NCBI GenBank assembly: GCA_029224465.1
Contig: JAQXUQ010000014.1
Location: 1-64,000 of the forward strand
From: Bacillota bacterium
GTDB lineage: Bacteria; Bacillota; Clostridia; Lachnospirales; Lachnospiraceae
Direction: 5' to 3'
DNA length: 64,000 bases
The notes beneath the pieces are model-generated. The model ran no database searches and was not told where the DNA came from. It saw only the letters and a list, made by a program, of their open reading frames with translations. The stretch's first letter is position 1. Each line of letters opens with the position of its first letter. The position numbers and the translations under genes are program-made. Shown in pieces: positions 1 through 64,000 of the stretch.

Positions 1-274
1 GAATCCGCACGACCGGGCGTTCGCGAAGCGGTACGTCGGCATTGTGAGCACGAAGCGGGCGACGAGGGATTTTATCCGCTGCGCTTTCATGAGCGTTGCG
101 GATACGGCGATCATTCCGGCGCAGGACTGGCTGGATCTCGGCAATGACGCGCGCATCAACCACCCGTCGACGCTCGGCGGTATCAACTGGAGATGGCGGC
201 TGCTTCCGGGACAGCTCACGGACGAACTGGCGGAGGAAATCCATCTCTTTACAGCGACGTATGGAAGATTGTAA
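1..274 (+). CDS. malQ: 4-alpha-glucanotransferase, C-terminal fragment
   Basis: Only the last 90 or so residues are in the window; the gene begins to the left (reading frame starts at base 2). The fragment carries the family's C-terminal signature: a stretch reading SVADTAIIPAQDWLDLG, then an NDARIN-type block and NWRWRL, which in MalQ/DPE1 (GH77) line the acceptor-sugar side of the active site. The enzyme transfers maltooligosaccharide segments between alpha-1,4-glucans in the cytoplasm and releases glucose. It is followed by a hairpin at 360-387 and a LacI-type regulator on the same strand, which suggests a maltodextrin or glycogen locus. Family assignment is secure; nothing can be said about the missing N-terminus. 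Confidence 0.9.
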   Translation, partial: NPHDRAFAKRYVGIVSTKRATRDFIRCAFMSVADTAIIPAQDWLDLGNDARINHPSTLGGINWRWRLLPGQLTDELAEEIHLFTATYGRL

Positions 275-358
275 GATGACGAGTGCTGCGGCGGATTTTG
301 GAGCAATGGAGTGAATTGATACCCAGGCCGTGTTTTTGGCGGCATGCATAGTCAAAAC

Positions 359-398
359 GGGGTCTGATGCTGCGCGGCATCGGACCCTGACTTCTTTT
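359..398 (+). terminator. Hairpin downstream of malQ, likely terminator
   Basis: Arms 360-370 and 377-387 pair over 11 bp with one G-U pair and a 6-nt loop, followed by a T-rich but interrupted tail (TGACTTCTTTT). It fits a factor-independent terminator of moderate strength between malQ and the regulator gene. Confidence 0.55.
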
Positions 399-449
399 AT
401 GGAAGCAGGGCGTTTTCAGAGGGGAAATATCCGAGCGGGGAAGAAAACT

Positions 450-1487
450 ATGGCTGAGACAACAATCAAGGATATTGCACGGCTGTGCGGATGCAGTGTC
501 AGCACCGTGTCGCGGGCACTGAATAACCATCCGGATATCAACCCGGAGACGCGCCAGAAGATCATGCAGGTGATCCGGGAGACGGGGTTTGTTCCGAACA
601 ACAGCGCGATCAATTTGAAGAAGACGGATTCGAAGGCCGTCGCACTTCTGGTGAAGGGAATCACAAACCCGTTTTTCAATACCATGATCAAGATCATGGA
701 GCACCGGATCGAGGAGAACCATTATTCCACGATTCTGCGCCATGTGGAGGCTGACGATGAGGAAGTGCAGGTCGCGCTGGAACTGGTCAAGGAGCGCAGA
801 CTGAGAGGAATTGTCTTCCTCGGCGGAAATTTTGTCCATGAGGACGCGATGCTGCGGCAGCTGAAGGTACCCTTTGTTTTCTCCACGATCGGAGCGCCGC
901 AGGGCGAGCCGTCATGGTACGCCAATGTTTCTGTGGACGATGTGGCGGAATCGGAGAAAATGGTGAACTACCTGATCGAGCAGGGGCACCGCAGCATCGC
1001 CATCATCGGGGATAATCTGCTGACAAAATCAGTGGGACAGCTCCGGTTCGAGGGCTACCGCAGAGCGATCGCGGCGCACGGGCTGAAGATGAATCCTGAT
1101 CTCATCGAGGAGGCGCCGCAGGGAGAATCGGAGCGCTACACCATCGAGAACGGCTACCGCATGGCATGGAAACTGATCCATTCCGGGGCGGAGATGACAG
1201 CGATCTTCTGCACAGCTGATGTCTTTGCCATCGGTGCCTGCCGGGCCGCGGCGGACGCTGGGCTGGCCATCCCGAAGGATATTTCGATCGTGGGATATGA
1301 CGGAATCAGTACCGGAGACTTTTATATTCCCCGTCTCACCACGGTCCGCCAGCCGGTGGAACAGATGGCGGAGGCGACCATCACGCTGCTCTTCGACATG
1401 ATCGGCAAGAAACGCCAGCCGCAGACCATCCTCATGCCGGCGGAGCTGGTGATCCGGGAGTCAAGCGGGAGCGGATACAGGAAATAA
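450..1487 (+). CDS. LacI/GalR-family transcriptional regulator
   Basis: Encodes 345 residues. The start at 450 is preferred because a GGGGAAG ribosome-binding site lies just upstream and because the protein then opens directly with the LacI helix-turn-helix (residues about 5-50: TIKDIARLCGCSVSTVSRAL, then the hinge helix). The rest is a periplasmic-binding-protein-like effector domain, with motifs such as GITNPFF, IVFLGG, GHRSIAIIG and ISIVGYDG. It should bind an operator as a dimer and respond to a sugar or sugar derivative. Position directly after malQ suggests control of maltodextrin or glucan use, but the operator and ligand cannot be read from the sequence. It ends just before a long palindrome that it shares with the convergent CBS gene. 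Confidence 0.93.
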   Translation: MAETTIKDIARLCGCSVSTVSRALNNHPDINPETRQKIMQVIRETGFVPNNSAINLKKTDSKAVALLVKGITNPFFNTMIKIMEHRIEENHYSTILRHVEADDEEVQVALELVKERRLRGIVFLGGNFVHEDAMLRQLKVPFVFSTIGAPQGEPSWYANVSVDDVAESEKMVNYLIEQGHRSIAIIGDNLLTKSVGQLRFEGYRRAIAAHGLKMNPDLIEEAPQGESERYTIENGYRMAWKLIHSGAEMTAIFCTADVFAIGACRAAADAGLAIPKDISIVGYDGISTGDFYIPRLTTVRQPVEQMAEATITLLFDMIGKKRQPQTILMPAELVIRESSGSGYRK

Positions 1488-1493
1488 ACGCGA

Positions 1494-1585
1494 TTGTCCC
1501 TAACGAGTTTAGCTTGTTTGGTACAAAAATTGTCCCTAACAAGTTTAGCTTGTTAGGGACAATTTTTGTACCAAACAGGCTAAAC
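1494..1585. repeat. Long palindromic repeat, copy A
   Basis: The inner arms 1515-1543 and 1549-1577 are perfect 29-bp inverted repeats around a 5-nt loop. With one G-U pair they extend to 1507-1543/1549-1585 (37 bp). The 20-mer TTGTCCCTAACGAGTTTAGC occupies 1494-1513 and recurs with one change at 1530-1549. The exact 20-mer is also in the second palindrome (8025-8044). Copy A lies between the convergent lacI and CBS genes, overlaps the stop codon of the CBS gene, and could act as a terminator for both. It could equally be a member of a dispersed REP- or MITE-like family. Confidence 0.85.
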
Positions 1586-2005
1586 CTGCCCGGCTTTGTC
1601 GCTCTGGGTGCAGTTCTGAAGGAAGCGGATGACTTCCCGGCGGGTGATGATGCCGATGAAGCAGCCGAGGTCGTCCACGACAGGGACAAAGTTCTGGGAG
1701 ATGGCCGCCTGGACGATGTCTTCGATGTTGGCGGATGCGGTGATGGGAAGGTAGTCCCGTTTCCGGGGTATCTGGAGGAGCGGAATGTCCTCGGCCTTCC
1801 GGAGGGAGAGGTCATACTGTTCCTTTATGGTGCGCAGCAGGTCGCCCTCGGTCAGGGTGCCGATGTAACGGCCGGTTTTCTCGTCGACGATCGGGACGGA
1901 TGCATACTGGTAATGGTCCATCTTTTCAAGCGCCTGGCGCAGGGTGTCGTCCGCTCCCACATAGCGGACCTGTGCCTTGGGCGTGAGGAAGAATAAGATA
2001 TTCAT
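1580..2005 (-). CDS. CBS-domain protein
   Basis: 141 residues made of two tandem CBS motifs (about residues 10-65 and 80-135; VPIVDEKTGRYIGTLTEGDLL and VPVVDDLGCFIGIITRREVI). Such pairs form Bateman modules that bind adenine nucleotides such as AMP, ATP or c-di-AMP; no catalytic domain is attached. It is the second gene of a two-gene minus-strand operon, 33 bp after the DJ-1 gene. The ribosome-binding site is unusual: a run of five G about 12 nt before the ATG, inside a stretch that is complementary over 12 nt to the 5' end of the small RNA candidate at 19404-19555. The stop codon lies inside the outer stem of palindrome copy A. Ligand and partner are unknown. Confidence 0.88.
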   Translation of the reverse strand: MNILFFLTPKAQVRYVGADDTLRQALEKMDHYQYASVPIVDEKTGRYIGTLTEGDLLRTIKEQYDLSLRKAEDIPLLQIPRKRDYLPITASANIEDIVQAAISQNFVPVVDDLGCFIGIITRREVIRFLQNCTQSDKAGQV

Positions 2006-2038
2006 GAGCGATTGTAACCCCCAATGCTGTTTCTTCGG

Positions 2039-2608
2039 TCAGTACGGAAACGCGACAGCCTGTTTCAGCCGGTCTGCCGCATCTCTGCCCTGGTAGTGCT
2101 CCACGATGGCGAGGGCAAAATCGATGGCGCAGCCCATGCTTCGCCCGGTGATGATGTTGCCGGTCACGGTCTGCGGGGCGTGGGTCAGGATCGCGCCGCG
2201 CATATCCGGCTCACGCGCGGGAAAGCAGGTGGCGGGCTTCCCCTCGAGGAGTCCGAGCGCGGCGAGAATGGTGGGAGCAGCACAGATGGCGCAGACTTCT
2301 CTGCCATCCGCGGCAAATTTCTGAATCTGGGCGGTCAGAGGAGCACAGGCGGCGAGATTCGTCGTACCCGGCATGCCGCCCGGCAGTACCAGTCCGTCCA
2401 GCGCGTCAAAATCGAGTTCGTCAAGGATGGTGTCCGCGAGCAACGTCACCTGATGGGAGGAAGTGACCTCCCGGCGGTCCGTGATGGACACAGTGGTCAC
2501 GGAAATGCCCGCGCGGCGAAGCAGATCAACGACGGTGAGCGCCTCCACTTCCTCAAAGCCGTCCGCAAGAAAAAGGGCGAGGCGGGGAAAAGCTGCTGTT
2601 GTATTCAT
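2039..2608 (-). CDS. DJ-1/PfpI-family protein (YajL/ThiJ-like)
   Basis: 189 residues covering the whole DJ-1/PfpI fold. The N-terminal strand and acidic turn read LALFLADGFEEVE, LPGGMPG sits near residue 75, and the nucleophile elbow CAICAAP puts the reactive cysteine at about residue 109. Bacterial relatives act as chaperones, glyoxalases or deglycase-like stress proteins in the cytoplasm; the exact activity is not predictable. A strong AGGAGG site sits 8 nt before the ATG. The gene leads a short operon with the CBS protein, and the two might form a stress- or energy-sensing pair (inference only). Confidence 0.92.
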   Translation of the reverse strand: MNTTAAFPRLALFLADGFEEVEALTVVDLLRRAGISVTTVSITDRREVTSSHQVTLLADTILDELDFDALDGLVLPGGMPGTTNLAACAPLTAQIQKFAADGREVCAICAAPTILAALGLLEGKPATCFPAREPDMRGAILTHAPQTVTGNIITGRSMGCAIDFALAIVEHYQGRDAADRLKQAVAFPY

Positions 2609-2735
2609 AAGTAAAATCCTCCTGGATTCCTTGTTCTATCATCATGTCCATTATAGAATGCCGGGGCAGGGAAAAGAATGAAAGAAACATGAAGAATCTG
2701 TGAATGCCCGGAAACGCTATGATACAATGAGCTGG

Positions 2736-2776
2736 AGTCAGAGAGTCAGAGAGTCAGAGAGCCGGAGGAGTCAGAG
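2736..2776 (+). repeat. Octanucleotide tandem repeat upstream of a glycosyltransferase
   Basis: The unit AGTCAGAG is present three times head to tail (2736-2759) and once more at 2769-2776 after a 9-bp interruption. It sits between a possible -10 box (GATACAAT, about 2721-2728) and the start codon at 2783. Repeats of this kind can change copy number by slippage and so alter the leader. Confidence 0.8.
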
Positions 2777-2782
2777 ACCGTC

Positions 2783-3925
2783 ATGCAGGAGAACAGGAAA
2801 GAAATACGGGAGATGGCTGTTGCCGCGGCAGGGGAAAAGCCAGAAGCCGCATCGAAAGCAGGGAAAGAAGCAGCGACCTGCGCGTCAGCGGCGGGGGCAA
2901 AACCGGAAGCTGTGGCTGAGAAAAAGATGGAAAACTGCGCGTCAGCGGCAGAGGGCAGGCCGATTCTATGGATCGTGGTGCCCTGCTACAACGAGGAGGC
3001 AGTGCTTCCGATCACCGCGCCGCTGTTTCTCGGGAAGATTCAGAGTCTTGCGGCGGCGGGCAAAATCAGCGACAGGAGCCGGGTGCTGTTTGTCAACGAC
3101 GGATCGAAGGACAAAACATGGCAGCTGATCACGGATTTTGCGGCGCAGGATGCCCATTACATCGGGATCAGCCAGAGCCGGAACCGTGGGCATCAGAATG
3201 CGGTGCTGGCCGGGCTGATGGAGGCGAAGGACGTCTGCGACATCACCATTTCGATCGACTGCGACGGGCAGGACGATATTGACGCGATGGATCAGATGGT
3301 GGACGAGTATCTGAAGGGCGCGGAGGTGGTTTATGGCGTCCGTTCCTCCCGGGCGACGGACACCTGGTTCAAGCGGACCACGGCGGAGAGCTTCTACCGG
3401 CTGCTGAACCGCATGGGTGCCGAGGTCGTCTATAATCACGCGGATTACCGCCTCATCAGTGCCAGAGTCCTGCAGTCCTTCGCGGATTTTGAAGAGGTCA
3501 ATATTTTCCTCCGCGGGCTGGTGCCGCTCGTCGGATATCCGAGCGCAAAGGTCTACTACGAACGGCATGAGCGCATGGCGGGAAGCAGCCACTATCCGCT
3601 GAGCAAAATGCTGGCGCTCGCCTTTGACGGAATCACGAGCCTGTCGGTCAAGCCGATCTCGATCATCACCGGGTTCGGCGGCGTCGTGAGTCTGGTAGGA
3701 TTCATTGGAATTGTGTGGGCCATCGTGATGGCTGCGATCGGGCACACGGTTGCGGGCTGGGCGTCGACGGTGTGCATCATCTGTTTCCTCGGCGGCATTC
3801 AGCTGCTTTCGCTGGGTGTGATCGGGACGTATATCGGGAAAATTTATCTGGAGACAAAGCGGCGGCCACGCTATATCATCAGTGAGCGGACCTGGGCGCC
3901 GTATCGGCGGCATTATAAAGGCTGA
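2783..3925 (+). CDS. GT2-family glycosyltransferase, GtrB/DPM1-like, membrane-anchored
   Basis: 380 residues. The catalytic GT-A domain begins near residue 60 with ILWIVVPCYNEE, continues with VNDGSKDKTW, SRNRGHQNAVLAG and the metal-binding region SIDCDGQDD, and has the acceptor-side motif NHADYRLIS. Two hydrophobic segments follow near the C-terminus (about 285-315 and 322-350). This layout is that of enzymes such as GtrB, which move a sugar from a nucleotide donor to undecaprenyl phosphate at the inner face of the membrane. The first 58 residues are an Ala/Glu/Lys-rich, probably disordered leader with a repeated CASAA motif, which is unusual for the family; translation could start later. 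The ribosome-binding site is weak (GGAGG 14 nt upstream). Confidence 0.88.
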   Translation: MQENRKEIREMAVAAAGEKPEAASKAGKEAATCASAAGAKPEAVAEKKMENCASAAEGRPILWIVVPCYNEEAVLPITAPLFLGKIQSLAAAGKISDRSRVLFVNDGSKDKTWQLITDFAAQDAHYIGISQSRNRGHQNAVLAGLMEAKDVCDITISIDCDGQDDIDAMDQMVDEYLKGAEVVYGVRSSRATDTWFKRTTAESFYRLLNRMGAEVVYNHADYRLISARVLQSFADFEEVNIFLRGLVPLVGYPSAKVYYERHERMAGSSHYPLSKMLALAFDGITSLSVKPISIITGFGGVVSLVGFIGIVWAIVMAAIGHTVAGWASTVCIICFLGGIQLLSLGVIGTYIGKIYLETKRRPRYIISERTWAPYRRHYKG

Positions 3926-3950
3926 GGGAGTGTCATGACACGCTGCGCTG

Positions 3951-3983
3951 CGTCAGGGGCGGGATCATTTGCTGCTCCTGACG
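3951..3983 (+). other. Hairpin after the glycosyltransferase gene
   Basis: Arms 3951-3960 and 3974-3983 pair over 10 bp with one G-U pair and a 13-nt loop. There is no T-run after it, so it is a poor intrinsic terminator; it may stabilise the 3' end or have no function. The rest of 3926-4052 shows nothing else clear. Confidence 0.4.
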
Positions 3984-4052
3984 GACGGGCGGGTTCATGC
4001 GAAATGATCTGCTGCGGACGACGCCGGAAGTACAGTACGGGTATCAATCAAT

Positions 4053-4898
4053 ATGAGGCTTGACAGGTATCTTGCGGATATGGGCATCGGAACCCGGAGC
4101 GGCCTGAAGAAGGCAATCCGGGCCGGTGCTATTTTTGTGAATGGCGTTCCGGTGAAAAAGGCCGACACCGCGGTCGGACCGGAGGATCGCGTGGAATATG
4201 AGGGGAAGCCGGTCGTCTGGCATGCCGTGGAATATTACATGATGAATAAGCCGGCCGGTGTGATCAGCGCGACGGAGGACCCGCGTCAGAGGACGGTGCT
4301 GGATCTTCTTCCCCCTGGAACACGGCGCGATCTTGCGCCGGTCGGGCGTCTCGACAAGGACACGGAGGGACTGCTTTTGCTGACAAACGACGGGCAGCTG
4401 GCGCACAGCCTCCTCGCGCCGGGGAGGCATGTGCCCAAGCAGTATCTGGCAAAATTGGACCGCCCGTTTTCGGACGAGGATGTCAGACGGTTCGCAGAGG
4501 GGCTTTCCGTGCCGGAGGACGGGACGGCAGGGACCGCCAGAGGCCGGGCGGCATTCCGGGCGGCTCCGGCCAGACTGTGGGCGGCAGAGGACAAAGACGA
4601 AGACAAGGGAAAAGGCATAGGCATAGGCAAAGACAAGGACATAGGCAAGGGCAAAGACAAAGACAAAGACAAAGACAAAGACACGTGGGCTGTGGTGGAG
4701 ATCACCGAGGGCCGCTATCATCAGGTGAAGCGGATGTTTGCCGCTGTAGGAAAACAGGTTTTGTTTCTGAAACGGCTGTCGATGGGCACACTGGTGCTGG
4801 ACCCGGCGCTGGCGCCGGGCCAGGTGCGGCCGCTGACCGGAGAGGAACTGCGGACACTGCACGACAGCGTGGGGCGGGGGAGAACAGGAACGGTATGA
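4053..4898 (+). CDS. RsuA-family rRNA pseudouridine synthase with low-complexity insert
   Basis: 281 residues. An S4 RNA-binding domain (residues 1-45, MRLDRYLADMGIGTRSGLKKAI) is followed by the RsuA/RluB/E/F catalytic domain, with the signature GRLDKDTEGLLLLTNDG and catalytic Asp101. YHQVKRMFAAVG near residue 222 is the other conserved block. The enzyme isomerises a uridine in 16S or 23S rRNA; RsuA-like activity on 16S rRNA is the best guess. Between about residues 180 and 211 the fold is interrupted by a Lys/Asp/Gly stretch encoded by hexanucleotide repeats. No good ribosome-binding site is visible. It overlaps the next gene by an ATGA, implying coupled translation. Confidence 0.92.
   Translation: MRLDRYLADMGIGTRSGLKKAIRAGAIFVNGVPVKKADTAVGPEDRVEYEGKPVVWHAVEYYMMNKPAGVISATEDPRQRTVLDLLPPGTRRDLAPVGRLDKDTEGLLLLTNDGQLAHSLLAPGRHVPKQYLAKLDRPFSDEDVRRFAEGLSVPEDGTAGTARGRAAFRAAPARLWAAEDKDEDKGKGIGIGKDKDIGKGKDKDKDKDKDTWAVVEITEGRYHQVKRMFAAVGKQVLFLKRLSMGTLVLDPALAPGQVRPLTGEELRTLHDSVGRGRTGTV
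4591..4683 (+). repeat. In-frame hexanucleotide microsatellite inside the pseudouridine synthase
   Basis: Variants of AAAGAC/AAGGGC/ATAGGC are repeated about fifteen times. The last five units are near-perfect AAAGACs and give an alternating Lys-Asp peptide. The unit length is a multiple of three, so copy-number changes would lengthen or shorten the insert without breaking the frame. Confidence 0.85.
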
Positions 4899-5896
4899 GT
4901 AAAAAGGTGGAAGCGCTGGGCACGGATTTTGACACGGAGAGAGTGCTCGCGGATCGGAAGAAATGCCGGAAGTATGACCAGTGCGGGCTGGGGGAGGAAT
5001 TTCTTTATTTCGGGAGTACGATGCACCCGCGGCATTACTATATCCCTTACGGGGAGGTGAAGCGGGTTTACAAGCGGGTGTCGGGCAGCGATCTGGCCGG
5101 GAAGGGATTCCTCGCACCGGTTCTGTATCTGGTAGTGGAGTACGGGGATGGGAAGGAGCGGCAGTGTTCGTTCCGCTATCTGCAGGACTGCGACGCCATG
5201 CAGAACGAACTGGAGCGGACGCATCCTGAGATCAGCCAGCTCTCACCGAAGGGCGAGGAGAAGAAGCGGGAGAGAGAGGAAATCGAGGCGCGGATGGCCC
5301 GCAATGAGCTGTCGGAAACAGCCCGGGCGGCGCAGAAGCAGCTGGAGGAAGCCCGCTGGGAGGTCCACAAGCATCAGGCGATGAGCGATAAGATGGCCGC
5401 CATGGCAAAGCTCAAGCGCCACGCCGACCTCTTCCGGCCATGGGTGGGCGCGGTCGCAGTCACTGTCCTGGCAGCAGGAGGCGTGGTCACCGCGGCCGGT
5501 GCGGTGTTCATCCGGAGAGGAAGCCGCATGGCCGGACTGCTGATGGTCCTGTTCGGCATCATGATGATGTTCACGATGGTGAGCAGCCGGGCGCTCCCGA
5601 GCAAGCTGACAAACCGGAAGCGGCGCGACCGGGAGTACCAGGAGGCTGTGGAGGCGATGGCAAGAGCGCTCAAAGGATACCGGGATCTTCCGATCCCTGT
5701 CTGGTACGCCCATCCAGTTGTCTTTGACCGCCTGATTCGTATTTTGCAGGAAATGCGGGCTGAGACGGTGGATGAGGCACTCGCCGTACTCAAGGACGAC
5801 CTCCGCGCGATGGATAACACGACGGTTCTTTCGAAGGAGGACTACGAGGAAGTTGTGAAGATCAAGCCGCTCTTCACGGTGAGAGACTATCAGTGA
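4895..5896 (+). CDS. Unknown membrane protein with central coiled coil
   Basis: 333 residues, not recognised. The ATG at 4895 overlaps the stop of the pseudouridine synthase (ATGA) and has a GGGGGAG site in front. The first 130 residues are soluble and include a region with many aromatic residues (YDQCGLGEEFLYFGS, HYYIPYGEVKRVYKR) that may be a small beta domain. Residues about 130-185 are charged and heptad-like, probably a coiled coil. Two hydrophobic helices follow (about 188-213 and 219-240), then a cytosolic-looking tail of about 90 residues. No catalytic motif is evident. The two-helix hairpin with long soluble arms suggests a membrane-tethered scaffold, but this is speculation. Confidence 0.75.
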   Translation: MSKKVEALGTDFDTERVLADRKKCRKYDQCGLGEEFLYFGSTMHPRHYYIPYGEVKRVYKRVSGSDLAGKGFLAPVLYLVVEYGDGKERQCSFRYLQDCDAMQNELERTHPEISQLSPKGEEKKREREEIEARMARNELSETARAAQKQLEEARWEVHKHQAMSDKMAAMAKLKRHADLFRPWVGAVAVTVLAAGGVVTAAGAVFIRRGSRMAGLLMVLFGIMMMFTMVSSRALPSKLTNRKRRDREYQEAVEAMARALKGYRDLPIPVWYAHPVVFDRLIRILQEMRAETVDEALAVLKDDLRAMDNTTVLSKEDYEEVVKIKPLFTVRDYQ

Positions 5897-5976
5897 GCGG
5901 GGAATTATTCTGAGTCGGGAAACAGGCGCAGGTATGCGCGGCAATCAGTTGGCCGCAAACTGGAAGCAAGGACCGG

Positions 5977-6100
5977 AAATGGCTGAATTGAAAATCGAAA
6001 TGCAGGTGAGAAATCTCTTTCAGCCAAAGACTGGAAAGAAATGACTGAATTGAAAATTAAAGTGCAGGTGAGAAATCCCTTTCAGCCAACGTTTGGAAAG
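5977..6100 (+). repeat. 62-bp tandem duplication upstream of cstA
   Basis: Unit 1 is 5977-6038 and unit 2 is 6039-6100, about 85 percent identical; a third partial copy starts at 6101 (AAATGGCTGGAAATGG). Unit 1 can form a GGCTGA/TCAGCC stem. The block lies 50-170 bp upstream of the -35 box of cstA, where activator or repressor sites would be expected. No gene is seen anywhere in 5897-6298. Confidence 0.85.
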
Positions 6101-6150
6101 AAATGGCTGGAAATGGGGAACAAATTATGAAATAAATATAAAGTTTTCCG

Positions 6151-6179
6151 TTGAAATCGATAAGAAATCGCAGTATTAT
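6151..6179 (+). promoter_or_regulatory. Probable cstA promoter
   Basis: TTGAAA (6151-6156), 17-bp spacer, TATTAT (6174-6179). Transcription would start near 6186 and leave a leader of about 113 nt. Confidence 0.65.
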
Positions 6180-6232
6180 TCTCATTAAATATCAATGGCC
6201 ATAGCTTTCAAATATAACTGAAGCGGAGAGAG

Positions 6233-6268
6233 GCTGACGCCCCGGCGTGGGACGCCCTCTGCGTCAGC
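6233..6268 (+). other. Hairpin in the cstA leader
   Basis: GCTGACGC (6233-6240) pairs with GCGTCAGC (6261-6268), and an inner GGCGT/ACGCC stem is nested inside (6244-6248/6252-6256). It ends about 12 nt before the AGGAGG ribosome-binding site. It may stabilise the mRNA or regulate translation; there is no T-run, so it is not a terminator. Confidence 0.6.
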
Positions 6269-6298
6269 GGGCGGCGGCCAGGAGGAGGGTAACATAAC

Positions 6299-7945
6299 AT
6301 GGCAACATTTCTTATCGGTCTCGTGATTCTTATCTGCGGCGGCGCGCTGTACGGTAAGTTCTGCGAGAATATTTTCGGACCGGACGACCGCGAGACGCCG
6401 GCCTATTCGAGGCAGGACGGCGTGGACTATGTCCCCATGAAGACATGGCGGAACAGCCTGATCAACCTGCTGAACATTGCCGGAACAGGTCCGATCATGG
6501 GACCGATTCAGGGTATTCTGTTCGGGCCGGCGGCGTTTCTGGCGATTCCGATCGGCAACGTGATCGGCGGCTCGATGCACGACTATTTCTCGGGCATGAT
6601 CTGCACGCGGGACGGCGGCACACAGATGCCGGATTTTGTGAAGGATTACACAAACCGGACCGTATACGTTCTGTATGATGTATTCATCTGCCTGCTTCTG
6701 CTGCTTGTCGGCGCGGTGTTCATCTACACGCCCGGCGACATTGCGACGACGCAGATCTTCAAGTGGTCCGGCGCGGCGACCGATCCGACGACCTGGATCG
6801 TGTATATTGTCATCTTCGCCTACTATTTCCTGGCGACCTGCCTGCCGATCGACAAGCTGATCGGCCGTGTCTATCCGATCTTCGGTATCATTCTGGTGTT
6901 CTCGGCACTCGGTATTTTTGTCGCGATCTTCGCGCATCAGTATCCGCTGACGAATATCTGGGACAACTGGAATACGGTATCCAGCACAATCCAGGGCGTG
7001 GACGCCACCGGCGCCGCCGTCACCATCAACGCGTCGGGTTTTGACTACGGCACGTACTTCAACGCCAGCCACTTTATTCCGGTGTTCTTCCTGACGGTTG
7101 CCTGCGGCATCCTCTCCGGATTCCACAGCACACAGACCGCGCTCGTGTCAAGAACCATTGAGTCGGAGAAGAACGGCCGGATGTGCTTCTACAACATGAT
7201 GATCGTGGAAGGCTTCATCGCGATGTGCTGGGCAGCCGGAACGATGGCGATGATCAACCTCGGCGCGGCGAACGGTGGTCTCTCCATGATGGGGAACAGC
7301 TATCTGCAGCTCACGACCGCGGAGAAGGCGCTCACGAACGGCGCGCTGAACGCGTCCTACATTCAGGCCGGGGATCAGTTCTTCCACCAGATCGGCGCGG
7401 CAGCTGTGACAGGTGTCGTCTGCCGTGACGCACTCGGCAGCATCGGCGGCACGATCGCCCTCATCGGCGTCGTGGTTCTTCCGATCACCTCCGGCGATAC
7501 CGCGCTCCGCGCACTGCGCCTGACACTGGCCGATTCCCTGCACATCCGCCAGGAGAACAACAAGCAGCGCATCGCGCTGGCTGCACCGGTGTTCGCTCTG
7601 GTCTTCGTGATTCTGCTCTGGGCAAAGTTCAATGCGAACGGCTTCAACATCCTCTGGAGATATTTTGCATGGTCCAACCAGATGATCTCCCTGTTCGCTC
7701 TGGCCTGCATTGCCGCCTGGATGTTCAAGAACGGCAAGAGCAAATTTGTCTGGGTGCCGCTCATCCCGGCTGCGTTCTATGCGTTTGCGACCTGCTCGTT
7801 CATTGTGCACAACCCTGCACAGACGGCCGGTTCCTCTGTGATGAGCTGGACGGCAGCCTATATTGTGGCCGCGGTGTTCACCATCTGCTATCTCGCGCTT
7901 TGCGTGGTAAACGGCAGGAAGAAGGCGGCGCAGGCAAAGGCCTGA
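6299..7945 (+). CDS. cstA: Carbon starvation protein CstA family transporter
   Basis: 548 residues, almost entirely hydrophobic, with many transmembrane helices. The family signature NLLNIAGTGPIMGPIQG lies near residue 55, followed by GNVIGGSMHDYFSGM and FHSTQTALVSRTIESEKNG. Members of this family import peptides or pyruvate (CstA, BtsT/YjiY) during nutrient stress; the short length matches the clostridial type rather than the roughly 700-residue enterobacterial proteins. A strong AGGAGGAGGG site precedes the ATG. Its own promoter, a structured leader and a tandem repeat upstream all point to dedicated regulation. It is monocistronic: a hairpin follows at 7988-8019. The substrate cannot be decided from the sequence. 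Confidence 0.93.
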   Translation: MATFLIGLVILICGGALYGKFCENIFGPDDRETPAYSRQDGVDYVPMKTWRNSLINLLNIAGTGPIMGPIQGILFGPAAFLAIPIGNVIGGSMHDYFSGMICTRDGGTQMPDFVKDYTNRTVYVLYDVFICLLLLLVGAVFIYTPGDIATTQIFKWSGAATDPTTWIVYIVIFAYYFLATCLPIDKLIGRVYPIFGIILVFSALGIFVAIFAHQYPLTNIWDNWNTVSSTIQGVDATGAAVTINASGFDYGTYFNASHFIPVFFLTVACGILSGFHSTQTALVSRTIESEKNGRMCFYNMMIVEGFIAMCWAAGTMAMINLGAANGGLSMMGNSYLQLTTAEKALTNGALNASYIQAGDQFFHQIGAAAVTGVVCRDALGSIGGTIALIGVVVLPITSGDTALRALRLTLADSLHIRQENNKQRIALAAPVFALVFVILLWAKFNANGFNILWRYFAWSNQMISLFALACIAAWMFKNGKSKFVWVPLIPAAFYAFATCSFIVHNPAQTAGSSVMSWTAAYIVAAVFTICYLALCVVNGRKKAAQAKA

Positions 7946-7987
7946 GAAGGAAATGAGGATTTGCCGGACGGAACGTCCGGCTGACGG

Positions 7988-8019
7988 GAATCGCCCGGTG
8001 CCTGCGCACCGGGCGATTC
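7988..8019 (+). terminator. Strong hairpin after cstA
   Basis: Perfect 14-bp stem (7988-8001/8006-8019) with a 4-nt loop. A smaller stem GCCGGAC/GTCCGGC precedes it at about 7963-7981. The tail is only weakly T-rich, so termination may be helped by palindrome copy B directly downstream. Confidence 0.6.
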
Positions 8020-8024
8020 TGGCT

Positions 8025-8093
8025 TTGTCCCTAACGAGTTTAGCATGGTCGGGACAATTTTTGTCCCGACCATGCTAAACTTGTTAGGGACAA
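8025..8093. repeat. Long palindromic repeat, copy B
   Basis: Arms 8025-8057 and 8061-8093 pair over 33 bp with a single G-U and a 3-nt TTT loop; TTTT follows on the plus strand. The outer 20 bases of the left arm are identical to bases 1494-1513 of copy A. It sits between cstA and the MoxR-type gene, whose ribosome-binding site begins about 8 bp beyond it, so a transcript from cstA must pass through this hairpin to reach moxR. Confidence 0.87.
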
Positions 8094-8113
8094 TTTTCAT
8101 GGAAGGGGTGCCT

Positions 8114-9037
8114 ATGAGTGATATTCTGGAATTTCTGAGGACGGAGGGCGTCTCGGAGCGGATTCTGAAGGATGTGGAGGATTTTCGGAAGTTTTACCGT
8201 TTGAAGGATGGGTGCCTGAGCCGGATTCCGGTGCCGCAGTATCATTATTACGGGAAGGAAATCTGGGAGGAGGCTCTGTCGACGATTCTTGCGGGGGAGA
8301 ATCTGCTTCTGGTGGGACCGAAGGCGACGGGCAAGAATGTGCTGGCGATGGGGCTGTCCGCGGCATTCCGGCGGCCGGAGTGGGATGTTTCGTTCTATAT
8401 TAATACGGACGCCGGTTCTCTGATCGGGCAGGATACGTTTGAGAACGGCAGGGTGACGCTTCGGAAGGGACCGATTCTGCAGTGCGCGGAGGAGGGCGGC
8501 TTCGGTGTTCTGGATGAAATCAATATGGCCAAGAATGAGTCGCTGGCGGTGCTGCACGCGGCACTGGATTTCCGCCGGATCATCGATGTGCCGGGCTATA
8601 ACAGGATCACGCTGTCAGATGCGACGCGGTTTATCGGAACGATGAATTACGGATATGCCGGGACCCGGGAGATCAATGAGGCGCTGGCTTCCCGGTTTAT
8701 GATCATTCAGATGCCTGTCATCACGGAGCAAAATCTGAAGAAGCTGATCCGGGATAAGTTTCCGGAGCTCCGGGAGGAGTATCTCACCCAGTTTGCGCAG
8801 CTGTTCAGCGATGTCCGGCGCAAGTGCGAGGGCGGGGAAATTTCGACGAAGGCGCTGGATCTGCGCGGACTGCTCGCCGCGATCCGGATGATGAGCCGCG
8901 GACTGCCCGCGGTGCAGGCGCTGCAGCTGGGTATTGTCAATAAATGCTTTGACGAGTATGAGCGGCAGCTGGTGCAGGATATGATCGCGGTGCGTTTCCC
9001 GGGCGATCTGGGGCATGATCAGATGTTTGCGGAGTGA
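8114..9037 (+). CDS. MoxR-type AAA+ ATPase (AAA_5)
   Basis: 307 residues starting at the ATG with AAGGGG five bases upstream; an ATG at 8099 is in frame but less well placed. The AAA+ core starts near residue 65. Its P-loop reads GPKATGKN, with Asn where Ser or Thr is usual. Walker B is GVLDEINM, sensor 1 lies in FIGTMNYGYAGTREINEALASRF, and that last segment includes the arginine-finger region. MoxR ATPases act as chaperones that remodel or insert metal into a partner, usually one with a von Willebrand A domain. That partner is encoded 42 bp downstream. The substrate here is unknown. Palindrome copy B is directly upstream. Confidence 0.9.
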   Translation: MSDILEFLRTEGVSERILKDVEDFRKFYRLKDGCLSRIPVPQYHYYGKEIWEEALSTILAGENLLLVGPKATGKNVLAMGLSAAFRRPEWDVSFYINTDAGSLIGQDTFENGRVTLRKGPILQCAEEGGFGVLDEINMAKNESLAVLHAALDFRRIIDVPGYNRITLSDATRFIGTMNYGYAGTREINEALASRFMIIQMPVITEQNLKKLIRDKFPELREEYLTQFAQLFSDVRRKCEGGEISTKALDLRGLLAAIRMMSRGLPAVQALQLGIVNKCFDEYERQLVQDMIAVRFPGDLGHDQMFAE

Positions 9038-9079
9038 GGACAGGATAATGCCGAGAAGAGCGCGGCACGGGGCATAAGT

Positions 9080-10927
9080 TTGGAAATTTCGGATTTTGAG
9101 AAAAAACGGGCTGCCAATCTGATCTGGAACAGCGCGCATGATTACACCATTGAGACCGGCTTCCGGGTCTACGACTCAGACGGGCGGGCAGATGTGTACT
9201 GGAACAGTGTCATCGGCGCGATTCATCTGCATTACGACTGGAAGAAGCTGATGCTGTTCTATCAGACCTTCCATGAGCGGGTGGATCAGGGGACGTATGA
9301 GAGTCTGTTCTGGCTGGCGCTGGAAAATGCGGTGTATGAGAAGGAGAAGGATCTGCGGCCGGTTTTCCCATACCTCAGACGGCGCTATGCGCAGAAGAAG
9401 GTGCAGGAGGCCCGCGGGCAGATCTCCGAGGACCACAGCGGACAGCGGCTTCTCGCGGTGACGCTCGGGCATTTCCGGCGGGCGCTCGGCGAGGACGCCG
9501 GGCTTCCGGACCTCGTGGATGTGCATCTGCTCGATGAAATTGAGCTCGGACCGGACCTGACAACCGAGGAGGTGATTGCGCACCTGACCCGGACTCTGTC
9601 AAAATATTTTCCTTACCGCCCCGGAAGACCGGACGATGGCCGCGAGGGGAAGGGAATCCGCAATCCGCTCGCGCTGCTGTCGCTGCGGGTGCGGAGAAAA
9701 CGGCCGGAGGGCCAGACGTCTCCGGTGCGCCGGATGTCCTTCGGCTACGGGGAGCATGTGTCGGAGTACGGCAGCGAGGTACTGGACCAGAGTCATCTCA
9801 GCGTGGCTTTTGCGGCATATACGGCGCAGAGCGATGAGGGCATGAAGCAGTACATCACCGACTACTTCGGCCGGCCGATGCACGATGAAAAGACGCTCCG
9901 CAGGCTGCAGCGGGACTACTGCTGCGGCAATCACACGGATGTGAAGCTGCATATCACGCGCGGATATCCGGAGGAGAGGAGCGCGAACCATCCGCAGTCC
10001 GGCGGGGCCGCGGAGGAAAAGCCCGTTCTGACGGCGCAGAAGAAGCAGCAGCGGGAAAACGCGGGCGCCAGGAAGAACGCCGCAGATCACTCTTACGCCG
10101 CAAAGATGCGCCGGGCTGCATTGGAGCAGGCAAAATCCAACGAGAAGGCCTACGCGGCAAACTGCGCCATCTACCGGGTGCAGATCGAGAAGCTGACAGG
10201 GCGGATCCGGAATTCTCTCCTGACCCATCTTGACGCGCAGACGGTGAAATCCGTGACGGGCAGAATCAGTGCGGTCCGTGTCTGGAGAGCCCTGTACCTG
10301 GGGGAGGACAAAATTTTTGACCGGACGATTCCGGGAGACAGCGGAAATCTGACCGTGGATATTCTGTTGGATGCCTCGACTTCGCAGCTGCACAGGCAGG
10401 AGTCGGTGGCGGCGCAGGGATATATGACGGCGCAGGCGCTGACGAACTGCGGAATTCCCGTGCGGCTGTATTCCTTCTGCTCGCTGAACGGATATACGAT
10501 CATGACGATCTATCGGGATTACGACGAGGTCAGGGAGAACCGCGGGGTCTTCCGGTATTTTGCCGCAGGCGCGAACCGGGACGGTCTTGCGATCCGGCTG
10601 GCAGCCGGTATGATGAAAGAGAACCACGCGGAGCACAGGCTGCTCATCGTGCTGTCGGACTGCAAGCCGAACGATGTGATCAAGGTGCGGACGGAAAACG
10701 GCGCATACCGCGACTATGCGGCGGGACTCGGGGTGGAGGACACCGCGGCCGAGGTGCATCAGGCGAGAATGCAGGGGATCACGGTGATGTGTGTCTTCAC
10801 GGGAGAGGACGACGCTCTGCCGAATGTGCACCGCATCTACGGCAGCGATTTTGCCCGCATCCGCCATATGGACGAATTTGCCGACACGGTCGGAAGCATG
10901 CTGCAGAATCGCATCCGGCTGCTGTAA
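9080..10927 (+). CDS. VWA-domain protein partner of the MoxR ATPase
   Basis: 615 residues with a TTG start; no strong ribosome-binding site. The first 250 residues are helical and not recognised; a basic, low-complexity linker (about 300-350) follows. The C-terminal 200 residues form a von Willebrand A domain with the MIDAS motif DASTS (in VDILLDASTSQ) and a later LLIVLSDCKPND strand, similar to CobT/NorD-type partners of MoxR ATPases. Metal-dependent protein binding is expected, with the ATPase remodelling a bound client. There is no signal peptide, so it is cytoplasmic. The two genes and the small one that follows read as an operon; the client protein is not evident nearby. Confidence 0.85.
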   Translation: MEISDFEKKRAANLIWNSAHDYTIETGFRVYDSDGRADVYWNSVIGAIHLHYDWKKLMLFYQTFHERVDQGTYESLFWLALENAVYEKEKDLRPVFPYLRRRYAQKKVQEARGQISEDHSGQRLLAVTLGHFRRALGEDAGLPDLVDVHLLDEIELGPDLTTEEVIAHLTRTLSKYFPYRPGRPDDGREGKGIRNPLALLSLRVRRKRPEGQTSPVRRMSFGYGEHVSEYGSEVLDQSHLSVAFAAYTAQSDEGMKQYITDYFGRPMHDEKTLRRLQRDYCCGNHTDVKLHITRGYPEERSANHPQSGGAAEEKPVLTAQKKQQRENAGARKNAADHSYAAKMRRAALEQAKSNEKAYAANCAIYRVQIEKLTGRIRNSLLTHLDAQTVKSVTGRISAVRVWRALYLGEDKIFDRTIPGDSGNLTVDILLDASTSQLHRQESVAAQGYMTAQALTNCGIPVRLYSFCSLNGYTIMTIYRDYDEVRENRGVFRYFAAGANRDGLAIRLAAGMMKENHAEHRLLIVLSDCKPNDVIKVRTENGAYRDYAAGLGVEDTAAEVHQARMQGITVMCVFTGEDDALPNVHRIYGSDFARIRHMDEFADTVGSMLQNRIRLL

Positions 10928-10967
10928 AGAAGGATAAAAGCGCGAAAGGGAACGAAGGGACAGGCAT

Positions 10968-11249
10968 ATGCTCTGGATTTTCACAAAGAAGGTGAAGCTG
11001 TTTGATACAAAGGACAAGACGCTTGCCGCCGCCAGGGAGAAGCTGCTCCGGGATGCGGGAATCCGGACGAACTGCTGGACCACGGAGGAGCCGCCGGTGC
11101 TGGGCGGCGCGCATATGAAGACAGCGGACTGGCAGGGCCGCGGCGACCGCAACAAGGATGATCAGCGGATCACGTGGCATCTGGAGGTGGCGGAGGCGGA
11201 TCAGTACCGGGCGATGAAGCTGCTGATGGACGCGGACGGGCTTCATTGA
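10968..11249 (+). CDS. Small unknown protein following the MoxR/VWA pair
   Basis: 93 residues, not recognised. The ATG at 10968 has AAGGGA upstream and lies 40 bp after the VWA gene on the same strand. The sequence begins MLWIFTKKVKLFDTKD and shows a two-part alpha/beta look with CWTTEEPPVLGG in the middle; no signal peptide, metal site or known motif. Codon use matches its neighbours. It could be the third component of the MoxR/VWA module, or an unrelated gene at the end of the operon. The promoter of the next transcript overlaps its last codons. Confidence 0.65.
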   Translation: MLWIFTKKVKLFDTKDKTLAAAREKLLRDAGIRTNCWTTEEPPVLGGAHMKTADWQGRGDRNKDDQRITWHLEVAEADQYRAMKLLMDADGLH

Positions 11250-11274
11250 CAATCGGCGGCCCGAAACCTACAAT
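11246..11274 (+). promoter_or_regulatory. Strong promoter upstream of proS
   Basis: TTGACA (11246-11251), 17-bp spacer, TACAAT (11269-11274). It begins inside the stop codon of the small upstream gene and gives a leader of about 215 nt before proS. No T-box specifier or antiterminator motif was found in that leader. A second possible -10 (TTACAAT, about 11470) lies just before proS. Confidence 0.7.
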
Positions 11275-11495
11275 GAAATAGCTTTTTGCCCGCATTTGGG
11301 GCGTTTCCGCGCCATCGGAATGCATCAGCGCCGCCGGGACCGTTCATGTGGAGGACACGCGGAAGGGATTGAAAAATATTCGACCAGGTTCCACGAATTT
11401 TCGGACAGTTTACACGGCGGACGCGCGAAGGGGATTTTTTGATCTGGGCATCATAGAATCTATGAATCTATTACAATCAGGAATCGAGGTTATAT

Positions 11496-12929
11496 ATGGC
11501 AGAGCAGAAGAAATTTGTCGAGTCGATCACACCCAGGGATAAGGATTTCACCCAGTGGTACACGGATGTCTGTATGCAGGCAGATCTGCTGGCATACAGC
11601 AATCTGAAGGGATTCATGGTCATCAAGCCCGCCGGATACGCGATCTGGGAGAACATTCAGAAGAATCTGGACGCGCGGTTCAAGGCGACCGGTGTGACAA
11701 ATGTCTACATGCCGCTGCTGATCCCGGAGAACCTGATGAAGAAGGAGGGAGAACTGGTGAACGGCTTCGCTCCCGAGGTGGCCTGGGTCACAGCGGGCGG
11801 CACGGAGCCGCTGACAGAGCGCCTCTGCGTGCGCCCGACCTCGGAAACCCTGTTCAGCGATTTCTTTGCACAGGATGTTCATTCCTACCGTGATCTGCCG
11901 AGACTCTACAACCAGTGGTGTTCAGTGGTCCGCTGGGAGAAGGAGACCAGACCGTTCCTGCGCTCCCGCGAATTCCTGTGGCAGGAGGGACATACCATTC
12001 ACGAGACGGCAGAGGAGGCCGAGGCGAGAACACAGCAGATGCTGAATGTCTACGCCGATTTCCTTGCGGAGGAGCTCGCGATTCCGACCATCAAGGGACA
12101 GAAGACGGACAAGGAGAAGTTTGCGGGCGCCGAGGCGACCTATACGATCGAGGCACTGATGCACGACGGCCGCGCCCTGCAGTCCGGCACGAGCCATTAT
12201 TTTGGCAGCAAATTCGCGGAAGCCTATGGCATTCAGGTCACGGGCCGCGACAACAAGCTGAATTATGTCTACCAGACCTCATGGGGCATGACCACCCGCG
12301 TCATCGGCGCGCTGATCATGGTGCACGGCGACGACTCCGGCATTGTCCTGCCGCCGCACATCGCGCCGACACAGGTCTGCATCATTCCGATTCAGCAGAA
12401 GAAGGAGGGGGTGCTGGAGACGGCAGCCAAAATTGCCGCTTCGCTTTCTGCATACCGTGTCAAGGTCGACGACTCGGAGCGCAGCCCGGGATTCAAATTT
12501 GCCGCGCAGGAGGTGTCCGGCATTCCGCTCCGCATCGAGATCGGGCCGAAGGATATCGCAGCCGGGAAGGCAGTGATCGTGCGCCGCGACACGCGCGAGA
12601 AGATCGAGTGTGCCATCGGGGAGCTTCCGGTCAGAGTCGGCGAGGAACTGGAGCGCATGCAGCGGGAGATGCTGGAGCGCGCCACGGCGCATCTGGCAAA
12701 ACACACCTTCGCAGCGCACAATGCGGAGGAGTTTGAGGAAGACTTCAGGGAGACGAAGGGCTTCGTCAAGGCGATGTGGTGCGGAGACCGCGCCTGCGAG
12801 GACAAAATTAAGGAAATGTACGGCGTAACCAGCCGTTGCATTCCGTTCCGTCAGGAGGAAATCGCGGGGACCTGTGTCTGCTGCGGAAAGCCCGCGAAGA
12901 AGATGGTATACTGGGCGAAGGCATATTGA
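11496..12929 (+). CDS. proS: Prolyl-tRNA synthetase, short eukaryote/archaeal-like type
   Basis: 477 residues. Class II aminoacyl-tRNA synthetase that charges tRNA-Pro with proline in the cytoplasm. Motif 1 is near NVYMPLLIPENL, motif 2 is CVRPTSETLF...RWEKETRPFLRSREFLWQEGHT, and motif 3 is SWGMTTRVIGALIMVHGDD. The editing insertion of the bacterial long form is absent, and the protein ends in the C-terminal zinc-type domain (CGDRAC, CVCCGK) and an aromatic tail, all marks of the eukaryote/archaeal-like form found in many Clostridia. It starts with GAGGT about 8 nt upstream and overlaps cca by one base, so the two are translated together. Confidence 0.96.
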   Translation: MAEQKKFVESITPRDKDFTQWYTDVCMQADLLAYSNLKGFMVIKPAGYAIWENIQKNLDARFKATGVTNVYMPLLIPENLMKKEGELVNGFAPEVAWVTAGGTEPLTERLCVRPTSETLFSDFFAQDVHSYRDLPRLYNQWCSVVRWEKETRPFLRSREFLWQEGHTIHETAEEAEARTQQMLNVYADFLAEELAIPTIKGQKTDKEKFAGAEATYTIEALMHDGRALQSGTSHYFGSKFAEAYGIQVTGRDNKLNYVYQTSWGMTTRVIGALIMVHGDDSGIVLPPHIAPTQVCIIPIQQKKEGVLETAAKIAASLSAYRVKVDDSERSPGFKFAAQEVSGIPLRIEIGPKDIAAGKAVIVRRDTREKIECAIGELPVRVGEELERMQREMLERATAHLAKHTFAAHNAEEFEEDFRETKGFVKAMWCGDRACEDKIKEMYGVTSRCIPFRQEEIAGTCVCCGKPAKKMVYWAKAY

Positions 12930-14281
12930 TGGGGGAGTGCGGAAACTGGGAATTCCATATTCCGTCCGGCGCGGGAAGAATTCTGGACACGCTGCACGCG
13001 GCCGGCTTTGAGGCCTATATTGTCGGCGGCTGTGTGCGGGACTGTATTCTCGGGAGAACGCCGACCGACTGGGACATCACGACATCGGCTTCCCCGCAGA
13101 AGGTGAAGCGGCTTTTCCGCAAAACTGTTGATACGGGCATTCAGCATGGTACCGTTACGGTGCTGATGCCGGACGGGCAGTACGAAGTGACGACATACCG
13201 CGTCGACGGCGAATACCTGGACGGCCGGCATCCGGAGGAAGTGACGTTCACCGCGAGCCTTCTGGAAGATCTGAAGCGCCGGGATTTTACGATCAACGCG
13301 ATGGCCTACAGCGAAGAGACCGGTGTGATCGATGAATTCGACGGGATCGGAGACATCCGCAGGAAACGGATCCGGGCCGTCGGCGATCCGGATCAGCGCT
13401 TTTCGGAAGACGCGCTGCGGATAATGCGCGCGCTCCGGTTTTCCGCGCAGCTGGATTACTCGATCGAGGAGAAGACAAGAGAAGCCATTACGCGGTTTGC
13501 TCCGAGGCTTTCCCTTGTCAGCGCCGAACGGATCCGCACGGAGCTGGAGAAGACGATCTGCTCGGAGCATCCGGACAGGCTGCGGGATGCGTACCGGCTC
13601 GGCGTAACGAAGTATTTTCTTCCGGAATTTGATGCCTGTATGAACTGTACGCAGAACAACCCGCATCACCGCTACACGGTGGGTGAACATATTCTGCATG
13701 CCATGCAGTCGGTCCGCGCGGACAAGGTACTGCGTCTTACAATGCTGCTGCATGATATTGGCAAGCCTTCCTGCAAAACAACGGATGCTGAAGGTATCGA
13801 CCACTTCCACGGGCATGTCATGAAAAGTGCGGAAATGGCCGGCAGAATTCTGAAAAGACTCCGCTATGACAACGCGACTTCCGATACAGTTGTCCGGCTG
13901 GTCCGCTGCCACGATATGTACATGGAGAGTACGGAGAGCGCTGTACGCTTTGGCATGGTACGGGTCGGACCGGAACTCTTTCTGTCTCTGATGGAAGTCA
14001 AGCTCGCGGACGGTGCCGCGCAGAGCAGCTACCGGATCGGGGCGAAGCGCCGGCAGGTGGACACATGGATCCGGCTTTACCGGGAAATCACCCGGCGCGG
14101 AGACTGCCTTGATCTGAAACACCTTGCCGTGACCGGGAAGGATCTGATGGCAGCCGGCGTGCCGCGGGGACCGGAAATCGGAGCGGTTCTCACACGTATG
14201 CTGCAGGATGTTCTGCAGGAGCCTTCTCACAATGAAAAAACGTATCTGATGAATAGATATGTACCGCATGGAAACCCCTGA
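12929..14281 (+). CDS. cca: CCA tRNA nucleotidyltransferase with HD domain
   Basis: 450 residues from the ATG that overlaps the proS stop (TGATG). The poly(A)-polymerase-type head contains YIVGGCVRDCILGRTPTDWDITTSA, with the catalytic aspartates in DWD, and RRDFTINAMA. The neck and body follow (RFSEDALRIMRALRFSAQL), and an HD domain (LLHDIGKP near residue 275) sits in the C-terminal half. The enzyme adds or repairs the 3' CCA end of tRNAs; the HD part may hydrolyse 2',3'-cyclic phosphates as in E. coli. Together with proS it forms a tRNA-maturation operon. Confidence 0.95.
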   Translation: MGECGNWEFHIPSGAGRILDTLHAAGFEAYIVGGCVRDCILGRTPTDWDITTSASPQKVKRLFRKTVDTGIQHGTVTVLMPDGQYEVTTYRVDGEYLDGRHPEEVTFTASLLEDLKRRDFTINAMAYSEETGVIDEFDGIGDIRRKRIRAVGDPDQRFSEDALRIMRALRFSAQLDYSIEEKTREAITRFAPRLSLVSAERIRTELEKTICSEHPDRLRDAYRLGVTKYFLPEFDACMNCTQNNPHHRYTVGEHILHAMQSVRADKVLRLTMLLHDIGKPSCKTTDAEGIDHFHGHVMKSAEMAGRILKRLRYDNATSDTVVRLVRCHDMYMESTESAVRFGMVRVGPELFLSLMEVKLADGAAQSSYRIGAKRRQVDTWIRLYREITRRGDCLDLKHLAVTGKDLMAAGVPRGPEIGAVLTRMLQDVLQEPSHNEKTYLMNRYVPHGNP

Positions 14282-14306
14282 AAGTGCCGGAAATACAAGG
14301 GTTTTC

Positions 14307-14335
14307 TTGACAAAAGCAGGGAATGATCATATAAA
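14307..14335 (+). promoter_or_regulatory. hup promoter
   Basis: TTGACA (14307-14312), 17-bp spacer, TATAAA (14330-14335), about 50 bp before the HU start codon. A near-consensus sigma-A promoter, as expected for an abundant nucleoid protein. Confidence 0.8.
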
Positions 14336-14386
14336 TATAACTAGATTATGCCTGCCGGGTGCAGGAGTTATTAGCAGGAGGACACA

Positions 14387-14662
14387 ATGAACAAGACCGA
14401 ATTAATCGCAGCCGTCGCTGAAGAGACAGAGCTTTCCAAGAAGGACGCGGAGAGAGTTCTGAAGGCGTTCACGGATACAATCGCTTCCGAGCTTAAGAAG
14501 GGCGATAAGGTTCAGATCGTAGGCTTCGGCACATTTGAAGTTTCCGAAAGACAGGCGAGAACAGGACGCAATCCGCATACCGGCGAGACAATGGAGATTG
14601 AAGCTTCCAAGGCTCCCAGATTCAAGGCGGGCAAGGCCCTGAAGGATGCAATCAACGCATAA
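14387..14662 (+). CDS. hup: HU-family DNA-binding protein
   Basis: 91 residues, the usual HU length. It opens [25 protein letters not shown] (two N-terminal helices) and has the conserved [22 protein letters not shown] beta-arm entry with the intercalating proline, then [16 protein letters not shown] is a dimeric nucleoid protein that bends DNA without strong sequence preference. A strong promoter and an AGGAGG site precede it, and a hairpin lies just after it. In relatives HU is often the first gene before rqcP and divIC, as here. Confidence 0.97.
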
Positions 14663-14688
14663 TCATCAAGGGAAATTGACAGAATGAC

Positions 14689-14720
14689 AGAGCAGCATCC
14701 GCGGAGGGTGCTGCTCTTTT
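14689..14720 (+). terminator. Intrinsic terminator or attenuator between hup and rqcP
   Basis: AGAGCAGCA (14689-14697) pairs perfectly with TGCTGCTCT (14709-14717), and a run of four T closes it. It ends only 12 bp before the rqcP start codon, with no promoter seen in between, so the operon downstream probably depends on read-through. Confidence 0.7.
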
Positions 14721-14731
14721 CACATGAATTT

Positions 14732-14971
14732 ATGAGATTAGATAAATACCTGAAAGTATCCAGGCTGATTAAACGAAGAACCGTCGCAAACGAGGCCTGC
14801 GACAACGGCCGCGTAAGCGTTAATGACAGGACCGCGCGCGCGAGCCAGGAAGTAAAGCCGGGCGACCGGATTGCCATTTCGTTCGGCGACAAGACCGTAC
14901 AGGTTGAAGTTCTCACCGTTACGGAATCCGTGAGAAAGGAAGACGCGGCGGATATGTTCCGCTACCTGTAA
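14732..14971 (+). CDS. rqcP: RqcP/YabO-like S4-domain ribosome-associated protein
   Basis: 79 residues, an S4 domain on its own: MRLDKYLKVSRLIKRRTVANEA, then GRVSVNDRTARASQEVKPGD. It matches the B. subtilis YabO/RqcP family, which works with RqcH in adding alanine tails to peptides stalled on 50S subunits. The family start MRLDK fixes the ATG at 14732; an upstream in-frame ATG at 14684 is rejected because the hup terminator hairpin lies between the two. The neighbourhood (rqcP-divIC-tilS-hpt-ftsH) is the same as in Bacillus except that yabP, yabQ and spoIIE are missing. No clear ribosome-binding site. Confidence 0.9.
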   Translation: MRLDKYLKVSRLIKRRTVANEACDNGRVSVNDRTARASQEVKPGDRIAISFGDKTVQVEVLTVTESVRKEDAADMFRYL

Positions 14972-15009
14972 ACGTCGGAGACGGCGCAGGCAGATAAGAT
15001 GCGGGAAGG

Positions 15010-15360
15010 ATGAGCCTCCCCGGAAAACGGCAGGTGGAAATGAGCAGAGGCAGAAAGCGTAATACAGGCAGAAGAAGATCGCAGAACAGGCTGAGTATTC
15101 TGCTGGCGGCGATCGTAATGCTTGTGCTGCTGGCTGTGACTTTTGTCCGAGGGTATCAGATCCGTAAATCCCTGTCGGTCTACAAGACAAGGCAGGAAGA
15201 GCTGACGAGCCAGATCACGAAGGAACAGCAGCGGGCAAAGGAAATCAAAGAGTACGGGAAGAAGACGCAGACCGACGAATATATTGAGGAAGTTGCCCGT
15301 GACAAACTGGGCCTCGTCAAGCCGGGAGAGATCATTTTCCGGAACAGCAGTAAAGAATGA
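15010..15360 (+). CDS. divIC: DivIC/FtsB-type septum formation initiator
   Basis: 116 residues if the first ATG is used; an ATG at 15040 (MSRGRKRNTG) is equally plausible, because both have a purine-rich site too close to the codon. A basic cytoplasmic tail is followed by one transmembrane helix (about residues 29-46, LSILLAAIVMLVLLAVTF), then a coiled coil (about 50-90), then the family end motif EEVARDKLGLVKPGEIIF. DivIC joins FtsL and DivIB/FtsQ in the divisome and helps activate septal peptidoglycan synthesis. Its place between rqcP and tilS matches Bacillus and Clostridia. Confidence 0.9.
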   Translation: MSLPGKRQVEMSRGRKRNTGRRRSQNRLSILLAAIVMLVLLAVTFVRGYQIRKSLSVYKTRQEELTSQITKEQQRAKEIKEYGKKTQTDEYIEEVARDKLGLVKPGEIIFRNSSKE

Positions 15361-15382
15361 GAAGAAACCCGCAGGCGGGGGA

Positions 15383-15420
15383 GCCGTGCAGACAGAAGAT
15401 GTGCTGTACGGCTTTCTTTG
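15383..15420 (+). terminator. Hairpin between divIC and tilS
   Basis: GCCGTGCAG (15383-15391) pairs with CTGTACGGC (15404-15412) with one G-U pair, followed by TTTCTTTG. It is a weak terminator-like element inside an otherwise continuous operon and may only reduce read-through. Confidence 0.5.
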
Positions 15421-15439
15421 TTCCGATGTGAGCGTGAAC

Positions 15440-16924
15440 ATGGAAGAGTTTTTACGGAAAATGGACAAAACAATGCAGCGCTGCCATATGGCACCGGACG
15501 GGAGCAGAATCATTGCCGGCGTCTCCGGCGGCGCTGATTCTGTATGCCTTCTGACGGCATTGTGCCGGCTGTCCGGAAAGCGGAGATTCCGGATCCGCGC
15601 GGTGCATGTCCACCACGGCCTGCGCGCAAACGCGGACGGCGACGAGGCGTTTGTCCGCAAGCTCTGCCATGAGCTTTCGGTTCCGCTTACCGTCGTGCAT
15701 GCGGATGTACAGGCGGCCGCGAAGCAGGGTAAAACCGGCGTTGAGGAAGCCGGACGGGAAATCCGCTATCAGGAATTCTTTCAGGCAGCGGCCGCGTGGG
15801 ATCAGGAAGTGGAAAATGCAGGCAGTTCCGATCATCCGGGCGCCCAGCCGGAAAGTACGGCCGGCCGGGAGCAGGGCGCTGGCGGGAAAGCCCTCATTGC
15901 GGTCGCGCACCACATGGAAGACCTTGCGGAAACGGTACTTTTCAACCTCTGCAGAGGGAGCGGCCTCTCCGGCTTGTGCGGCATCCGCCCGGTGAGCGGC
16001 AGGATCATAAGACCTTTGATCGAGATGACACGCGGAGAAATTGAAGCGGAGCTTGCCCGCGAAGGACGTTCTTTCCGCGTCGATGAAAGTAACGCAGATA
16101 CGGTGTATACCCGAAACTTCCTGCGGCTGCAGATTATTCCGATGCTGCAGGAGAATGTGAACCCGGCCGCGCAGGCGAATATTGCGCGGACTGCGGGAGA
16201 GGCTCTGGAAGCGCGGGAATATATCGATGGAAAAGTCCTGGAATGCTGTGAAAAATGCATCTCGAACCGCGGTGCCTTCCGCTGCGCGGATCTTTCCGCG
16301 CTCGCGGTGGAAGACCCCTTTTTGCAGCGGCAGGTGCTCTACCGGGTGGTGACAGAGGCTGCAGGAAAACGAAAGGACATTACGTCCGCCCATATAGACC
16401 TTCTGCAGCAGCTCTGCAGAGCAGGCGGAAGCGCGGAAATCTCTCTTCCGTATAGCCTTACGGCACGGAAAGTTTATAATGAACTTTTCATTGGCCCGGC
16501 GGGCGATGTTTTGCCGCGGAGGGAGGAACTCCGGACTGGCTCTGCCGGTGCGGTGCGGTTTCCTGACAGCGTCTGCAGGTACCGATGGCGCCTGATTGCC
16601 GCGACACAGGTACCCCGGCCCGTGCCTGCAAACGAGTATACGAAATGGTTCGATTATGATAAAATAGGCTCGTTTCCCGTGTTCCGTACAAGAAAACCGG
16701 GAGACAGAATCACGGTAACGGAAGACGGCAGCCGCAAGACGCTCTCCCGCCTTTTCATTGACTGCAAGGTGCCGGCGGATCTGCGTGACAGCATTGTTTT
16801 TCCGGCTTCCGGAGATGAAGTTCTCTGGATTCCCGGCTGCCGGATGAGCGCCCGTTACAAGGTGAGTGATACAACAAAGACAGTTCTGGAGATATCTGCA
16901 GCGGATGGAGGACAAGATGGCTGA
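15440..16924 (+). CDS. tilS: tRNA(Ile)-lysidine synthase
   Basis: 494 residues from the ATG at 15440. The PP-loop motif SGGADS is at residues 29-34 in IIAGVSGGADSVCLL. The N-terminal N-type ATP pyrophosphatase domain continues with VHVHHGLR and VAHHMEDLAETVLFNLCRGSG, and the TilS C-terminal domains follow (KPGDRITV...RLFIDCKVP). The enzyme converts C34 of the AUA-reading tRNA-Ile to lysidine. Between about residues 110 and 155 there is a Gly/Ala/Glu-rich insert, longer than typical for the family. It overlaps hpt by 8 bp, so the two are co-translated. The ribosome-binding site is weak. Confidence 0.94.
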   Translation: MEEFLRKMDKTMQRCHMAPDGSRIIAGVSGGADSVCLLTALCRLSGKRRFRIRAVHVHHGLRANADGDEAFVRKLCHELSVPLTVVHADVQAAAKQGKTGVEEAGREIRYQEFFQAAAAWDQEVENAGSSDHPGAQPESTAGREQGAGGKALIAVAHHMEDLAETVLFNLCRGSGLSGLCGIRPVSGRIIRPLIEMTRGEIEAELAREGRSFRVDESNADTVYTRNFLRLQIIPMLQENVNPAAQANIARTAGEALEAREYIDGKVLECCEKCISNRGAFRCADLSALAVEDPFLQRQVLYRVVTEAAGKRKDITSAHIDLLQQLCRAGGSAEISLPYSLTARKVYNELFIGPAGDVLPRREELRTGSAGAVRFPDSVCRYRWRLIAATQVPRPVPANEYTKWFDYDKIGSFPVFRTRKPGDRITVTEDGSRKTLSRLFIDCKVPADLRDSIVFPASGDEVLWIPGCRMSARYKVSDTTKTVLEISAADGGQDG

Positions 16925-17450
16925 GACAATTGATATACTGATCAGCGAAGAGGAAGTCGAAAAGAGAGTAAGAGAGCTCGCGGAGAAGATTTCCGCAGAC
17001 TATGAAGGACGCGAAGTGTGCCTGGTCGGCATTCTCAAGGGGGCGTGCTTTTTCATGTGCGATCTCGCAAAGAGAATCACGGTGCCGGTTACCATTGACT
17101 TCATGCAGGCGTCCAGCTATGGCGGAGCAACCGAATCGAGCGGTACCGTGCGCATCAAGAAAGACGTTGACGAGTCGATCGAGAACAAGGATGTCATTAT
17201 TGTCGAGGACATCGTGGATTCCGGAAGAACGCTGGCGTTCCTCGGCGATTTCCTGCGCAGCAAGGGAGCTTCGAGCATCCGCTACTGCACGCTTCTGGAC
17301 AAACCGGAGAGGCGCGTCGTCAGTCTGCATGTAGATTATGTCGGATTTAAGATTCCGAATAAATTCGTTGTCGGCTACGGCATGGATTATGACCAGAAAT
17401 ACCGCAATCTTCCGTATATCGGTGTCGTTCACTTAGATAACGGGAAATAA
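16917..17450 (+). CDS. hpt: Hypoxanthine phosphoribosyltransferase
   Basis: 177 residues starting at the ATG with GGAGG five bases upstream, inside the end of tilS. The PRPP-binding loop reads VIIVEDIVDSGRT, the flexible-loop region is ASSYGGATESSG, and the base-binding end is DYVGFKIPNKFVVGYGMDY. It salvages hypoxanthine and guanine to IMP and GMP with PRPP in the cytoplasm. The tilS-hpt-ftsH order is conserved in Bacillota; in B. subtilis TilS and HprT form a complex that activates ftsH transcription, so coupling here may be functional (family knowledge). Confidence 0.96.
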   Translation: MAETIDILISEEEVEKRVRELAEKISADYEGREVCLVGILKGACFFMCDLAKRITVPVTIDFMQASSYGGATESSGTVRIKKDVDESIENKDVIIVEDIVDSGRTLAFLGDFLRSKGASSIRYCTLLDKPERRVVSLHVDYVGFKIPNKFVVGYGMDYDQKYRNLPYIGVVHLDNGK

Positions 17451-17474
17451 CGCTTCTGCGGCAAGGAGAGGATA

Positions 17475-19304
17475 TTGAATAACGATACTAGAAATACCGG
17501 CCGCCTGATTGCCGGTGTCGTCGTTCTGGTGCTGTTTCTGGCAATGCTCCAGTTCGCGAGAACTTCATTCTCAAATCAGGAAACGCCTTACACGCTGGAA
17601 ACCTTTGAACAGGATCTTTCCAAAGGGCGTGTTGATAAAGTGGAAATTGTGCCGAACAGCGAAACGCCGACCGGCTCCGCAAACATTACGCTGAAAGACG
17701 GAACCGTCAAGGTGCTGTACGCGACGGATATCACGAAGGTGGAGAAGACTGTGCGGGAAGACGGTATCTCGCCGGTTGTCAAGGATGTACCGCGGGAAAG
17801 CTGGTTTATGACCAGTATTCTGCCGGTGCTGCTCGTGGCGGTGATCTGCTTCTTTTTCTTCTACATCATGAACGCGCAGGCAATGGGCGGCGGCGCCAAC
17901 GCGAAAATGATGGATTTCGGCAAGAGCCGCGCCGTGCGCGCGTCCTCCAGGGACAGAGTTACGTTCGCAGACGTCGCGGGACTGGAAGAAGAGAAGGCAG
18001 ATCTGCAGGAGATTGTTGATTTCCTCAAAGATCCGGGCAAATACACGAAGCTCGGAGCACGCATTCCCAAGGGCGTCCTTCTGGAGGGCCCCCCCGGCAC
18101 CGGCAAAACATTACTTGCCAAGGCAGTTGCCGGCGAAGCCGGTGTGCCGTTCTTTTCGATTTCCGGTTCGGACTTTGTCGAAATGTTTGTCGGCGTCGGC
18201 GCATCTCGCGTGCGCGACATGTTTGAGGAAGCCAAGAAAAACGCGCCGTGCATTGTTTTTATTGATGAGATCGATGCTGTCGCCAGAAGAAGAGGCACCG
18301 GCCTCGGCGGCGGCCATGACGAGCGGGAACAGACGCTCAACCAGCTGCTTGTCGAAATGGACGGCTTCGGTGTGAATGAAGGCATCATTGTCATGGCGGC
18401 GACGAACCGCGCCGACATTCTGGACCCTGCGATTCTGCGGCCCGGCCGTTTTGACCGGAAAGTCGCGGTTTCCCGGCCCGATGTCAAAGGGCGCGAGGAA
18501 ATCCTGAAAGTACACGCGAGGAACAAGCCGCTCGGCGACGATGTCAATCTGGAAGAAATTGCGAGGACGACAGCCGGCTTTTCCGGTGCGGACCTCGAGA
18601 ACCTTCTGAACGAGGCGGCGATCGACGCCGCGCAGGAGAACCGTGCTTATATTGTCCAGGCGGATATTCAGAAGGCGTTCATCAAGGTCGGCATCGGAAC
18701 GGAGAAGAAAAGTCATATCATCTCCGAGGAGGAAAAGAGGATTACCGCCTACCATGAGAGCGGACATGCGATTCTGTTTCATGAGCTGAAGGATATCGGG
18801 CCGGTCTATACGGTATCGATCATCCCGACCGGTGTGGGAGCGGCAGGTTATACAATGCCGCTGCCCGGCAAAGACGAAATGTTCATGACAAGAGGCCGCA
18901 TGCTGCATGAAATCATGGTGGATTTCGGCGGCCGCATTGCCGAGGAACTGGTGCTTGACGATATAACAACCGGCGCTTCGAACGATATTCAGAAGGCAAC
19001 TTCGATGGCTTATCAGATGGTGACCAAATACGGTATGTCTTCGGAAATCGGGACGATCAACTATGCAACGCAGGAAGAGGATGTCTTCCTCGGCTATGAC
19101 CTCGGGCATGAGAAGCGTAACAGCGAGTATATTGCGGGCGAGATTGACAAGGAGGTCCGCAGAATTATCGAAAGCTGCTATCAGGACGCCAGGGAGATCA
19201 TTATGAAGCACGAGGATGTGCTGCACGCGAGCGCCAGGCTTCTGATGGAGAAGGAAAAGATCTCCGGGCAGGAATTCGACGCACTGTTTGCACAGGCAAC
19301 CTGA
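17475..19304 (+). CDS. ftsH: ATP-dependent zinc metalloprotease FtsH
   Basis: 609 residues with a TTG start preceded by AAGGAGAG. Two transmembrane helices (about 10-27 and 113-132) flank the extracytoplasmic domain. The AAA+ module has Walker A GPPGTGKT, Walker [12 protein letters not shown], and the second region of homology ending in LRPGRFDR. The zinc-protease motif is HESGH at 427-431 (Ser in place of the usual Ala of HEAGH), and the third ligand region is [13 protein letters not shown]. It degrades membrane and short-lived cytoplasmic proteins as a hexamer. It is the last gene of the hup/rqcP-to-ftsH cluster; a long gene-free region follows. Confidence 0.97.
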
Positions 19305-19368
19305 ATAAAATTGTATAATGTGCATAAAATTATGACATACGTTTTGTAAAATTCGTAGATTTTCAATC

Positions 19369-19397
19369 TTGTCCCCCAATGGGGAGTTTGCTATTAT
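19369..19397 (+). promoter_or_regulatory. Promoter of the candidate small RNA
   Basis: TTGTCC (19369-19374), 17-bp spacer, TATTAT (19392-19397). The overlapping TATACT (19395-19400) is an alternative -10. Transcription would start near 19404. Confidence 0.55.
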
Positions 19398-19403
19398 ACT
19401 AAT

Positions 19404-19555
19404 TGTAACCCCCCCCAATACATTTATATAAGTTTTTGCTATACCCCAATTAAGAAGTGCTCCGGAAACAGCTTCCCCCCTAAGTGCTGTTTCCAGCAAG
19501 GAACAACTTCTACCCCATTGCAGGAATGTGTCCCCCAACACATTCCTGTTTTTTT
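19404..19555 (+). ncRNA. Candidate small RNA with C-rich loops
   Basis: There is no gene between ftsH and fbaA (19305-19699), but this part is highly structured. A perfect 10-bp stem CAGGAATGTG/CACATTCCTG (19521-19530/19539-19548) with loop TCCCCCAA and seven T is a textbook terminator. A second perfect 9-bp stem (19464-19472/19486-19494) shows six C in its loop and sits inside an outer AGAAGT/ACTTCT pairing. The 5' end carries eight consecutive C, and further CCCC tracts lie in linkers. C-rich loops facing outward are typical of Bacillota trans-acting small RNAs, such as the S. aureus Rsa RNAs, that pair with Shine-Dalgarno sequences. No family name can be assigned. The alternative is an unusually structured ftsH 3' end. 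Confidence 0.6.
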
Positions 19556-19699
19556 GTATCGGGGTAAGGTATGCCCCGCGGAAGCGTTTTGCCGTATTTG
19601 TGGTGTTCCTTTTTCCATGCCGGTGCGTTATAATTTCATCGAAACATTATTGGTTATTTAGTTAACAATCATGTTATTTCAAGAAAGGTGGTATTCGTT

Positions 19700-20638
19700 A
19701 TGCCCATTGTTACAAGTACAGAACTTTTCAAGAAAGCCTATGACGGCGGATACGCTATCGGCGCTTTCAACATCAACAACATGGAAATCGTTCAGGGAAT
19801 CACCGACGCGGCAGCAGAGCTGAAGAGCCCTGTCATTCTGCAGGCTTCCCAGGGTGCGAGAAAGTACGCAAACTCCGTATATCTTGTAAAGCTGGTTGAG
19901 GCGGCTTCCGAACTGCATCCGGAACTTCCGATCGTCCTTCACTTGGACCACGGCGCGGATTTCGAAACCTGCAAGGACTGCATTGACAACGGGTTTACTT
20001 CTGTCATGATTGATTATTCCGGCCATCCGTTCGCCGAGAATATCGAGGTTTCCAGAAAGGTTGCGGAGTATGCACATGCGCACGGCGTCGTTGTAGAGGC
20101 CGAGCTTGGTACACTGGCAGGACAGGAGGACGCTGTTTCCGTCGAGGCGGACAAGGCTTTCTACACACATCCGGAAGAAGTTGAGGAATTCGTAGAGAAG
20201 ACCGGCGTCGATTCCCTTGCAATCGCAATCGGAACATCTCACGGTGCCTATAAGTTCAAACCCGGCACAAAGCCGCAGCTTCGTCTTGATATCCTTGATG
20301 AAGTCGCCAAGAGACTCCCGGGCTTCCCGATCGTTCTGCATGGTTCTTCTTCTGTTCCGCAGGAATATGTCAAGATCATCAACGAGAACGGCGGCAAGCT
20401 GGTGGACGCGATCGGCGTTCCGGAAGATCAGCTCCGTGAAGCTGCAAGACGCGCGGTCTGCAAGATCAACATCGACTCCGACCTTCGTCTTGGTATGACG
20501 GCAGGCATCCGCAAGCATTTCGTGGAGCATCCGGATCATTTCGATCCCCGTCAGTATCTGGGCGACGGCCGCGCGAATGTCAAGGCGATTGTCGAGCATA
20601 AGATTAAGGACGTTCTTGGCTCCGACAACAAGATCTGA
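19700..20638 (+). CDS. fba: Class II fructose-bisphosphate aldolase
   Basis: 312 residues from the ATG at 19700, eight bases after AAGGTGG; an in-frame GTG at 19688 lies inside that site and is rejected. The signatures are AIGAFNINNMEIVQ, HLDHGADFETC (zinc ligand), VEAELGTLAGQED, GTSHGAYKF and VLHGSSSVPQE. It splits fructose 1,6-bisphosphate into DHAP and glyceraldehyde 3-phosphate using Zn2+. The promoter is probably the TATAAT at 19629-19634; the -35 is poor. A small GGGG/CCCC hairpin lies at about 19560-19578. The gene is monocistronic, with a strong terminator at 20699-20740. Confidence 0.96.
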   Translation: MPIVTSTELFKKAYDGGYAIGAFNINNMEIVQGITDAAAELKSPVILQASQGARKYANSVYLVKLVEAASELHPELPIVLHLDHGADFETCKDCIDNGFTSVMIDYSGHPFAENIEVSRKVAEYAHAHGVVVEAELGTLAGQEDAVSVEADKAFYTHPEEVEEFVEKTGVDSLAIAIGTSHGAYKFKPGTKPQLRLDILDEVAKRLPGFPIVLHGSSSVPQEYVKIINENGGKLVDAIGVPEDQLREAARRAVCKINIDSDLRLGMTAGIRKHFVEHPDHFDPRQYLGDGRANVKAIVEHKIKDVLGSDNKI

Positions 20639-20698
20639 CTTTAAACATAGTGCGGTGCCCCGTAACCCGGGGGATGCGCGCCTGCCTTATCAGACAGG

Positions 20699-20740
20699 GC
20701 GCCCGCGCCGGTATGGCAGTATACCGGCGCGGGCGCTTTT
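20699..20740 (+). terminator. Terminator after fba
   Basis: Perfect 16-bp GC-rich stem (20699-20714/20721-20736) with a 6-nt loop followed by four T. Confidence 0.88.
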
Positions 20741-20792
20741 CGTATATATTCTATGGACCGGACAGCGGATTAAATCGGAAATTTATGAATTA

Positions 20793-20882
20793 TTGACAAA
20801 AATCCGGTTCCTTTTTCTCTCTTCCATCTATATCACACGGCTCCTCTTTTATTCTATAATTTCCATAGTGATAACGATTTCA
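20793..20882 (+). promoter_or_regulatory. Promoter region with cre-like operator upstream of amylosucrase
   Basis: TTGACA is at 20793-20798 but has no good -10 at 17 bp. TATAAT at 20855-20860 is the better start signal and would fire near 20867. TGATAACGATTTCA at 20869-20882 matches the CcpA/LacI-type cre pattern at 12 of 14 positions and would overlap the start point, the place for repression. The rest of 20639-20997 holds only the fba terminator and this region. Confidence 0.6.
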
Positions 20883-20997
20883 ATTTGTTTTCATAGCAGG
20901 CGGGCGGCACGGAAACGGCGGCAGTGCCGCACAGAGTCTGTACATCTTGCGGCGTCCCGGGATCCGGGACACAGGATTTTCTTGCGGAGGGGCTGAC

Positions 20998-23037
20998 ATG
21001 TTCGAAGAAAGAAACTGGGAAGCGCAGTTCACAAAACGCCTCGAGACACACTACGAGGAAATGAAATGGCTCTATCAGGAGCTCTACGGCGACGAGCACG
21101 CGTTCGACTACTTTATTACAATGCTGCATCACTACTATTCCGAAAGAAGGCAGGTGCTCAGGGAATGGGATGAGGCGCGGGAAGTTGTCACGGACTGGTA
21201 TGCCGGAAATGACATGTACGGCATGCTGATGTATACGAACTGTTTTGCCGGGAATCTGAAAGGTGTACGCTCTCATCTGGATTATATCAAGGAATGCGGG
21301 CTGAACTATATTCACCTGATGCCTCTCCTGCAGAGCCCGGCCGGCAGAAGCGACGGCGGCTATGCTGTTTCGGATTTCCGGAAGGTGCAGCCGGAGCTGG
21401 GAACGATGCAGGATCTTGCGGATATTGCGGATGAGTGCCACGAGAAGGGCATGAGTGTCTGTCTGGATTTCGTCATGAATCATACCAGCGAAGACCATGA
21501 GTGGGCAAGAAGAGCCAGAGCCGGAGAGAAGGAGTTTCAGGACAGGTATTTCTTCTTCGACAACTGGGATATTCCGAATCAGTTCGAGAAGACGGTTCCG
21601 CAGGTATTTCCGCAGACGGCACCCGGCAATTTCACCTGGTGCGAAGAAGCACATAAGGTAGTCATGACGACGTTTTATCCGTATCAGTGGGACCTGAACT
21701 ACAGGAATCCCACAGTTTTCAACGATATGACCGCCAATATGCTGAATCTGTGCAATCACGGGGTGGATATTATCCGTCTTGACGCGGTGCCATATATCTG
21801 GAAGACACTGGGGACGACCTGCCGCAATCTTCCGCAGGTCCACACGCTGGTCCGTATTATGAGAATGGCCTGCGAAGTTGTCTGCCCCGGAACGCTGCTT
21901 CTCGGTGAGGTTGTCATGGAGCCGTCCAAGGTTGTACCGTACTTCGGCACAGTGGAGAAGCCGGAATGTCACATGCTGTATAACGTAACGACGATGGCGA
22001 GTACGTGGCATACGGTCGCGACGCGGGACGTAAGACTTCTGAAACATCAGCTGGGAATTGTTTTTGCGCTGCCCAAGCAGTATATGTTCCTCAATTATCT
22101 GCGCTGCCATGACGATATCGGCTGGGGTCTTGATTATGATTTCCTGAAGAACTTCGGCATTGAGGAAGTCGCACACAAGAAATATCTGAATGATTATCTG
22201 CGCGGCGCATGGTACGGCAGTGATTCCAGAGGCGAGCTTTATAATGATGATCCCCGCCTTGGCGACGCGCGCCTGTGCGGAACGACGGCGTCCCTCTGCG
22301 GCATCGAAGCCGCGGAGTACGAGCAGAACAAAGACAAGCTGGCAAAGGCAATCAATCTGGATATCATGCTGCACGCGTTCCTGTTTACGCAGAGCGGCAT
22401 ACCGGTGCTGTACAGCGGCGATGAGATCGGGCAGCTCAATGATTACAGCTACCATAAGGATCCGCTGAAGGCAGATGATTCGAGGTATCTGCACCGCGGT
22501 AATTTCAACTGGGATGAGGCGGCGCTGCGAAACGACACTTCCACGCGGCAGGGGATTCTCTTCCATGCGATCCGCCGTCTCGCGCTGATGCGGCAGCGCT
22601 ATGAGGTGTTTGAGACCGAGGCCGACGCGTGGGTTGTCGAAACATGGAATGATCATGTCCTCGGTATCGGCCGTTATTACAAAGGCGAGAAACTGATTGC
22701 TCTGTTTAATTTCTCCGAGTTCAATCAGACTGCATGGATTGACGAGCAGGAAGATTATTATGACATGCTGACCGGCCAGAGACGCCCTGCCAAGGCGGTA
22801 GGTGTTCCGGGATACGGATTCGCGTGGCTTCTTACGGACTTTACAAAAGCGGGGAGCCCTCTGAAGGATGAGGATAAAATGCGGGATCCCGGGAAGGAAG
22901 TTCTGAAAGAAACACCTGAAGAACAGACCTCGCCGCAGGACACGCAGAAAGCTTCTTCTTCGCGGAAAGCCGGAACGGCTTCGCAGCCACATGCGAAGAA
23001 AACGTCCGCGCGGAGAAATTCAGCCGGCAGGAAATGA
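20998..23037 (+). CDS. GH13 alpha-glucan enzyme of the amylosucrase type (GH13_4)
   Basis: 679 residues, GGAGGGG seven bases before the ATG. A helical N-terminal domain (residues 1-90) precedes the TIM barrel, as in amylosucrase. The catalytic set is present: nucleophile Asp262 in IIRLDA, acid Glu304 in LLLGE, and His371-Asp372 in YLRCHDDIGWG. The run GTTCRNLPQVHTLVRI is also amylosucrase-like. Relatives use sucrose to extend an alpha-1,4-glucan or hydrolyse it. There is no signal peptide, so it acts inside the cell. The last 55 residues are a basic, low-complexity tail absent from family members I know. It leads a sugar block with a LacI regulator, a phosphatase and a sucrose-type PTS. Sucrose synthase, hydrolase or transferase activity cannot be separated by eye. 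Confidence 0.87.
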   Translation: MFEERNWEAQFTKRLETHYEEMKWLYQELYGDEHAFDYFITMLHHYYSERRQVLREWDEAREVVTDWYAGNDMYGMLMYTNCFAGNLKGVRSHLDYIKECGLNYIHLMPLLQSPAGRSDGGYAVSDFRKVQPELGTMQDLADIADECHEKGMSVCLDFVMNHTSEDHEWARRARAGEKEFQDRYFFFDNWDIPNQFEKTVPQVFPQTAPGNFTWCEEAHKVVMTTFYPYQWDLNYRNPTVFNDMTANMLNLCNHGVDIIRLDAVPYIWKTLGTTCRNLPQVHTLVRIMRMACEVVCPGTLLLGEVVMEPSKVVPYFGTVEKPECHMLYNVTTMASTWHTVATRDVRLLKHQLGIVFALPKQYMFLNYLRCHDDIGWGLDYDFLKNFGIEEVAHKKYLNDYLRGAWYGSDSRGELYNDDPRLGDARLCGTTASLCGIEAAEYEQNKDKLAKAINLDIMLHAFLFTQSGIPVLYSGDEIGQLNDYSYHKDPLKADDSRYLHRGNFNWDEAALRNDTSTRQGILFHAIRRLALMRQRYEVFETEADAWVVETWNDHVLGIGRYYKGEKLIALFNFSEFNQTAWIDEQEDYYDMLTGQRRPAKAVGVPGYGFAWLLTDFTKAGSPLKDEDKMRDPGKEVLKETPEEQTSPQDTQKASSSRKAGTASQPHAKKTSARRNSAGRK

Positions 23038-23058
23038 GTGCAGGAAGGTGATTTCACT

Positions 23059-24054
23059 ATGACCATCAAAGAAGTTGCCGCGCTCGCCGGCGTATCCCCG
23101 GCCGCGGTCAGCCGCTATATGAACGGCGGTTCGATCAGCGAGGAGAAAAGAGAACGTATCCGCACTGTAATCGAAAGGACGGGCTACCGCCCGAATCCGG
23201 CCGCGCAGACGATGCGTACCGGCCGGTGCGATGAAATCGGCGTTATAGTTCCGAAGATTGATTCGGATTCCGTTTCAGCGATTGTAGCGGGAATTTCAGA
23301 AGGCCTGAAGGATAAAAACTATATGGTTGTACTCGGCAGCACGGCCGGCATAAGAGAAGAGGAGATCCGGTATCTTTCCGCCATGCAGAGCAGCAATGTC
23401 GCCGGTATCATCCTGATGGGAACCGTCATGACACCGTTTTTAAAGGACGCGATTGCTGCCAGCGAAAAGCCGGTTGTTGTAACGGGACAGAATTTTGAAG
23501 GCGTGCCGAGTGTTTTTCATGATGACTTCAATGCGGTGAAAGAGCTGATGAACCGCATGATCGCAAGAGGCAGAAAGAAAATCGTGTATATCGGCGTTAT
23601 GGAGGAGGACCTCGCAGCCGGGGCCGCAAGGCATAACGGAGCTCTTGCCGCATGGAAGGACGCCGGATTTACGCATTCTCTTCCCTGCGAGATCGCAACG
23701 TTTGATACGGACGGAGGCGTCCGGTGCATGGAAAATCTCCTGAAAAAACATCCAGATCTCGACGGTGTTGTCTGCGCGACGGACCGGATCGCCCTGGGAG
23801 CCATGCAGTATCTGCAGAGCGCGGGGAGGAAGGTGCCGGAGGATGTGAGCATAGCAGGCGTAGGAGACAGCTGGGCAGGCAGGCTTTCCGCGCCGCCCCT
23901 TACAACGGCGCACCTGTATTTCCGCCAGTGCGGCGCGGCGGCTGTGAACATGCTGCTGCAGAAAATTGACGCCTCGGAAGATCAGGTCTATACAACCAGC
24001 CCGATCCAGCAGATCATGCTGGAATACACGATCGTCGAGAGGGGATCTATATGA
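23059..24054 (+). CDS. LacI-family regulator of the sugar block
   Basis: 331 residues from the ATG with AAGGTG nine bases upstream (a GTG at 23038 is rejected). The N-terminal helix-turn-helix reads TIKEVAALAGVSPAAVSRYMNGG, followed by the hinge and an effector domain (IGVIVPKIDSDS, GIILMG, VSIAGVGDSWAG). It is related to ScrR/RegR-type sucrose or disaccharide repressors. Its stop overlaps the HAD gene by ATGA. The perfect palindrome TGAAAACGTTTTCA before the PTS gene and the similar site before the amylosucrase gene are its likely operators, although CcpA could use the same sites. Confidence 0.92.
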   Translation: MTIKEVAALAGVSPAAVSRYMNGGSISEEKRERIRTVIERTGYRPNPAAQTMRTGRCDEIGVIVPKIDSDSVSAIVAGISEGLKDKNYMVVLGSTAGIREEEIRYLSAMQSSNVAGIILMGTVMTPFLKDAIAASEKPVVVTGQNFEGVPSVFHDDFNAVKELMNRMIARGRKKIVYIGVMEEDLAAGAARHNGALAAWKDAGFTHSLPCEIATFDTDGGVRCMENLLKKHPDLDGVVCATDRIALGAMQYLQSAGRKVPEDVSIAGVGDSWAGRLSAPPLTTAHLYFRQCGAAAVNMLLQKIDASEDQVYTTSPIQQIMLEYTIVERGSI

Positions 24055-24875
24055 GAAAAAAGCTGATTTTCATTGATATTGACGGAACGCTGACAGAGCC
24101 CGGATCCAACGTACCGCCGGAAAGCGCGCTGAAGGTAATCCGAAGCGCGCAGGCAAACGGCCACAAGGTATTCCTGTGCACCGGAAGAAACTACGACATG
24201 CTGTCTCCTCTTTTGAAATACGGCTTTGACGGTATGGTCGCAAGCTCCGGCGGCTACGTGATGGCAGGAGATAAACTGATCTTCGACTGTCCGATGAGCG
24301 ATGCGCAGCGGGATACGGCACTGGATTCGCTGCACAGGCACGGTGTGTTTTGCACGATCGAGGCTGCGGACGGTTCCTACGGAGACGCGGATCTGAAAGA
24401 TTTTCTGAAAGACCAGCCCGAAGGCAACAGCGAGATCGAACGCTGGAGAAAAGCACTCGCCGAGAATCTCAATATCCGGCCGATGGAGCAGTACGACGGC
24501 GCGCCGATTTACAAAGTCGTGATCATGTGCAGAGAACTTTCCCAGCTGGACGAAGCGAGGAGTCTGCTGGAAAAGGATTTTGACTTTGTTCTGCAGGAAG
24601 TGCCGGCGCACGGGTGCCTGAACGGAGAGCTGATCAACAGAAGCTTTGACAAGGGGCGCGGGATTCTGCGACTGTGCGATTATTACGGCGTTCCTGTGGA
24701 GGATACGGTCGGCTTCGGCGACAGCATGAACGACCTTGAAATGATCCGGACCGTCGGCACGAGCGTCTGCATGGAAAACGGCGCGAAGGCGCTGAAGGAA
24801 ATCAGCACGATGGTCGCGCCTTCCGTTACGGACGACGGGCTCGCAAAGGCATTCCAAGAACTCGGACTTGCGTAA
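24051..24875 (+). CDS. HAD-superfamily (Cof-type) sugar phosphatase
   Basis: 274 residues; ATGA overlap with the LacI gene and AGGGG upstream. Motif I is FIDIDGTLTEPG, motif II falls in LCTGRNYD, and the C-terminal DTVGFGDSMNDLEM is motif IV of the Cof/IIB HAD class with a large cap between. Such enzymes remove phosphate from sugar phosphates or nucleotides in the cytoplasm. Its place between the regulator and a sucrose-type PTS gene suggests a sugar 6-phosphate substrate, possibly sucrose 6-phosphate, but this is inference; many Cof proteins are promiscuous. Confidence 0.9.
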   Translation: MRKKLIFIDIDGTLTEPGSNVPPESALKVIRSAQANGHKVFLCTGRNYDMLSPLLKYGFDGMVASSGGYVMAGDKLIFDCPMSDAQRDTALDSLHRHGVFCTIEAADGSYGDADLKDFLKDQPEGNSEIERWRKALAENLNIRPMEQYDGAPIYKVVIMCRELSQLDEARSLLEKDFDFVLQEVPAHGCLNGELINRSFDKGRGILRLCDYYGVPVEDTVGFGDSMNDLEMIRTVGTSVCMENGAKALKEISTMVAPSVTDDGLAKAFQELGLA

Positions 24876-24926
24876 TTACGTCGATCTGCACAAAAAAATG
24901 GAAATATTATTGACAAAATAGGACAA

Positions 24927-24988
24927 TTTACAAAACACTATCCACACAATACAATATATATTGAAAACGGTGTGAAAACGTTTTCAAT
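24927..24988 (+). promoter_or_regulatory. PTS promoter with LacI/CcpA-type operator
   Basis: TTTACA (24927-24932), 17-bp spacer, TACAAT (24950-24955). The perfect 14-bp palindrome TGAAAACGTTTTCA (24973-24986) follows the start point. A second TGAAAACG half-site at 24962-24969 gives a larger inverted repeat, ATTGAAAACG/CGTTTTCAAT (24960-24969/24979-24988). Two overlapping operator geometries are therefore available. Confidence 0.8.
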
Positions 24989-25048
24989 CAGAAATATTCC
25001 ATCTTATCTGCATGAGGGGCAGCGGAAAGAGTAGGAAGGGAGGCTCTT

Positions 25049-26965
25049 ATGGCACTGGATTACCGGAAATGTGCTGAAGACATCGCGAAATATGTCGGAG
25101 GACGGGAGAACCTTGTAAGCGCGGCGCACTGCGCGACGAGGCTCCGGCTTGTTGTCGTGGACAACAATAAGATCGATGTAAAGGCAATCGAGAACACGGA
25201 CGGCGTAAAGGGAACGTTCAATTCGAACGGACAGTTCCAGATTATCATCGGAACAGGGACCGTCAACAAGGTTTATGACGAATTCCTTGATATAACGGGA
25301 ATGTCCGCCGCGACAAAGGACGACGTCAAGGCGGCAGCGGCTGCCAAGGCGCCGGTATGGAGAAGGATGCTCAAGACGGTCGGTGATGTTTTTGTACCGA
25401 TTCTGCCTGCGATCGTTGCGTCCGGCCTGATGATGGGCCTTGTAGAAGCGCTCGGCAAGGCAATCCCCGGCTTCTCGGGAACAGCCTGGTACGGCTTCCT
25501 TGACATGGCGGCCAATACGGCATTTGCCTTTCTTCCGGTTATCGTGGCGATATCTTCCGCCAGAGTTTTCGGCGGCAACATCTTCCTCGGCGCAGTCATC
25601 GGCCTTCTGATGGTTCACCCGAATCTGACCAACGGCTGGAATGCCGCGCAGGGATATGATGTCTGGTATATGTTCGGGCACGGCCTGAAAATCGGCAACT
25701 ATACCTTCGGCCAGATTAATCAGCTGGGATATCAGGGACATGTTATTCCGGTGATCATGGCTGTCTGGCTGATGAGCCAGATTGAAAAATGGCTGCACAA
25801 GCATATACCGGAAATTCTTGACCTGTTTGTCGTTCCGCTGGTGACAGTGCTTCTGACCGGCCTTGTGACTTTCATGTTTATCGGACCGATTTTTTCGACA
25901 GCGGAGACGTATATTCTGAAGTTCGCGGAGTGGCTGGTTACGGTCGGCTACGGTGTCGGCGCCGCGGCAATGGGCGCCCTGTATCCGTTCACGGTTGTCA
26001 TGGGTCTGCATCATATGTACAACGTTATTGAGGCCGGCATGCTTTCGAGCGCCGAATTCAATAACCTGAACATCTGGATGCCGATTGCCTCGGCGGCAAA
26101 CTTCGCGCAGTTCGGCGCCTGCCTTGCGGTCGGTATCAAAACGAAGAATGCGAAGAGAAGATCCGTCGCGGTTCCGTCGTCGCTTTCGGCATCTCTGGGC
26201 ATTACCGAGCCTGCTATCTTCGGTGTCAACCTGCGGCTTCTGCGCCCGTTCGTGGGCGGTGTCATCGGCGGCGCGGTCGGCGCGTGGTTCGGCTCTGTCA
26301 TGGGCCTTGGCGCGACGGCGTACGGCGTTACCGGTATACCCGGCTATCTGACGATCAACCATCCGCTGACCTACACGATCATGCTTCTGATCTCGGGCGG
26401 CATTGCTTTCGGCATCACATTCACAAGCTGGAGGGAGGACCCGGACGATGATGACAATAAGAAGCCGGTGGAAAACAAATCCATCGGTCAGTCCATCGCG
26501 GATGTTCCTGTCGAACTTGGCAAAGTCTGCATCAAGAGTTCCGGCGGCGATGTTGCGCAGCCGATCAACGGCACGGTGATTCCTTACACGAAGATTCAGG
26601 ACGAGACTTTTGCTTCGGGCGCACTCGGACAGGGCGTGGGAATTGAACCCGGAGACAGTGAGATCGTCTATGCGCCTTTCGACGGCACAATTTCTTCGGT
26701 TGCGGAGAGCAAGCACGCGATCGGCATTACGGGTCCGAATGACCAGGAGCTTCTGATACATGTCGGTATTGATACGGTTGAAATGAACGGCGACGGCTTT
26801 ACACCGTATGTCAAGGAAGGTGACACTGTAAAGACCGGCCAGCCGATCCTGCGCTTCGACCGTGAGAAGATCAAGGCAGCAGGACACCCTGCAACCGTTG
26901 TTGTTCTTCTTACGAACAGCGATGATTTTGACGATGTACGTTACGGCTCCGACCTGAACAAATAA
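25049..26965 (+). CDS. Sucrose-type PTS permease, EIIBCA
   Basis: 638 residues with the order IIB-IIC-IIA. IIB (1-85) has its phosphorylated Cys28 in SAAHCATRLRL. IIC (about 105-460) is hydrophobic with GITEPAIFGVNLRLLRPF. IIA (about 485-638, glucose/crr type) carries His571 in LLIHVGIDTVEM. It takes up and phosphorylates a sugar across the membrane, using phosphate from HPr. The IIBC part resembles the sucrose/trehalose branch of the Glc family, and the neighbours favour sucrose; other disaccharides or beta-glucosides remain possible. It is transcribed with ptsH and ptsI downstream, which makes this a complete phosphorelay in one locus. Confidence 0.92.
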   Translation: MALDYRKCAEDIAKYVGGRENLVSAAHCATRLRLVVVDNNKIDVKAIENTDGVKGTFNSNGQFQIIIGTGTVNKVYDEFLDITGMSAATKDDVKAAAAAKAPVWRRMLKTVGDVFVPILPAIVASGLMMGLVEALGKAIPGFSGTAWYGFLDMAANTAFAFLPVIVAISSARVFGGNIFLGAVIGLLMVHPNLTNGWNAAQGYDVWYMFGHGLKIGNYTFGQINQLGYQGHVIPVIMAVWLMSQIEKWLHKHIPEILDLFVVPLVTVLLTGLVTFMFIGPIFSTAETYILKFAEWLVTVGYGVGAAAMGALYPFTVVMGLHHMYNVIEAGMLSSAEFNNLNIWMPIASAANFAQFGACLAVGIKTKNAKRRSVAVPSSLSASLGITEPAIFGVNLRLLRPFVGGVIGGAVGAWFGSVMGLGATAYGVTGIPGYLTINHPLTYTIMLLISGGIAFGITFTSWREDPDDDDNKKPVENKSIGQSIADVPVELGKVCIKSSGGDVAQPINGTVIPYTKIQDETFASGALGQGVGIEPGDSEIVYAPFDGTISSVAESKHAIGITGPNDQELLIHVGIDTVEMNGDGFTPYVKEGDTVKTGQPILRFDREKIKAAGHPATVVVLLTNSDDFDDVRYGSDLNK

Positions 26966-26985
26966 CGGATTATTTTGTACAGCCG

Positions 26986-27010
26986 CTGCTGCCGGAATTT
27001 CCGGCAGCAG
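26986..27010 (+). other. Hairpin between the PTS permease gene and ptsH
   Basis: Perfect 11-bp stem (26986-26996/27000-27010) with a 3-nt loop and no T-run. It may mark a processing or stability site that separates expression of permease and general PTS proteins. Confidence 0.6.
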
Positions 27011-27070
27011 GTAACAGGGGACGCCGGAAGGCGCCGCCCTGCAATATACATAGCAGAAAGGATAAACATC

Positions 27071-27343
27071 ATGAAAACATTCGAGTATACGATCACAGAC
27101 CCCGTCGGTATCCACGCACGTCCCGCAGGACTTCTTGTCAAGGCTGTCAAGGAACACGCGAGCAAGGTAACCATCACGAAGAAGAATCCGGACGGAACGG
27201 AAAAGAGCGCGGACGCGAAGAAGCTTCTGGCACTGATGAACCTCGGCATCAAGCAGGGAGACACCGTTACGGTTTCTGTTGACGGCGAGGATGAAGATGA
27301 TACTTTCGAGGCAATTTCCAGATTCATGAGCGAAAATCTGTAA
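27071..27343 (+). CDS. ptsH: Phosphocarrier protein HPr lacking the regulatory serine
   Basis: 90 residues starting at the ATG with AGAAAGGA upstream. The active-site histidine is His15 in GIHARPAG, which accepts phosphate from enzyme I and passes it to the permease. The segment aligned with the HPrK target Ser46 of Bacillus HPr (KSIMGVMSLGI) reads KKLLALMNLGI here, so the residue is Lys51. This HPr should work in sugar transport, but it cannot be phosphorylated at that site and so should not act as the CcpA co-repressor. Another HPr or Crh elsewhere in the genome could do that. ptsI follows 30 bp downstream. Confidence 0.95.
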   Translation: MKTFEYTITDPVGIHARPAGLLVKAVKEHASKVTITKKNPDGTEKSADAKKLLALMNLGIKQGDTVTVSVDGEDEDDTFEAISRFMSENL

Positions 27344-27373
27344 GCGGACTTTGCGCTCAAGGGGGAACAGAGT

Positions 27374-29014
27374 ATGCAAGTTGCAACAGGTACCAGTATT
27401 CTGAACGGCATTGCCATCGGAAAAATCAAGATTTACAAGGCTCCGGTCTATAAGATTGATGAATCCCTGGTGAATGATCCGATTCCGGAACTCAAACGTT
27501 TTGAAGATGCCCGCGTGAAGGCGCAGGATCAGCAGAACGTTCTGTATGAGAAGGCGGTGGAGAGTGCCGGAGAGGACAGCGCCGCTATTTTCCAGTTCCA
27601 CGCGGACATGCTGGATGACGACGATCTTCTCGACGCGGTCAAGACCATTATTGTTGATCAGCATCATACTGCCGAGTACGCTGCCAAGCAGGGCTTCGAG
27701 AATGTTGCGGAAATGTTCAAGGAGATGGACGATCCGTATTTCCAGGCAAGGAGCGCGGATGTCATCGATGTGGGAAACGCGGTTATCGAATACCTCCTTG
27801 GTATTGATACGACGAGTCTGCAGGGGACGGAACCCACGATTCTTGTCGCGGAAGACCTGGCGCCGTCGGAAACCGTCAAGCTTGACAAGTCGCTGCTTCT
27901 CGGCATGATTACCAGAGAGGGCAGCTCCAACAGCCATACGGCGATTCTTGCGCGAAGCATGAATCTGCCAGCTCTGATTCAGTGCAAACAGATCAGTGAT
28001 GACTGGGACGGAAAGTTCGCGATTCTCGACGGGTACAACTCCTGCGTTTATATTGATCCAACGCAGGATCTGATTGATTCACTGACCGCCAAGCATAATG
28101 AGGACCTGCGCAAGGAAGCGCTTTTGCAGGAACTGAAGGGCAAAACAAATACAACGATCGATGGAAAAACGATCAAGGTGTTTGCCAATATCGGCGGACC
28201 CTCCGATGTCGGCGCGGTACAGCAGAATGACGCGGAAGGCGTCGGTTTGTTCCGTTCGGAGTTTGTTTATCTGAACAGTCCGGAAGATCCTTCGGAGGAG
28301 ACGCAGTTCCTCGCATATAAGAGGGTGCTCGAAACACTTGCACCGAAGCTGGTCGTCATCCGGACCTGTGATATCGGCGCCGACAAGACGATTGACTACA
28401 TGAACCTTGATAAAGAGGTCAATCCGGCGCTGGGCTACCGGGCGATCCGCATTTGTTTGACCAGAAAGGACTTCTTCAAGAGACAGCTGCGGGCGCTTCT
28501 GCGGGCATCGGTCTATGGCAATCTGGGAATTATGTTCCCGATGATCATCAGTGTCCGGGAAGTCCGTGAGTGCAAGGAGATACTTGCGGAATGTAAGAGA
28601 GAGCTTGAGAATGAAGGGCAGAAATACAGCGATAAAATACAGGTCGGTATTATGATCGAGACGCCGGCGGCAGCACTATGCGCCGATGAGCTTGCTTCCG
28701 AGGTCGATTTCTTCTCTCTCGGGACGAATGATCTGACACAGTACACCTGCGCGATTGACCGGCAGAACGCCAAGCTGGAGCCGTTCGCGGATACACATCA
28801 TCCTGCTGTGATGAAGGAAATCAAGATGACGATCGACGCGGCACACAGGCACGGCATATGGGCCGGCATCTGCGGCGAGCTCGGCGCGGATCCTACTCTC
28901 ACGGAGACGTTCCTCCGGATGGGCGTTGACGAGCTGTCTGTCAATGCCAAAAGCGTGCTTCCTCTGCGGAAGAAGATCCGCAGCATTGATCTTTCCAAAC
29001 CGGTACAGCAGTAA
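27374..29014 (+). CDS. ptsI: PTS enzyme I
   Basis: 546 residues. The swivelling domain holds the phosphorylated His188 in GSSNSHTAILAR, and the PEP-binding barrel has GLFRSEFVY, NPALGYRAIR and SLGTNDLTQYTCAIDRQN. It moves phosphate from PEP to HPr in the cytoplasm and is slightly shorter than the usual 570 residues. The ribosome-binding site is AAGGGGGAA; its GGGGGAA could pair with the TTCCCCC in the second hairpin loop of the candidate small RNA at 19404-19555. It is the last gene of the block and ends at a hairpin shared with convergent murG. Confidence 0.96.
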   Translation: MQVATGTSILNGIAIGKIKIYKAPVYKIDESLVNDPIPELKRFEDARVKAQDQQNVLYEKAVESAGEDSAAIFQFHADMLDDDDLLDAVKTIIVDQHHTAEYAAKQGFENVAEMFKEMDDPYFQARSADVIDVGNAVIEYLLGIDTTSLQGTEPTILVAEDLAPSETVKLDKSLLLGMITREGSSNSHTAILARSMNLPALIQCKQISDDWDGKFAILDGYNSCVYIDPTQDLIDSLTAKHNEDLRKEALLQELKGKTNTTIDGKTIKVFANIGGPSDVGAVQQNDAEGVGLFRSEFVYLNSPEDPSEETQFLAYKRVLETLAPKLVVIRTCDIGADKTIDYMNLDKEVNPALGYRAIRICLTRKDFFKRQLRALLRASVYGNLGIMFPMIISVREVRECKEILAECKRELENEGQKYSDKIQVGIMIETPAAALCADELASEVDFFSLGTNDLTQYTCAIDRQNAKLEPFADTHHPAVMKEIKMTIDAAHRHGIWAGICGELGADPTLTETFLRMGVDELSVNAKSVLPLRKKIRSIDLSKPVQQ

Positions 29015-29021
29015 AAACATA

Positions 29022-29062
29022 CAGGCACTGTTTTCACCGAAACTTCGTGAAAACAGTGCCTG
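29022..29062. terminator. Bidirectional terminator between ptsI and murG
   Basis: Perfect 16-bp stem (29022-29037/29047-29062) with a 9-nt loop. It is flanked by A-rich sequence on the left and T-rich on the right, so it can serve both convergent genes. Confidence 0.8.
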
Positions 29063-29069
29063 CAGTTTC

Positions 29070-30131
29070 TCATTTCTTTGTATATTCTTCAATCAGCCCC
29101 ATGATAATCTTCGTGGAATTGATCTGGGAACTTTCCGCCATCCTGTCTATATACTTCTGACGGTTTTCATACAATTCATGAACCTTTTCAAGAATCACAT
29201 CCGGAAGGTCATCGTCACTGACGCAGATACTGTAACCTTGCTGCGCAAACGAGCTGGCGTTGAGCTTCTGGTCACCGCGGCCGGTCGGAAGCGGAACCAG
29301 AATGTTCGGCTTTTTCAGTGCCAGCAGTTCGCAGATTGCGTTCGCGCCCGCGCGGGAAATCACAATGTCCGCCATGGCATACAGATGGCAGAGATCTTCC
29401 TGCACGTATTCGAACTGCTTGTATCCGGGCGTTGTCAGCAGGAGATTATCCATCTTCTCTTTGCCGCAAAGATGCACAATCTGAAAATCCTGCAGCAGGG
29501 AGCCGAGGTTGTCGCGGATGGTTTTATTGACAGATGCAGCGCCAAGGCTGCCGCCGATGACCATCAGCACCGGTTTGTCTTTGGTGAAGCCGCAGATTTC
29601 TCTGCCTTTCTCCGCATCTCCGCGAAAAAGCTCGGCGCGGATCGGGGTTCCGGTCAGCACAGCCTTTTCTGCGGGCAGATCCCGCATTGTCTCCGGGAAG
29701 TTGCAGCAGACTTTGACGGCAAACGGCGTGCAGAGCTTGTTCGCGAGGCCGGGCGTCATATCGGATTCGTGGCAGATCGACGGGACATGGCAGGCGGCAG
29801 CCGCCTGTACGACCGGGACGCTGACATAACCGCCTTTGGAAAAGACAATATCCGGTTTCCACTGGTGCATAAAGTGGTGTGCCTGGGAGAAGCCTCTGGC
29901 GACACGGAACGGATCAGTAAAGTTCTTCGGATCAAAATAACGGCGGAACTTTCCCGTCTCAATTGCCAGATACGGGATTCCGCAGTCTTCAATCAGTGAT
30001 TTCTCAATGCCGTTTATCGAACCGATATAGTAAATGTCATAGCCCGCGTCTTTCAGGCAGGGAATCAGCGCGAGATTCGGTGTAACATGACCGGCAGTGC
30101 CTCCGCCGGTCAGAACAATCTTCTTGGACAT
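29070..30131 (-). CDS. murG: MurG, lipid II synthase (UDP-GlcNAc transferase)
   Basis: 353 residues from the ATG at 30131 (minus strand), preceded by AGAAGGAAAG. The GT28 signature GGGTAGHVTPNLAL opens the protein; FSKGGYVSVPVV and HESDMTPGLANK lie in the N-domain, and GGSLGAASVN and SRAGANAICELLALKKPNILVPLP bind UDP-GlcNAc. It adds GlcNAc to lipid I on the inner membrane face during peptidoglycan synthesis. It stands alone here, away from the usual mur/division cluster, so it may be a second copy. A TATAAT (minus strand, 30171-30176) is a probable -10. The first residues follow the family start, so upstream extensions are not used. Confidence 0.93.
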   Translation of the reverse strand: MSKKIVLTGGGTAGHVTPNLALIPCLKDAGYDIYYIGSINGIEKSLIEDCGIPYLAIETGKFRRYFDPKNFTDPFRVARGFSQAHHFMHQWKPDIVFSKGGYVSVPVVQAAAACHVPSICHESDMTPGLANKLCTPFAVKVCCNFPETMRDLPAEKAVLTGTPIRAELFRGDAEKGREICGFTKDKPVLMVIGGSLGAASVNKTIRDNLGSLLQDFQIVHLCGKEKMDNLLLTTPGYKQFEYVQEDLCHLYAMADIVISRAGANAICELLALKKPNILVPLPTGRGDQKLNASSFAQQGYSICVSDDDLPDVILEKVHELYENRQKYIDRMAESSQINSTKIIMGLIEEYTKK

Positions 30132-30437
30132 ATCTTTCCTTCTCATTCCTTCGTTATAAGCAGTGCCTTTATTATACGCTTTTGTTACAAATTTGTGTCG
30201 GAAAAATAAGGAAAGCGGGACACCACAAGGACATGTGAACAAATCGCGCATCGCCCGGTTCCGGATCCGGACAGCAGACACAGGTGGAACGGAATACGTA
30301 AGCGTATTTGCCCCTTTTGCGGGTCGAAAGAACACAGGAAAATACATAACTGATAGATGACACAAGGAACAAAGTAATAAATATACATTATTTAAACGAT
30401 AGATTCCGATCAATTACACTGCTGACATCACACATAT

Positions 30438-30455
30438 GGATGGGAGGCACCATCC
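30438..30455 (+). other. Small hairpin before the giant surface protein
   Basis: GGATGG (30438-30443) pairs with CCATCC (30450-30455), just ahead of the AGGAGG ribosome-binding site (30463-30468). The rest of the gap 30132-30437 shows the murG promoter on the minus strand and AT-rich sequence (about 30380-30400) that may hold the promoter for the surface protein, but no convincing boxes. Confidence 0.45.
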
Positions 30456-30472
30456 GGACGACAGGAGGGCTC

Positions 30473-33400
30473 ATGAAAAAAGGGAGCAAAAAAACTAATA
30501 GCGGCTTTATGTGCTGCTGCCATGCTTGCATCGACTGCAGTTTCCAATCTGCCGGCGGTTCCGGTTCTGGCGAAAACAGGTACTGACCAGACTGCATCCG
30601 GACAGGCGAGTACGCCGGCCGCCGAGGTCGCGGAGAGCGCCGGGAGTCAGAATACAGATGCCGGTGATGCTGATTCAAATCATCAGGGCGAGGAGATCAG
30701 CACGGCGGACGAAACAAATCAGACTGCAGGCGAAAGCGCCGGAAGTGCCGATGCAGATGGACAAAGCGTGTCCGGAGAAACCGGGGCAGCGGAGACGGAA
30801 GAACAAGATGCTGCCGGTGACACAGAGTCCGACACGCTGACAGTTCGTATCCATTATCAGGCGTCCGAAGGCGGCACAGTATCCTCGGACGGAGAAGATG
30901 CCGTGCTTACCCGCAGCGGTGAAAAACCGGTCCTTTCCGGCGTACAGGCATCCGCGCTTGACGGATATCAGTTTACCGGCTGGACTTTGGACGGCAATAC
31001 TGTCTCCGGAGACGCTGCATTTGTTCCGGAGATTGATCCCGGCCGATATTTTGGCGATGGTGATGTCCTTACCGATGCAACGGAGATTACATATACCGCA
31101 AATTTCAGCAAAGAAGAAATAAAGTATCCTGCGGTTGATTTTGGAGAGACAGACTTTACTGACGGATCGTCCGTAACGGTCAGCGCCCCCGAAGGCGCAT
31201 TTCCGGAAGGCGTGCGTCTTACCGTTTCGCGGGTGGACACTGGAGCAGTATTAGACGCGGCGAAGAAGGCTTCAGGGGATGATACTCTGACGGATGCCAA
31301 TGTTGCGGCCTACGACTTTGATTTTTATCTTGATGACACGCATGGCATTGAACCGCTGAAAGATATCACCGTAACGTTTAACGACTTAGCGGTAGAGGGA
31401 TCGGATCAGACAAAGGATCTTTCCCTGTATCACCTGCAAAACAACGCCGCTCCGGCAGAAGCAGTAGACACTTCCGCTATTACAGCTTCTTCTGTTCATG
31501 ACAAAACAGCGGATATTACCTTCAAGGCAGCCGACTTTTCAATTTATCTGGCAGTGCGCAGAGCGCCGGCAGCGGACGGTCCGTTCTGGATCAATGATGA
31601 TACGGCAACAAGATACGCAACGCTTGGGCAGGCTGTGGACGCGGCAGCAGAGGGCAATACGATTCACATGAGCGGCGATATTGCGGCAGAAGCTGTTGCA
31701 AATACGCCGGTTGGAAAAAACATTACGCTTGACGCCGCTTCGGATACCACGATCAGTGGGACCGGCAAAGGAATTACGCTGGAGAGCGGATCGAAGCTGA
31801 TGACGAGCGGCGGTGCTGTTTTGACGATGAGCGGGTATGCGACGGCGCTCACGGTTAATGAGGGCGCGCAGGTTACCGATGGCACCTATGTGTTCGATCA
31901 GGTGCAGACCGGAATTAACCTGAAGGGAACACTGTCCGGCACGGACCGCTCCGCGATGAAGGTCACCGTAAACGCTGTAAAAGGCTGCGTTGGAATCGAC
32001 ACAACCGGCAGCGATGTCAAATATTCGAATGTGACGCTCCTCTGGAACGGCGGACGGCAGGACGGCTGGACTTACCGCAACATGAACGCGGTAAATTCGC
32101 ATATCGAGATCAAGGATGTGTGGCTTTATAACAGCGCGGCAAATCCTCTGCATCTGGAGAACAGTTATTTTAAGATCAGTGGAAGATTCAATCAGGACAG
32201 CTGGAGAGGCGGACACGTTCTGGCTGTATACGAAGCAGGTGCCGAGTTCAAAGATTCGACGGTTGTTGTTGACGGCTCTAGGATCAACGTGATCAACCGG
32301 GACGGACTTACTCTGACCAACTCGGACGTTACTGTGCAGAACAGCCCGGACGGCGGATTCAATATCAATTACGGCGCCTCCCTGATTGTGCATGATTCCA
32401 CCATAAAAAGTGTCAATGTGAAGAAAGCGCTTATTGCCGCCGGATACAACAATCCGTCAAATCTGATCATCGACGGTTCATCCGTGATTGAGACGGAGGG
32501 CATCAGCTCTGCCGACAGTATCGGCGTTGACGGAAATTATTACGTGACCGGCGGCACTTACAGGCTCCATGAAGCGTCACTCGCTGGAAATGACGGGCTG
32601 ATCCCCACCAACGGACCGGCAAACGGAAATGAAAAGCTGACTTACTTTACGCTTTCAGACAGTGCTGCCACGCAGCTGCAGATTCTGAACAAGAATGGAG
32701 AATACTATACCTATCCTGTCGGGAAAGCCAATGAAGACGGCGTCAAACGGGTGTGGGCACCGCAGGCAGAAGTTGTTTTCCGGCTCAATAACAGTGATGC
32801 CAAGTTTGCGGACAGCACATCACAGGAAAAGAGCGGCAAAACAATCCGCGGCTATTCACTGCGTTTCGTTCAGGGGAATGCAGATCCCGGTACGCCGGTA
32901 AGCAAAGACAGGTTCCTCGGCTGGTACTACAAGGACAAGCAGGGCAATGAAATTCCGTTCACGATGGACACGGCGGTGAACGCTGATACGGAAGTTTATG
33001 CCAAGTGGAACAATTCTTTTGTAGTCTATCATAACGGGCAGGGAAAATCGTTCCTACAGAGTGCCGGCGCCGGCGCGAAGGAAGCCGTTGTCCGGGACTA
33101 CGCCGAGCTGGCCGGCGAAGATTCCGGCTTCTTTGTAGAAGGCAAAATATTTGAATACTGGACAACCGCGGAAGACGGCAGCGGAAAGCATTATCAGAAA
33201 GGTGACAAAATAGCATTTGCCGAAGGGCAGACCCAGATTGATCTTTACGCGAATTATCGGAAGGAACAGTATACGGTAAGCTTTTCTGCAAATGGCGGTA
33301 CCTTCAGTGAGGGCTCTGTCTACAAAGATCCGAAATACTTTGACCTTCATACAGACAAGTACGGCGGAGAGGTCGCGGTGCTGAAGCAGACCGCGGTCTA

Positions 33401-36008
33401 TGGTCAGAAGCTGCATGATCTGACGCAGGCGCTCGGACTGGACTATAATCTGCTGAAACCCGATACCGCTGCAAAACTTTCATGGAACCAGCTGGAGGAT
33501 ACAGCAAACTGGGGAACAACCGCGTTTGGCGGTACAAGAATCCGGTTTGATGATTATAAATTGTGGTTTTTTACCGTTAACGGAGAGAATCCGACGATTA
33601 CAGATAATGTCACCTACTATCTGCAGTGGAAGCCGGACGCGAAGAAATCCGGTCTCAGCGGCAGCTTCGTTCTGCAGGGAGATCTCTGGCACGAGGGGAT
33701 CAGCAAACCTTCGAAGGCGACAACAATCAGTAAATCCGTCAAAACAGGAGATGCGGTCAGCCTGACAGCGGGTGTTGATGTCACGCCGGTCAAAGAAAAA
33801 ATCGGCGAGATTGCGAGAGTGCTGGATGTAGAAGAAAACGAATACAATACAATCAGGATCAACGCGCCGAAATGCGTTCTTACGGCATCTTTTGAGATTC
33901 CGGACGGCTTTTCGATTCCGGACAAGAACAAAATCAAAGCGGAAGCCAAGGGGCTGGGGGAATGTTTTGACCTGGAAGAGCCGGAAATCAGCGGCAGAAC
34001 GATTACAGTCCGTTTCAGCTTAAAGCCCGGCATGACAGATTTTGAAAAACTGTATAAAGCGGTCAGCAGCACCGGGACGACTTCAGAGCAGCCGGGTGAG
34101 AATTGGATTACGCTGAGGATTTCCGGATTGCAGATTAATGGAGAGAACGTTCATGATCTCGACATTCTGACAATCAAAGGAATGGTCGGCGGCAATTTTA
34201 CCGCGACTGCCGTGAGAGGTGAGAAATCAAAGGCGCAGGCACCGAAAATGGCTTTTGCCAGTGTACGGATGGCCGCACCGCAGGCACAGGCGGCAGAGCA
34301 GGCGCTCTCGTTTGATTTTACATTCGACGGGCAGCAGTCCAAAGGCGGAAAGGACATGAGGGGCAGTGATGGTATTACCCTTTCTTTCCGGCTGAACAAA
34401 CCGGCACAGCTGGTTCTTCCGGGAGATCTGACAACCGAAGACGCGAACGGTATGTATGACAGCAGAGCGATCCGTGACGCAGTTCCCGGCGAGTCCCTTA
34501 CCTTTGTCGGGCGGCTGGATGTCTCCGGCATTAAAAACCAGATTCAGTATATGCAGGGCGCGGCGCAGGAACACAAAATCCGGAATGTCACAAGTAAGTT
34601 TGTAACGACGCTGCACCTGGGAAACGGTATTCTGCCGGACAGTGACCTCGACGGGATTACGCTGACAGACAACAGCCTTTTCAAGATTTCGGACAAGGCT
34701 GTGAACGGCTCCGATGTTACAATTACGATGGAGCTTTTGACGAAGGATTATTCGAGTTTCAAGAAGCTTCAGCAAGATGTTCAGGATGTTCCGGACGTTC
34801 TGGAAATCCGCGTTCCTGCCGCTGTTTCCGAAAATCCTCCGGTTTCCGGCAAGATTCTTTCCGCCGGTACGGTGACCGGAGAATTCCATGCCGAGGTAGT
34901 GGACGACGATTCGGAAACGGTTCTTGCAGAGCCTTCCTACACCTGGCATTCCGAGCAGGCTGTCAATTCGGAAAAACTTGGAAACGGACAAAATGAAGAC
35001 CGGGATGCGGAGGAAGGAGAAATAACGTATACCGTCAGAATCCCCGAGGCAAACAAGCTGCCGGCGGATATTCTGATCAATGATGACACAGAGAACAAAT
35101 CGGTTTACACGGCAGCGGTCGATGAGGCGCTGACCTACAAAGCAAAAGTCGATGTCACGCCGGTGCAGCAGGAGATGATAGAAATTGAAAACTCGTTCGG
35201 CGTAACTTCGGATGAGCAATTCCGGAACATCGAGCTTTCCGGAGTAAGCTGCCGGTTCCGGGCGAGGCTTCAGGTTCCGGAAGAACTCTGGAGCGTATGG
35301 CCGAAGGAGAAAGGCAGCTACAGTCTGGAAAACCCGGACGGAACCCCGGCCGGCGCATTTACAATCACGGATGTGACAACCGATCAGCATACGATCGTTG
35401 TGTACATGGGCCTGAACGGATTCTGGGATGGAAACGGGACCTATGACCAGCTTCATAAAGCTGTTATGGAAGTCACGAAGCAGGAGCTGATTCTGAAGGT
35501 TAGTTCCTTCCGTGTCCCGGCTTCGATTCCCCGGGATCAGCGGATCAGCGTATACGGAACAGTGAACGGATCGATGCAGTCAAGAGCAAGAAAGAGCGTA
35601 TCGCCGTTTAATAGATTGCTTCGTGCGGCTGCGGACGCTCCGGAAAAGATTTTTACGTTTGCCTGGAGTTCCACGCAGATGGACGGAGGAAGCGATGCCG
35701 CTTATCCGGATGCCGCGGCGTCTTCGATCAGCGCGACATTTCAAGTTCCTTCTTCCGGAGAAAAACAATCCGATTCCACGGAAGGCACCTCCGGTCAATA
35801 CCAGGTATCTTCCCCGGCAGCTGCTGTACACCGGGCGGCAACTGTAAAGCCGGCGGCCCCTGCAGCACCTGTGAAGGCCACTGATCAAAAGGCTGTATCC
35901 ACTGGTGACAACAGTAAGATGATGCTTGATCTAGTGCTGCTGATTGCTTCCGGGACCTGCCTTGCGGCATGGGCTTTCCTGCGCAGAAGAAAAAGACATG
36001 GACAGTAA
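30473..36008 (+). CDS. Giant cell-wall surface protein; signal peptide offset by one A
   Basis: About 1,844 residues if read through one frameshift. The start at 30473 has AGGAGG upstream and begins MKKGSKK, but seven A at 30488-30494 put the hydrophobic core LIAALCAAAMLAS out of frame; six A would restore it. The long uninterrupted frame itself opens at 30522. A Thr/Glu/Asp-rich stalk comes first, then an InlB-type repeat (about 30840-31120), a right-handed beta-helix-like region (31590-32620) and two more InlB-type repeats (32760-33350). Three diverged copies of a domain of 210-250 residues follow (about 33650-35600). The C-terminus is a proline-rich linker, KAVSTGDNS, a hydrophobic segment and RRRKRHGQ, a variant sortase signal. 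Adhesion or matrix binding is likely; ligand unknown. Confidence 0.85.
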
Positions 36009-36127
36009 TCTGCTTTTCCATTCATAAAAAGTCTGTCCCCTTGTGTACAGGGAGCCGCCCATGCGCCGGATTGCATAGATAATCCAAGACAAATCCGGCG
36101 ACCCGCGTTGTATTGCCGCAAAAGCAA

Positions 36128-36156
36128 TTGCGTGTAATGCTCTGTCCGGGTACAAT
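36128..36156 (+). promoter_or_regulatory. Promoter of pgeF
   Basis: TTGCGT (36128-36133), 17-bp spacer, TACAAT (36151-36156). The predicted start point (about 36163) coincides with the ATG, so the message may be leaderless. Confidence 0.55.
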
Positions 36157-36162
36157 GGAAGC

Positions 36163-37044
36163 ATGAATTACATAAGAAAAGGCAGCCATCCAATTTTACA
36201 GGAACAAATCTACATAAACGAGGACGGGAGCAGACTTCCCGTCCTTGTTTTTCCTGCGCTGAATGCAGCCGGTTTTGTGCAGCACTGTTTTACCACAAGA
36301 CTGGGCGGCGTCAGCGACGGATATCTGGGCACGCTGAATCTGTCTTTTACAAGAGGTGACGATCCGGTCAACGTACACGAAAATTTCAAACGCGTCGGTG
36401 CGGTGTTCGGCAAGGGAGAGGAAGACTTTGTTCTGACCTGTCAGGAGCATCACACGAACGTACGGCGGGTCAGCAGAGAAGATGCCGGCGCGGGTGTCAC
36501 AAAACCGCTTCTGTGGACGGATGTCGACGGCCTGATCACGGATGAGCCGGGGATAATTCTCGGTACTTTTTTTGCGGATTGTGTCCCGCTTATGTTTGTC
36601 GATCCTGTGCACAGGGCAATCGGCGCGAGTCATTCCGGCTGGAGAGGAACCGCAGCGCGGATGGGCGCGGTGACGCTGAAGAGAATGCACGAGGAATTCG
36701 GGACGGAACCGGAAGACGTTCTGTGTGCGATCGGGCCTTCCATCTGCCGGGAACATTATGAAGTCAGTGATGAAGTCGCGGATTGTTTCCGGAAGGAATT
36801 TCCGGCGCATGTGCAGGAAATCCTGGAGGACAAGCATAACGGGCATGCCCAGCTGAATCTGTGGGAAGCCTGCCGGATTACACTTCTGGAAGCGGGGGGG
36901 TTGCCGCGGAACATCTTTGTTACGGATATTTGCACCTGTTGTAATCCGGAACTTCTGTTTTCGCACAGAGCAAGCCGCGGCAGGCGGGGCAACTTCGGCG
37001 GCTTTATTATGATTAAAGACGAGAAGAGCGCACAGGAGCATTGA
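36163..37044 (+). CDS. pgeF: PgeF/YfiH-family protein (peptidoglycan editing, purine nucleoside activity)
   Basis: 293 residues of the DUF152/Cu-oxidase_4 family. The metal-site motifs are all present: FTTRLGGVS, QEHHTNVRR with its histidine, TDVDGLITDEPGIILGTFFADCVPLMF, SHSGWRGT and GPSICREHYEV. Family members have been shown to act on purine nucleosides and, in E. coli, to keep L-Ser out of peptidoglycan precursors; older names call them laccases. The ATG at 36163 has no ribosome-binding site and sits at the predicted transcription start. A GH13 gene follows 15 bp downstream and is probably co-transcribed, although no functional link is known. Confidence 0.93.
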   Translation: MNYIRKGSHPILQEQIYINEDGSRLPVLVFPALNAAGFVQHCFTTRLGGVSDGYLGTLNLSFTRGDDPVNVHENFKRVGAVFGKGEEDFVLTCQEHHTNVRRVSREDAGAGVTKPLLWTDVDGLITDEPGIILGTFFADCVPLMFVDPVHRAIGASHSGWRGTAARMGAVTLKRMHEEFGTEPEDVLCAIGPSICREHYEVSDEVADCFRKEFPAHVQEILEDKHNGHAQLNLWEACRITLLEAGGLPRNIFVTDICTCCNPELLFSHRASRGRRGNFGGFIMIKDEKSAQEH

Positions 37045-37059
37045 CGGGGAGGTGAAGGC

Positions 37060-38667
37060 ATGCCTGCATGGCTGGAAGACGCTGTTTTTTATGAGATTTA
37101 TCCGCAGTCGTTTTATGATTCCAACGCGGACGGGATCGGCGACATTAAAGGAATTACGCAGAAGCTTGACTATATTCTCTCACTCGGGTGTAACGCGGTC
37201 TGGCTCAATCCCTGTTTTGACTCGCCGTTTCAGGACGCCGGATACGATGTACGCGATTACAGGAAAGTCGCGCCGCGCTACGGCACGAACGAAGACCTGT
37301 ACGAGCTTTTTGAAAAGGCACATGAGAAAGGGATCCGTGTCCTTCTGGATCTGGTGCCGGGGCATACGTCCGAGGAACATGAATGGTTCCGCAGGAGCAG
37401 TATGCAGGAGAAAAACGAATTTACAAACCGTTATGTCTGGACGGATTTCTGCTTCAGCGGCATGGACGGGTACCGGTACGTCGCCGGTGAATCGCAAAGA
37501 AGCGGAACCTATCTTGTAAATTTCTTTAAGTGCCAGCCGGCGCTGAATTACGGCTTTGGCAGGATTGACCAGCCCTGGCAGCTGCCGCCGGAGCACCCGG
37601 ACTGCCGCGCAAGCGTTGCAGCAATCAAGGAGATCTGCCGCTTCTGGCTGGACCACGGATGCGACGGGTTCCGCGTGGATATGGCAGGTTCCCTTGTCAA
37701 GAACGATGACGACGCCAAAACAGCAACGTCCCGCATCTACCACGAAATCCGGAAAATGTTTGACCGGGATTATCCTGCGGCTGCGCTTGTCGCCGAGTGG
37801 AGCGAGCCGGAGCTTTCGATTCCGGCCGGTTTTCATTGTGACTTTCTTCTAAATGATCCGAGAACACCCTACAGCACGCTGGTCCGGGATTACGGAAATC
37901 ACGCGGGATATGCGGTGTACGGCGGAAGCGGGTTTAACGGGGACGGAAAACCGATGCCGCCACTGGAAGATCACAGCTTTTTCAAAAAGGACGCGGGCGG
38001 CGATGTCCGCCCGTTCATCGACTACTATCTCCGGACAATGAAGACAATCGGAGACCGCGGCTACATCAGTATGATCACCGGCAATCATGATACGGTCCGC
38101 CTGAGCTACAGTCTGGACAAGAAGGAGCAGGAGCTCTTTTACGCGTTTCTGTTTACGATGCCGGGCGTACCGTTCCTGTATTACGGAGACGAAATCGGCA
38201 TGCGGTATCTGAATCTGCCGACCAGAGAAGGAGGTTATTTCCGGACCGGCGCGCGGACACCGATGCAGTGGGAGAGCGGAAAGAATCTCGGATTTTCAGA
38301 CGCGGACCCCGGGGAGCTCTATCTGCCGGAAGACGGCGCAGAGGACGCGCCGACCGTGGAATCGCAGGAGAACGATGAAAATTCCATGCTTTCGGTTACA
38401 AGGCGGCTGATCGCGCTGCGGCATGCGGACAAAGATCTGCATGCGCAGGCAAATCTGGAAATTCTGCATGCGGTGATAAAAGATCCGCTGCTTGTCTGCT
38501 GCAGAGGTAAAACAATCCTAGCGTTCAACACCTCCGGCGCAGAGCGCGCATACAACCTGAAAAACGCGGCCGCGTTCGCGATGCTCGATGCGATCGGGGG
38601 CGCATTTACGCGGAAGGATGAACTGATTCTGCCGCCGCAGAGCTTTGCCGCCCTAAAAGAAGAATAA
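37060..38667 (+). CDS. GH13 alpha-glucosidase/oligo-glucosidase type enzyme
   Basis: 535 residues, GGGGAGG seven bases before the ATG. TIM-barrel signatures are AVFYEIYPQSFYDSNADGIGD, AVWLNPCFDSP, nucleophile Asp207 in GFRVDMAG, acid Glu246 in LVAEWSEPE and transition-state Asp344 in GNHD. It has no signal peptide and no CBM. Length and motifs fit the oligo-1,6-glucosidase, trehalose or cyclomaltodextrin hydrolase branches; the unusual FRVDMAGSLVKNDDDA region makes the exact specificity uncertain. It hydrolyses or rearranges alpha-glucosidic links of imported oligosaccharides. It is the second GH13 enzyme in the window, and is probably co-transcribed with pgeF. Confidence 0.88.
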   Translation: MPAWLEDAVFYEIYPQSFYDSNADGIGDIKGITQKLDYILSLGCNAVWLNPCFDSPFQDAGYDVRDYRKVAPRYGTNEDLYELFEKAHEKGIRVLLDLVPGHTSEEHEWFRRSSMQEKNEFTNRYVWTDFCFSGMDGYRYVAGESQRSGTYLVNFFKCQPALNYGFGRIDQPWQLPPEHPDCRASVAAIKEICRFWLDHGCDGFRVDMAGSLVKNDDDAKTATSRIYHEIRKMFDRDYPAAALVAEWSEPELSIPAGFHCDFLLNDPRTPYSTLVRDYGNHAGYAVYGGSGFNGDGKPMPPLEDHSFFKKDAGGDVRPFIDYYLRTMKTIGDRGYISMITGNHDTVRLSYSLDKKEQELFYAFLFTMPGVPFLYYGDEIGMRYLNLPTREGGYFRTGARTPMQWESGKNLGFSDADPGELYLPEDGAEDAPTVESQENDENSMLSVTRRLIALRHADKDLHAQANLEILHAVIKDPLLVCCRGKTILAFNTSGAERAYNLKNAAAFAMLDAIGGAFTRKDELILPPQSFAALKEE

Positions 38668-38694
38668 TTGCCGCGGGCAGCTGCCCGCCATAAC

Positions 38695-38726
38695 AAAAAG
38701 CCGGGGCACTGCCGCCCCGGCTTTTT
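38695..38726. terminator. Bidirectional terminator
   Basis: AAAAAGCCGGGG (38695-38706) and CCCCGGCTTTTT (38715-38726) are perfect 12-bp inverted repeats. With A-run and T-run on opposite sides, it terminates both the GH13 gene and the convergent flavodiiron gene. A second small stem GTGCGCC/GGCGCAC follows at 38733-38750. Confidence 0.9.
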
Positions 38727-38770
38727 GAAAAAGTGCGCCTTGCGGCGCACCACCTATATCCGAAAGACCT

Positions 38771-39967
38771 TCAGGCATTGGCTACCGCATCCACAAACGC
38801 GTCCAGTGCAGCCTCGTCACAGGCATGCAGAGCGGAACGGATGGTCAGCGTGTCGTCCAGAACTTCGCAGTTTTTAAAGCCTTCCAGCTTCGCGCGCATC
38901 AGTTTCGCGGCTGCCGGCGCCCAGGTGCCGTTTTCAGCAAGCGCGAAGATACGGTTCGAAACACAAAGGGCCGCCATGTCCTCGATGAAATCGTTCACCG
39001 GAGGATAAATTCCCATGTTGTAGGTCGGGCAGAAAAGGACAATCTTAGCACAGCGCCAGACTTCGCTGATCAGGTAGGAAACATCTGTTTCGCTTGCATC
39101 GAAGACGGAGACGCCCCTGCCCGTCTTCGTCTGCAGTTTCGCTGCAAATTCCTCTGCCGCGCTTGCGGTATGTCCGTACAGGCTGCCGTAAACCACAAGA
39201 ACATCGTCCGTTTCCGGCTCATCCGCGCTCCACTTCTGATATTTGTCCAGAATATAAGAAAGATCTTTGCGCCAGACCGGTCCGTGCAGCGGCAGAATTT
39301 CCTGAATATCGAGACTTCCGGCCTTCCGCAGCACCGCCTGAACGTTTGTGCCGTATTTGCCGACGATATTAGCATAGTAGCGTCTTGCCTCGTCCAGGAA
39401 CTTTGCCTCAAAATTATAGTCATCCGCAAAAATGCTGCCGTCCAGCGCTCCGAACGTGCCGAAAGCGTCGGCGGAAAACAGCGCCTTCGTATACTCGTCA
39501 TACGCAAAGAGCACTTCCGGCCAGTGCACCATCGGCGCCGTCATGAAACGGAAGGTGTGCGCGCCGGTGACAAGCGTGTCCCCGTCCTTGACAATCTGCT
39601 TTTTCTGACCGCCGAGTTCCGGGAAGAACTGGCCGACAAAGCGGAAGGTCTGCGCGCTGCCGACAAGGACAACGTCAGGATATCTGGATACAAACGCCTG
39701 CAGCAGAGCACAGTGGTCCGGCTCCATATGCAGAATAACAAGATAAGAAGGAGCGGAACCCTGAAGAGCTGTCTCCAGATTTTCCAGATACTGTCCCGCG
39801 ACCGATCCGTCTGCCGTGTCAAAAACAACGGTCTTTTCATCTTTTACAACATAACTGTTATAGGAAACGCCCTGCGGAAGAGGAAACAGGTTCTCGAACC
39901 TGGAGAGCCTGCGGTCACTGCCGCCGATCCAGAACGTATCCTTCGCCGCTTCCTGAATATTGATCAT
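38771..39967 (-). CDS. Flavodiiron protein (A-type flavoprotein, FprA-like)
   Basis: 398 residues from the ATG at 39967 with GAAGGAG six bases upstream. The N-terminal metallo-beta-lactamase domain has the diiron ligands His80, Glu82, Asp84 and His85 (LHMEPDHC), with further ligand regions in APMVHWPE and SADAFG, and LPLHGPVW for the last histidine. A flavodoxin domain (about 255-390) begins VLVVYGSLYGHTASAAEEFA and binds FMN. Such proteins reduce O2 to water or NO to N2O using rubredoxin-derived electrons, protecting anaerobes. The gene stands alone between convergent and divergent neighbours. Which gas it prefers cannot be told. Confidence 0.94.
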   Translation of the reverse strand: MINIQEAAKDTFWIGGSDRRLSRFENLFPLPQGVSYNSYVVKDEKTVVFDTADGSVAGQYLENLETALQGSAPSYLVILHMEPDHCALLQAFVSRYPDVVLVGSAQTFRFVGQFFPELGGQKKQIVKDGDTLVTGAHTFRFMTAPMVHWPEVLFAYDEYTKALFSADAFGTFGALDGSIFADDYNFEAKFLDEARRYYANIVGKYGTNVQAVLRKAGSLDIQEILPLHGPVWRKDLSYILDKYQKWSADEPETDDVLVVYGSLYGHTASAAEEFAAKLQTKTGRGVSVFDASETDVSYLISEVWRCAKIVLFCPTYNMGIYPPVNDFIEDMAALCVSNRIFALAENGTWAPAAAKLMRAKLEGFKNCEVLDDTLTIRSALHACDEAALDAFVDAVANA

Positions 39968-40054
39968 GAACAACTCCTTCCAAGAACTGATGATGAATGC
40001 CGAGGACAGTATAGCAGATCGGCAAATGCGATGCTAGTCATGAAGGGGCTGTTT

Positions 40055-40063
40055 TGCTATAAT
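40055..40063 (+). promoter_or_regulatory. Extended -10 promoter of pyk
   Basis: TGCTATAAT (TGN followed directly by the -10 hexamer). No -35 of quality is seen at 17 bp, as is common for extended -10 promoters. The leader is about 100 nt. Confidence 0.6.
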
Positions 40064-40168
40064 ATGATGGATCATAGGCATACGCGGGAGCGCACGCGGC
40101 GTCTGTGAAGAACGAAGGTCAGGCTTGCCTTTGCAGCCTTTCACAATACACTTTATGGAGAGAATCAT

Positions 40169-41590
40169 ATGAGAAAGACAAAAATTATCTGCACCCTCGG
40201 ACCCGCCAGTGACAGTGAGGAGATGATCCGCAAGCTGATCAGCGCGGGGATGAATGTCGCCCGTTTCAATTTCTCGCACGGGACACATGAAGAACAGCTT
40301 GAAAAATACAGAACGCTCTGCAAAGTCAGAAAAGAACTGGGACAGCCGGTCGCGGCACTGCTTGATACAAAGGGACCCGAAATCCGTCTGCGTGATTTCG
40401 AGGGCGGAAAGATCACGCTCGAGAGGGGACAGGCGTTTACACTGACAACCGACGAGTGCATGGGAACAAAGGAGAAGGCTTCCGTCACATACAAAGGACT
40501 TCCGCACGATGTAAAGGAAGGCGGCAGCATCCTGATTGACGACGGCCTGATCGAGCTGCACGTGGACCGCGTCGACGGAAGTGATATTGTCTGCACGGTT
40601 GTCAACGGCGGGCCTGTCTCCAACCACAAAGGCGTGAACGTTCCCGGCGCGGACCTGACCATGCCTTTCATCAGTCCGCAGGACCGTTCGGATATCGAGT
40701 TCGGCTGTGCGAACGGCTTTGACATGATTGCGGCTTCGTTTACAAGAACTGCCGACGATATCCGCGAAATCCGCTATATCCTGCACAATAATAATTCGAA
40801 TATGAAGATCATCGCGAAGATCGAGAGCGTGCAGGGAATCCGCAACATCGAGAGCATTCTGGACGAGGCGGACGGCGTGATGGTTGCGAGAGGCGATATG
40901 GGCGTTGAAATCCCGCTGGAAGATGTGCCTTCGATCCAGAAGAAGATCATCAAGCTCGCGGAGTCCAAGGGAAAGATGTGCGTTACGGCAACGCAGATGC
41001 TCGATTCGATGATCCACAACCCGCGCCCGACAAGAGCCGAGACGACAGACGTCGCGAACGCGATTTATGACGGTACGACAGCAATTATGCTTTCCGGTGA
41101 AACCGCGAACGGCGCTTACCCGGTGGAAGCTGTCGCAACAATGGCCAGAATCGCGGAGCGCACCGAACAGGATATCGATTACAAGGGAAGAATGATGAAG
41201 CGCGTTATGGGAGAGACCGGCGACTCCGATGTCACGAAGGCGATTTCCCACGCGACCTGCACGATCGCCGACGACGTGCACGCGGACGCGATCATTACCG
41301 TTACAATGTCCGGCCGCACGGCCGCGTCGCTTGCGAACTTCAAGCCGACAGCACCGATTATTGCCTGCACGCCGAGCGAGCAGGTGGCCTGCCAGATGAA
41401 TCTTCTGTTCGATACGACACCGATTATCATCGGGCAGGAGCCGTCCGCGGATCTTCTGTTTGAGGCCGCGATTAACAGCGCAAAGAGCGCGCATCTTGTT
41501 TCTTCGGGTGACCGCGTCGTTCTGACGGCAGGTGTGCCGCTTGGCGTATCCGGCAATACCAACATGATCAGAGTCATCGAAGTATGGTGA
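40169..41590 (+). CDS. pyk: Pyruvate kinase
   Basis: 473 residues. The N-terminal motif KTKIICTLGPAS, NVARFNFSHGTHEE, the K+/Mg2+ region LLDTKGPEIR, KIESVQGIRNI, the active-site block GVMVARGDMGVEIPLE and ATQMLDSMIHNPRPTRAE are all intact. It makes pyruvate and ATP from PEP and ADP. The C-terminal PEP-utiliser domain that Bacillus pyruvate kinase carries is absent. The phosphotransferase start is preceded by GGAGAG. The guanylate-kinase-like gene follows after 10 bp, so pyk heads the kinase-holB-ricT-trmN6-rsmI operon. Together with ptsI and pckA, also in the window, it competes for PEP. Confidence 0.97.
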   Translation: MRKTKIICTLGPASDSEEMIRKLISAGMNVARFNFSHGTHEEQLEKYRTLCKVRKELGQPVAALLDTKGPEIRLRDFEGGKITLERGQAFTLTTDECMGTKEKASVTYKGLPHDVKEGGSILIDDGLIELHVDRVDGSDIVCTVVNGGPVSNHKGVNVPGADLTMPFISPQDRSDIEFGCANGFDMIAASFTRTADDIREIRYILHNNNSNMKIIAKIESVQGIRNIESILDEADGVMVARGDMGVEIPLEDVPSIQKKIIKLAESKGKMCVTATQMLDSMIHNPRPTRAETTDVANAIYDGTTAIMLSGETANGAYPVEAVATMARIAERTEQDIDYKGRMMKRVMGETGDSDVTKAISHATCTIADDVHADAIITVTMSGRTAASLANFKPTAPIIACTPSEQVACQMNLLFDTTPIIIGQEPSADLLFEAAINSAKSAHLVSSGDRVVLTAGVPLGVSGNTNMIRVIEVW

Positions 41591-41600
41591 AAGGATTCCC

Positions 41601-42194
41601 ATGCATAAACTGTTCTGCCTGATGGGCAAGAGCGCGTCCGGCAAGGACACGATTTACCGGGCTCTCCTGCTGGATAAGAGCCTTGGCCTGCACAGGGTGA
41701 TCCCTTATACGACAAGACCCATCCGGGAAGGGGAAGAGAACGGCCGGGAATATTACTTTGTATCGACACAGCAGTTTGAACGCTTCTGTACGGAAGGAAA
41801 AATTCTGGAGCAGCGCTGCTATGATACCGTGTACGGCCCGTGGCATTATTTCACGGCCGATGACGGTCAGATCGACCTCTCGTCTTACAGTTCTTTGATG
41901 ATCGGAACGCCGCAGGCGTTTGTTTCGATCCGGAAATGTTTTGGCGGGTACAAGGTGATCCCCCTCTGCGTCCGGGTTGAAGACGGGGAGCGGCTTCTTC
42001 GCGCGATCGAGCGGGAGAGAAGGGAAGAAAAGCCGCGGTATGAAGAGCTGTGCCGGCGCTTCCTTGCGGATCAGGAGGACTTTTCCAGGGAGCGGCTTTT
42101 GTCTTCCGGCATTACCAATTTCTTCGACAATGTGGATCTGGATACCTGCATCCGCGAAATTGCGGACTTTATCCGGAAGAAGACAGGGGCGTGA
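41601..42194 (+). CDS. Guanylate-kinase-like P-loop kinase
   Basis: 197 residues. The P-loop GKSASGKDTI is followed by the GMP-binding-like segment IPYTTRPIREGEENGREYYFVS, typical of guanylate kinase. The C-terminal half departs from canonical Gmk: there is an RIERERREEKPRYEELCRRF-like lid, and the usual KVLDID strand is replaced by LMIGTPQAF. It is therefore probably a paralogue, not the essential GMP kinase. In Bacillus this position, just before holB, is held by thymidylate kinase. It overlaps holB by one base (TGATG). The nucleotide it phosphorylates is unknown. Confidence 0.8.
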   Translation: MHKLFCLMGKSASGKDTIYRALLLDKSLGLHRVIPYTTRPIREGEENGREYYFVSTQQFERFCTEGKILEQRCYDTVYGPWHYFTADDGQIDLSSYSSLMIGTPQAFVSIRKCFGGYKVIPLCVRVEDGERLLRAIERERREEKPRYEELCRRFLADQEDFSRERLLSSGITNFFDNVDLDTCIREIADFIRKKTGA

Positions 42195-43240
42195 TGGCAA
42201 TGGACCGTTTTGAAGATATCATCGGTCAGGAGGAAGCGGTAAGGCACCTGCAGACCGCCCTGAAGGAACACAGAATTTCACACTCTTATATCATCCACGG
42301 AGACCGTGGCAGCAGTAAAAAGGAGCTGGCAATGGCGTTTGCGGCAGCGCTTTTATGCGGGCAGCCGGAAAACGTAAACGGCATTTTAGAGCCATGCGGC
42401 AGGTGCCGGTCGTGCCTGCAGGCGCAGGCGGGGGATCATCCGGATATCCGTGTTTTTACGCACAGAAAGAAAACACCTTCCGAGAAATCGGCAGCGCTGA
42501 ACGTGGATGAAGTGCGGGCACTGCGAAGCGATGTGCAGATCAAGCCGTACAGCAGCGACTATAAGATTTATATTGTCGAACACGCGGAGAGCATGAATGC
42601 GTCCGCGCAGAACGCGCTTTTGAAGACACTGGAAGAGCCTCCGGAATATGCCGTGATTTTCCTTCTGTCGGAGAATTTGTCGACATTCCTGCCGACGGTT
42701 CTGTCCCGGTGCGTGACGCTGCAGCTGCACCCTGTCGCGGAAAACCAGATCGCGGCTTATCTTGAGAAGAAGGAGCTTGCTTCAAAGGAGCGGGCGGTGC
42801 TGCTTGCGGGACTTTCCCATGGAAACCTGCAGCGGGCGGCGGAGCTTTCGCGGGATGAAGATTTCGCGGCGTTTCTTGAAGAAGCGCTGGCGCTTCTTCG
42901 GACTCTGCAGGGAAGGAATGCCGCGGAGATCATTGATTTTACGCAGAAGATTGCCGGCAAAAAGCTGGAGGTCTCCCGCGCCGATGACTTTCTGGACATT
43001 ACGGAGAGTTATTACCGGGATGTGCTCCTGCAGAAGGCCGTCATGCGGCAGGAGATTCTGATATTTAAAGGCGAGATACCGTATATCGCGGAAACGGCGG
43101 AGCATCTTTCCCTGCGGCAGATCCGGATGATTCTGGAAGCCGCGGAGACAGCGCGCAGGAGGCGCTCGAACGCCGGAAATGACGCGCTGATACTGGAAAT
43201 GATGCTGCTGGATATCCGCAGCGTATTAAAGAGCAGGTAA
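42194..43240 (+). CDS. holB: DNA polymerase III delta-prime subunit
   Basis: 348 residues from the ATG that overlaps the kinase gene stop. The clamp-loader AAA+ fold shows DIIGQEEAVRHLQTAL, a degenerate P-loop HGDRGSSKKELA (Ser where Gly is usual), the zinc-binding CGRCRSC, and VEHAESMNASAQNALLKTLEEPP, which carries the delta-prime sensor region. Delta-prime does not hydrolyse ATP but completes the clamp-loader pentamer that loads the sliding clamp. The order holB-ricT-(yabA)-trmN6-rsmI is the one seen in Bacillus; yabA is absent here. Confidence 0.92.
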   Translation: MAMDRFEDIIGQEEAVRHLQTALKEHRISHSYIIHGDRGSSKKELAMAFAAALLCGQPENVNGILEPCGRCRSCLQAQAGDHPDIRVFTHRKKTPSEKSAALNVDEVRALRSDVQIKPYSSDYKIYIVEHAESMNASAQNALLKTLEEPPEYAVIFLLSENLSTFLPTVLSRCVTLQLHPVAENQIAAYLEKKELASKERAVLLAGLSHGNLQRAAELSRDEDFAAFLEEALALLRTLQGRNAAEIIDFTQKIAGKKLEVSRADDFLDITESYYRDVLLQKAVMRQEILIFKGEIPYIAETAEHLSLRQIRMILEAAETARRRRSNAGNDALILEMMLLDIRSVLKSR

Positions 43241-43278
43241 CCGGCAAAAAACGAGCCTGCAAGCTAAAGGAGCCGTAT

Positions 43279-44721
43279 ATGGCGTTTGAAGAGCAGATGG
43301 AAGAAGAGAAGGAGCAGGAACTCCTTGAAGAGATCTCAGAAGAACCGCAGACACCCGCGGGGCTGGACGACGATATCCTCGGAGATGATACCGGCGATAT
43401 TCCGGGAGAGGAATCCCGGGAGCCTCTGGAAAACGGAAAGAGCGGAAACGTCCGGGTTGTCGGCGTCCGTTTCCGCATTGCCGGGAAAGCGTATTACTTT
43501 GATCCCGCGGAGCTTCCTGTCCGGCGCGGCAGCCACGTGATTGTGGAAACCGCGAGAGGAATCGAATACGGAACCGTTGTCTGCAGCCCGATGGAAATTG
43601 ACAGGAAGAAATGCAAGGCGCCGGTCAGGCCGATTATCCGGATGGCCACGCCGGACGATGACGCAAGGGAACAGTCGAACAGAGAGCATGAAAAGGAAGC
43701 TTTCAGGACCTGCCAGAGCAAGATCCGCCAGCACAGGCTGGATATGAAGCTGATCGATGCGGAATACACGTTCGACAACAGCAAAATCCTGTTTTATTTC
43801 ACGGCGGACGGGCGGGTTGATTTCCGTGATCTTGTAAAAGATCTGGCCGGGATTTTTCATACCAGAATCGAGCTTCGCCAGATCGGCGTGCGCGACGAGA
43901 CTAAGATTCTCGGCGGATACGGCATCTGCGGAAGACCGCTCTGCTGTCATACGTATCTGTCCGATTTCATACCGGTTTCGATCAAGATGGCCAAGGAGCA
44001 GAATCTTTCGCTGAACCCATCGAAGATTTCGGGCGTCTGCGGGCGGCTCATGTGCTGCCTGAAAAACGAAGAGGAGACCTATGAGGAGCTCAACCGAAAA
44101 CTTCCGAGAATCGGGGATGAAGTGCAGGGCAGCGACGGCCTGACCGGTGAAGTGGAAAGCGTTAACGTACTCCGGCAGAGAGTCCGTATTCTGGTTGAAG
44201 TGGAAGACGAGAAGGAGCTGCATGAGTACGCGGCGGAAGATGTGACGATTCTGCGCCGCAGAAAAAGAGGACAGGCAAGGCCGAAGTTCAAAAGAAGCGA
44301 GGAGAGACCGGACAGCCGCAGAGCAGGCGCGTCATCTGCCGCAAGAGGGAGCGCCGCAGGCGCGGCATCCGACAGCAGCGGGAGCACGGAGCATCCGCAG
44401 GAGCCGGGCAGTGCAGCGTTCTCCGGCGCGCAGCAGGATAAGGCACAGCCGGGAGCCGCAGGTGCCAGAGATAAAGACAGACGTGCCGGCAGGGAAGAGG
44501 GCCGGAGCGACGAGAGAGCCCGCGGAAGAAGAAACCGCGGACTCAGAAGGGAAGAGCGGGACGCAGGGACGGGACGCTCTGCGGATACAGCGCAGAAGCC
44601 GGAGCGGGAAGAAGGGGACGCGCCGGCCGGAATTCCCGGCGGAGCGCAAGGCAGCCGCAGAAGAAGCCGCGGAAGGCGCAGGCCTCCCAGAAAACCGCAG
44701 GAACCGGGAGACAATCAATGA
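43279..44721 (+). CDS. ricT: RicT/YaaT-like PSP1-domain protein
   Basis: 480 residues, AAAGGAG upstream. An acidic N-terminal stretch (1-55) is followed by the PSP1 domain (about 60-330) with VVGVRFRIAGKAYYFDP and the cysteine-rich GGYGICGRPLCCHTYL...SGVCGRLMCCLKNE, which provides 4Fe-4S ligands in the RicAFT complex. In Bacillus this complex supports RNase Y-dependent mRNA maturation. The last 130 or so residues are a disordered Arg/Gly/Ala/Ser/Glu-rich tail that the Bacillus protein lacks; it may bind RNA. The stop overlaps trmN6 (ATGA). Confidence 0.9.
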   Translation: MAFEEQMEEEKEQELLEEISEEPQTPAGLDDDILGDDTGDIPGEESREPLENGKSGNVRVVGVRFRIAGKAYYFDPAELPVRRGSHVIVETARGIEYGTVVCSPMEIDRKKCKAPVRPIIRMATPDDDAREQSNREHEKEAFRTCQSKIRQHRLDMKLIDAEYTFDNSKILFYFTADGRVDFRDLVKDLAGIFHTRIELRQIGVRDETKILGGYGICGRPLCCHTYLSDFIPVSIKMAKEQNLSLNPSKISGVCGRLMCCLKNEEETYEELNRKLPRIGDEVQGSDGLTGEVESVNVLRQRVRILVEVEDEKELHEYAAEDVTILRRRKRGQARPKFKRSEERPDSRRAGASSAARGSAAGAASDSSGSTEHPQEPGSAAFSGAQQDKAQPGAAGARDKDRRAGREEGRSDERARGRRNRGLRREERDAGTGRSADTAQKPEREEGDAPAGIPGGAQGSRRRSRGRRRPPRKPQEPGDNQ

Positions 44722-45437
44722 GCATCAAGCTGGATGATCTGCAGTGCTCGAATCTCCGGATTTATCAGGATACGGAGCGGTTTTGTTTTGGCATGGACGC
44801 AGTGCTCCTTTCGGGCTTTGCGAAAGCCGCGGAAGGGGCAAAGGTTCTGGACCTGGGCACAGGCACCGGTATCATACCGCTTCTTATGAGCGCAAAGACA
44901 AAAGCCTCGCATTTCTGCGCGCTTGAAATTCAGCAGGAGAGCGCGGCCCTGGCGAGAAAAAGCGTCGCGCTCAATCATCTGGAAGATAAAATTGACATTA
45001 TCACAGGCGATATCAGGGAAGCAGGCGAAATATTTCCGGCTGCTTCTTTTGATGTGATCACTTCAAATCCGCCTTACATGACAGGCGGGCACGGACTGCT
45101 GAATCCGGGCAGCGCGAAGGCAATCGCGCGCCATGAGATTATGTGCACGTTCGAGGATCTTGCGTGCGCAGCGGAAAAGCTGCTGCGTCCGGGCGGAAGC
45201 TTTTACCTTGTACACAGACCGTTCCGTCTTGCCGAGATCCTGTATGTGCTGAAAAATCACCATCTTGAGCCGAAGCGGATGCGTCTCGTGTATCCGTATA
45301 TTGACAGGGAGCCGAATATGGTCCTTCTTGCGTGCGTGCGCGGCGGAAGGCAGCGGATGCAGATTGATCCGCCGCTGATTGTCTACCGCTCGCCCGGCGT
45401 TTACACGGAAGAAATCCGCACGATATACGGCTACTGA
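44718..45437 (+). CDS. trmN6: tRNA1(Val) (adenine37-N6)-methyltransferase family
   Basis: 239 residues. The SAM-binding motif I is VLDLGTGTGIIPLL, and the amino-methyltransferase motif NPPY lies in DVITSNPPYMTGG, the hallmark of N6-adenine methyltransferases. It begins DDLQCSNLRIYQDTERFCFGMDAVLLSGF, as in YabB/YfiC. Methylation of A37 of tRNA-Val is the family function. It overlaps ricT by 4 bp, and rsmI follows after 17 bp. Confidence 0.92.
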   Translation: MSIKLDDLQCSNLRIYQDTERFCFGMDAVLLSGFAKAAEGAKVLDLGTGTGIIPLLMSAKTKASHFCALEIQQESAALARKSVALNHLEDKIDIITGDIREAGEIFPAASFDVITSNPPYMTGGHGLLNPGSAKAIARHEIMCTFEDLACAAEKLLRPGGSFYLVHRPFRLAEILYVLKNHHLEPKRMRLVYPYIDREPNMVLLACVRGGRQRMQIDPPLIVYRSPGVYTEEIRTIYGY

Positions 45438-45454
45438 GAGCCGGAAGGAAAGCT

Positions 45455-46318
45455 ATGGCAGGAACATTATATCTTTGCGCGACACCGATCGGAAACCTCG
45501 GGGACATTACGCTGCGCGTTCTGGAGACTCTGAAAGAAGCCGATCTGATCGCGGCCGAGGATACGCGGAATACGCTGGGACTTCTGAATCATTACGGGAT
45601 TAAGAAACCGCTGACCAGCTACCACGAACATAATAAGTTCGAGAAGGCGGACGAACTGATACGCCAGCTTCTTCTCGGGAAAAACATCGCCGTCGTAACC
45701 GACGCCGGCACGCCCGCGATTTCCGATCCGGGAGAAGTACTTGCGGCAAAGTGTCTGGAACAGGGCATCCGCGTCACATCGCTGCCGGGCGCCTGCGCTC
45801 TGATTACGGCGCTTACGATGTCGGGCATGAGCGCAAGACGCTTTTGTTTTGAAGGCTTTCTTCCGCCGGACAAAAAGGAAAGAGCCCGCGTTCTGGAGCG
45901 GCTTTCCGGGGAGGAGCGGACGACGATTTTCTATGAAGCGCCGCACCATTTAAAGTCGACGCTGCGGGAACTGCTTTCTGCCGCGGGCGACCGGAAAATC
46001 ACGATCTGCAGGGAGCTGACCAAGAAATTCGAGGAAGCGGTGCCGACAACGCTACAGGGCGCTGTGGATTACTACGAAGAAAACGCGCCGCGGGGCGAAT
46101 ATGTTCTTGTGATTGCAGGCGCGGACCCGGAAGAAAATAAAAAGAGAAAAGAACAGGACTGGCAGAACCTTTCTCTGGAAGAGCATATGAAGATCTACGA
46201 GGACCGGGGCTTTGACAGAAAGGAAGCCATGAAGAAAGTCGCGGCGGACCGGGGTGTTTCCAAGAGAGATGTTTACAACGCACTTCTTTCAAAAAAACAG
46301 CCGGACGATCCTGCCTGA
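45455..46318 (+). CDS. rsmI: 16S rRNA (cytidine1402-2'-O)-methyltransferase
   Basis: 287 residues of the tetrapyrrole-methylase fold. The signatures are LYLCATPIGNLGDIT, AEDTRNT, VTDAGTPAISDPG and the SAM-site block LPGACALITAL. The C-terminal 40 residues (EEHMKIYEDRGFDRKEAMKKVAADRGVSKRDVYNALL) form the small RsmI helical domain. The enzyme methylates C1402 of 16S rRNA in the decoding centre. It ends the pyk-to-rsmI operon; a new promoter follows. Confidence 0.95.
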   Translation: MAGTLYLCATPIGNLGDITLRVLETLKEADLIAAEDTRNTLGLLNHYGIKKPLTSYHEHNKFEKADELIRQLLLGKNIAVVTDAGTPAISDPGEVLAAKCLEQGIRVTSLPGACALITALTMSGMSARRFCFEGFLPPDKKERARVLERLSGEERTTIFYEAPHHLKSTLRELLSAAGDRKITICRELTKKFEEAVPTTLQGAVDYYEENAPRGEYVLVIAGADPEENKKRKEQDWQNLSLEEHMKIYEDRGFDRKEAMKKVAADRGVSKRDVYNALLSKKQPDDPA

Positions 46319-46404
46319 ATGACAGCGGCACGGTTTTCTGTACTGCGCAGGTGCCCTGATTTCTTAAAATTGTGAAAAGAAAGTGAATTCTGCGGTACGG
46401 GTTA

Positions 46405-46433
46405 TTGTCTGACCCGGGGAAGTATGGTATAAA
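46405..46433 (+). promoter_or_regulatory. pckA promoter
   Basis: TTGTCT (46405-46410), 17-bp spacer, TATAAA (46428-46433), about 53 nt leader before pckA. Confidence 0.68.
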
Positions 46434-46492
46434 TTTATAGGCGTTAAAAAAGTAACAAACTTTTAAGCATAGATTTACAGGAGGAAATACAA

Positions 46493-48106
46493 ATGGCAGC
46501 AGTTGATCTTACCCAGTATGGTATCACCGGCACGACAGAGGTTGTCTACAATCCGTCGTACGAGACACTGTTCGAAGAAGAGACCAAGCCCGGCCTTACA
46601 GGCTATGAAGTCGGCAAGGTGAGCGAGCTCGGCGCGGTTGATGTTTTCACCGGCGTATACACAGGACGTTCTCCTAAAGATAAGTTCATTGTTATGGATG
46701 AGAACTCCAAGGACACGGTATGGTGGACTTCCGACGAATATAAGAACGACAACCATCCGGCAAGCAAGGAAGCATGGGACGCAGTCAAGAAGATCGCGCA
46801 GAAGGAGCTGTCAAACAAGAAGCTCTATGTTGTCGATGCTTTCTGCGGCGCGAACGAAGACACCCGCATGGCTGTACGCTTCATCGTGGAAGTCGCATGG
46901 CAGGCACACTTCGTAACAAACATGTTCATCAGACCTACGGAAGAAGAGCTTGCGAACTTCAAGCCTGATTTCGTAGTTTACAACGCTTCCAAGGCGAAGG
47001 TTGAGAACTATAAGGAACTCGGCCTCAACTCCGAGACAGCAGTTGTCTTCAACAGCACATCCCGCGAACAGGTTATCATCAACACATGGTACGGCGGCGA
47101 GATGAAGAAGGGCATGTTCTCCATGATGAACTACTACATGCCTTTAAAGGGTATCGCTTCGATGCACTGCTCCGCGAACACCGATTACGAAGGCAAGCAT
47201 AAATCGATCTTCTTCGGTCTGTCCGGCACCGGCAAGACAACGCTGTCCACAGATCCCAAGAGACTGCTGATCGGCGATGACGAGCACGGCTGGGATGACA
47301 ACGGCGTCTTCAACTACGAAGGCGGCTGCTACGCAAAGGTTATCAACCTTGACGCGGAAGCGGAACCGGATATCTATGGCGCGATCAAGAGAGACGCTCT
47401 TCTTGAGAACGTAACAATTGACGATAACGGCAAGCTTGATTTCGCTGACAAGAGCGTAACCGAGAACACCCGTGTGTCTTACCCGATCGATCACATTGAG
47501 AAGATCGTCAAGAAGGTGAACGGCAAGTCCGCAGGACCGGATGCCGAGAACGTAATCTTCCTTTCCGCGGATGCGTTCGGCGTTCTTCCTCCGGTTTCCA
47601 TCCTGACGCCCGAGCAGACCAAGTATTACTTCCTGTCCGGCTTCACAGCGAAGCTTGCCGGCACAGAGCGCGGCATCACAGAGCCTACACCTACGTTCTC
47701 CGCATGCTTCGGCCAGGCGTTCCTCGAGCTGCATCCGACCAAGTACGCGGAAGAGCTTGTCAAGAAGATGGACAAGGTCGGCGCAAAGGCTTATCTTGTG
47801 AACACAGGCTGGAACGGCACAGGCAAGCGTATCTCCATCAAGGATACCCGCGGAATCATCACGGCAATCCAGAACGGCGATGTAGCAAAGGCCGAGACCA
47901 AGAAGATCCCTTACTTCAACTTCGAAGTTCCGACATCCCTGCCGGGTGTTGATCCTGCAATTCTGGATCCCCGCGACACCTACAAGGACGCTGCGGAGTG
48001 GGATGAGAAGGCAAAGGATCTGGCGGCAAGATTCCAGAAGAACTTTGTAAAGTATACATTCAACGAGGCAGGCAAGGCTCTTGTAGCGGCAGGCCCGCAG
48101 CTTTAA
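46493..48106 (+). CDS. pckA: ATP-dependent phosphoenolpyruvate carboxykinase
   Basis: 537 residues, AGGAGG seven bases upstream. The Walker-type loop [11 protein letters not shown] and metal site [10 protein letters not shown] are intact, and [10 protein letters not shown] and the SEQ-like [13 protein letters not shown] region identify the ATP family. It interconverts oxaloacetate plus ATP with PEP, CO2 and ADP; in fermenting anaerobes it often runs toward oxaloacetate, fixing CO2 and making ATP. Codon use is markedly biased to frequent codons (AAG, GAA/GAG, GGC, CTT), suggesting high expression. It is monocistronic, ending at a hairpin at 48187. Confidence 0.97.
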
Positions 48107-48186
48107 TTAATGTCTTCTTCCTTCCGCCTGCTCTGCAGCGGAAGGGAAAGACAGCAATAGCGGCATCAGTACATAATAAAGCCTTC

Positions 48187-48222
48187 GAGCGTCATCCGGC
48201 GGTATGCCGGGTGGCGCTCTTT
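48187..48222 (+). terminator. Terminator after pckA
   Basis: A 14-bp stem with two G-U pairs (48187-48200/48206-48219), followed by TTTCGGGTTGTTTT. An additional CCTTCCGC/GCGGAAGG stem lies at about 48119-48147. Confidence 0.65.
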
Positions 48223-48248
48223 CGGGTTGTTTTGCAGCGGGGAATTTT

Positions 48249-49169
48249 ATGGCAGTATACGCGGTCAGCGACATTCACGGAGCGCTGGATGAGTTTGAAA
48301 GACTTCTGAAAAAGATCAATTTTCAAGGCGGCGGTCCCGACACTTTATATCTTCTCGGAGACTACGGCGACTGGGGCGCAAAGTCGATGGAGACACTGCG
48401 TTTTGTGCAGGAACTTGATGAAACTTATGAGAACGTCCATTGCCTTCTTGGAAATCATGAGCAGATGTTTCTGGACACCATCGCGTCCGGCTACCGCGGC
48501 GCGGAACCGGACAATCAGATCGCGCGGAACTGGATTGTAAATAACCACGGGCAGGTCACCTGGGACGCATTCGCGGACATGCGTCAGCAGGACCGCAGAA
48601 AGCTGGTGGCATGGATGAGCAGACTCCCGCTCTCCTATTCGGTTTCGGTAGAGGGACATCTGTACATGCTTGCGCACGCGTTCCCCTATCATTATGATAT
48701 TGAATACACGGAGCAGGAGGCACAGCGAAGACGTAAAGACGCGATCTGGCACAGGATGCTGATCTCCGAAGACCCGTTTGAACAGTATCAGGGAAAACAG
48801 CCATATGAAACGCTGATCTGCGGCCATACGATTTCGGACTACTATTACCAGCAGGTAAGGGCGGCCGGCGGCAAAACAGCACTCACCGCATCCGTTCCCC
48901 AGAGAAACCGTATCTATCACGGGAACCGGTTTGTCGATATCGACTGCGGCGCAAAATGTATGGATGAAAAGCCGGGCGGGGGAGAAGTCATTCACGCCGC
49001 CGCGATGCGCGCGCAGCTCGCCGCCTACCGCCTTGATGACAAAGAAGAGTTTTACGTTCACAGAACCGCCGCGGAAACGGTAGCCGGCGGTATGGACATG
49101 CATTTTCCGGATGTACACCTTCCGGACGTGCATCTGCCGGACATGAATTTCCTGACCAAATACTTATGA
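48249..49169 (+). CDS. Calcineurin-like Ser/Thr phosphatase
   Basis: 306 residues from the ATG at 48249. It carries the PPP metallophosphatase motifs YAVSDIHG (GDxHG-like, first metal), YLLGDYGDWG (second block) and LLGNHEQM (GNHE), with later histidines in LICGHTIS. Such small bacterial PPP enzymes dephosphorylate proteins or diadenosine tetraphosphate in the cytoplasm; the substrate cannot be told. The C-terminus has a curious short repeat (FPDVHLPDVHLPDMNFL). Its stop overlaps the following nuclease-like gene by ATGA, so the two are co-translated. Confidence 0.88.
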   Translation: MAVYAVSDIHGALDEFERLLKKINFQGGGPDTLYLLGDYGDWGAKSMETLRFVQELDETYENVHCLLGNHEQMFLDTIASGYRGAEPDNQIARNWIVNNHGQVTWDAFADMRQQDRRKLVAWMSRLPLSYSVSVEGHLYMLAHAFPYHYDIEYTEQEAQRRRKDAIWHRMLISEDPFEQYQGKQPYETLICGHTISDYYYQQVRAAGGKTALTASVPQRNRIYHGNRFVDIDCGAKCMDEKPGGGEVIHAAAMRAQLAAYRLDDKEEFYVHRTAAETVAGGMDMHFPDVHLPDVHLPDMNFLTKYL

Positions 49170-49612
49170 CAATACAGATGATTTATCTGCTCCTTGGCAT
49201 CTGCATTCTCGCGGCATTCATTGTTCTCCTTTTGTTTCTCCGGAGGAACGCGCGGAAACGGAACACGCCCGACGGCATGGAGGGACACGATTTTGAATAT
49301 TACTGCGCGGACCTTCTGCGCGGCGCGGGATTTTCAGGCGTCCGCGTAACGAGAGGCAGCGGGGATTTCGGCGCGGATATTCTTGCCGAAAAGGACGGCG
49401 TTACCTACGCGGTCCAATGTAAATGCTACAACGGTCCGGTCGGGGTTTCTGCGGTCCAGGAGGTCTACGCAGGTGCGGCCTTTTACGACAGGATGGTAGG
49501 CGTGGTCATGACCAATACCTTTTTTACCGCTCCTGCAGTTACGATCGCGAGGAAGCTCCATGTTCTGCTCTGGGACCGGGAGTATCTGGAGCAGGTTCTC
49601 GGCGGCAGATAA
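49166..49612 (+). CDS. Membrane-tethered Mrr-like nuclease-fold protein
   Basis: 148 residues. One transmembrane helix (about 4-25) and a basic stop-transfer (RRNARKR) precede a restriction-endonuclease-like domain of the Mrr_cat type: FEYYCADLLRGAGF, then GSGDFGADILAEKDGVTYAVQCKCY, with the D...QxK catalytic pattern, and AVQEVYAGAAFYDRMVGVVMTN. Such domains cut DNA, sometimes modified DNA. There is no methyltransferase nearby, so it is not a classical restriction system. Translation is coupled to the phosphatase upstream. It could take part in competence, DNA turnover or defence; none can be confirmed. Confidence 0.85.
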   Translation: MTIQMIYLLLGICILAAFIVLLLFLRRNARKRNTPDGMEGHDFEYYCADLLRGAGFSGVRVTRGSGDFGADILAEKDGVTYAVQCKCYNGPVGVSAVQEVYAGAAFYDRMVGVVMTNTFFTAPAVTIARKLHVLLWDREYLEQVLGGR

Positions 49613-49656
49613 TGCAAAGCTGCATTTTCCCTTACAATTTCGTATGAAGGCCGATC

Positions 49657-49686
49657 TTGAACTGTTCCGCACGTTTTGAATATGCT
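49657..49686 (+). promoter_or_regulatory. Possible promoter of the transketolase operon
   Basis: TTGAAC (49657-49662), 18-bp spacer, TATGCT (49681-49686); an overlapping TATATA lies a few bases downstream. Confidence 0.45.
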
Positions 49687-49736
49687 ACTATATAAGCTGT
49701 TAATCAGAACATACCGCAGCAGACAGGAGGTTTTAC

Positions 49737-50576
49737 GTGAATACACTGGAATTGCAGAAGACGGCGAATGAAGTCCGCAAAGGCATTGTCATCGCTGTAC
49801 ACGCGGCAAAATCCGGCCATCCGGGCGGATCTCTCTCCGCGGCTGAGATTTTCACATATTTGTATTTTGAAGAAATGAACATTGATCCGGCGAACCCGAA
49901 GAACCCGGACAGAGACCGGTTTGTCCTCTCCAAGGGTCATGCGGCGCCCGGTCTGTATTCCGTGATGGCCGAGAGGGGATACTTCCCGAAGGAAGAGCTG
50001 ACAACGCTCCGGCATCTCGGAGCAAGACTGCAGGGACATCCCTGCATGCAGTATCTTCCGGGCATTGATATGAGCAGCGGTTCGCTGGGACAGGGAATCT
50101 CGGCTGCATGCGGCATTGCCCTGGCCGGCAGAATCGATCACAAGGATTACCGTGTCTATACACTGCTCGGTGACGGCGAGTGCGAGGAAGGACAGGTCTG
50201 GGAAGCGTCCATGTTCGCAGGCGCGAAGAAGCTGGACAACCTCTGTGTAATCGTAGATAACAACAACCTGCAGATTGACGGCAAAATTACAGACGTCAAC
50301 AATCCGTATCCGCTGGATAAAAAGTTCGAGGCATTCAATTTCCATGTAATCAATGTGAACGACGGAAATGACTTTGACGAGCTTCGCGCCGCATTTGAAG
50401 AAGCGCGCGGCACGAAGGGCATGCCGACGGCCATTATCGCGAAAACATTAAAGGGCAAGGGTGTTTCCTTCATGGAAGATCAGGCAGGCTGGCACGGAAA
50501 GGCTCCGAATGACGAGCAGTTTGAGACCGCAATGCAGGATCTGGAAAGGATTGGTGAAGAGTTATGCCGCAGGTAA
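49737..50576 (+). CDS. Transketolase, N-terminal subunit
   Basis: 279 residues with a GTG start and AGGAGG six bases upstream. It contains the thiamine-diphosphate-binding half: SGHPGGSLSAAEI, LSKGHAAPGLYSVM, and the GDG...N metal motif GDGECEEGQVWEASMFAGAKKLDNLCVIVDNNNLQ. Together with the C-terminal subunit encoded next, it makes a complete split transketolase, which transfers two-carbon ketol units between pentose and hexose phosphates. Split forms are common in Clostridia and archaea. The two genes overlap by 13 bp. Confidence 0.95.
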   Translation: MNTLELQKTANEVRKGIVIAVHAAKSGHPGGSLSAAEIFTYLYFEEMNIDPANPKNPDRDRFVLSKGHAAPGLYSVMAERGYFPKEELTTLRHLGARLQGHPCMQYLPGIDMSSGSLGQGISAACGIALAGRIDHKDYRVYTLLGDGECEEGQVWEASMFAGAKKLDNLCVIVDNNNLQIDGKITDVNNPYPLDKKFEAFNFHVINVNDGNDFDELRAAFEEARGTKGMPTAIIAKTLKGKGVSFMEDQAGWHGKAPNDEQFETAMQDLERIGEELCRR

Positions 50577-51505
50577 AGAAGATTGCAACCAGAGAAAGCT
50601 ACGGCAATGCGCTGAAAGAACTTGGAGCGGAGTATCCGCAGCTGGTCGTTCTGGACGCGGATCTTGCCGGGTCCACAAAGACGGCTGTTTTCCAAAAGGC
50701 ATTTCCGGACAGACATTTTGACTGCGGTATCGCGGAAGCGGATATGATGGGCATTGCCGCGGGCCTCGCGACCTGCGGAAAGATTCCGTTCGCAAGCTCT
50801 TTCGCAATGTTCGCGACCGGCCGCGCGTATGAAATCGTCCGCAATTCGATCGCCTATCCGCATCTGAATGTCAAGATCGGAGCGACGCACGCCGGCATCA
50901 GCGTCGGAGAGGACGGCGCAAGCCATCAGTGTCTCGAGGATATTGCGCTCATGCGCGGCCTGCCCGGCATGGTTGTCATGTGCCCTTCCGATGATGTCGA
51001 AGCCAGAAAGTGCGTAAAGGCTGCAGTTGAACATGACGGTCCGGTTTATATGCGTTTCGGCCGCGCGGCGGTTCCTGTCATCAATGACCCGGATATGGAT
51101 TTCAGGATCGGAAAGGGGACGCTCCTGCGGGAAGGCAGAGACGTGACCATCGTGGCAACCGGACTTTGCGTGAACAGCGCGATGGAGGCTGCCGAGATCC
51201 TGCGGCAGCAGGGGATTTCCGCGGAAGTCATTGACATCTGCACGATCAAACCGCTTGATGAAGAGCTGCTTCTTGCTTCCGCCGCCAAAACAGGACGCGT
51301 CGTAACCGCTGAAGAAGGCTGGATCACCGGCGGCCTTGGCAGCGCTGTCGCGGAGCTTCTTTCGGAAAAACTTCCGACAAGACTCTGCCGCATCGGCGTC
51401 GGCGACCGCTTCGGCGAGTCCGGAACCATGGAAGAGCTGATTCATCTGTTCGGTCTTGACGGCGAGGGCGTTGCGGCCAGAACAGCCGCGTTCGTCAGAG
51501 CATAA
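50564..51505 (+). CDS. Transketolase, C-terminal subunit
   Basis: 313 residues carrying the pyrimidine-binding and C-terminal domains: ATRESYGNALKEL, VVLDADLAGSTKT, DCGIAEADMMGIAAGLA (the catalytic glutamate region), GASHQCLEDIALMRGLP and MVVMCPSD, then the C-domain (VTAEEGWITGGLGSAVAELL). It pairs with the preceding N-terminal subunit. A hypothetical DXP-synthase-like role is less likely, given the neighbour rpe. The stop is followed by the rpe leader. Confidence 0.95.
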   Translation: MPQVKKIATRESYGNALKELGAEYPQLVVLDADLAGSTKTAVFQKAFPDRHFDCGIAEADMMGIAAGLATCGKIPFASSFAMFATGRAYEIVRNSIAYPHLNVKIGATHAGISVGEDGASHQCLEDIALMRGLPGMVVMCPSDDVEARKCVKAAVEHDGPVYMRFGRAAVPVINDPDMDFRIGKGTLLREGRDVTIVATGLCVNSAMEAAEILRQQGISAEVIDICTIKPLDEELLLASAAKTGRVVTAEEGWITGGLGSAVAELLSEKLPTRLCRIGVGDRFGESGTMEELIHLFGLDGEGVAARTAAFVRA

Positions 51506-51567
51506 ACCGGTGTTTCCTGGAGAGTATAACGGGAGCTGCCGGCAGAGCTGTAAAATCCATACGGTTA

Positions 51568-51622
51568 TGGTATAATAGTCTGCAATCTGTGGCTTTTGCC
51601 GCAGACTGCAGACTTGTTTTTT
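51568..51622 (+). promoter_or_regulatory. Extended -10 promoter and terminator-like hairpin in the rpe leader
   Basis: TGGTATAAT (51568-51576) is an extended -10. Directly after it, AGTCTGCA (51577-51584) pairs with TGCAGACT (51607-51614), and an inner 8-bp stem (51586-51593/51598-51605, one G-U) closes on a TTTT loop. Six T follow at 51617-51622. The only promoter visible for rpe thus fires into or just before an intrinsic terminator, which is either attenuation of the rpe-map-metG operon or the terminator of the transketolase operon. Confidence 0.7.
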
Positions 51623-51635
51623 GGAAAGGAATTCC

Positions 51636-52313
51636 ATGTATATACTGTCTCCATCGATTTTGTCCGCGGACTTCGGAAATTTACAGAGAGAACTGGATAC
51701 CATTCAGAGAGCGGGCGCGCAATATGTTCATATTGACGTTATGGACGGTGTCTTCGTTCCGCAGATCAGCTTCGGTATGCCGGTGATCAGGAGCATTCGA
51801 AAGTATTCGGAGCGTTTCTTCGACGTGCATCTCATGATTGTCGATCCGATCCGCTATATCCATGAATTTGCTGTCTGCGGGTCGGACGGAATTACGTTTC
51901 ATCTCGAGGCGGCGCAGGATCCCGCGGCGGTGATTGACGCGATCCATGCGGAAGGTAAGAAGGCTGGACTTTCGATCAAACCCGGGACGCCGGTGGAAGC
52001 TGTCATCCCGTACCTTGATAAAATTGATATCCTTCTTATCATGACCGTGGAACCGGGCTTCGGAGGACAGAAATATCTCCCGTCTTCTGACGAACGGATC
52101 GAAAAGGCGGCGCAGCTTCTTCACGGCGCAGGTTCGCACGCGGATCTGATGGTCGACGGCGGAATCTGCAAAGAGACCATCGGGCAGGCGCTCCGTGCAG
52201 GTGCGAATGCGATTGTCGCGGGCTCTGCTGTTTTTCGCGGAGACACGCGGGCAAACGCGGAATATTACATGGAGATCCTGCGCAGGAAAGAGACGGAAGA
52301 AAGAAAATTATGA
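51636..52313 (+). CDS. rpe: Ribulose-phosphate 3-epimerase
   Basis: 225 residues from the ATG with GGAAAGGA five bases upstream. Signatures are LSPSILSADFGNL, VHIDVMDGVFVPQISFG (metal ligands His and Asp), DVHLMIVDP, MTVEPGFGGQKYL, and VDGGI with the second catalytic aspartate. It interconverts ribulose 5-phosphate and xylulose 5-phosphate in the pentose phosphate pathway, next to the transketolase genes. Its stop overlaps map (ATGA). Confidence 0.96.
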   Translation: MYILSPSILSADFGNLQRELDTIQRAGAQYVHIDVMDGVFVPQISFGMPVIRSIRKYSERFFDVHLMIVDPIRYIHEFAVCGSDGITFHLEAAQDPAAVIDAIHAEGKKAGLSIKPGTPVEAVIPYLDKIDILLIMTVEPGFGGQKYLPSSDERIEKAAQLLHGAGSHADLMVDGGICKETIGQALRAGANAIVAGSAVFRGDTRANAEYYMEILRRKETEERKL

Positions 52314-53188
52314 AGATGACAAAATATGACCGCAACGCGCCGTGCTGGTGCGGCAGCGGTAAGAAATACAAGCACTGCCATGAGGCATTTGACGAGAAAA
52401 TCCGGGAGTTTGAGGTAAAGGGCGCTGTTGTGCCGGACAGAAGCATTATCAAGACGCCGAAAGACATCGAAGGGATCAGAAAGAGCGCGGTGATCAACAT
52501 CGCGGTTCTGGACGAAGTCGCGGACAAAATCCATGCGGGCATGTCCACGCAGGAAATTGACGATATTGTTTACAATACAACCGTCAAGATGGGCGGTATT
52601 CCGGCGGACCTGCACTACGAAGGCTATCCCAAGAGCGTCTGCACGTCGGTCAATGATCAGGTATGCCATGGCATTCCTTCGGATAAGGTCATTTTAAAGG
52701 ACGGCGATATTGTCAATGTCGACTGTTCCACAATTTTAAACGGGTACTTTTCGGATTCTTCCCGCATGTTCTGTATCGGAGATGTGGACCCTTCGTGGAA
52801 GAAGCTGGTCGATGTCACAAAGGAATGCGTGCAGATCGGCATGGAGCATGTAAAGCCCTGGACGTTTCTGGGTGACATGGGAAATGCGGTCCATCAGCAC
52901 GCGCTCGACAATGGATATTCGGTTGTCAGGGAAATCGGCGGCCACGGCTGCGGCTGCGAGTTCCATGAAGACCCGTTTGTCAGCTATGTCTCGAAGCCCG
53001 GCACCGAGATGCTGATGGTGCCCGGCATGTGTTTTACCATTGAACCCATGGTCAACATGGGCACGGACCGCATCTATGAGGACGACAGCAACGGCTGGTC
53101 CATTTATACGGATGACGGCAAGCCGTCGGCGCAGTGGGAAGTGCAGGTCCTTGTCACGGACGACGGATACGAACTGATTACGTACTGA
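52310..53188 (+). CDS. map: Methionine aminopeptidase type I with SEC-C zinc motif
   Basis: 292 residues. An N-terminal SEC-C motif (residues about 8-24, RNAPCWCGSGKKYKHCH) binds zinc and probably ribosome or SecB-like partners. The pita-bread domain has the five metal ligands in VNVDCSTILNGYFSDSS, GGHGCG, FTIEPMVNMG and QWEVQVLV. It removes initiator methionine from nascent proteins. The SEC-C extension is typical of clostridial copies. It lies between rpe and metG in one operon. Confidence 0.95.
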   Translation: MKMTKYDRNAPCWCGSGKKYKHCHEAFDEKIREFEVKGAVVPDRSIIKTPKDIEGIRKSAVINIAVLDEVADKIHAGMSTQEIDDIVYNTTVKMGGIPADLHYEGYPKSVCTSVNDQVCHGIPSDKVILKDGDIVNVDCSTILNGYFSDSSRMFCIGDVDPSWKKLVDVTKECVQIGMEHVKPWTFLGDMGNAVHQHALDNGYSVVREIGGHGCGCEFHEDPFVSYVSKPGTEMLMVPGMCFTIEPMVNMGTDRIYEDDSNGWSIYTDDGKPSAQWEVQVLVTDDGYELITY

Positions 53189-53221
53189 TGACGGAAAGCC
53201 CGGCAGGAGAAAGGGGCAAAT

Positions 53222-55231
53222 ATGCAGAACAAGGGAAAATATTATATTACGACAGCAATCGCCTACACGTCCGGAAAGCCGCATATCGGCAACACGTACG
53301 AAATTATCATGGCGGATAGCATTGCCAGATGGAAGAGGGCCGACGGCTATGATGTGCACTTCCAGACCGGCTCGGATGAACACGGCCAGAAAATCGAGGA
53401 GCGCGCGGCGCAGGCACATATGACGCCGAAGGCTTTTGTCGATGAAAAGGCCGGCGAGATCAAAAGAATCTGGGATCTGATGAACACTTCCTATGACCGT
53501 TTCATCCGAACGACGGATGAAGACCATGAGAAGCAGGTCCAGAAGATTTTCCGCAGGCTCTATGATCAGGGCGACATTTATCTCGGCTCCTATAATGGAA
53601 TGTACTGTACTGAGTGCGAGGCGTTTTATACGAAGTCGCAGCTGGTTGACGGGGACAAGTGCCCTGTCTGCGGCAGCACGGTGCATGAAGAAAAGGAAGA
53701 GGCGTATTTCTTCCGGATGAGCAAATACGCGGACAGACTCATGGACTATATTGAGTCGCATCCGCATTTCATCGAGCCCGAATCCAGAAAAAACGAGATG
53801 ATCAACAACTTCCTCAAGCCCGGACTGCAGGATCTGTGCGTTTCAAGGACCTCGTTCCAGTGGGGAATTCCCGTAGACTTTGACCCGAAGCATGTCGTTT
53901 ATGTCTGGCTGGACGCCCTGACCAACTATATCACGGGGATCGGCTATGACGCGGACGGCAATTCTTCGGATGAATTTAATAAGTACTGGCCGGCGGATCT
54001 TCACCTGATCGGTAAGGATATTATGCGCTTCCACACCATTTACTGGCCGATCTTTCTGATGGCGCTGGACCTGCCGATTCCGGAACAGGTATTCGGACAT
54101 CCGTGGCTTTTGCAGGGCGGCGAGAAGATGTCCAAGTCCAAAGGAAACGTTATTTACGCGGACGATATGACGGATATCTTCGGAGTTGACGGCGTGCGTT
54201 ATTTTGTCCTGCATGATATGCCTTTCGAACAGGACGGCGTCATCACGTGGGAGCTTGTTACGGAGCGCTTCAACAGCGACCTCGCGAACACGCTCGGCAA
54301 TCTGGTCAAGAGAACCGTGTCGATGAGCAACAAGTATTTCGGCGGCGTTACATGCAATAAAGGCGCGGACGAACCGGTTGACGACGACCTGAAAGCGGTC
54401 TGCACGGCGGCGTACAGGACTGTCTCGAAGGATATGGACGGACTTCGCGTTTCCGACGCGTTAAAGGATATCTTTGCAGTATTCAAGCGCCTGAACAAGT
54501 ATATTGACGAGACAGAGCCGTGGATTCTGGCAAAGGATCCCGCGAAGGCGGACAGGCTTTCGACTGTGATGTACAATCTGACCGAAGGCATCATCATCGG
54601 TGCCTCCCTTCTTGCACCGTTCATGCCGGAGACGGCCGGAAAGATCGCGCTGCAGCTGAATACAAAGCTGCGTGATTTTGACACGCTGGATACGTTCGGC
54701 CTGTATCCTTCGGGAATGAAGGTTACGGAGAATCCCGGGACGCTCTTTGCAAGACTCGATGAGAAAGAAGTCATGAAAAAGGTCGGCGTCATTGTGGAGA
54801 AGCAGAAGGCAGAAGCCGCAGCCGCAGCAGCAAGAGGCGAGACGGGTGACGCGAAGAAGGAAGGCAGCGCCCTGAAGGAGAGCGGAGAAGTACATAAACC
54901 GGAGACACAGATCGGAGATTTCGCAAAACTTGAGCTCCGTGTCGGTGAAATCATTGCCTGTGAGGCGGTTCCGAAGTCGAAAAAGCTTCTCTGCTCCAAA
55001 GTACGGATCGGAAGCGAGACAAGACAGATCGTATCCGGCATCCGCGGCAGTTATTCTCCCGAAGAGATGATCGGAAAGAAAGTCATGGTCCTTTGCAACT
55101 TGAAGCCTGCAAAGCTTGCCGGCGTACTTTCGGAAGGCATGCTGCTTTGCGCGGAAGAGGAAGACGGTACGCTGGCGCTGATGACGCCTGACGCAGGCCG
55201 GAACATTTCTTCGGGATCTCTGATCAGCTGA
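53222..55231 (+). CDS. metG: Methionyl-tRNA synthetase
   Basis: 669 residues, GGAG upstream. HIGN at residues 21-24 and KMSKS at 302-306 are the class I signatures. The connective peptide carries a zinc pair (CTECEAFYT, CPVCGS), and the C-terminal 110 residues are an EMAP/Arc1p-like tRNA-binding OB domain (IGDFAKLELRVGEIIACE), joined by an Ala/Lys/Glu-rich linker. It charges tRNA-Met in the cytoplasm. The pairing of map and metG in one operon links initiator methionine loading and removal. No T-box is seen. Confidence 0.97.
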   Translation: MQNKGKYYITTAIAYTSGKPHIGNTYEIIMADSIARWKRADGYDVHFQTGSDEHGQKIEERAAQAHMTPKAFVDEKAGEIKRIWDLMNTSYDRFIRTTDEDHEKQVQKIFRRLYDQGDIYLGSYNGMYCTECEAFYTKSQLVDGDKCPVCGSTVHEEKEEAYFFRMSKYADRLMDYIESHPHFIEPESRKNEMINNFLKPGLQDLCVSRTSFQWGIPVDFDPKHVVYVWLDALTNYITGIGYDADGNSSDEFNKYWPADLHLIGKDIMRFHTIYWPIFLMALDLPIPEQVFGHPWLLQGGEKMSKSKGNVIYADDMTDIFGVDGVRYFVLHDMPFEQDGVITWELVTERFNSDLANTLGNLVKRTVSMSNKYFGGVTCNKGADEPVDDDLKAVCTAAYRTVSKDMDGLRVSDALKDIFAVFKRLNKYIDETEPWILAKDPAKADRLSTVMYNLTEGIIIGASLLAPFMPETAGKIALQLNTKLRDFDTLDTFGLYPSGMKVTENPGTLFARLDEKEVMKKVGVIVEKQKAEAAAAAARGETGDAKKEGSALKESGEVHKPETQIGDFAKLELRVGEIIACEAVPKSKKLLCSKVRIGSETRQIVSGIRGSYSPEEMIGKKVMVLCNLKPAKLAGVLSEGMLLCAEEEDGTLALMTPDAGRNISSGSLIS

Positions 55232-55237
55232 CTATTT

Positions 55238-55816
55238 ATGAAAAAACAGCACGGACAATTCCAAATGCGGATGATGACTGCTGCAGTGGCCCTCACGGTC
55301 GCTGCGGCTTTTCCGCCTGTTACGGTATCCGCCGAAATCCATGCGCCCTCCGGCTCGCAGAACGTTTCGACAAAGAATACCGACAGTTTTCTCGAGGGAG
55401 AACGCCGGAAATTTCTGGAAGCAATGGATCGGCTGGATGAGATCGGCCTTTCTCCGTCTGCCATTGTACATACGCTGACCGGCCGCGGGCAGAAAACGGA
55501 CGATGCGGAAGCGGATACGGACAGCTTACAGGAAACCGGCGGACAGAACGATTCTGTGAAGGGAGAGCTGCCGGAGACCGCCGGGCAGGAAAGCGGTCTT
55601 GCGCAGAAGGCAAAGGAAACCGGCGGCAGCCTTGCGCAGAAGGCAGGAGACGCCAGCGAGAAGCTTGTCGAGCAGGCCGGCATCGCGGGAAGTCAGATGA
55701 TCGAAAAGGCAGGCGGAGCCGTACAGGAACAGACACAGAAAATTGTTGATGACGCGAAAGAATCTCTGAAAGACCGGCTGAAGGATATGATCAGTTCCAT
55801 GATCGACAAGCTGTAG
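55238..55816 (+). CDS. Small secreted protein with amphipathic C-terminal repeats, unknown
   Basis: 192 residues. MKKQHGQFQMRMMTAAVALTVAAAF...VSA is a signal peptide with cleavage after about residue 32 (VSA-E). The mature part starts with a short folded-looking region (about 48-80, FLEGERRKFLEAMDRLDEIGLSP), continues with a disordered Gln/Glu-rich part, and ends in about 80 residues of heptad- or 11-mer-like repeats (LAQKAKETGG, LAQKAGDASEKLVEQAG, MIEKAGGAVQEQTQKI) that resemble LEA-type amphipathic helices. It begins 6 bp after metG, without a visible ribosome-binding site. Function unknown; envelope or desiccation-type protection is only a guess. Confidence 0.7.
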   Translation: MKKQHGQFQMRMMTAAVALTVAAAFPPVTVSAEIHAPSGSQNVSTKNTDSFLEGERRKFLEAMDRLDEIGLSPSAIVHTLTGRGQKTDDAEADTDSLQETGGQNDSVKGELPETAGQESGLAQKAKETGGSLAQKAGDASEKLVEQAGIAGSQMIEKAGGAVQEQTQKIVDDAKESLKDRLKDMISSMIDKL

Positions 55817-55849
55817 GAAACCGCGGAAAGGAGCAAAGAAGGAATCGGT

Positions 55850-56596
55850 ATGGATAAAATTTTCGGACTGGACAGTCCTCTGACAAAGTTTCTGACCAAG
55901 GCGGCGAATCTGATGATACTCAATGTGCTGACACTTGTCTGCTGCGTTCCGGTATTTACGGCAGGAGCCGCGATTACGGCAATGCACTACGTCCTGCTGC
56001 GGATGGCCAGAGATGAGGACGGCTACATTGTCAAATCTTATTTCAAGGCATTCAAGGATAATTTCAAACAGGCAACGGCCGTCTGGCTGTTTTATCTCGT
56101 GCTCTTTGCATTCTTTATTGTGGATATCATGCTGATCCGGCAGAATCCGGATGTGCTGCCGCATTTTATGATCTATATCCTGTCCGCGGCGGCAATCGTG
56201 CTGTTCATGACCATGCAGTGGATCTTTCCGCTGATCATGCGGTTCGAGAATCCCGTCAGCGTAAACGTCAAGAACGCGATTCTCCTGATGGTTGCGCAGC
56301 TTCCGAGAACGCTGCTTATGACGGTGATCTGGGCTGCGCCGGCCGCGGTTTTTGCCTTTTTTGTATATGCGTTTCCGGTACTTCTGATGTTCGGTATTTC
56401 GCTGCCGGCCTATGTATGCGCGCTGATGTACAGCCCGGTGTTTAAGAAGTTCGAGCCGGAAGACAGGGAGGAAGGCGGCGCAGAGGATGTCTCTTCGGAA
56501 GAGGAAAAAGAGGAGGCTTATCTGGAACTGCGAAGGCAGATGGAAGAAGATAAGGAAAGCGCCTGGGATGAGGACCGGACGGAGCAGAATCCGTGA
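55850..56596 (+). CDS. DUF624 (YesL-like) membrane protein
   Basis: 248 residues with five or six transmembrane helices in the first 200. The family opening KFLTKAANLMILNVLTLVCCVPVFTAGAAITAMHYVL is present, followed by a charged acidic tail (about 205-248). YesL-type proteins are found with carbohydrate ABC transporters and may act as accessory membrane subunits; no activity is established. Here it is next to the MsmK-type ATPase gene, consistent with that. It ends at a terminator at 56656. Confidence 0.87.
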   Translation: MDKIFGLDSPLTKFLTKAANLMILNVLTLVCCVPVFTAGAAITAMHYVLLRMARDEDGYIVKSYFKAFKDNFKQATAVWLFYLVLFAFFIVDIMLIRQNPDVLPHFMIYILSAAAIVLFMTMQWIFPLIMRFENPVSVNVKNAILLMVAQLPRTLLMTVIWAAPAAVFAFFVYAFPVLLMFGISLPAYVCALMYSPVFKKFEPEDREEGGAEDVSSEEEKEEAYLELRRQMEEDKESAWDEDRTEQNP

Positions 56597-56655
56597 TTTG
56601 GTGATTCTGAACGCAAATCTGTGAAAACGTTGTGGAAAATGTCCATGTGAATTGG

Positions 56656-56682
56656 AAATGCGGCAGGAATGCCGCATTTTTT
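56656..56682 (+). terminator. Terminator before msmK
   Basis: AAATGCGGC (56656-56664) pairs with GCCGCATTT (56671-56679), with a six-T run at the end. Confidence 0.85.
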
Positions 56683-56797
56683 CATATGAAAATCAGAAAA
56701 AGTTTGGGCAAATGCGACGTATACCACGCGTATGATTTCCGATATACTGTTATCAGTTTGGAACAGAAATATTCCGTATATTTCGGGGAGGGTATCA

Positions 56798-57913
56798 ATG
56801 GCAAGTCTGAATCTGGAGCACATTTACAAGAAGTATCCCAATGGATTTGAAGCTGTCAAGGACTTCAATCTGGATATCGAAGACAAGGAATTCATCATCT
56901 TTGTAGGACCTTCCGGCTGCGGAAAGTCTACAACGCTGCGTATGATTGCAGGCCTTGAAGACATCTCGAGCGGCACGCTCAAGATCGACGGCAAGGTCAT
57001 GAATGATGTAGAACCCAAGGACCGTGATATCGCGATGGTTTTCCAGAACTACGCGCTGTATCCGCACATGACCGTTTATGACAATATGGCATTCGGCTTA
57101 AAGCTCCGCAAGGTTCCGAAGGATCAGATCGATACGATGGTCAAGAATGCGGCGAAGATTCTGGATCTGACACAGCTCCTTGACCGTAAGCCCAAGGCTC
57201 TTTCCGGCGGCCAGAGACAGCGTGTCGCGATGGGACGTGCCATTGTCCGTAACCCGAAGGTATTCCTGATGGACGAGCCTCTCTCCAACCTGGATGCGAA
57301 GCTCCGTGTTCAGATGAGATCCGAAATCGCGAAGCTCCATCAGAGACTCGGCACAACAATCATCTATGTAACCCATGACCAGACCGAGGCTATGACACTG
57401 GGTACCAGAATCGTCGTTATGAAGGACGGCGTTGTTCAGCAGGTCGACACACCGCAGCACCTGTATGATGATCCCGGCAACCTCTTCGTAGCGGGCTTCA
57501 TGGGATCTCCGCAGATGAACTTTGTTGACGGCGTTGTCAAGGTGAATGGCAGCAAGGCATGCGTTACGGTTGCAGGCGTTGATATTCCGCTTACCCCCGC
57601 AAAGGCAAAGGCAGTCATTGACGGCGGCTATAATGGCAAGACCGTTACCGTCGGCATCCGTCCCGAGCATATCGCGGATCTGGACGAGGAGACGATTCCG
57701 GAAGAGGGTGCTCCTGTTTTCCAGAGCAAGATCAATGTCCGTGAGCTTCTGGGCGCTGAAGTCTTCCTGTATTTTGATATCGACAACACTCCTTTCACAG
57801 CCCGCGTCAATCCCAGAACCAAGGCGCAGGTCGGCGACACAATCAAGCTCGCTTTCGATATCGAAAAGATCCATCTGTTCGACAAAGAAACAGAGAAGAC
57901 CATCACCAACTAA
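56798..57913 (+). CDS. msmK: Sugar ABC transporter ATP-binding protein, MsmK/UgpC/MalK type
   Basis: 371 residues from the ATG with GGGGAGGG upstream. Walker A is GPSGCGKSTT, the signature is LSGGQRQRVAMGRAIV, Walker B is VFLMDEPLSNLDA, and VTHDQTEAMTLG carries the switch histidine. The C-terminal OB-type regulatory domain (about 240-371) marks the MalK group. It energises carbohydrate importers; in Bacillota a single MsmK often serves several transporters, which would explain why no permease genes lie here. Codon bias suggests high expression. Its regulator-like neighbour follows downstream. Confidence 0.94.
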   Translation: MASLNLEHIYKKYPNGFEAVKDFNLDIEDKEFIIFVGPSGCGKSTTLRMIAGLEDISSGTLKIDGKVMNDVEPKDRDIAMVFQNYALYPHMTVYDNMAFGLKLRKVPKDQIDTMVKNAAKILDLTQLLDRKPKALSGGQRQRVAMGRAIVRNPKVFLMDEPLSNLDAKLRVQMRSEIAKLHQRLGTTIIYVTHDQTEAMTLGTRIVVMKDGVVQQVDTPQHLYDDPGNLFVAGFMGSPQMNFVDGVVKVNGSKACVTVAGVDIPLTPAKAKAVIDGGYNGKTVTVGIRPEHIADLDEETIPEEGAPVFQSKINVRELLGAEVFLYFDIDNTPFTARVNPRTKAQVGDTIKLAFDIEKIHLFDKETEKTITN

Positions 57914-57961
57914 CTCTTTCCGGCCGGCTGCATGCCGCGGCGAAATCAAATGCGTATTCAC

Positions 57962-57999
57962 AAGGCATTCGTCCTTTACAGGGCGGGTGCCTTTTGTGT
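57962..57999 (+). terminator. Likely terminator after msmK
   Basis: An imperfect hairpin AAGGCA...TGCCTT (57962-57994) enclosing TCGTCCT/AGGGCGG is followed by TTTTGTGTTGTTTT. Confidence 0.6.
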
Positions 58000-58093
58000 T
58001 GTTTTCACGAGCATGAAATTGTAAAATAGAACCAAAAGACAGACAAAACAGGCATGAAAATCTGTTCACCTTACAGACAGAAAGGGGCAGCTT

Positions 58094-59182
58094 ATGGTAT
58101 CGGCACAAATCGTGAAACAATGTCTCGAAGAACTGACGGCGATTACAAAAGTGGAATTCTGCATGCAGGATCTGAACGGTCAGCTGTTCGCAATGACGTC
58201 CGGCGCGGTGATTCCTTCCACGCAGACGGTAACGGGCTTTGCGGGTTCTTCCGTGGATTCGCAGATCATCGGAGACCATTATCTGATGAAGGTATTCGAG
58301 GACGATGAAGTCTCCTATATTCTGACGGCGATCGGCCGCGGCGAGCATACACTGATGGTCGCCAAAATCGCGGTCAGCGAAGTCCAGAACCTGATGATCG
58401 CCTACAAGGAGAAGTATGACCGGAACAACTTCTTCCAGAACCTGCTGCTCGACAATCTGCTGCAGGTGGATATCCACAACCGCGCGAAAAAGCTCCATAT
58501 CAGCTGCACCGGCCCCCGCGCCGTCATTGTTGTTGAAACGTTGGCGGAGGGAGATTCGGTCGCGGGCGAGCTGCTCGGCAGCATTTTCACAACGCAGAAC
58601 GGAGACTATCTGACTGAAGTTGATGAGAACAGCGTAATTGTCATTAAATCACTTGATCGTGAAGATGATTACGAAAGCCTGAACGCGGCGGCGCAGACGG
58701 CGGTAGACATGCTGAATACGGAGGCCATGGTCAAAGCCCGCGCGGCGTTCGGCAGCATCATTCTGGATCTGAACGACCTCTCGAAATCATACAAGGAAGC
58801 GAAAATGGCGCTCGATGTCGGCAAGATTTTCTACGCGGAGCGGCTGGTTACTTCCTACGCGGAGCTCGGTATCGGCCGGCTGATCTACCAGCTGCCTTCG
58901 AACCTGTGCGAGACGTTTATTCATGAAGTCTTCGGAGACAATGTGCCGTATGATCTCGACAACGAGACGCTTTCGACCATCAACGCTTTTCTTGAGAACA
59001 GCCTGAACGTTTCCGAAACGTCCAGAAAGCTGTTCATTCACAGGAATACACTGGTCTACCGGATAGAGAAGCTGCAGAAGACGACGGGGCTGGATATCCG
59101 CGTTTTTGACGACGCGATGACCTTCAAAATCGCGCTGATGGTTATGAATTACCTGAAATATCTGGAGAAGAAGGATTACTGA
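58094..59182 (+). CDS. CdaR/PucR-type regulator
   Basis: 362 residues, GAAAGGGG site upstream. The C-terminal 60 residues are a PucR helix-turn-helix (LNVSETSRKLFIHRNTLVYRIEKLQKTTGLDIR), and the region before it (about 130-290) is a GGDEF-like regulatory fold typical of CdaR. The N-terminal 110 residues probably sense a small molecule. Such genes commonly sit beside msmK in Lachnospiraceae and are thought to control sugar uptake or sugar-acid use. Its last 41 bp overlap the convergent radical-SAM gene. Confidence 0.88.
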   Translation: MVSAQIVKQCLEELTAITKVEFCMQDLNGQLFAMTSGAVIPSTQTVTGFAGSSVDSQIIGDHYLMKVFEDDEVSYILTAIGRGEHTLMVAKIAVSEVQNLMIAYKEKYDRNNFFQNLLLDNLLQVDIHNRAKKLHISCTGPRAVIVVETLAEGDSVAGELLGSIFTTQNGDYLTEVDENSVIVIKSLDREDDYESLNAAAQTAVDMLNTEAMVKARAAFGSIILDLNDLSKSYKEAKMALDVGKIFYAERLVTSYAELGIGRLIYQLPSNLCETFIHEVFGDNVPYDLDNETLSTINAFLENSLNVSETSRKLFIHRNTLVYRIEKLQKTTGLDIRVFDDAMTFKIALMVMNYLKYLEKKDY

Positions 59183-60158
59183 AACGGGAAACACCGGTGC
59201 CGTCAAATGCAGGAATAAAGCTTTCGGACACGGTTCCCCCTTCCTGAAGAAAACCGTTTTCAACACCGATCGAAACCGCGAAGTCCACGACTTCTTCATA
59301 CTCTGTTTCTGAAACCGTCCTCGAAAGAAGAGGATCCTCTCTTACCGCGGGCATGGGCGTATACTGATTCATGATGCTGATGAAAATCTGATTTCCGTAG
59401 CGCTCATGCAGATAGCGGATCACCTTTTTGGAATCGTCTGTATGCCCCGGCATAACCATATGCCGCACAAGGACGCCTTTTGTCATCAAAGGGTCGTTCC
59501 TGTCATCTTCTTCATCAAGAGCGTGTGTCCCGTCGGCAAAAACCGGCAGCGGCTGCTGCCGCACCATCTCGTCAATCGCTGCTGCCGCGAACCGGAAATA
59601 GTCTTCCGTGCCTGCGTACCGCGTCGAAAGCTCCCCGGAATAAAATTTCAGATCCGGCAGATAGATATCCACAAGCCCGTCCAGCGCACGAAGCGCTTCC
59701 ACCTTTTCATAAGACGCCGTATTGTAAACGACGGGAATGGAAAGACCGTTTTCCCGCGCCATTGAAAGAGCCGGAATCAGAAACGGTACGATATGGGAAG
59801 GCGTGACCAGGTTGATGTTCGCTGCACCCTGTGTCTGGAGATCCAGAAAGATCTGCGCAAGATCCTCTCCGGTCAGCCCCCATGCGGGACGGGAAGCGGA
59901 AGAGCCCCCGGAAATCATATGGTTCTGGCAGAACACGCAGCCCATGTTGCAGCCGTCAAAAAAGACCGCGCCGCTCCCCTGTCTTCCGCTGATACAGGGC
60001 TCTTCATAATACAGAAGCGCGGCTCTCGCCGCACGCAGGCGCGCGCTTTCCCCGCATCTTCCCGTCTTCCCGTGCAGACGGTCCGCGCCGCATTCGCGCG
60101 GACAGAGAACGCAGTGCGAAAGATCCAATATACCGGATGGAGTATCTTCTCTCGGCAT
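59142..60158 (-). CDS. Radical SAM protein, pyruvate formate-lyase activating enzyme-like
   Basis: 338 residues from the ATG at 60158 (minus strand) with GTGAGG upstream. An N-terminal cysteine-rich segment (CVLCPRECGADRLHGKTGRCG) resembles the PflX/YfkA-type family, and the radical SAM cluster is CNMGCVFCQN near residue 72. A beta-barrel with DIYLPDLKFYSG follows. It probably generates a 5'-deoxyadenosyl radical to install a glycyl radical or modify a small target; the partner enzyme is not in the window. The final 41 bp overlap the convergent CdaR-type gene. Confidence 0.9.
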   Translation of the reverse strand: MPREDTPSGILDLSHCVLCPRECGADRLHGKTGRCGESARLRAARAALLYYEEPCISGRQGSGAVFFDGCNMGCVFCQNHMISGGSSASRPAWGLTGEDLAQIFLDLQTQGAANINLVTPSHIVPFLIPALSMARENGLSIPVVYNTASYEKVEALRALDGLVDIYLPDLKFYSGELSTRYAGTEDYFRFAAAAIDEMVRQQPLPVFADGTHALDEEDDRNDPLMTKGVLVRHMVMPGHTDDSKKVIRYLHERYGNQIFISIMNQYTPMPAVREDPLLSRTVSETEYEEVVDFAVSIGVENGFLQEGGTVSESFIPAFDGTGVSRFSNPSSPDISGNS

Positions 60159-60182
60159 CAGTTAAACCTCACAAAACAATAC

Positions 60183-60341
60183 AAAAAGACGGACACTTCC
60201 GGAGCCCTGCCAGGCACCCTTACGGCACATGAAAGGATCTGCTTAGTGCTGCTTCGTTCCCGATCTGACACGGTTCGCAGGATTCATTGCGCAAGACCCG
60301 GCAAGGCTGCGGAAATATCCGTCGGTCACAATGACGTGACA
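60183..60341 (-). ncRNA. ffs: Signal recognition particle RNA (bacterial 4.5S/scRNA type)
   Basis: Read on the minus strand, the apical domain GTGTCAGATCGGGAACGAAGCAGC has the GGAA tetraloop closed by TCG/CGA, the asymmetric loop and the AGCAGC motif that bind Ffh. The long helix forms from GACGGATATTTCCG at the 5' side (60323 downwards) and CGGAAGTGTCCGTC at the 3' end (60188), and further pairing runs through CTTGCCGGG/CCTGGCAGG. A run of T (60183-60187) terminates it. A small hairpin GTCAC/GTGAC lies at the 5' end. It follows tadA, as scr does in B. subtilis. It recruits translating ribosomes to the membrane as part of the signal recognition particle. Confidence 0.95.
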
Positions 60342-60346
60342 GTAAG

Positions 60347-60375
60347 ACTATATACAATCCGGCGCGGTTTTTCAA
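60347..60375 (-). promoter_or_regulatory. Promoter of the SRP RNA
   Basis: On the minus strand TTGAAA (60375-60370), 17-bp spacer, TATAGT (60352-60347). The -35 overlaps the last bases of tadA. Transcription would begin near 60341. Confidence 0.75.
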
Positions 60376-60926
60376 GTCCCGGATGCGGAAGAACGCAGCT
60401 GGCGGAAAAAACGCTTTAACAGTTCCCTGCACTGCGGCAGCAGAACGCCGCGCGTCACCTCGGACTGATGCATGAGGAGCGGGTTGTCGACAATGTTCAG
60501 GATAGAGCCGCAGCAGCCGGACTTGTCGCTCGGCGCTCCGATCACAACGCGGTCTATGCGCGCCTGCTCGATCGCGCCGGCGCACATGGGACAGGGTTCC
60601 AGCGTGCAGTAGAGAACGGCTCCGTCCAGCCGCCAGTCGCCGGTCTTTCTGCCGGCTTTCCGGATCGCCGTAATTTCCGCATGCGAGAGGGTGGAGTGAT
60701 CGGTATTCCTGCGGTTATAACCGCGGCCGATGACTTTTCCGCCCTGAACGATCACGCAGCCGATCGGGACTTCGCCGAGTGCCATGGCTTTCTCGGCCTG
60801 TTTTATCGCCTGCAGCATATATTTTTCATCCAGGCGTTCCCTTGCGGATTTCCGCATGGAACCCGCGGAAGTCTCCGCGGCCGGATTCCGGGCCGATTTT
60901 ACAAGGATTTTAGGATAAGTTCTCAT
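60372..60926 (-). CDS. tadA: tRNA-specific adenosine deaminase
   Basis: 184 residues from the ATG at 60926. The zinc site is His82-Ala-Glu84 and PCPMC (Cys112, Cys115). It deaminates A34 to inosine in tRNA-Arg(ACG). The first 36 residues (MRTYPKILVKSARNP...) precede the normal family start DEKYMLQAIKQAEKAM, so translation may begin at an internal ATG (60857); neither start has a good ribosome-binding site. A TATAAC -10-like box lies about 25 bp upstream. SRP RNA follows directly. Confidence 0.94.
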   Translation of the reverse strand: MRTYPKILVKSARNPAAETSAGSMRKSARERLDEKYMLQAIKQAEKAMALGEVPIGCVIVQGGKVIGRGYNRRNTDHSTLSHAEITAIRKAGRKTGDWRLDGAVLYCTLEPCPMCAGAIEQARIDRVVIGAPSDKSGCCGSILNIVDNPLLMHQSEVTRGVLLPQCRELLKRFFRQLRSSASGT

Positions 60927-61204
60927 TTCAGGCTTGAAATTCCAAAATCTACCGTTATACTGGGATTAGCAAATAACCCAGATCCGATAGGAATAGGTAA
61001 TTTTGTTCCGGGCTGTAACTTGTGTTACAAGCCGCTTCCGGGCACCAGTATACAATAGGGATAAAGACGGAAGCAAGAAGCGGCAGATCACCTGCCGGAA
61101 CAGAAAGATACGGGCGCGGCGGCCGGCATTACGTTGCAGTGTTTTCACGAACGTGATAATGTTATGCGATAGGCTGCGCCCCGGAAAACGAAGAGGTACG
61201 CTGC

Positions 61205-61639
61205 ATGAAAATTTCGACCAAAGGACGGTACGCGCTGCGGATGATGCTGGATCTTTCCCTGCATGATACGGGGGAATTCATCAGTCTCAGAGACATTTCG
61301 CAGAGGCAGAACATTACCGTGAAATATCTGGAACAGATCGTTACGGTACTCACAAGAGCGGGCTTTGTGCGTTCGCAGAGAGGAAACAACGGCGGCTATA
61401 AGCTGACACGGGAGCCGAAGGAATATACGGTCGGCGATATTCTGCGCGTCATGGAAGGAAGCCTCAATCCGGTTGCCTGCGTGGCGGAAGCCGGCATGTG
61501 CGACATGAGCGCGGACTGCGCGGTGCTTCCATTCTGGAAGAATTTCGCGAAGGTCATCAACAACTATGTTGACAGCGTAACCTTGCAGGATCTCAAGGAT
61601 CAGGCGCAGGCAATGATCGGCAATGATTTTGTAATTTGA
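61205..61639 (+). CDS. Rrf2-family regulator, IscR/SufR-like
   Basis: 144 residues. The N-terminal winged helix reads MKISTKGRYALRMMLDLSLHD, then VKYLEQIVTVLTRAGFVRSQRGNNGGYKLTR. Three cysteines (Cys92, Cys99, Cys105, in CVAEAGMCDMSADC) match the 2Fe-2S ligand set of IscR. The regulator should sense cluster status and control the suf genes that follow after 34 bp. A GTAAC/GTTAC inverted repeat (about 61017-61029) upstream is a possible operator. The promoter is not sharp; the region 60927-61204 also has TATACAAT at about 61051. Confidence 0.92.
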   Translation: MKISTKGRYALRMMLDLSLHDTGEFISLRDISQRQNITVKYLEQIVTVLTRAGFVRSQRGNNGGYKLTREPKEYTVGDILRVMEGSLNPVACVAEAGMCDMSADCAVLPFWKNFAKVINNYVDSVTLQDLKDQAQAMIGNDFVI

Positions 61640-61673
61640 GAAGATATTCACAGAGACATTTCAGGAGGATATT

Positions 61674-62429
61674 ATGGCAGCACCTTTATTACAGGTACGC
61701 GATCTGTGCGCTTCCATTGAGGAAGGCGAATTACTGCACGGCATTGATCTGGATATCCGCGCCGGAGAAACCCATGTTCTGATGGGACCCAACGGCGCCG
61801 GCAAATCCACGTTCGGCTATACACTCATGGGCAACCCGGGGTACAAGGTTACAAAGGGGTCCATTGTTTTTGACGGTGAGGATATCACGAAGCTGACGAC
61901 AGATAAGCGCGCGGCAAAGGGAATGTTCCTCTCGTTCCAGAATCCGCTGGAGGTTCCGGGACTTTCGCTTGAGGAGTTCCTCCGGAACGCGATCCGGCAG
62001 CAGACCGGTAAACCGATTAAGATTTTTACATTCAAGAAGCAGCTTGAAGAGACGATGTCACTGCTGCAGATGGATGCATCTTACGCGGACAGAGATTTGA
62101 ACGTCGGCTTTTCGGGCGGCGAGAAGAAAAAGGCGGAGATTCTCCAGCTCCTGATGCTGAGCCCCAGGCTCGCGATTCTTGACGAGACTGACTCCGGTCT
62201 GGACGTAGATGCTGTCCGCACAGTTTCCCGCGGTATTGAGGAATACCAGAAGAAGAAAAACGGCGCGCTGTTGATTATTACGCACAGCACGAAGATTCTG
62301 GAAGCGCTCAAAGTCGACTATACACATATCCTTGTAAAAGGAAAACTCGTGCATACGGGCGGCCCGGAGCTTGTGGACGAGATCAATGAACGCGGTTTCG
62401 AAAGATTCACAGGCGCAGGCGATCAGTAA
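61674..62429 (+). CDS. sufC: Fe-S cluster assembly ATPase SufC
   Basis: 251 residues with AGGAGG upstream. The ABC motifs are Walker A GPNGAGKST, Q-loop LSFQNPLEVPG, signature NVGFSGGEKKKAEILQLLML, and Walker B LAILDETDSGLD. It belongs to the SufBCD scaffold, where SufC dimerises on ATP binding and drives cluster assembly. The order Rrf2-sufC-sufB-sufD is typical for clostridia. There is a 16-bp gap to sufB. Confidence 0.96.
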   Translation: MAAPLLQVRDLCASIEEGELLHGIDLDIRAGETHVLMGPNGAGKSTFGYTLMGNPGYKVTKGSIVFDGEDITKLTTDKRAAKGMFLSFQNPLEVPGLSLEEFLRNAIRQQTGKPIKIFTFKKQLEETMSLLQMDASYADRDLNVGFSGGEKKKAEILQLLMLSPRLAILDETDSGLDVDAVRTVSRGIEEYQKKKNGALLIITHSTKILEALKVDYTHILVKGKLVHTGGPELVDEINERGFERFTGAGDQ

Positions 62430-62445
62430 AAGCGGGGTGAACGAA

Positions 62446-63846
62446 ATGGCAGACCAGAAAATACAGGAAGTCGACAGAAGCTTCTATGATTTCAAGGATG
62501 ACGAATCCAAAGGCTTCTATCGCATGAAAGAAGGCCTGACGAAGGAAATTGTCGAGCAGCTTTCAGAGGAGAAAAAAGATCCCCTCTGGATGCGGCAGTT
62601 CCGTCTGAAATGTCTTGATATTTACAATTCACTGAAAGTGCCGGACTGGGGCCCTTCCATTGACGGTCTCGATATGGACCGCATCACCAACTATGTCCGC
62701 AGCAAGTCGGATATGAAGGGAAACTGGGAGGATGTCCCGGAGGAAATAAAGAACACTTTTGACAAGCTGGGTATTCCGCAGGCGGAGAGAGAGTCTCTTG
62801 CCGGCGTCGGCGCGCAGTACGATTCCGAGCTTGTCTACCATAACCTGCAGAAGGAAGTCGCCGACCAGGGCGTTGTATACATCGGGTTCGAGGACGCGGT
62901 ATCCGGCGAATATCAGGACATGGTGAAAGAATACTTCATGAAGCTTGTGCCGCCGACCGATCACAAGTTCGCGGCGCTGCACGGCGCGGTATGGAGCGGC
63001 GGTTCGTTTGTCTATGTCCCGAAAGGCGTGCATGTGGAGGTCCCGCTGCAATCCTATTTCCGTCTGAACGCCAAAGGCGCCGGACAGTTCGAGCATACGC
63101 TGATTATTGTCGATGAGGGCGCGGATGTGCACTTTATCGAAGGCTGTTCCGCACCCAAATACAATGTCGCGAACCTGCACGCGGGTTGCGTGGAGCTTTA
63201 TGTCAAGAAGAACGCAAGACTCCGCTATTCTACGATCGAGAACTGGTCGAAGAATATGTACAACCTCAACACCAAACGCGCGATCGTCGAGGAAGGCGGA
63301 CGCATGGAATGGGTTTCGGGATCGTTCGGCTCCCACGTTTCCTATCTGTATCCGACGACGATTTTAAAGGGCGATAATTCACACTGCGAGTTTACCGGCA
63401 TTACATTCGCGGGCGCCGGGCAGAATCTGGACACGGGCGCGAAGATGATCCATATCGGCAAGAATACATCTTCGTACATCAACACGAAGTCCATTTCGAA
63501 GGGCGGCGGTATCAGTACCTACAGAAGTTCGGTCGTGATTGAAAAGACGGCAAAACACGCGAAGGCGTCCGTCGACTGCGCTTCCCTGATGCTTGATGAC
63601 ATCTCCCGTTCCGATACGATTCCCGCGATGGATGTACGCACCGCGGACGCGGATGTCGGGCATGAGGCGAAGATCGGCAGAATCAGCGACGAGGCTGTTT
63701 TCTACCTGATGAGCCGCGGAATCAGTGAATCCGAGGCGCGCGCGATGATCGTGTCCGGTTTCGCGAGCCCGGTATCCAAGGAGCTTCCGCTTGAATACGC
63801 GGCGGAAATGAACAACCTGATCAAACTGGAAATGGAGGGAATGTAA
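62446..63846 (+). CDS. sufB: Fe-S cluster assembly scaffold SufB
   Basis: 466 residues from the ATG with GGGG upstream. Family motifs include AVWSGGSFVYVPKGVHVEVPLQSYFR, GQFEHTLIIVDEGADVHFIEGCSAP (scaffold cysteine region), and the beta-helix with SMLDDISRSDTIP-like ending. SufB is the main scaffold on which 2Fe-2S or 4Fe-4S clusters are built, with SufC and SufD. Its stop overlaps sufD (TAATG). Confidence 0.96.
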   Translation: MADQKIQEVDRSFYDFKDDESKGFYRMKEGLTKEIVEQLSEEKKDPLWMRQFRLKCLDIYNSLKVPDWGPSIDGLDMDRITNYVRSKSDMKGNWEDVPEEIKNTFDKLGIPQAERESLAGVGAQYDSELVYHNLQKEVADQGVVYIGFEDAVSGEYQDMVKEYFMKLVPPTDHKFAALHGAVWSGGSFVYVPKGVHVEVPLQSYFRLNAKGAGQFEHTLIIVDEGADVHFIEGCSAPKYNVANLHAGCVELYVKKNARLRYSTIENWSKNMYNLNTKRAIVEEGGRMEWVSGSFGSHVSYLYPTTILKGDNSHCEFTGITFAGAGQNLDTGAKMIHIGKNTSSYINTKSISKGGGISTYRSSVVIEKTAKHAKASVDCASLMLDDISRSDTIPAMDVRTADADVGHEAKIGRISDEAVFYLMSRGISESEARAMIVSGFASPVSKELPLEYAAEMNNLIKLEMEGM

Positions 63847-64000
63847 TGGACAGAATACAGGTGGGACATATCCCTTCCATCACATGGCACCGCCTGAAAA
63901 CGAACGAGGCGGTCATTGAAAAGGCGCCGGTTCTTGACGTTTCCGTCGGCACGACTTTTGCAGAGCTGCCGGAAGGCGTTTCCGTAAAAACAATGACACC
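63846..64000 (+). CDS. sufD: SufD-like protein, N-terminal fragment
   Basis: Opens at the ATG that overlaps the sufB stop and continues past the right edge; 51 residues are visible (MDRIQVGHIPSITWHRLKTN...). The ITWHRLKTNE start resembles SufD/SufB N-termini, and the order after sufC-sufB supports SufD. The rest is out of the window, so the family call rests mostly on position. Confidence 0.75.
   Translation, partial: MDRIQVGHIPSITWHRLKTNEAVIEKAPVLDVSVGTTFAELPEGVSVKTMT

Follow-up and report, generated by a model that had tools for sequence, protein, structure and literature searches.

A giant surface-protein gene in the draft genome of a Lachnospiraceae bacterium (GenBank assembly GCA_029224465.1) is probably present in an 'off' form, generated by replication slippage as a one-base change in an A-tract within its signal-peptide codons. 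The gene lies in a window of 64,000 nucleotides (contig JAQXUQ010000014.1, positions 1 to 64,000), to which all coordinates refer. Here, a run of seven A residues at 30488-30494 separates the frame of the start codon from a long open frame. The frame break is a singleton at a short tract, known from one genome. The site most likely acts as a plain homopolymer contingency site of an accessory gene would, rather than as a dedicated, conserved switch.

Start site and reading frames

The ribosome binding site AGGAGG (30463-30468, plus strand) is located 4 nt 5′ of an ATG at 30473, and the first-pass annotation was correct in describing these signals as the opening of a signal peptide, the core of which is read in the main frame. 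The ATG is directly followed by a run of six A (30476-30481, encoding Lys-Lys) and then by the A7 run, at which the start frame diverges from the main frame by a forward offset of one base. As had also been proposed, the start frame runs from there into a dead end, with a stop codon at 30584-30586 after 37 residues (30473-30586, plus strand, stop included). The main frame contains no stop codon between 30477 and 36005 and terminates at 36006-36008 on the plus strand; the open frame of more than 1,800 codons first noticed beyond the tract comprises 1,843 codons on translation. The two other frames of this stretch contain 77 and 83 stops, which identifies the main frame as a genuine coding sequence.

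The first canonical start codon in the main frame, ATG 30522, would yield a protein of 1,828 amino acids. It lies within the hydrophobic core, has no ribosome binding site, and its use would remove the positively charged n-region and part of the core. This start, ATA 30498 and later candidates were rejected because they lack a ribosome binding site and cut the hydrophobic core; no such site was found before any later canonical start of the main frame. The Cys-rich 37-residue peptide was likewise rejected as a true small protein, as it results from out-of-frame reading of the stretch of Ala codons in the signal peptide. The gene has normal initiation signals, no usable later start and no further stop within its 1,843 codons. 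As in homopolymer-tract phase-variable genes, a homopolymer near the 5′ end of the coding sequence, here A7, determines by its length the frame in which a surface protein is read. Tandem repeats were not detected within 29000-37000. A search for sigma-70-type promoters within 30000-30700 also returned none, which is uninformative as about one would be expected by chance.

The encoded surface protein

Judging from its sequence and a structural model, the main frame appears to encode a sortase-type surface protein that carries a beta-helix piece together with an InlB-type repeat. The hydrophobic core and c-region of the signal peptide (LIAALCAAAMLAS...VPVLA; 30495-30572, plus strand) are present in the main frame only and were recognised by eye and by hydropathy, which peaks at 2.66 over 11 residues. 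The frame also contains an acidic low-complexity linker. A piece encoded at 31569-32876 (plus strand) was modelled by AlphaFold2 as a parallel beta-helix, with a mean pLDDT of 71.7 from an alignment of three sequences. Comparison of this piece with the PDB by Foldseek gave no match at E <= 0.001 (best 3.5e-3, with low TM-scores); the best 50 of 477 matches are mostly beta-helix proteins, including tailspikes, alginate lyases and the pneumococcal adhesin PfbA. By sequence, no relative of the surface protein was found in the PDB at E <= 1. The InlB-type repeat is recognised by PF09479 (Flg_new / InlB B-repeat) with 34.7 bits against a cut-off of 27 (E 2e-8).

The C-terminus, encoded at 35898-36005 (plus strand), consists on translation of STGD, a hydrophobic stretch and the basic sequence RRRKRHGQ, and several relatives end alike. 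We take this order of elements to be the typical end of a sortase substrate. Three sortases score over the cut-off in the same genome, so that both a sorting-signal-like end and candidate anchoring enzymes are present, with the signal peptide out of frame.

Genomic locus and its history

The surface gene is flanked on the left by a MurG-type glycosyltransferase gene (29070-30131, minus strand) and on the right by an intact laccase-type gene of the Cu-oxidase_4 family (36163-37044, plus strand), both assigned by Pfam. Between the MurG-type gene and the surface gene lies a remnant of a PD-(D/E)XK transposase-family (PDDEXK_2) gene (30244-30345, minus strand). DNA of the region is matched in 54 of 62 genomes of the genus, own genome included, mostly on the MurG side, and the junctions were examined in three of these, G032, G027 and G020. 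In G027 and G020 the MurG-type and laccase-type genes are direct neighbours, with about 120 and 220 bp between their starts, constituting an empty site. Of the relatives found, G032 is the closest, with a MurG 96.9% identical. Its contig on the MurG side (C21) breaks off within a PD-(D/E)XK (PDDEXK_2) transposase-family gene, of which it contains the C-terminal half; the contig on the laccase side (C24) likewise breaks off in such a gene, with the N-terminal 50 residues present, and no surface-protein sequence was found at either end. The same repeat is present at the ends of three further G032 contigs (C20, C30 and C32) and this genome is 87% complete; the content of the G032 interval is therefore deduced from its two ends, and a copy of the surface gene may have been lost in the gap. 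From this arrangement we infer that the surface gene was gained after the split from G032, replacing most of the transposase-family gene. As the three congeners examined show either an empty site or a different gene at this position, the surface gene appears to be accessory and lineage-specific.

A dispersed repeat of 61 bp lies on the 3′ side of the surface gene (36063-36123). It has three matches in contig C10 and a shorter one in contig C6 of the same genome, and a further match in contig C11 of G032; none is present at the laccase-side contig end of G032. At another locus (L089), one copy precedes a PD-(D/E)XK transposase-like ORF by about 160 bp in the same relative orientation. Elsewhere in the window, a bacterial small SRP RNA is encoded at 60205-60303 on the minus strand (RF00169, 65.3 bits).

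Relatives of the surface protein

Searches with the protein gave matches in 11 of the 62 genus genomes and, at E <= 1e-40, in 3 of 397 genomes of the family, both counts including the genome under study. Two partial relatives are encoded elsewhere in the same genome, on contigs C26 and C31. A readable 5′ end is available for ten relatives (one each in G002, own C26, own C31, G031, G036, hRUG896, G300 and G066, and two in G046), several of which match part of the protein only. In all ten, the signal peptide is in frame as judged by eye, and the N-terminus is thus expected to be used. None has a run of at least seven A in its first 60 nt, and two (own C31 and G300) have a run of six; the A7 tract is therefore not a family-wide feature, and the clustering of frameshifts that would mark a conserved tract is absent from these ten genes.

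One of these relatives (L054, on contig C139 of G036, at about 3332) combines an in-frame signal peptide with a single early TAA in the linker, and this nonsense codon suggests outright loss of such genes as a further outcome. The one match in a scan of the genome_contigs collection was a named relative from an uncultured Lachnospiraceae bacterium, 43% identical over about 140 residues; the 5′ end of the surface gene had no match in the viral_contigs collection. Very similar signal-peptide DNA is found, in frame, at the start of a lipoprotein-like gene in G028 (L065, contig C201), a genome with no match to the surface protein.

Rarity and reliability of the A7 tract

Runs of exactly seven A occur three times in the window, and longer ones do not occur. 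The pattern ATG-AAR-AAR followed by A7 within 18 nt has one match genome-wide, the tract at 30488-30494; since a reversed control pattern also has one, this count alone is not beyond chance. In a 371 kb sample of the genome, runs of at least six A have a density of 1.35/kb in the 60 nt that open each gene compared to 0.165/kb in the remainder, an approximately eightfold difference. The count is based on 161 well-started genes out of 295 ORFs (134 without a good start were left out) and excludes the tract at 30488-30494 itself, as the gene finder cannot start the long frame at 30473. It comprises 13 gene-start runs, all of exactly six, and none of seven or more in the 161 genes. An A6 run near a gene start is thus ordinary in this genome, and an A7 run is unusual.

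The assembly is a draft of 34 contigs (completeness 95.89, contamination 4.42). Its homopolymers of at least six bases were scored by the coding frame on either side in 371,125 of 2,549,340 bases, skipping runs less than 160 nt from the ends of a sampled contig stretch; the tract at 30488-30494 was itself not flagged. The 39 runs of at least seven bases comprise 11 that are scorable, 27 unclear ones and one at a strand change, and the frame is kept at all 11, which makes a general homopolymer problem unlikely. Among 153 runs of six, 42 are in frame, 103 unclear, one at a strand change and seven apparently shifted. On inspection, five of these seven proved to be starts of a downstream gene; the remaining two (C26:39769 and 39958) flank a likely ORF-ORF junction, where one broken gene is possible. 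None of the seven is a clear error within a gene, with two not fully resolved. A separate frame-switch scan gave 11 provisional candidates, none of which coincides, in the stretches displayed, with a homopolymer of at least six bases. Within the window, the T7 and G7 runs of the laccase-type gene and a C7 run in ftsH lie inside intact family matches, and another A7, at 46291-46297, falls just past the matched part of an rRNA methyltransferase gene and provides no test of accuracy. The A count at 30488-30494 is therefore probably real.

Comparison with known systems

Surface-protein genes whose reading frame depends on the length of a short 5′ poly-A tract are already known, and the present site matches this kind in part, as its tract is not conserved among relatives. 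The closest parallel is inlA of Listeria monocytogenes, where the length of a 5′ A7/A6 tract sets the frame, both alleles occur in nature and the frameshift arose at least twice (PMC2831843). As in inlA, an A6/A7 tract lies near the start of a large surface protein and the alternative frame gives a short dead-end peptide (8 amino acids in inlA, 37 here). The polarity is opposite, however, since A7 is the in-frame and A6 the off form in inlA, whereas A7 is off here; furthermore, inlA is known from strains with both lengths and from measured rates, while the present tract is known from one genome. In inlA fusions, the change from A6 to A7 occurred at about 5.5e-7 and that from A7 to A6 at about 3.9e-8, the latter, slow direction resting on a single revertant (PMC2831843). 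A poly-A tract in p78 of Mycoplasma fermentans, a different gene in a different organism, is cited as a site of slipped-strand phase variation (PMC3711429).

In Clostridioides difficile, the switch that controls CwpV is a DNA inversion. CwpV is phase variable, is the largest member of a clostridial cell-wall-protein family and is described as having a novel genetic switch (PMC2784873); at the present locus no inverted repeats were found within 30100-30700. Among the open-licence papers listed, we found no short 5′ poly-A frame switch of a surface protein in Lachnospiraceae or gut metagenomes.

Origin and consequences of the frame break

The first-pass annotation had called the arrangement a classic layout of phase variation. 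Its anatomy and the inlA precedent bear this out in part; 'classic' is too strong for a short tract that none of the ten relatives shares. Under the explanation we consider probable, replication slippage, the most economical origin for a single-base difference, would have altered the A-tract by one base within the signal-peptide codons. Ribosomes would start at ATG 30473, make the 37-residue peptide and stop, and no surface protein would be exported from the A7 form. As the lesion consists of tract length, it is reversible in principle, and the 'off' form may revert at low frequency, as measured for inlA; given the slow change from A7 to A6 in that gene, reversion of the A7 form here would be rare.

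The main rival to a slippage 'off' allele, although an unlikely one, is an error of base calling or assembly, with the true tract in frame and the gene simply on. Singleton frameshifts are considered likely to be indel mutations or sequencing errors, whereas clustered ones may reflect phase variation or programmed events (PMC3711429). The break affects one site in a draft assembly, all ten relatives with a visible 5′ end are in frame there, and at gene starts A6 is common and A7 absent from the 161 genes counted. Against an error stand the intact frames at all 11 scorable long runs, the seven six-base-run shifts without a clear within-gene error and the 11 provisional frame-switch candidates, none at a homopolymer of at least six bases in the stretches displayed. 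Of the error first raised as the dull alternative, the systematic form is thus unlikely, and a slip at this single site keeps a modest probability. Selection could instead maintain the A-tract as a dedicated switch in a population of mixed on and off cells. The 5′ position, the A-rich start, the surface location of the product and the inlA precedent are in its favour; with A7 absent from the start of every relative, A6 in two of ten, a short tract, and a single genome in which no length variation is observable, we regard such a switch as improbable.

Recoding at A7, by transcriptional slippage or +1 ribosomal frameshifting, would yield a fraction of full-length protein and is very unlikely. 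Lys tRNA could conceivably re-pair on A7 after a forward slip of one base, poly-A is slippery for both ribosomes and RNA polymerase, and a dnaX gene that contains seven A has been proposed to use slippage (PMC3711429). In Buchnera, homopolymer tracts account for more than half of single-base deletions in transcripts, and the rate rises with tract length (PMC5574713). However, the frames require a forward shift, so backward (-1) slippage would not help, and no context shared among relatives for forward ribosomal slippage was found, nor is A7 common to them. Transcriptional slippage, proposed in the first-pass annotation, is disfavoured. Nine A is often its threshold, as judged from visible selection against slippage at that length in a large proportion of genomes, and a pattern of eight A has been called non-slippery (PMC1088944). 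Transcription in A runs mostly inserts a base (PMC5574713), and one inserted base cannot join these frames, making it a poor rescue. Programmed slippage typically shows, beside the long run, a conserved two-ORF layout; here there are seven A, and in all ten relatives the signal peptide lies in a single frame. Least probable is plain decay, in which A7 would be the first lesion of a gene becoming a pseudogene. The accessory nature of the gene and the early nonsense codon of the G036 relative would fit decay, but no other stop interrupts the 1,843 codons.

Implications

A more elaborate form of the slippage explanation, which we hold to be unlikely, would place an inlA-like contingency switch in control of a newly gained giant beta-helix protein of this Lachnospiraceae-like commensal, at a former site of a PD-(D/E)XK transposase-family gene, such that the population always contains a few cells displaying it. 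If reads show no mixture of tract lengths, the locus counsels caution, since a frame that breaks at a short A run in one genome usually reflects an ordinary off form or a slip in base calling. If they do show mixed lengths, the giant protein on the surface of a common kind of anaerobe would be under simple mutational on/off control. A contingency switch of the inlA type would then exist in a lineage for which we found no described case.
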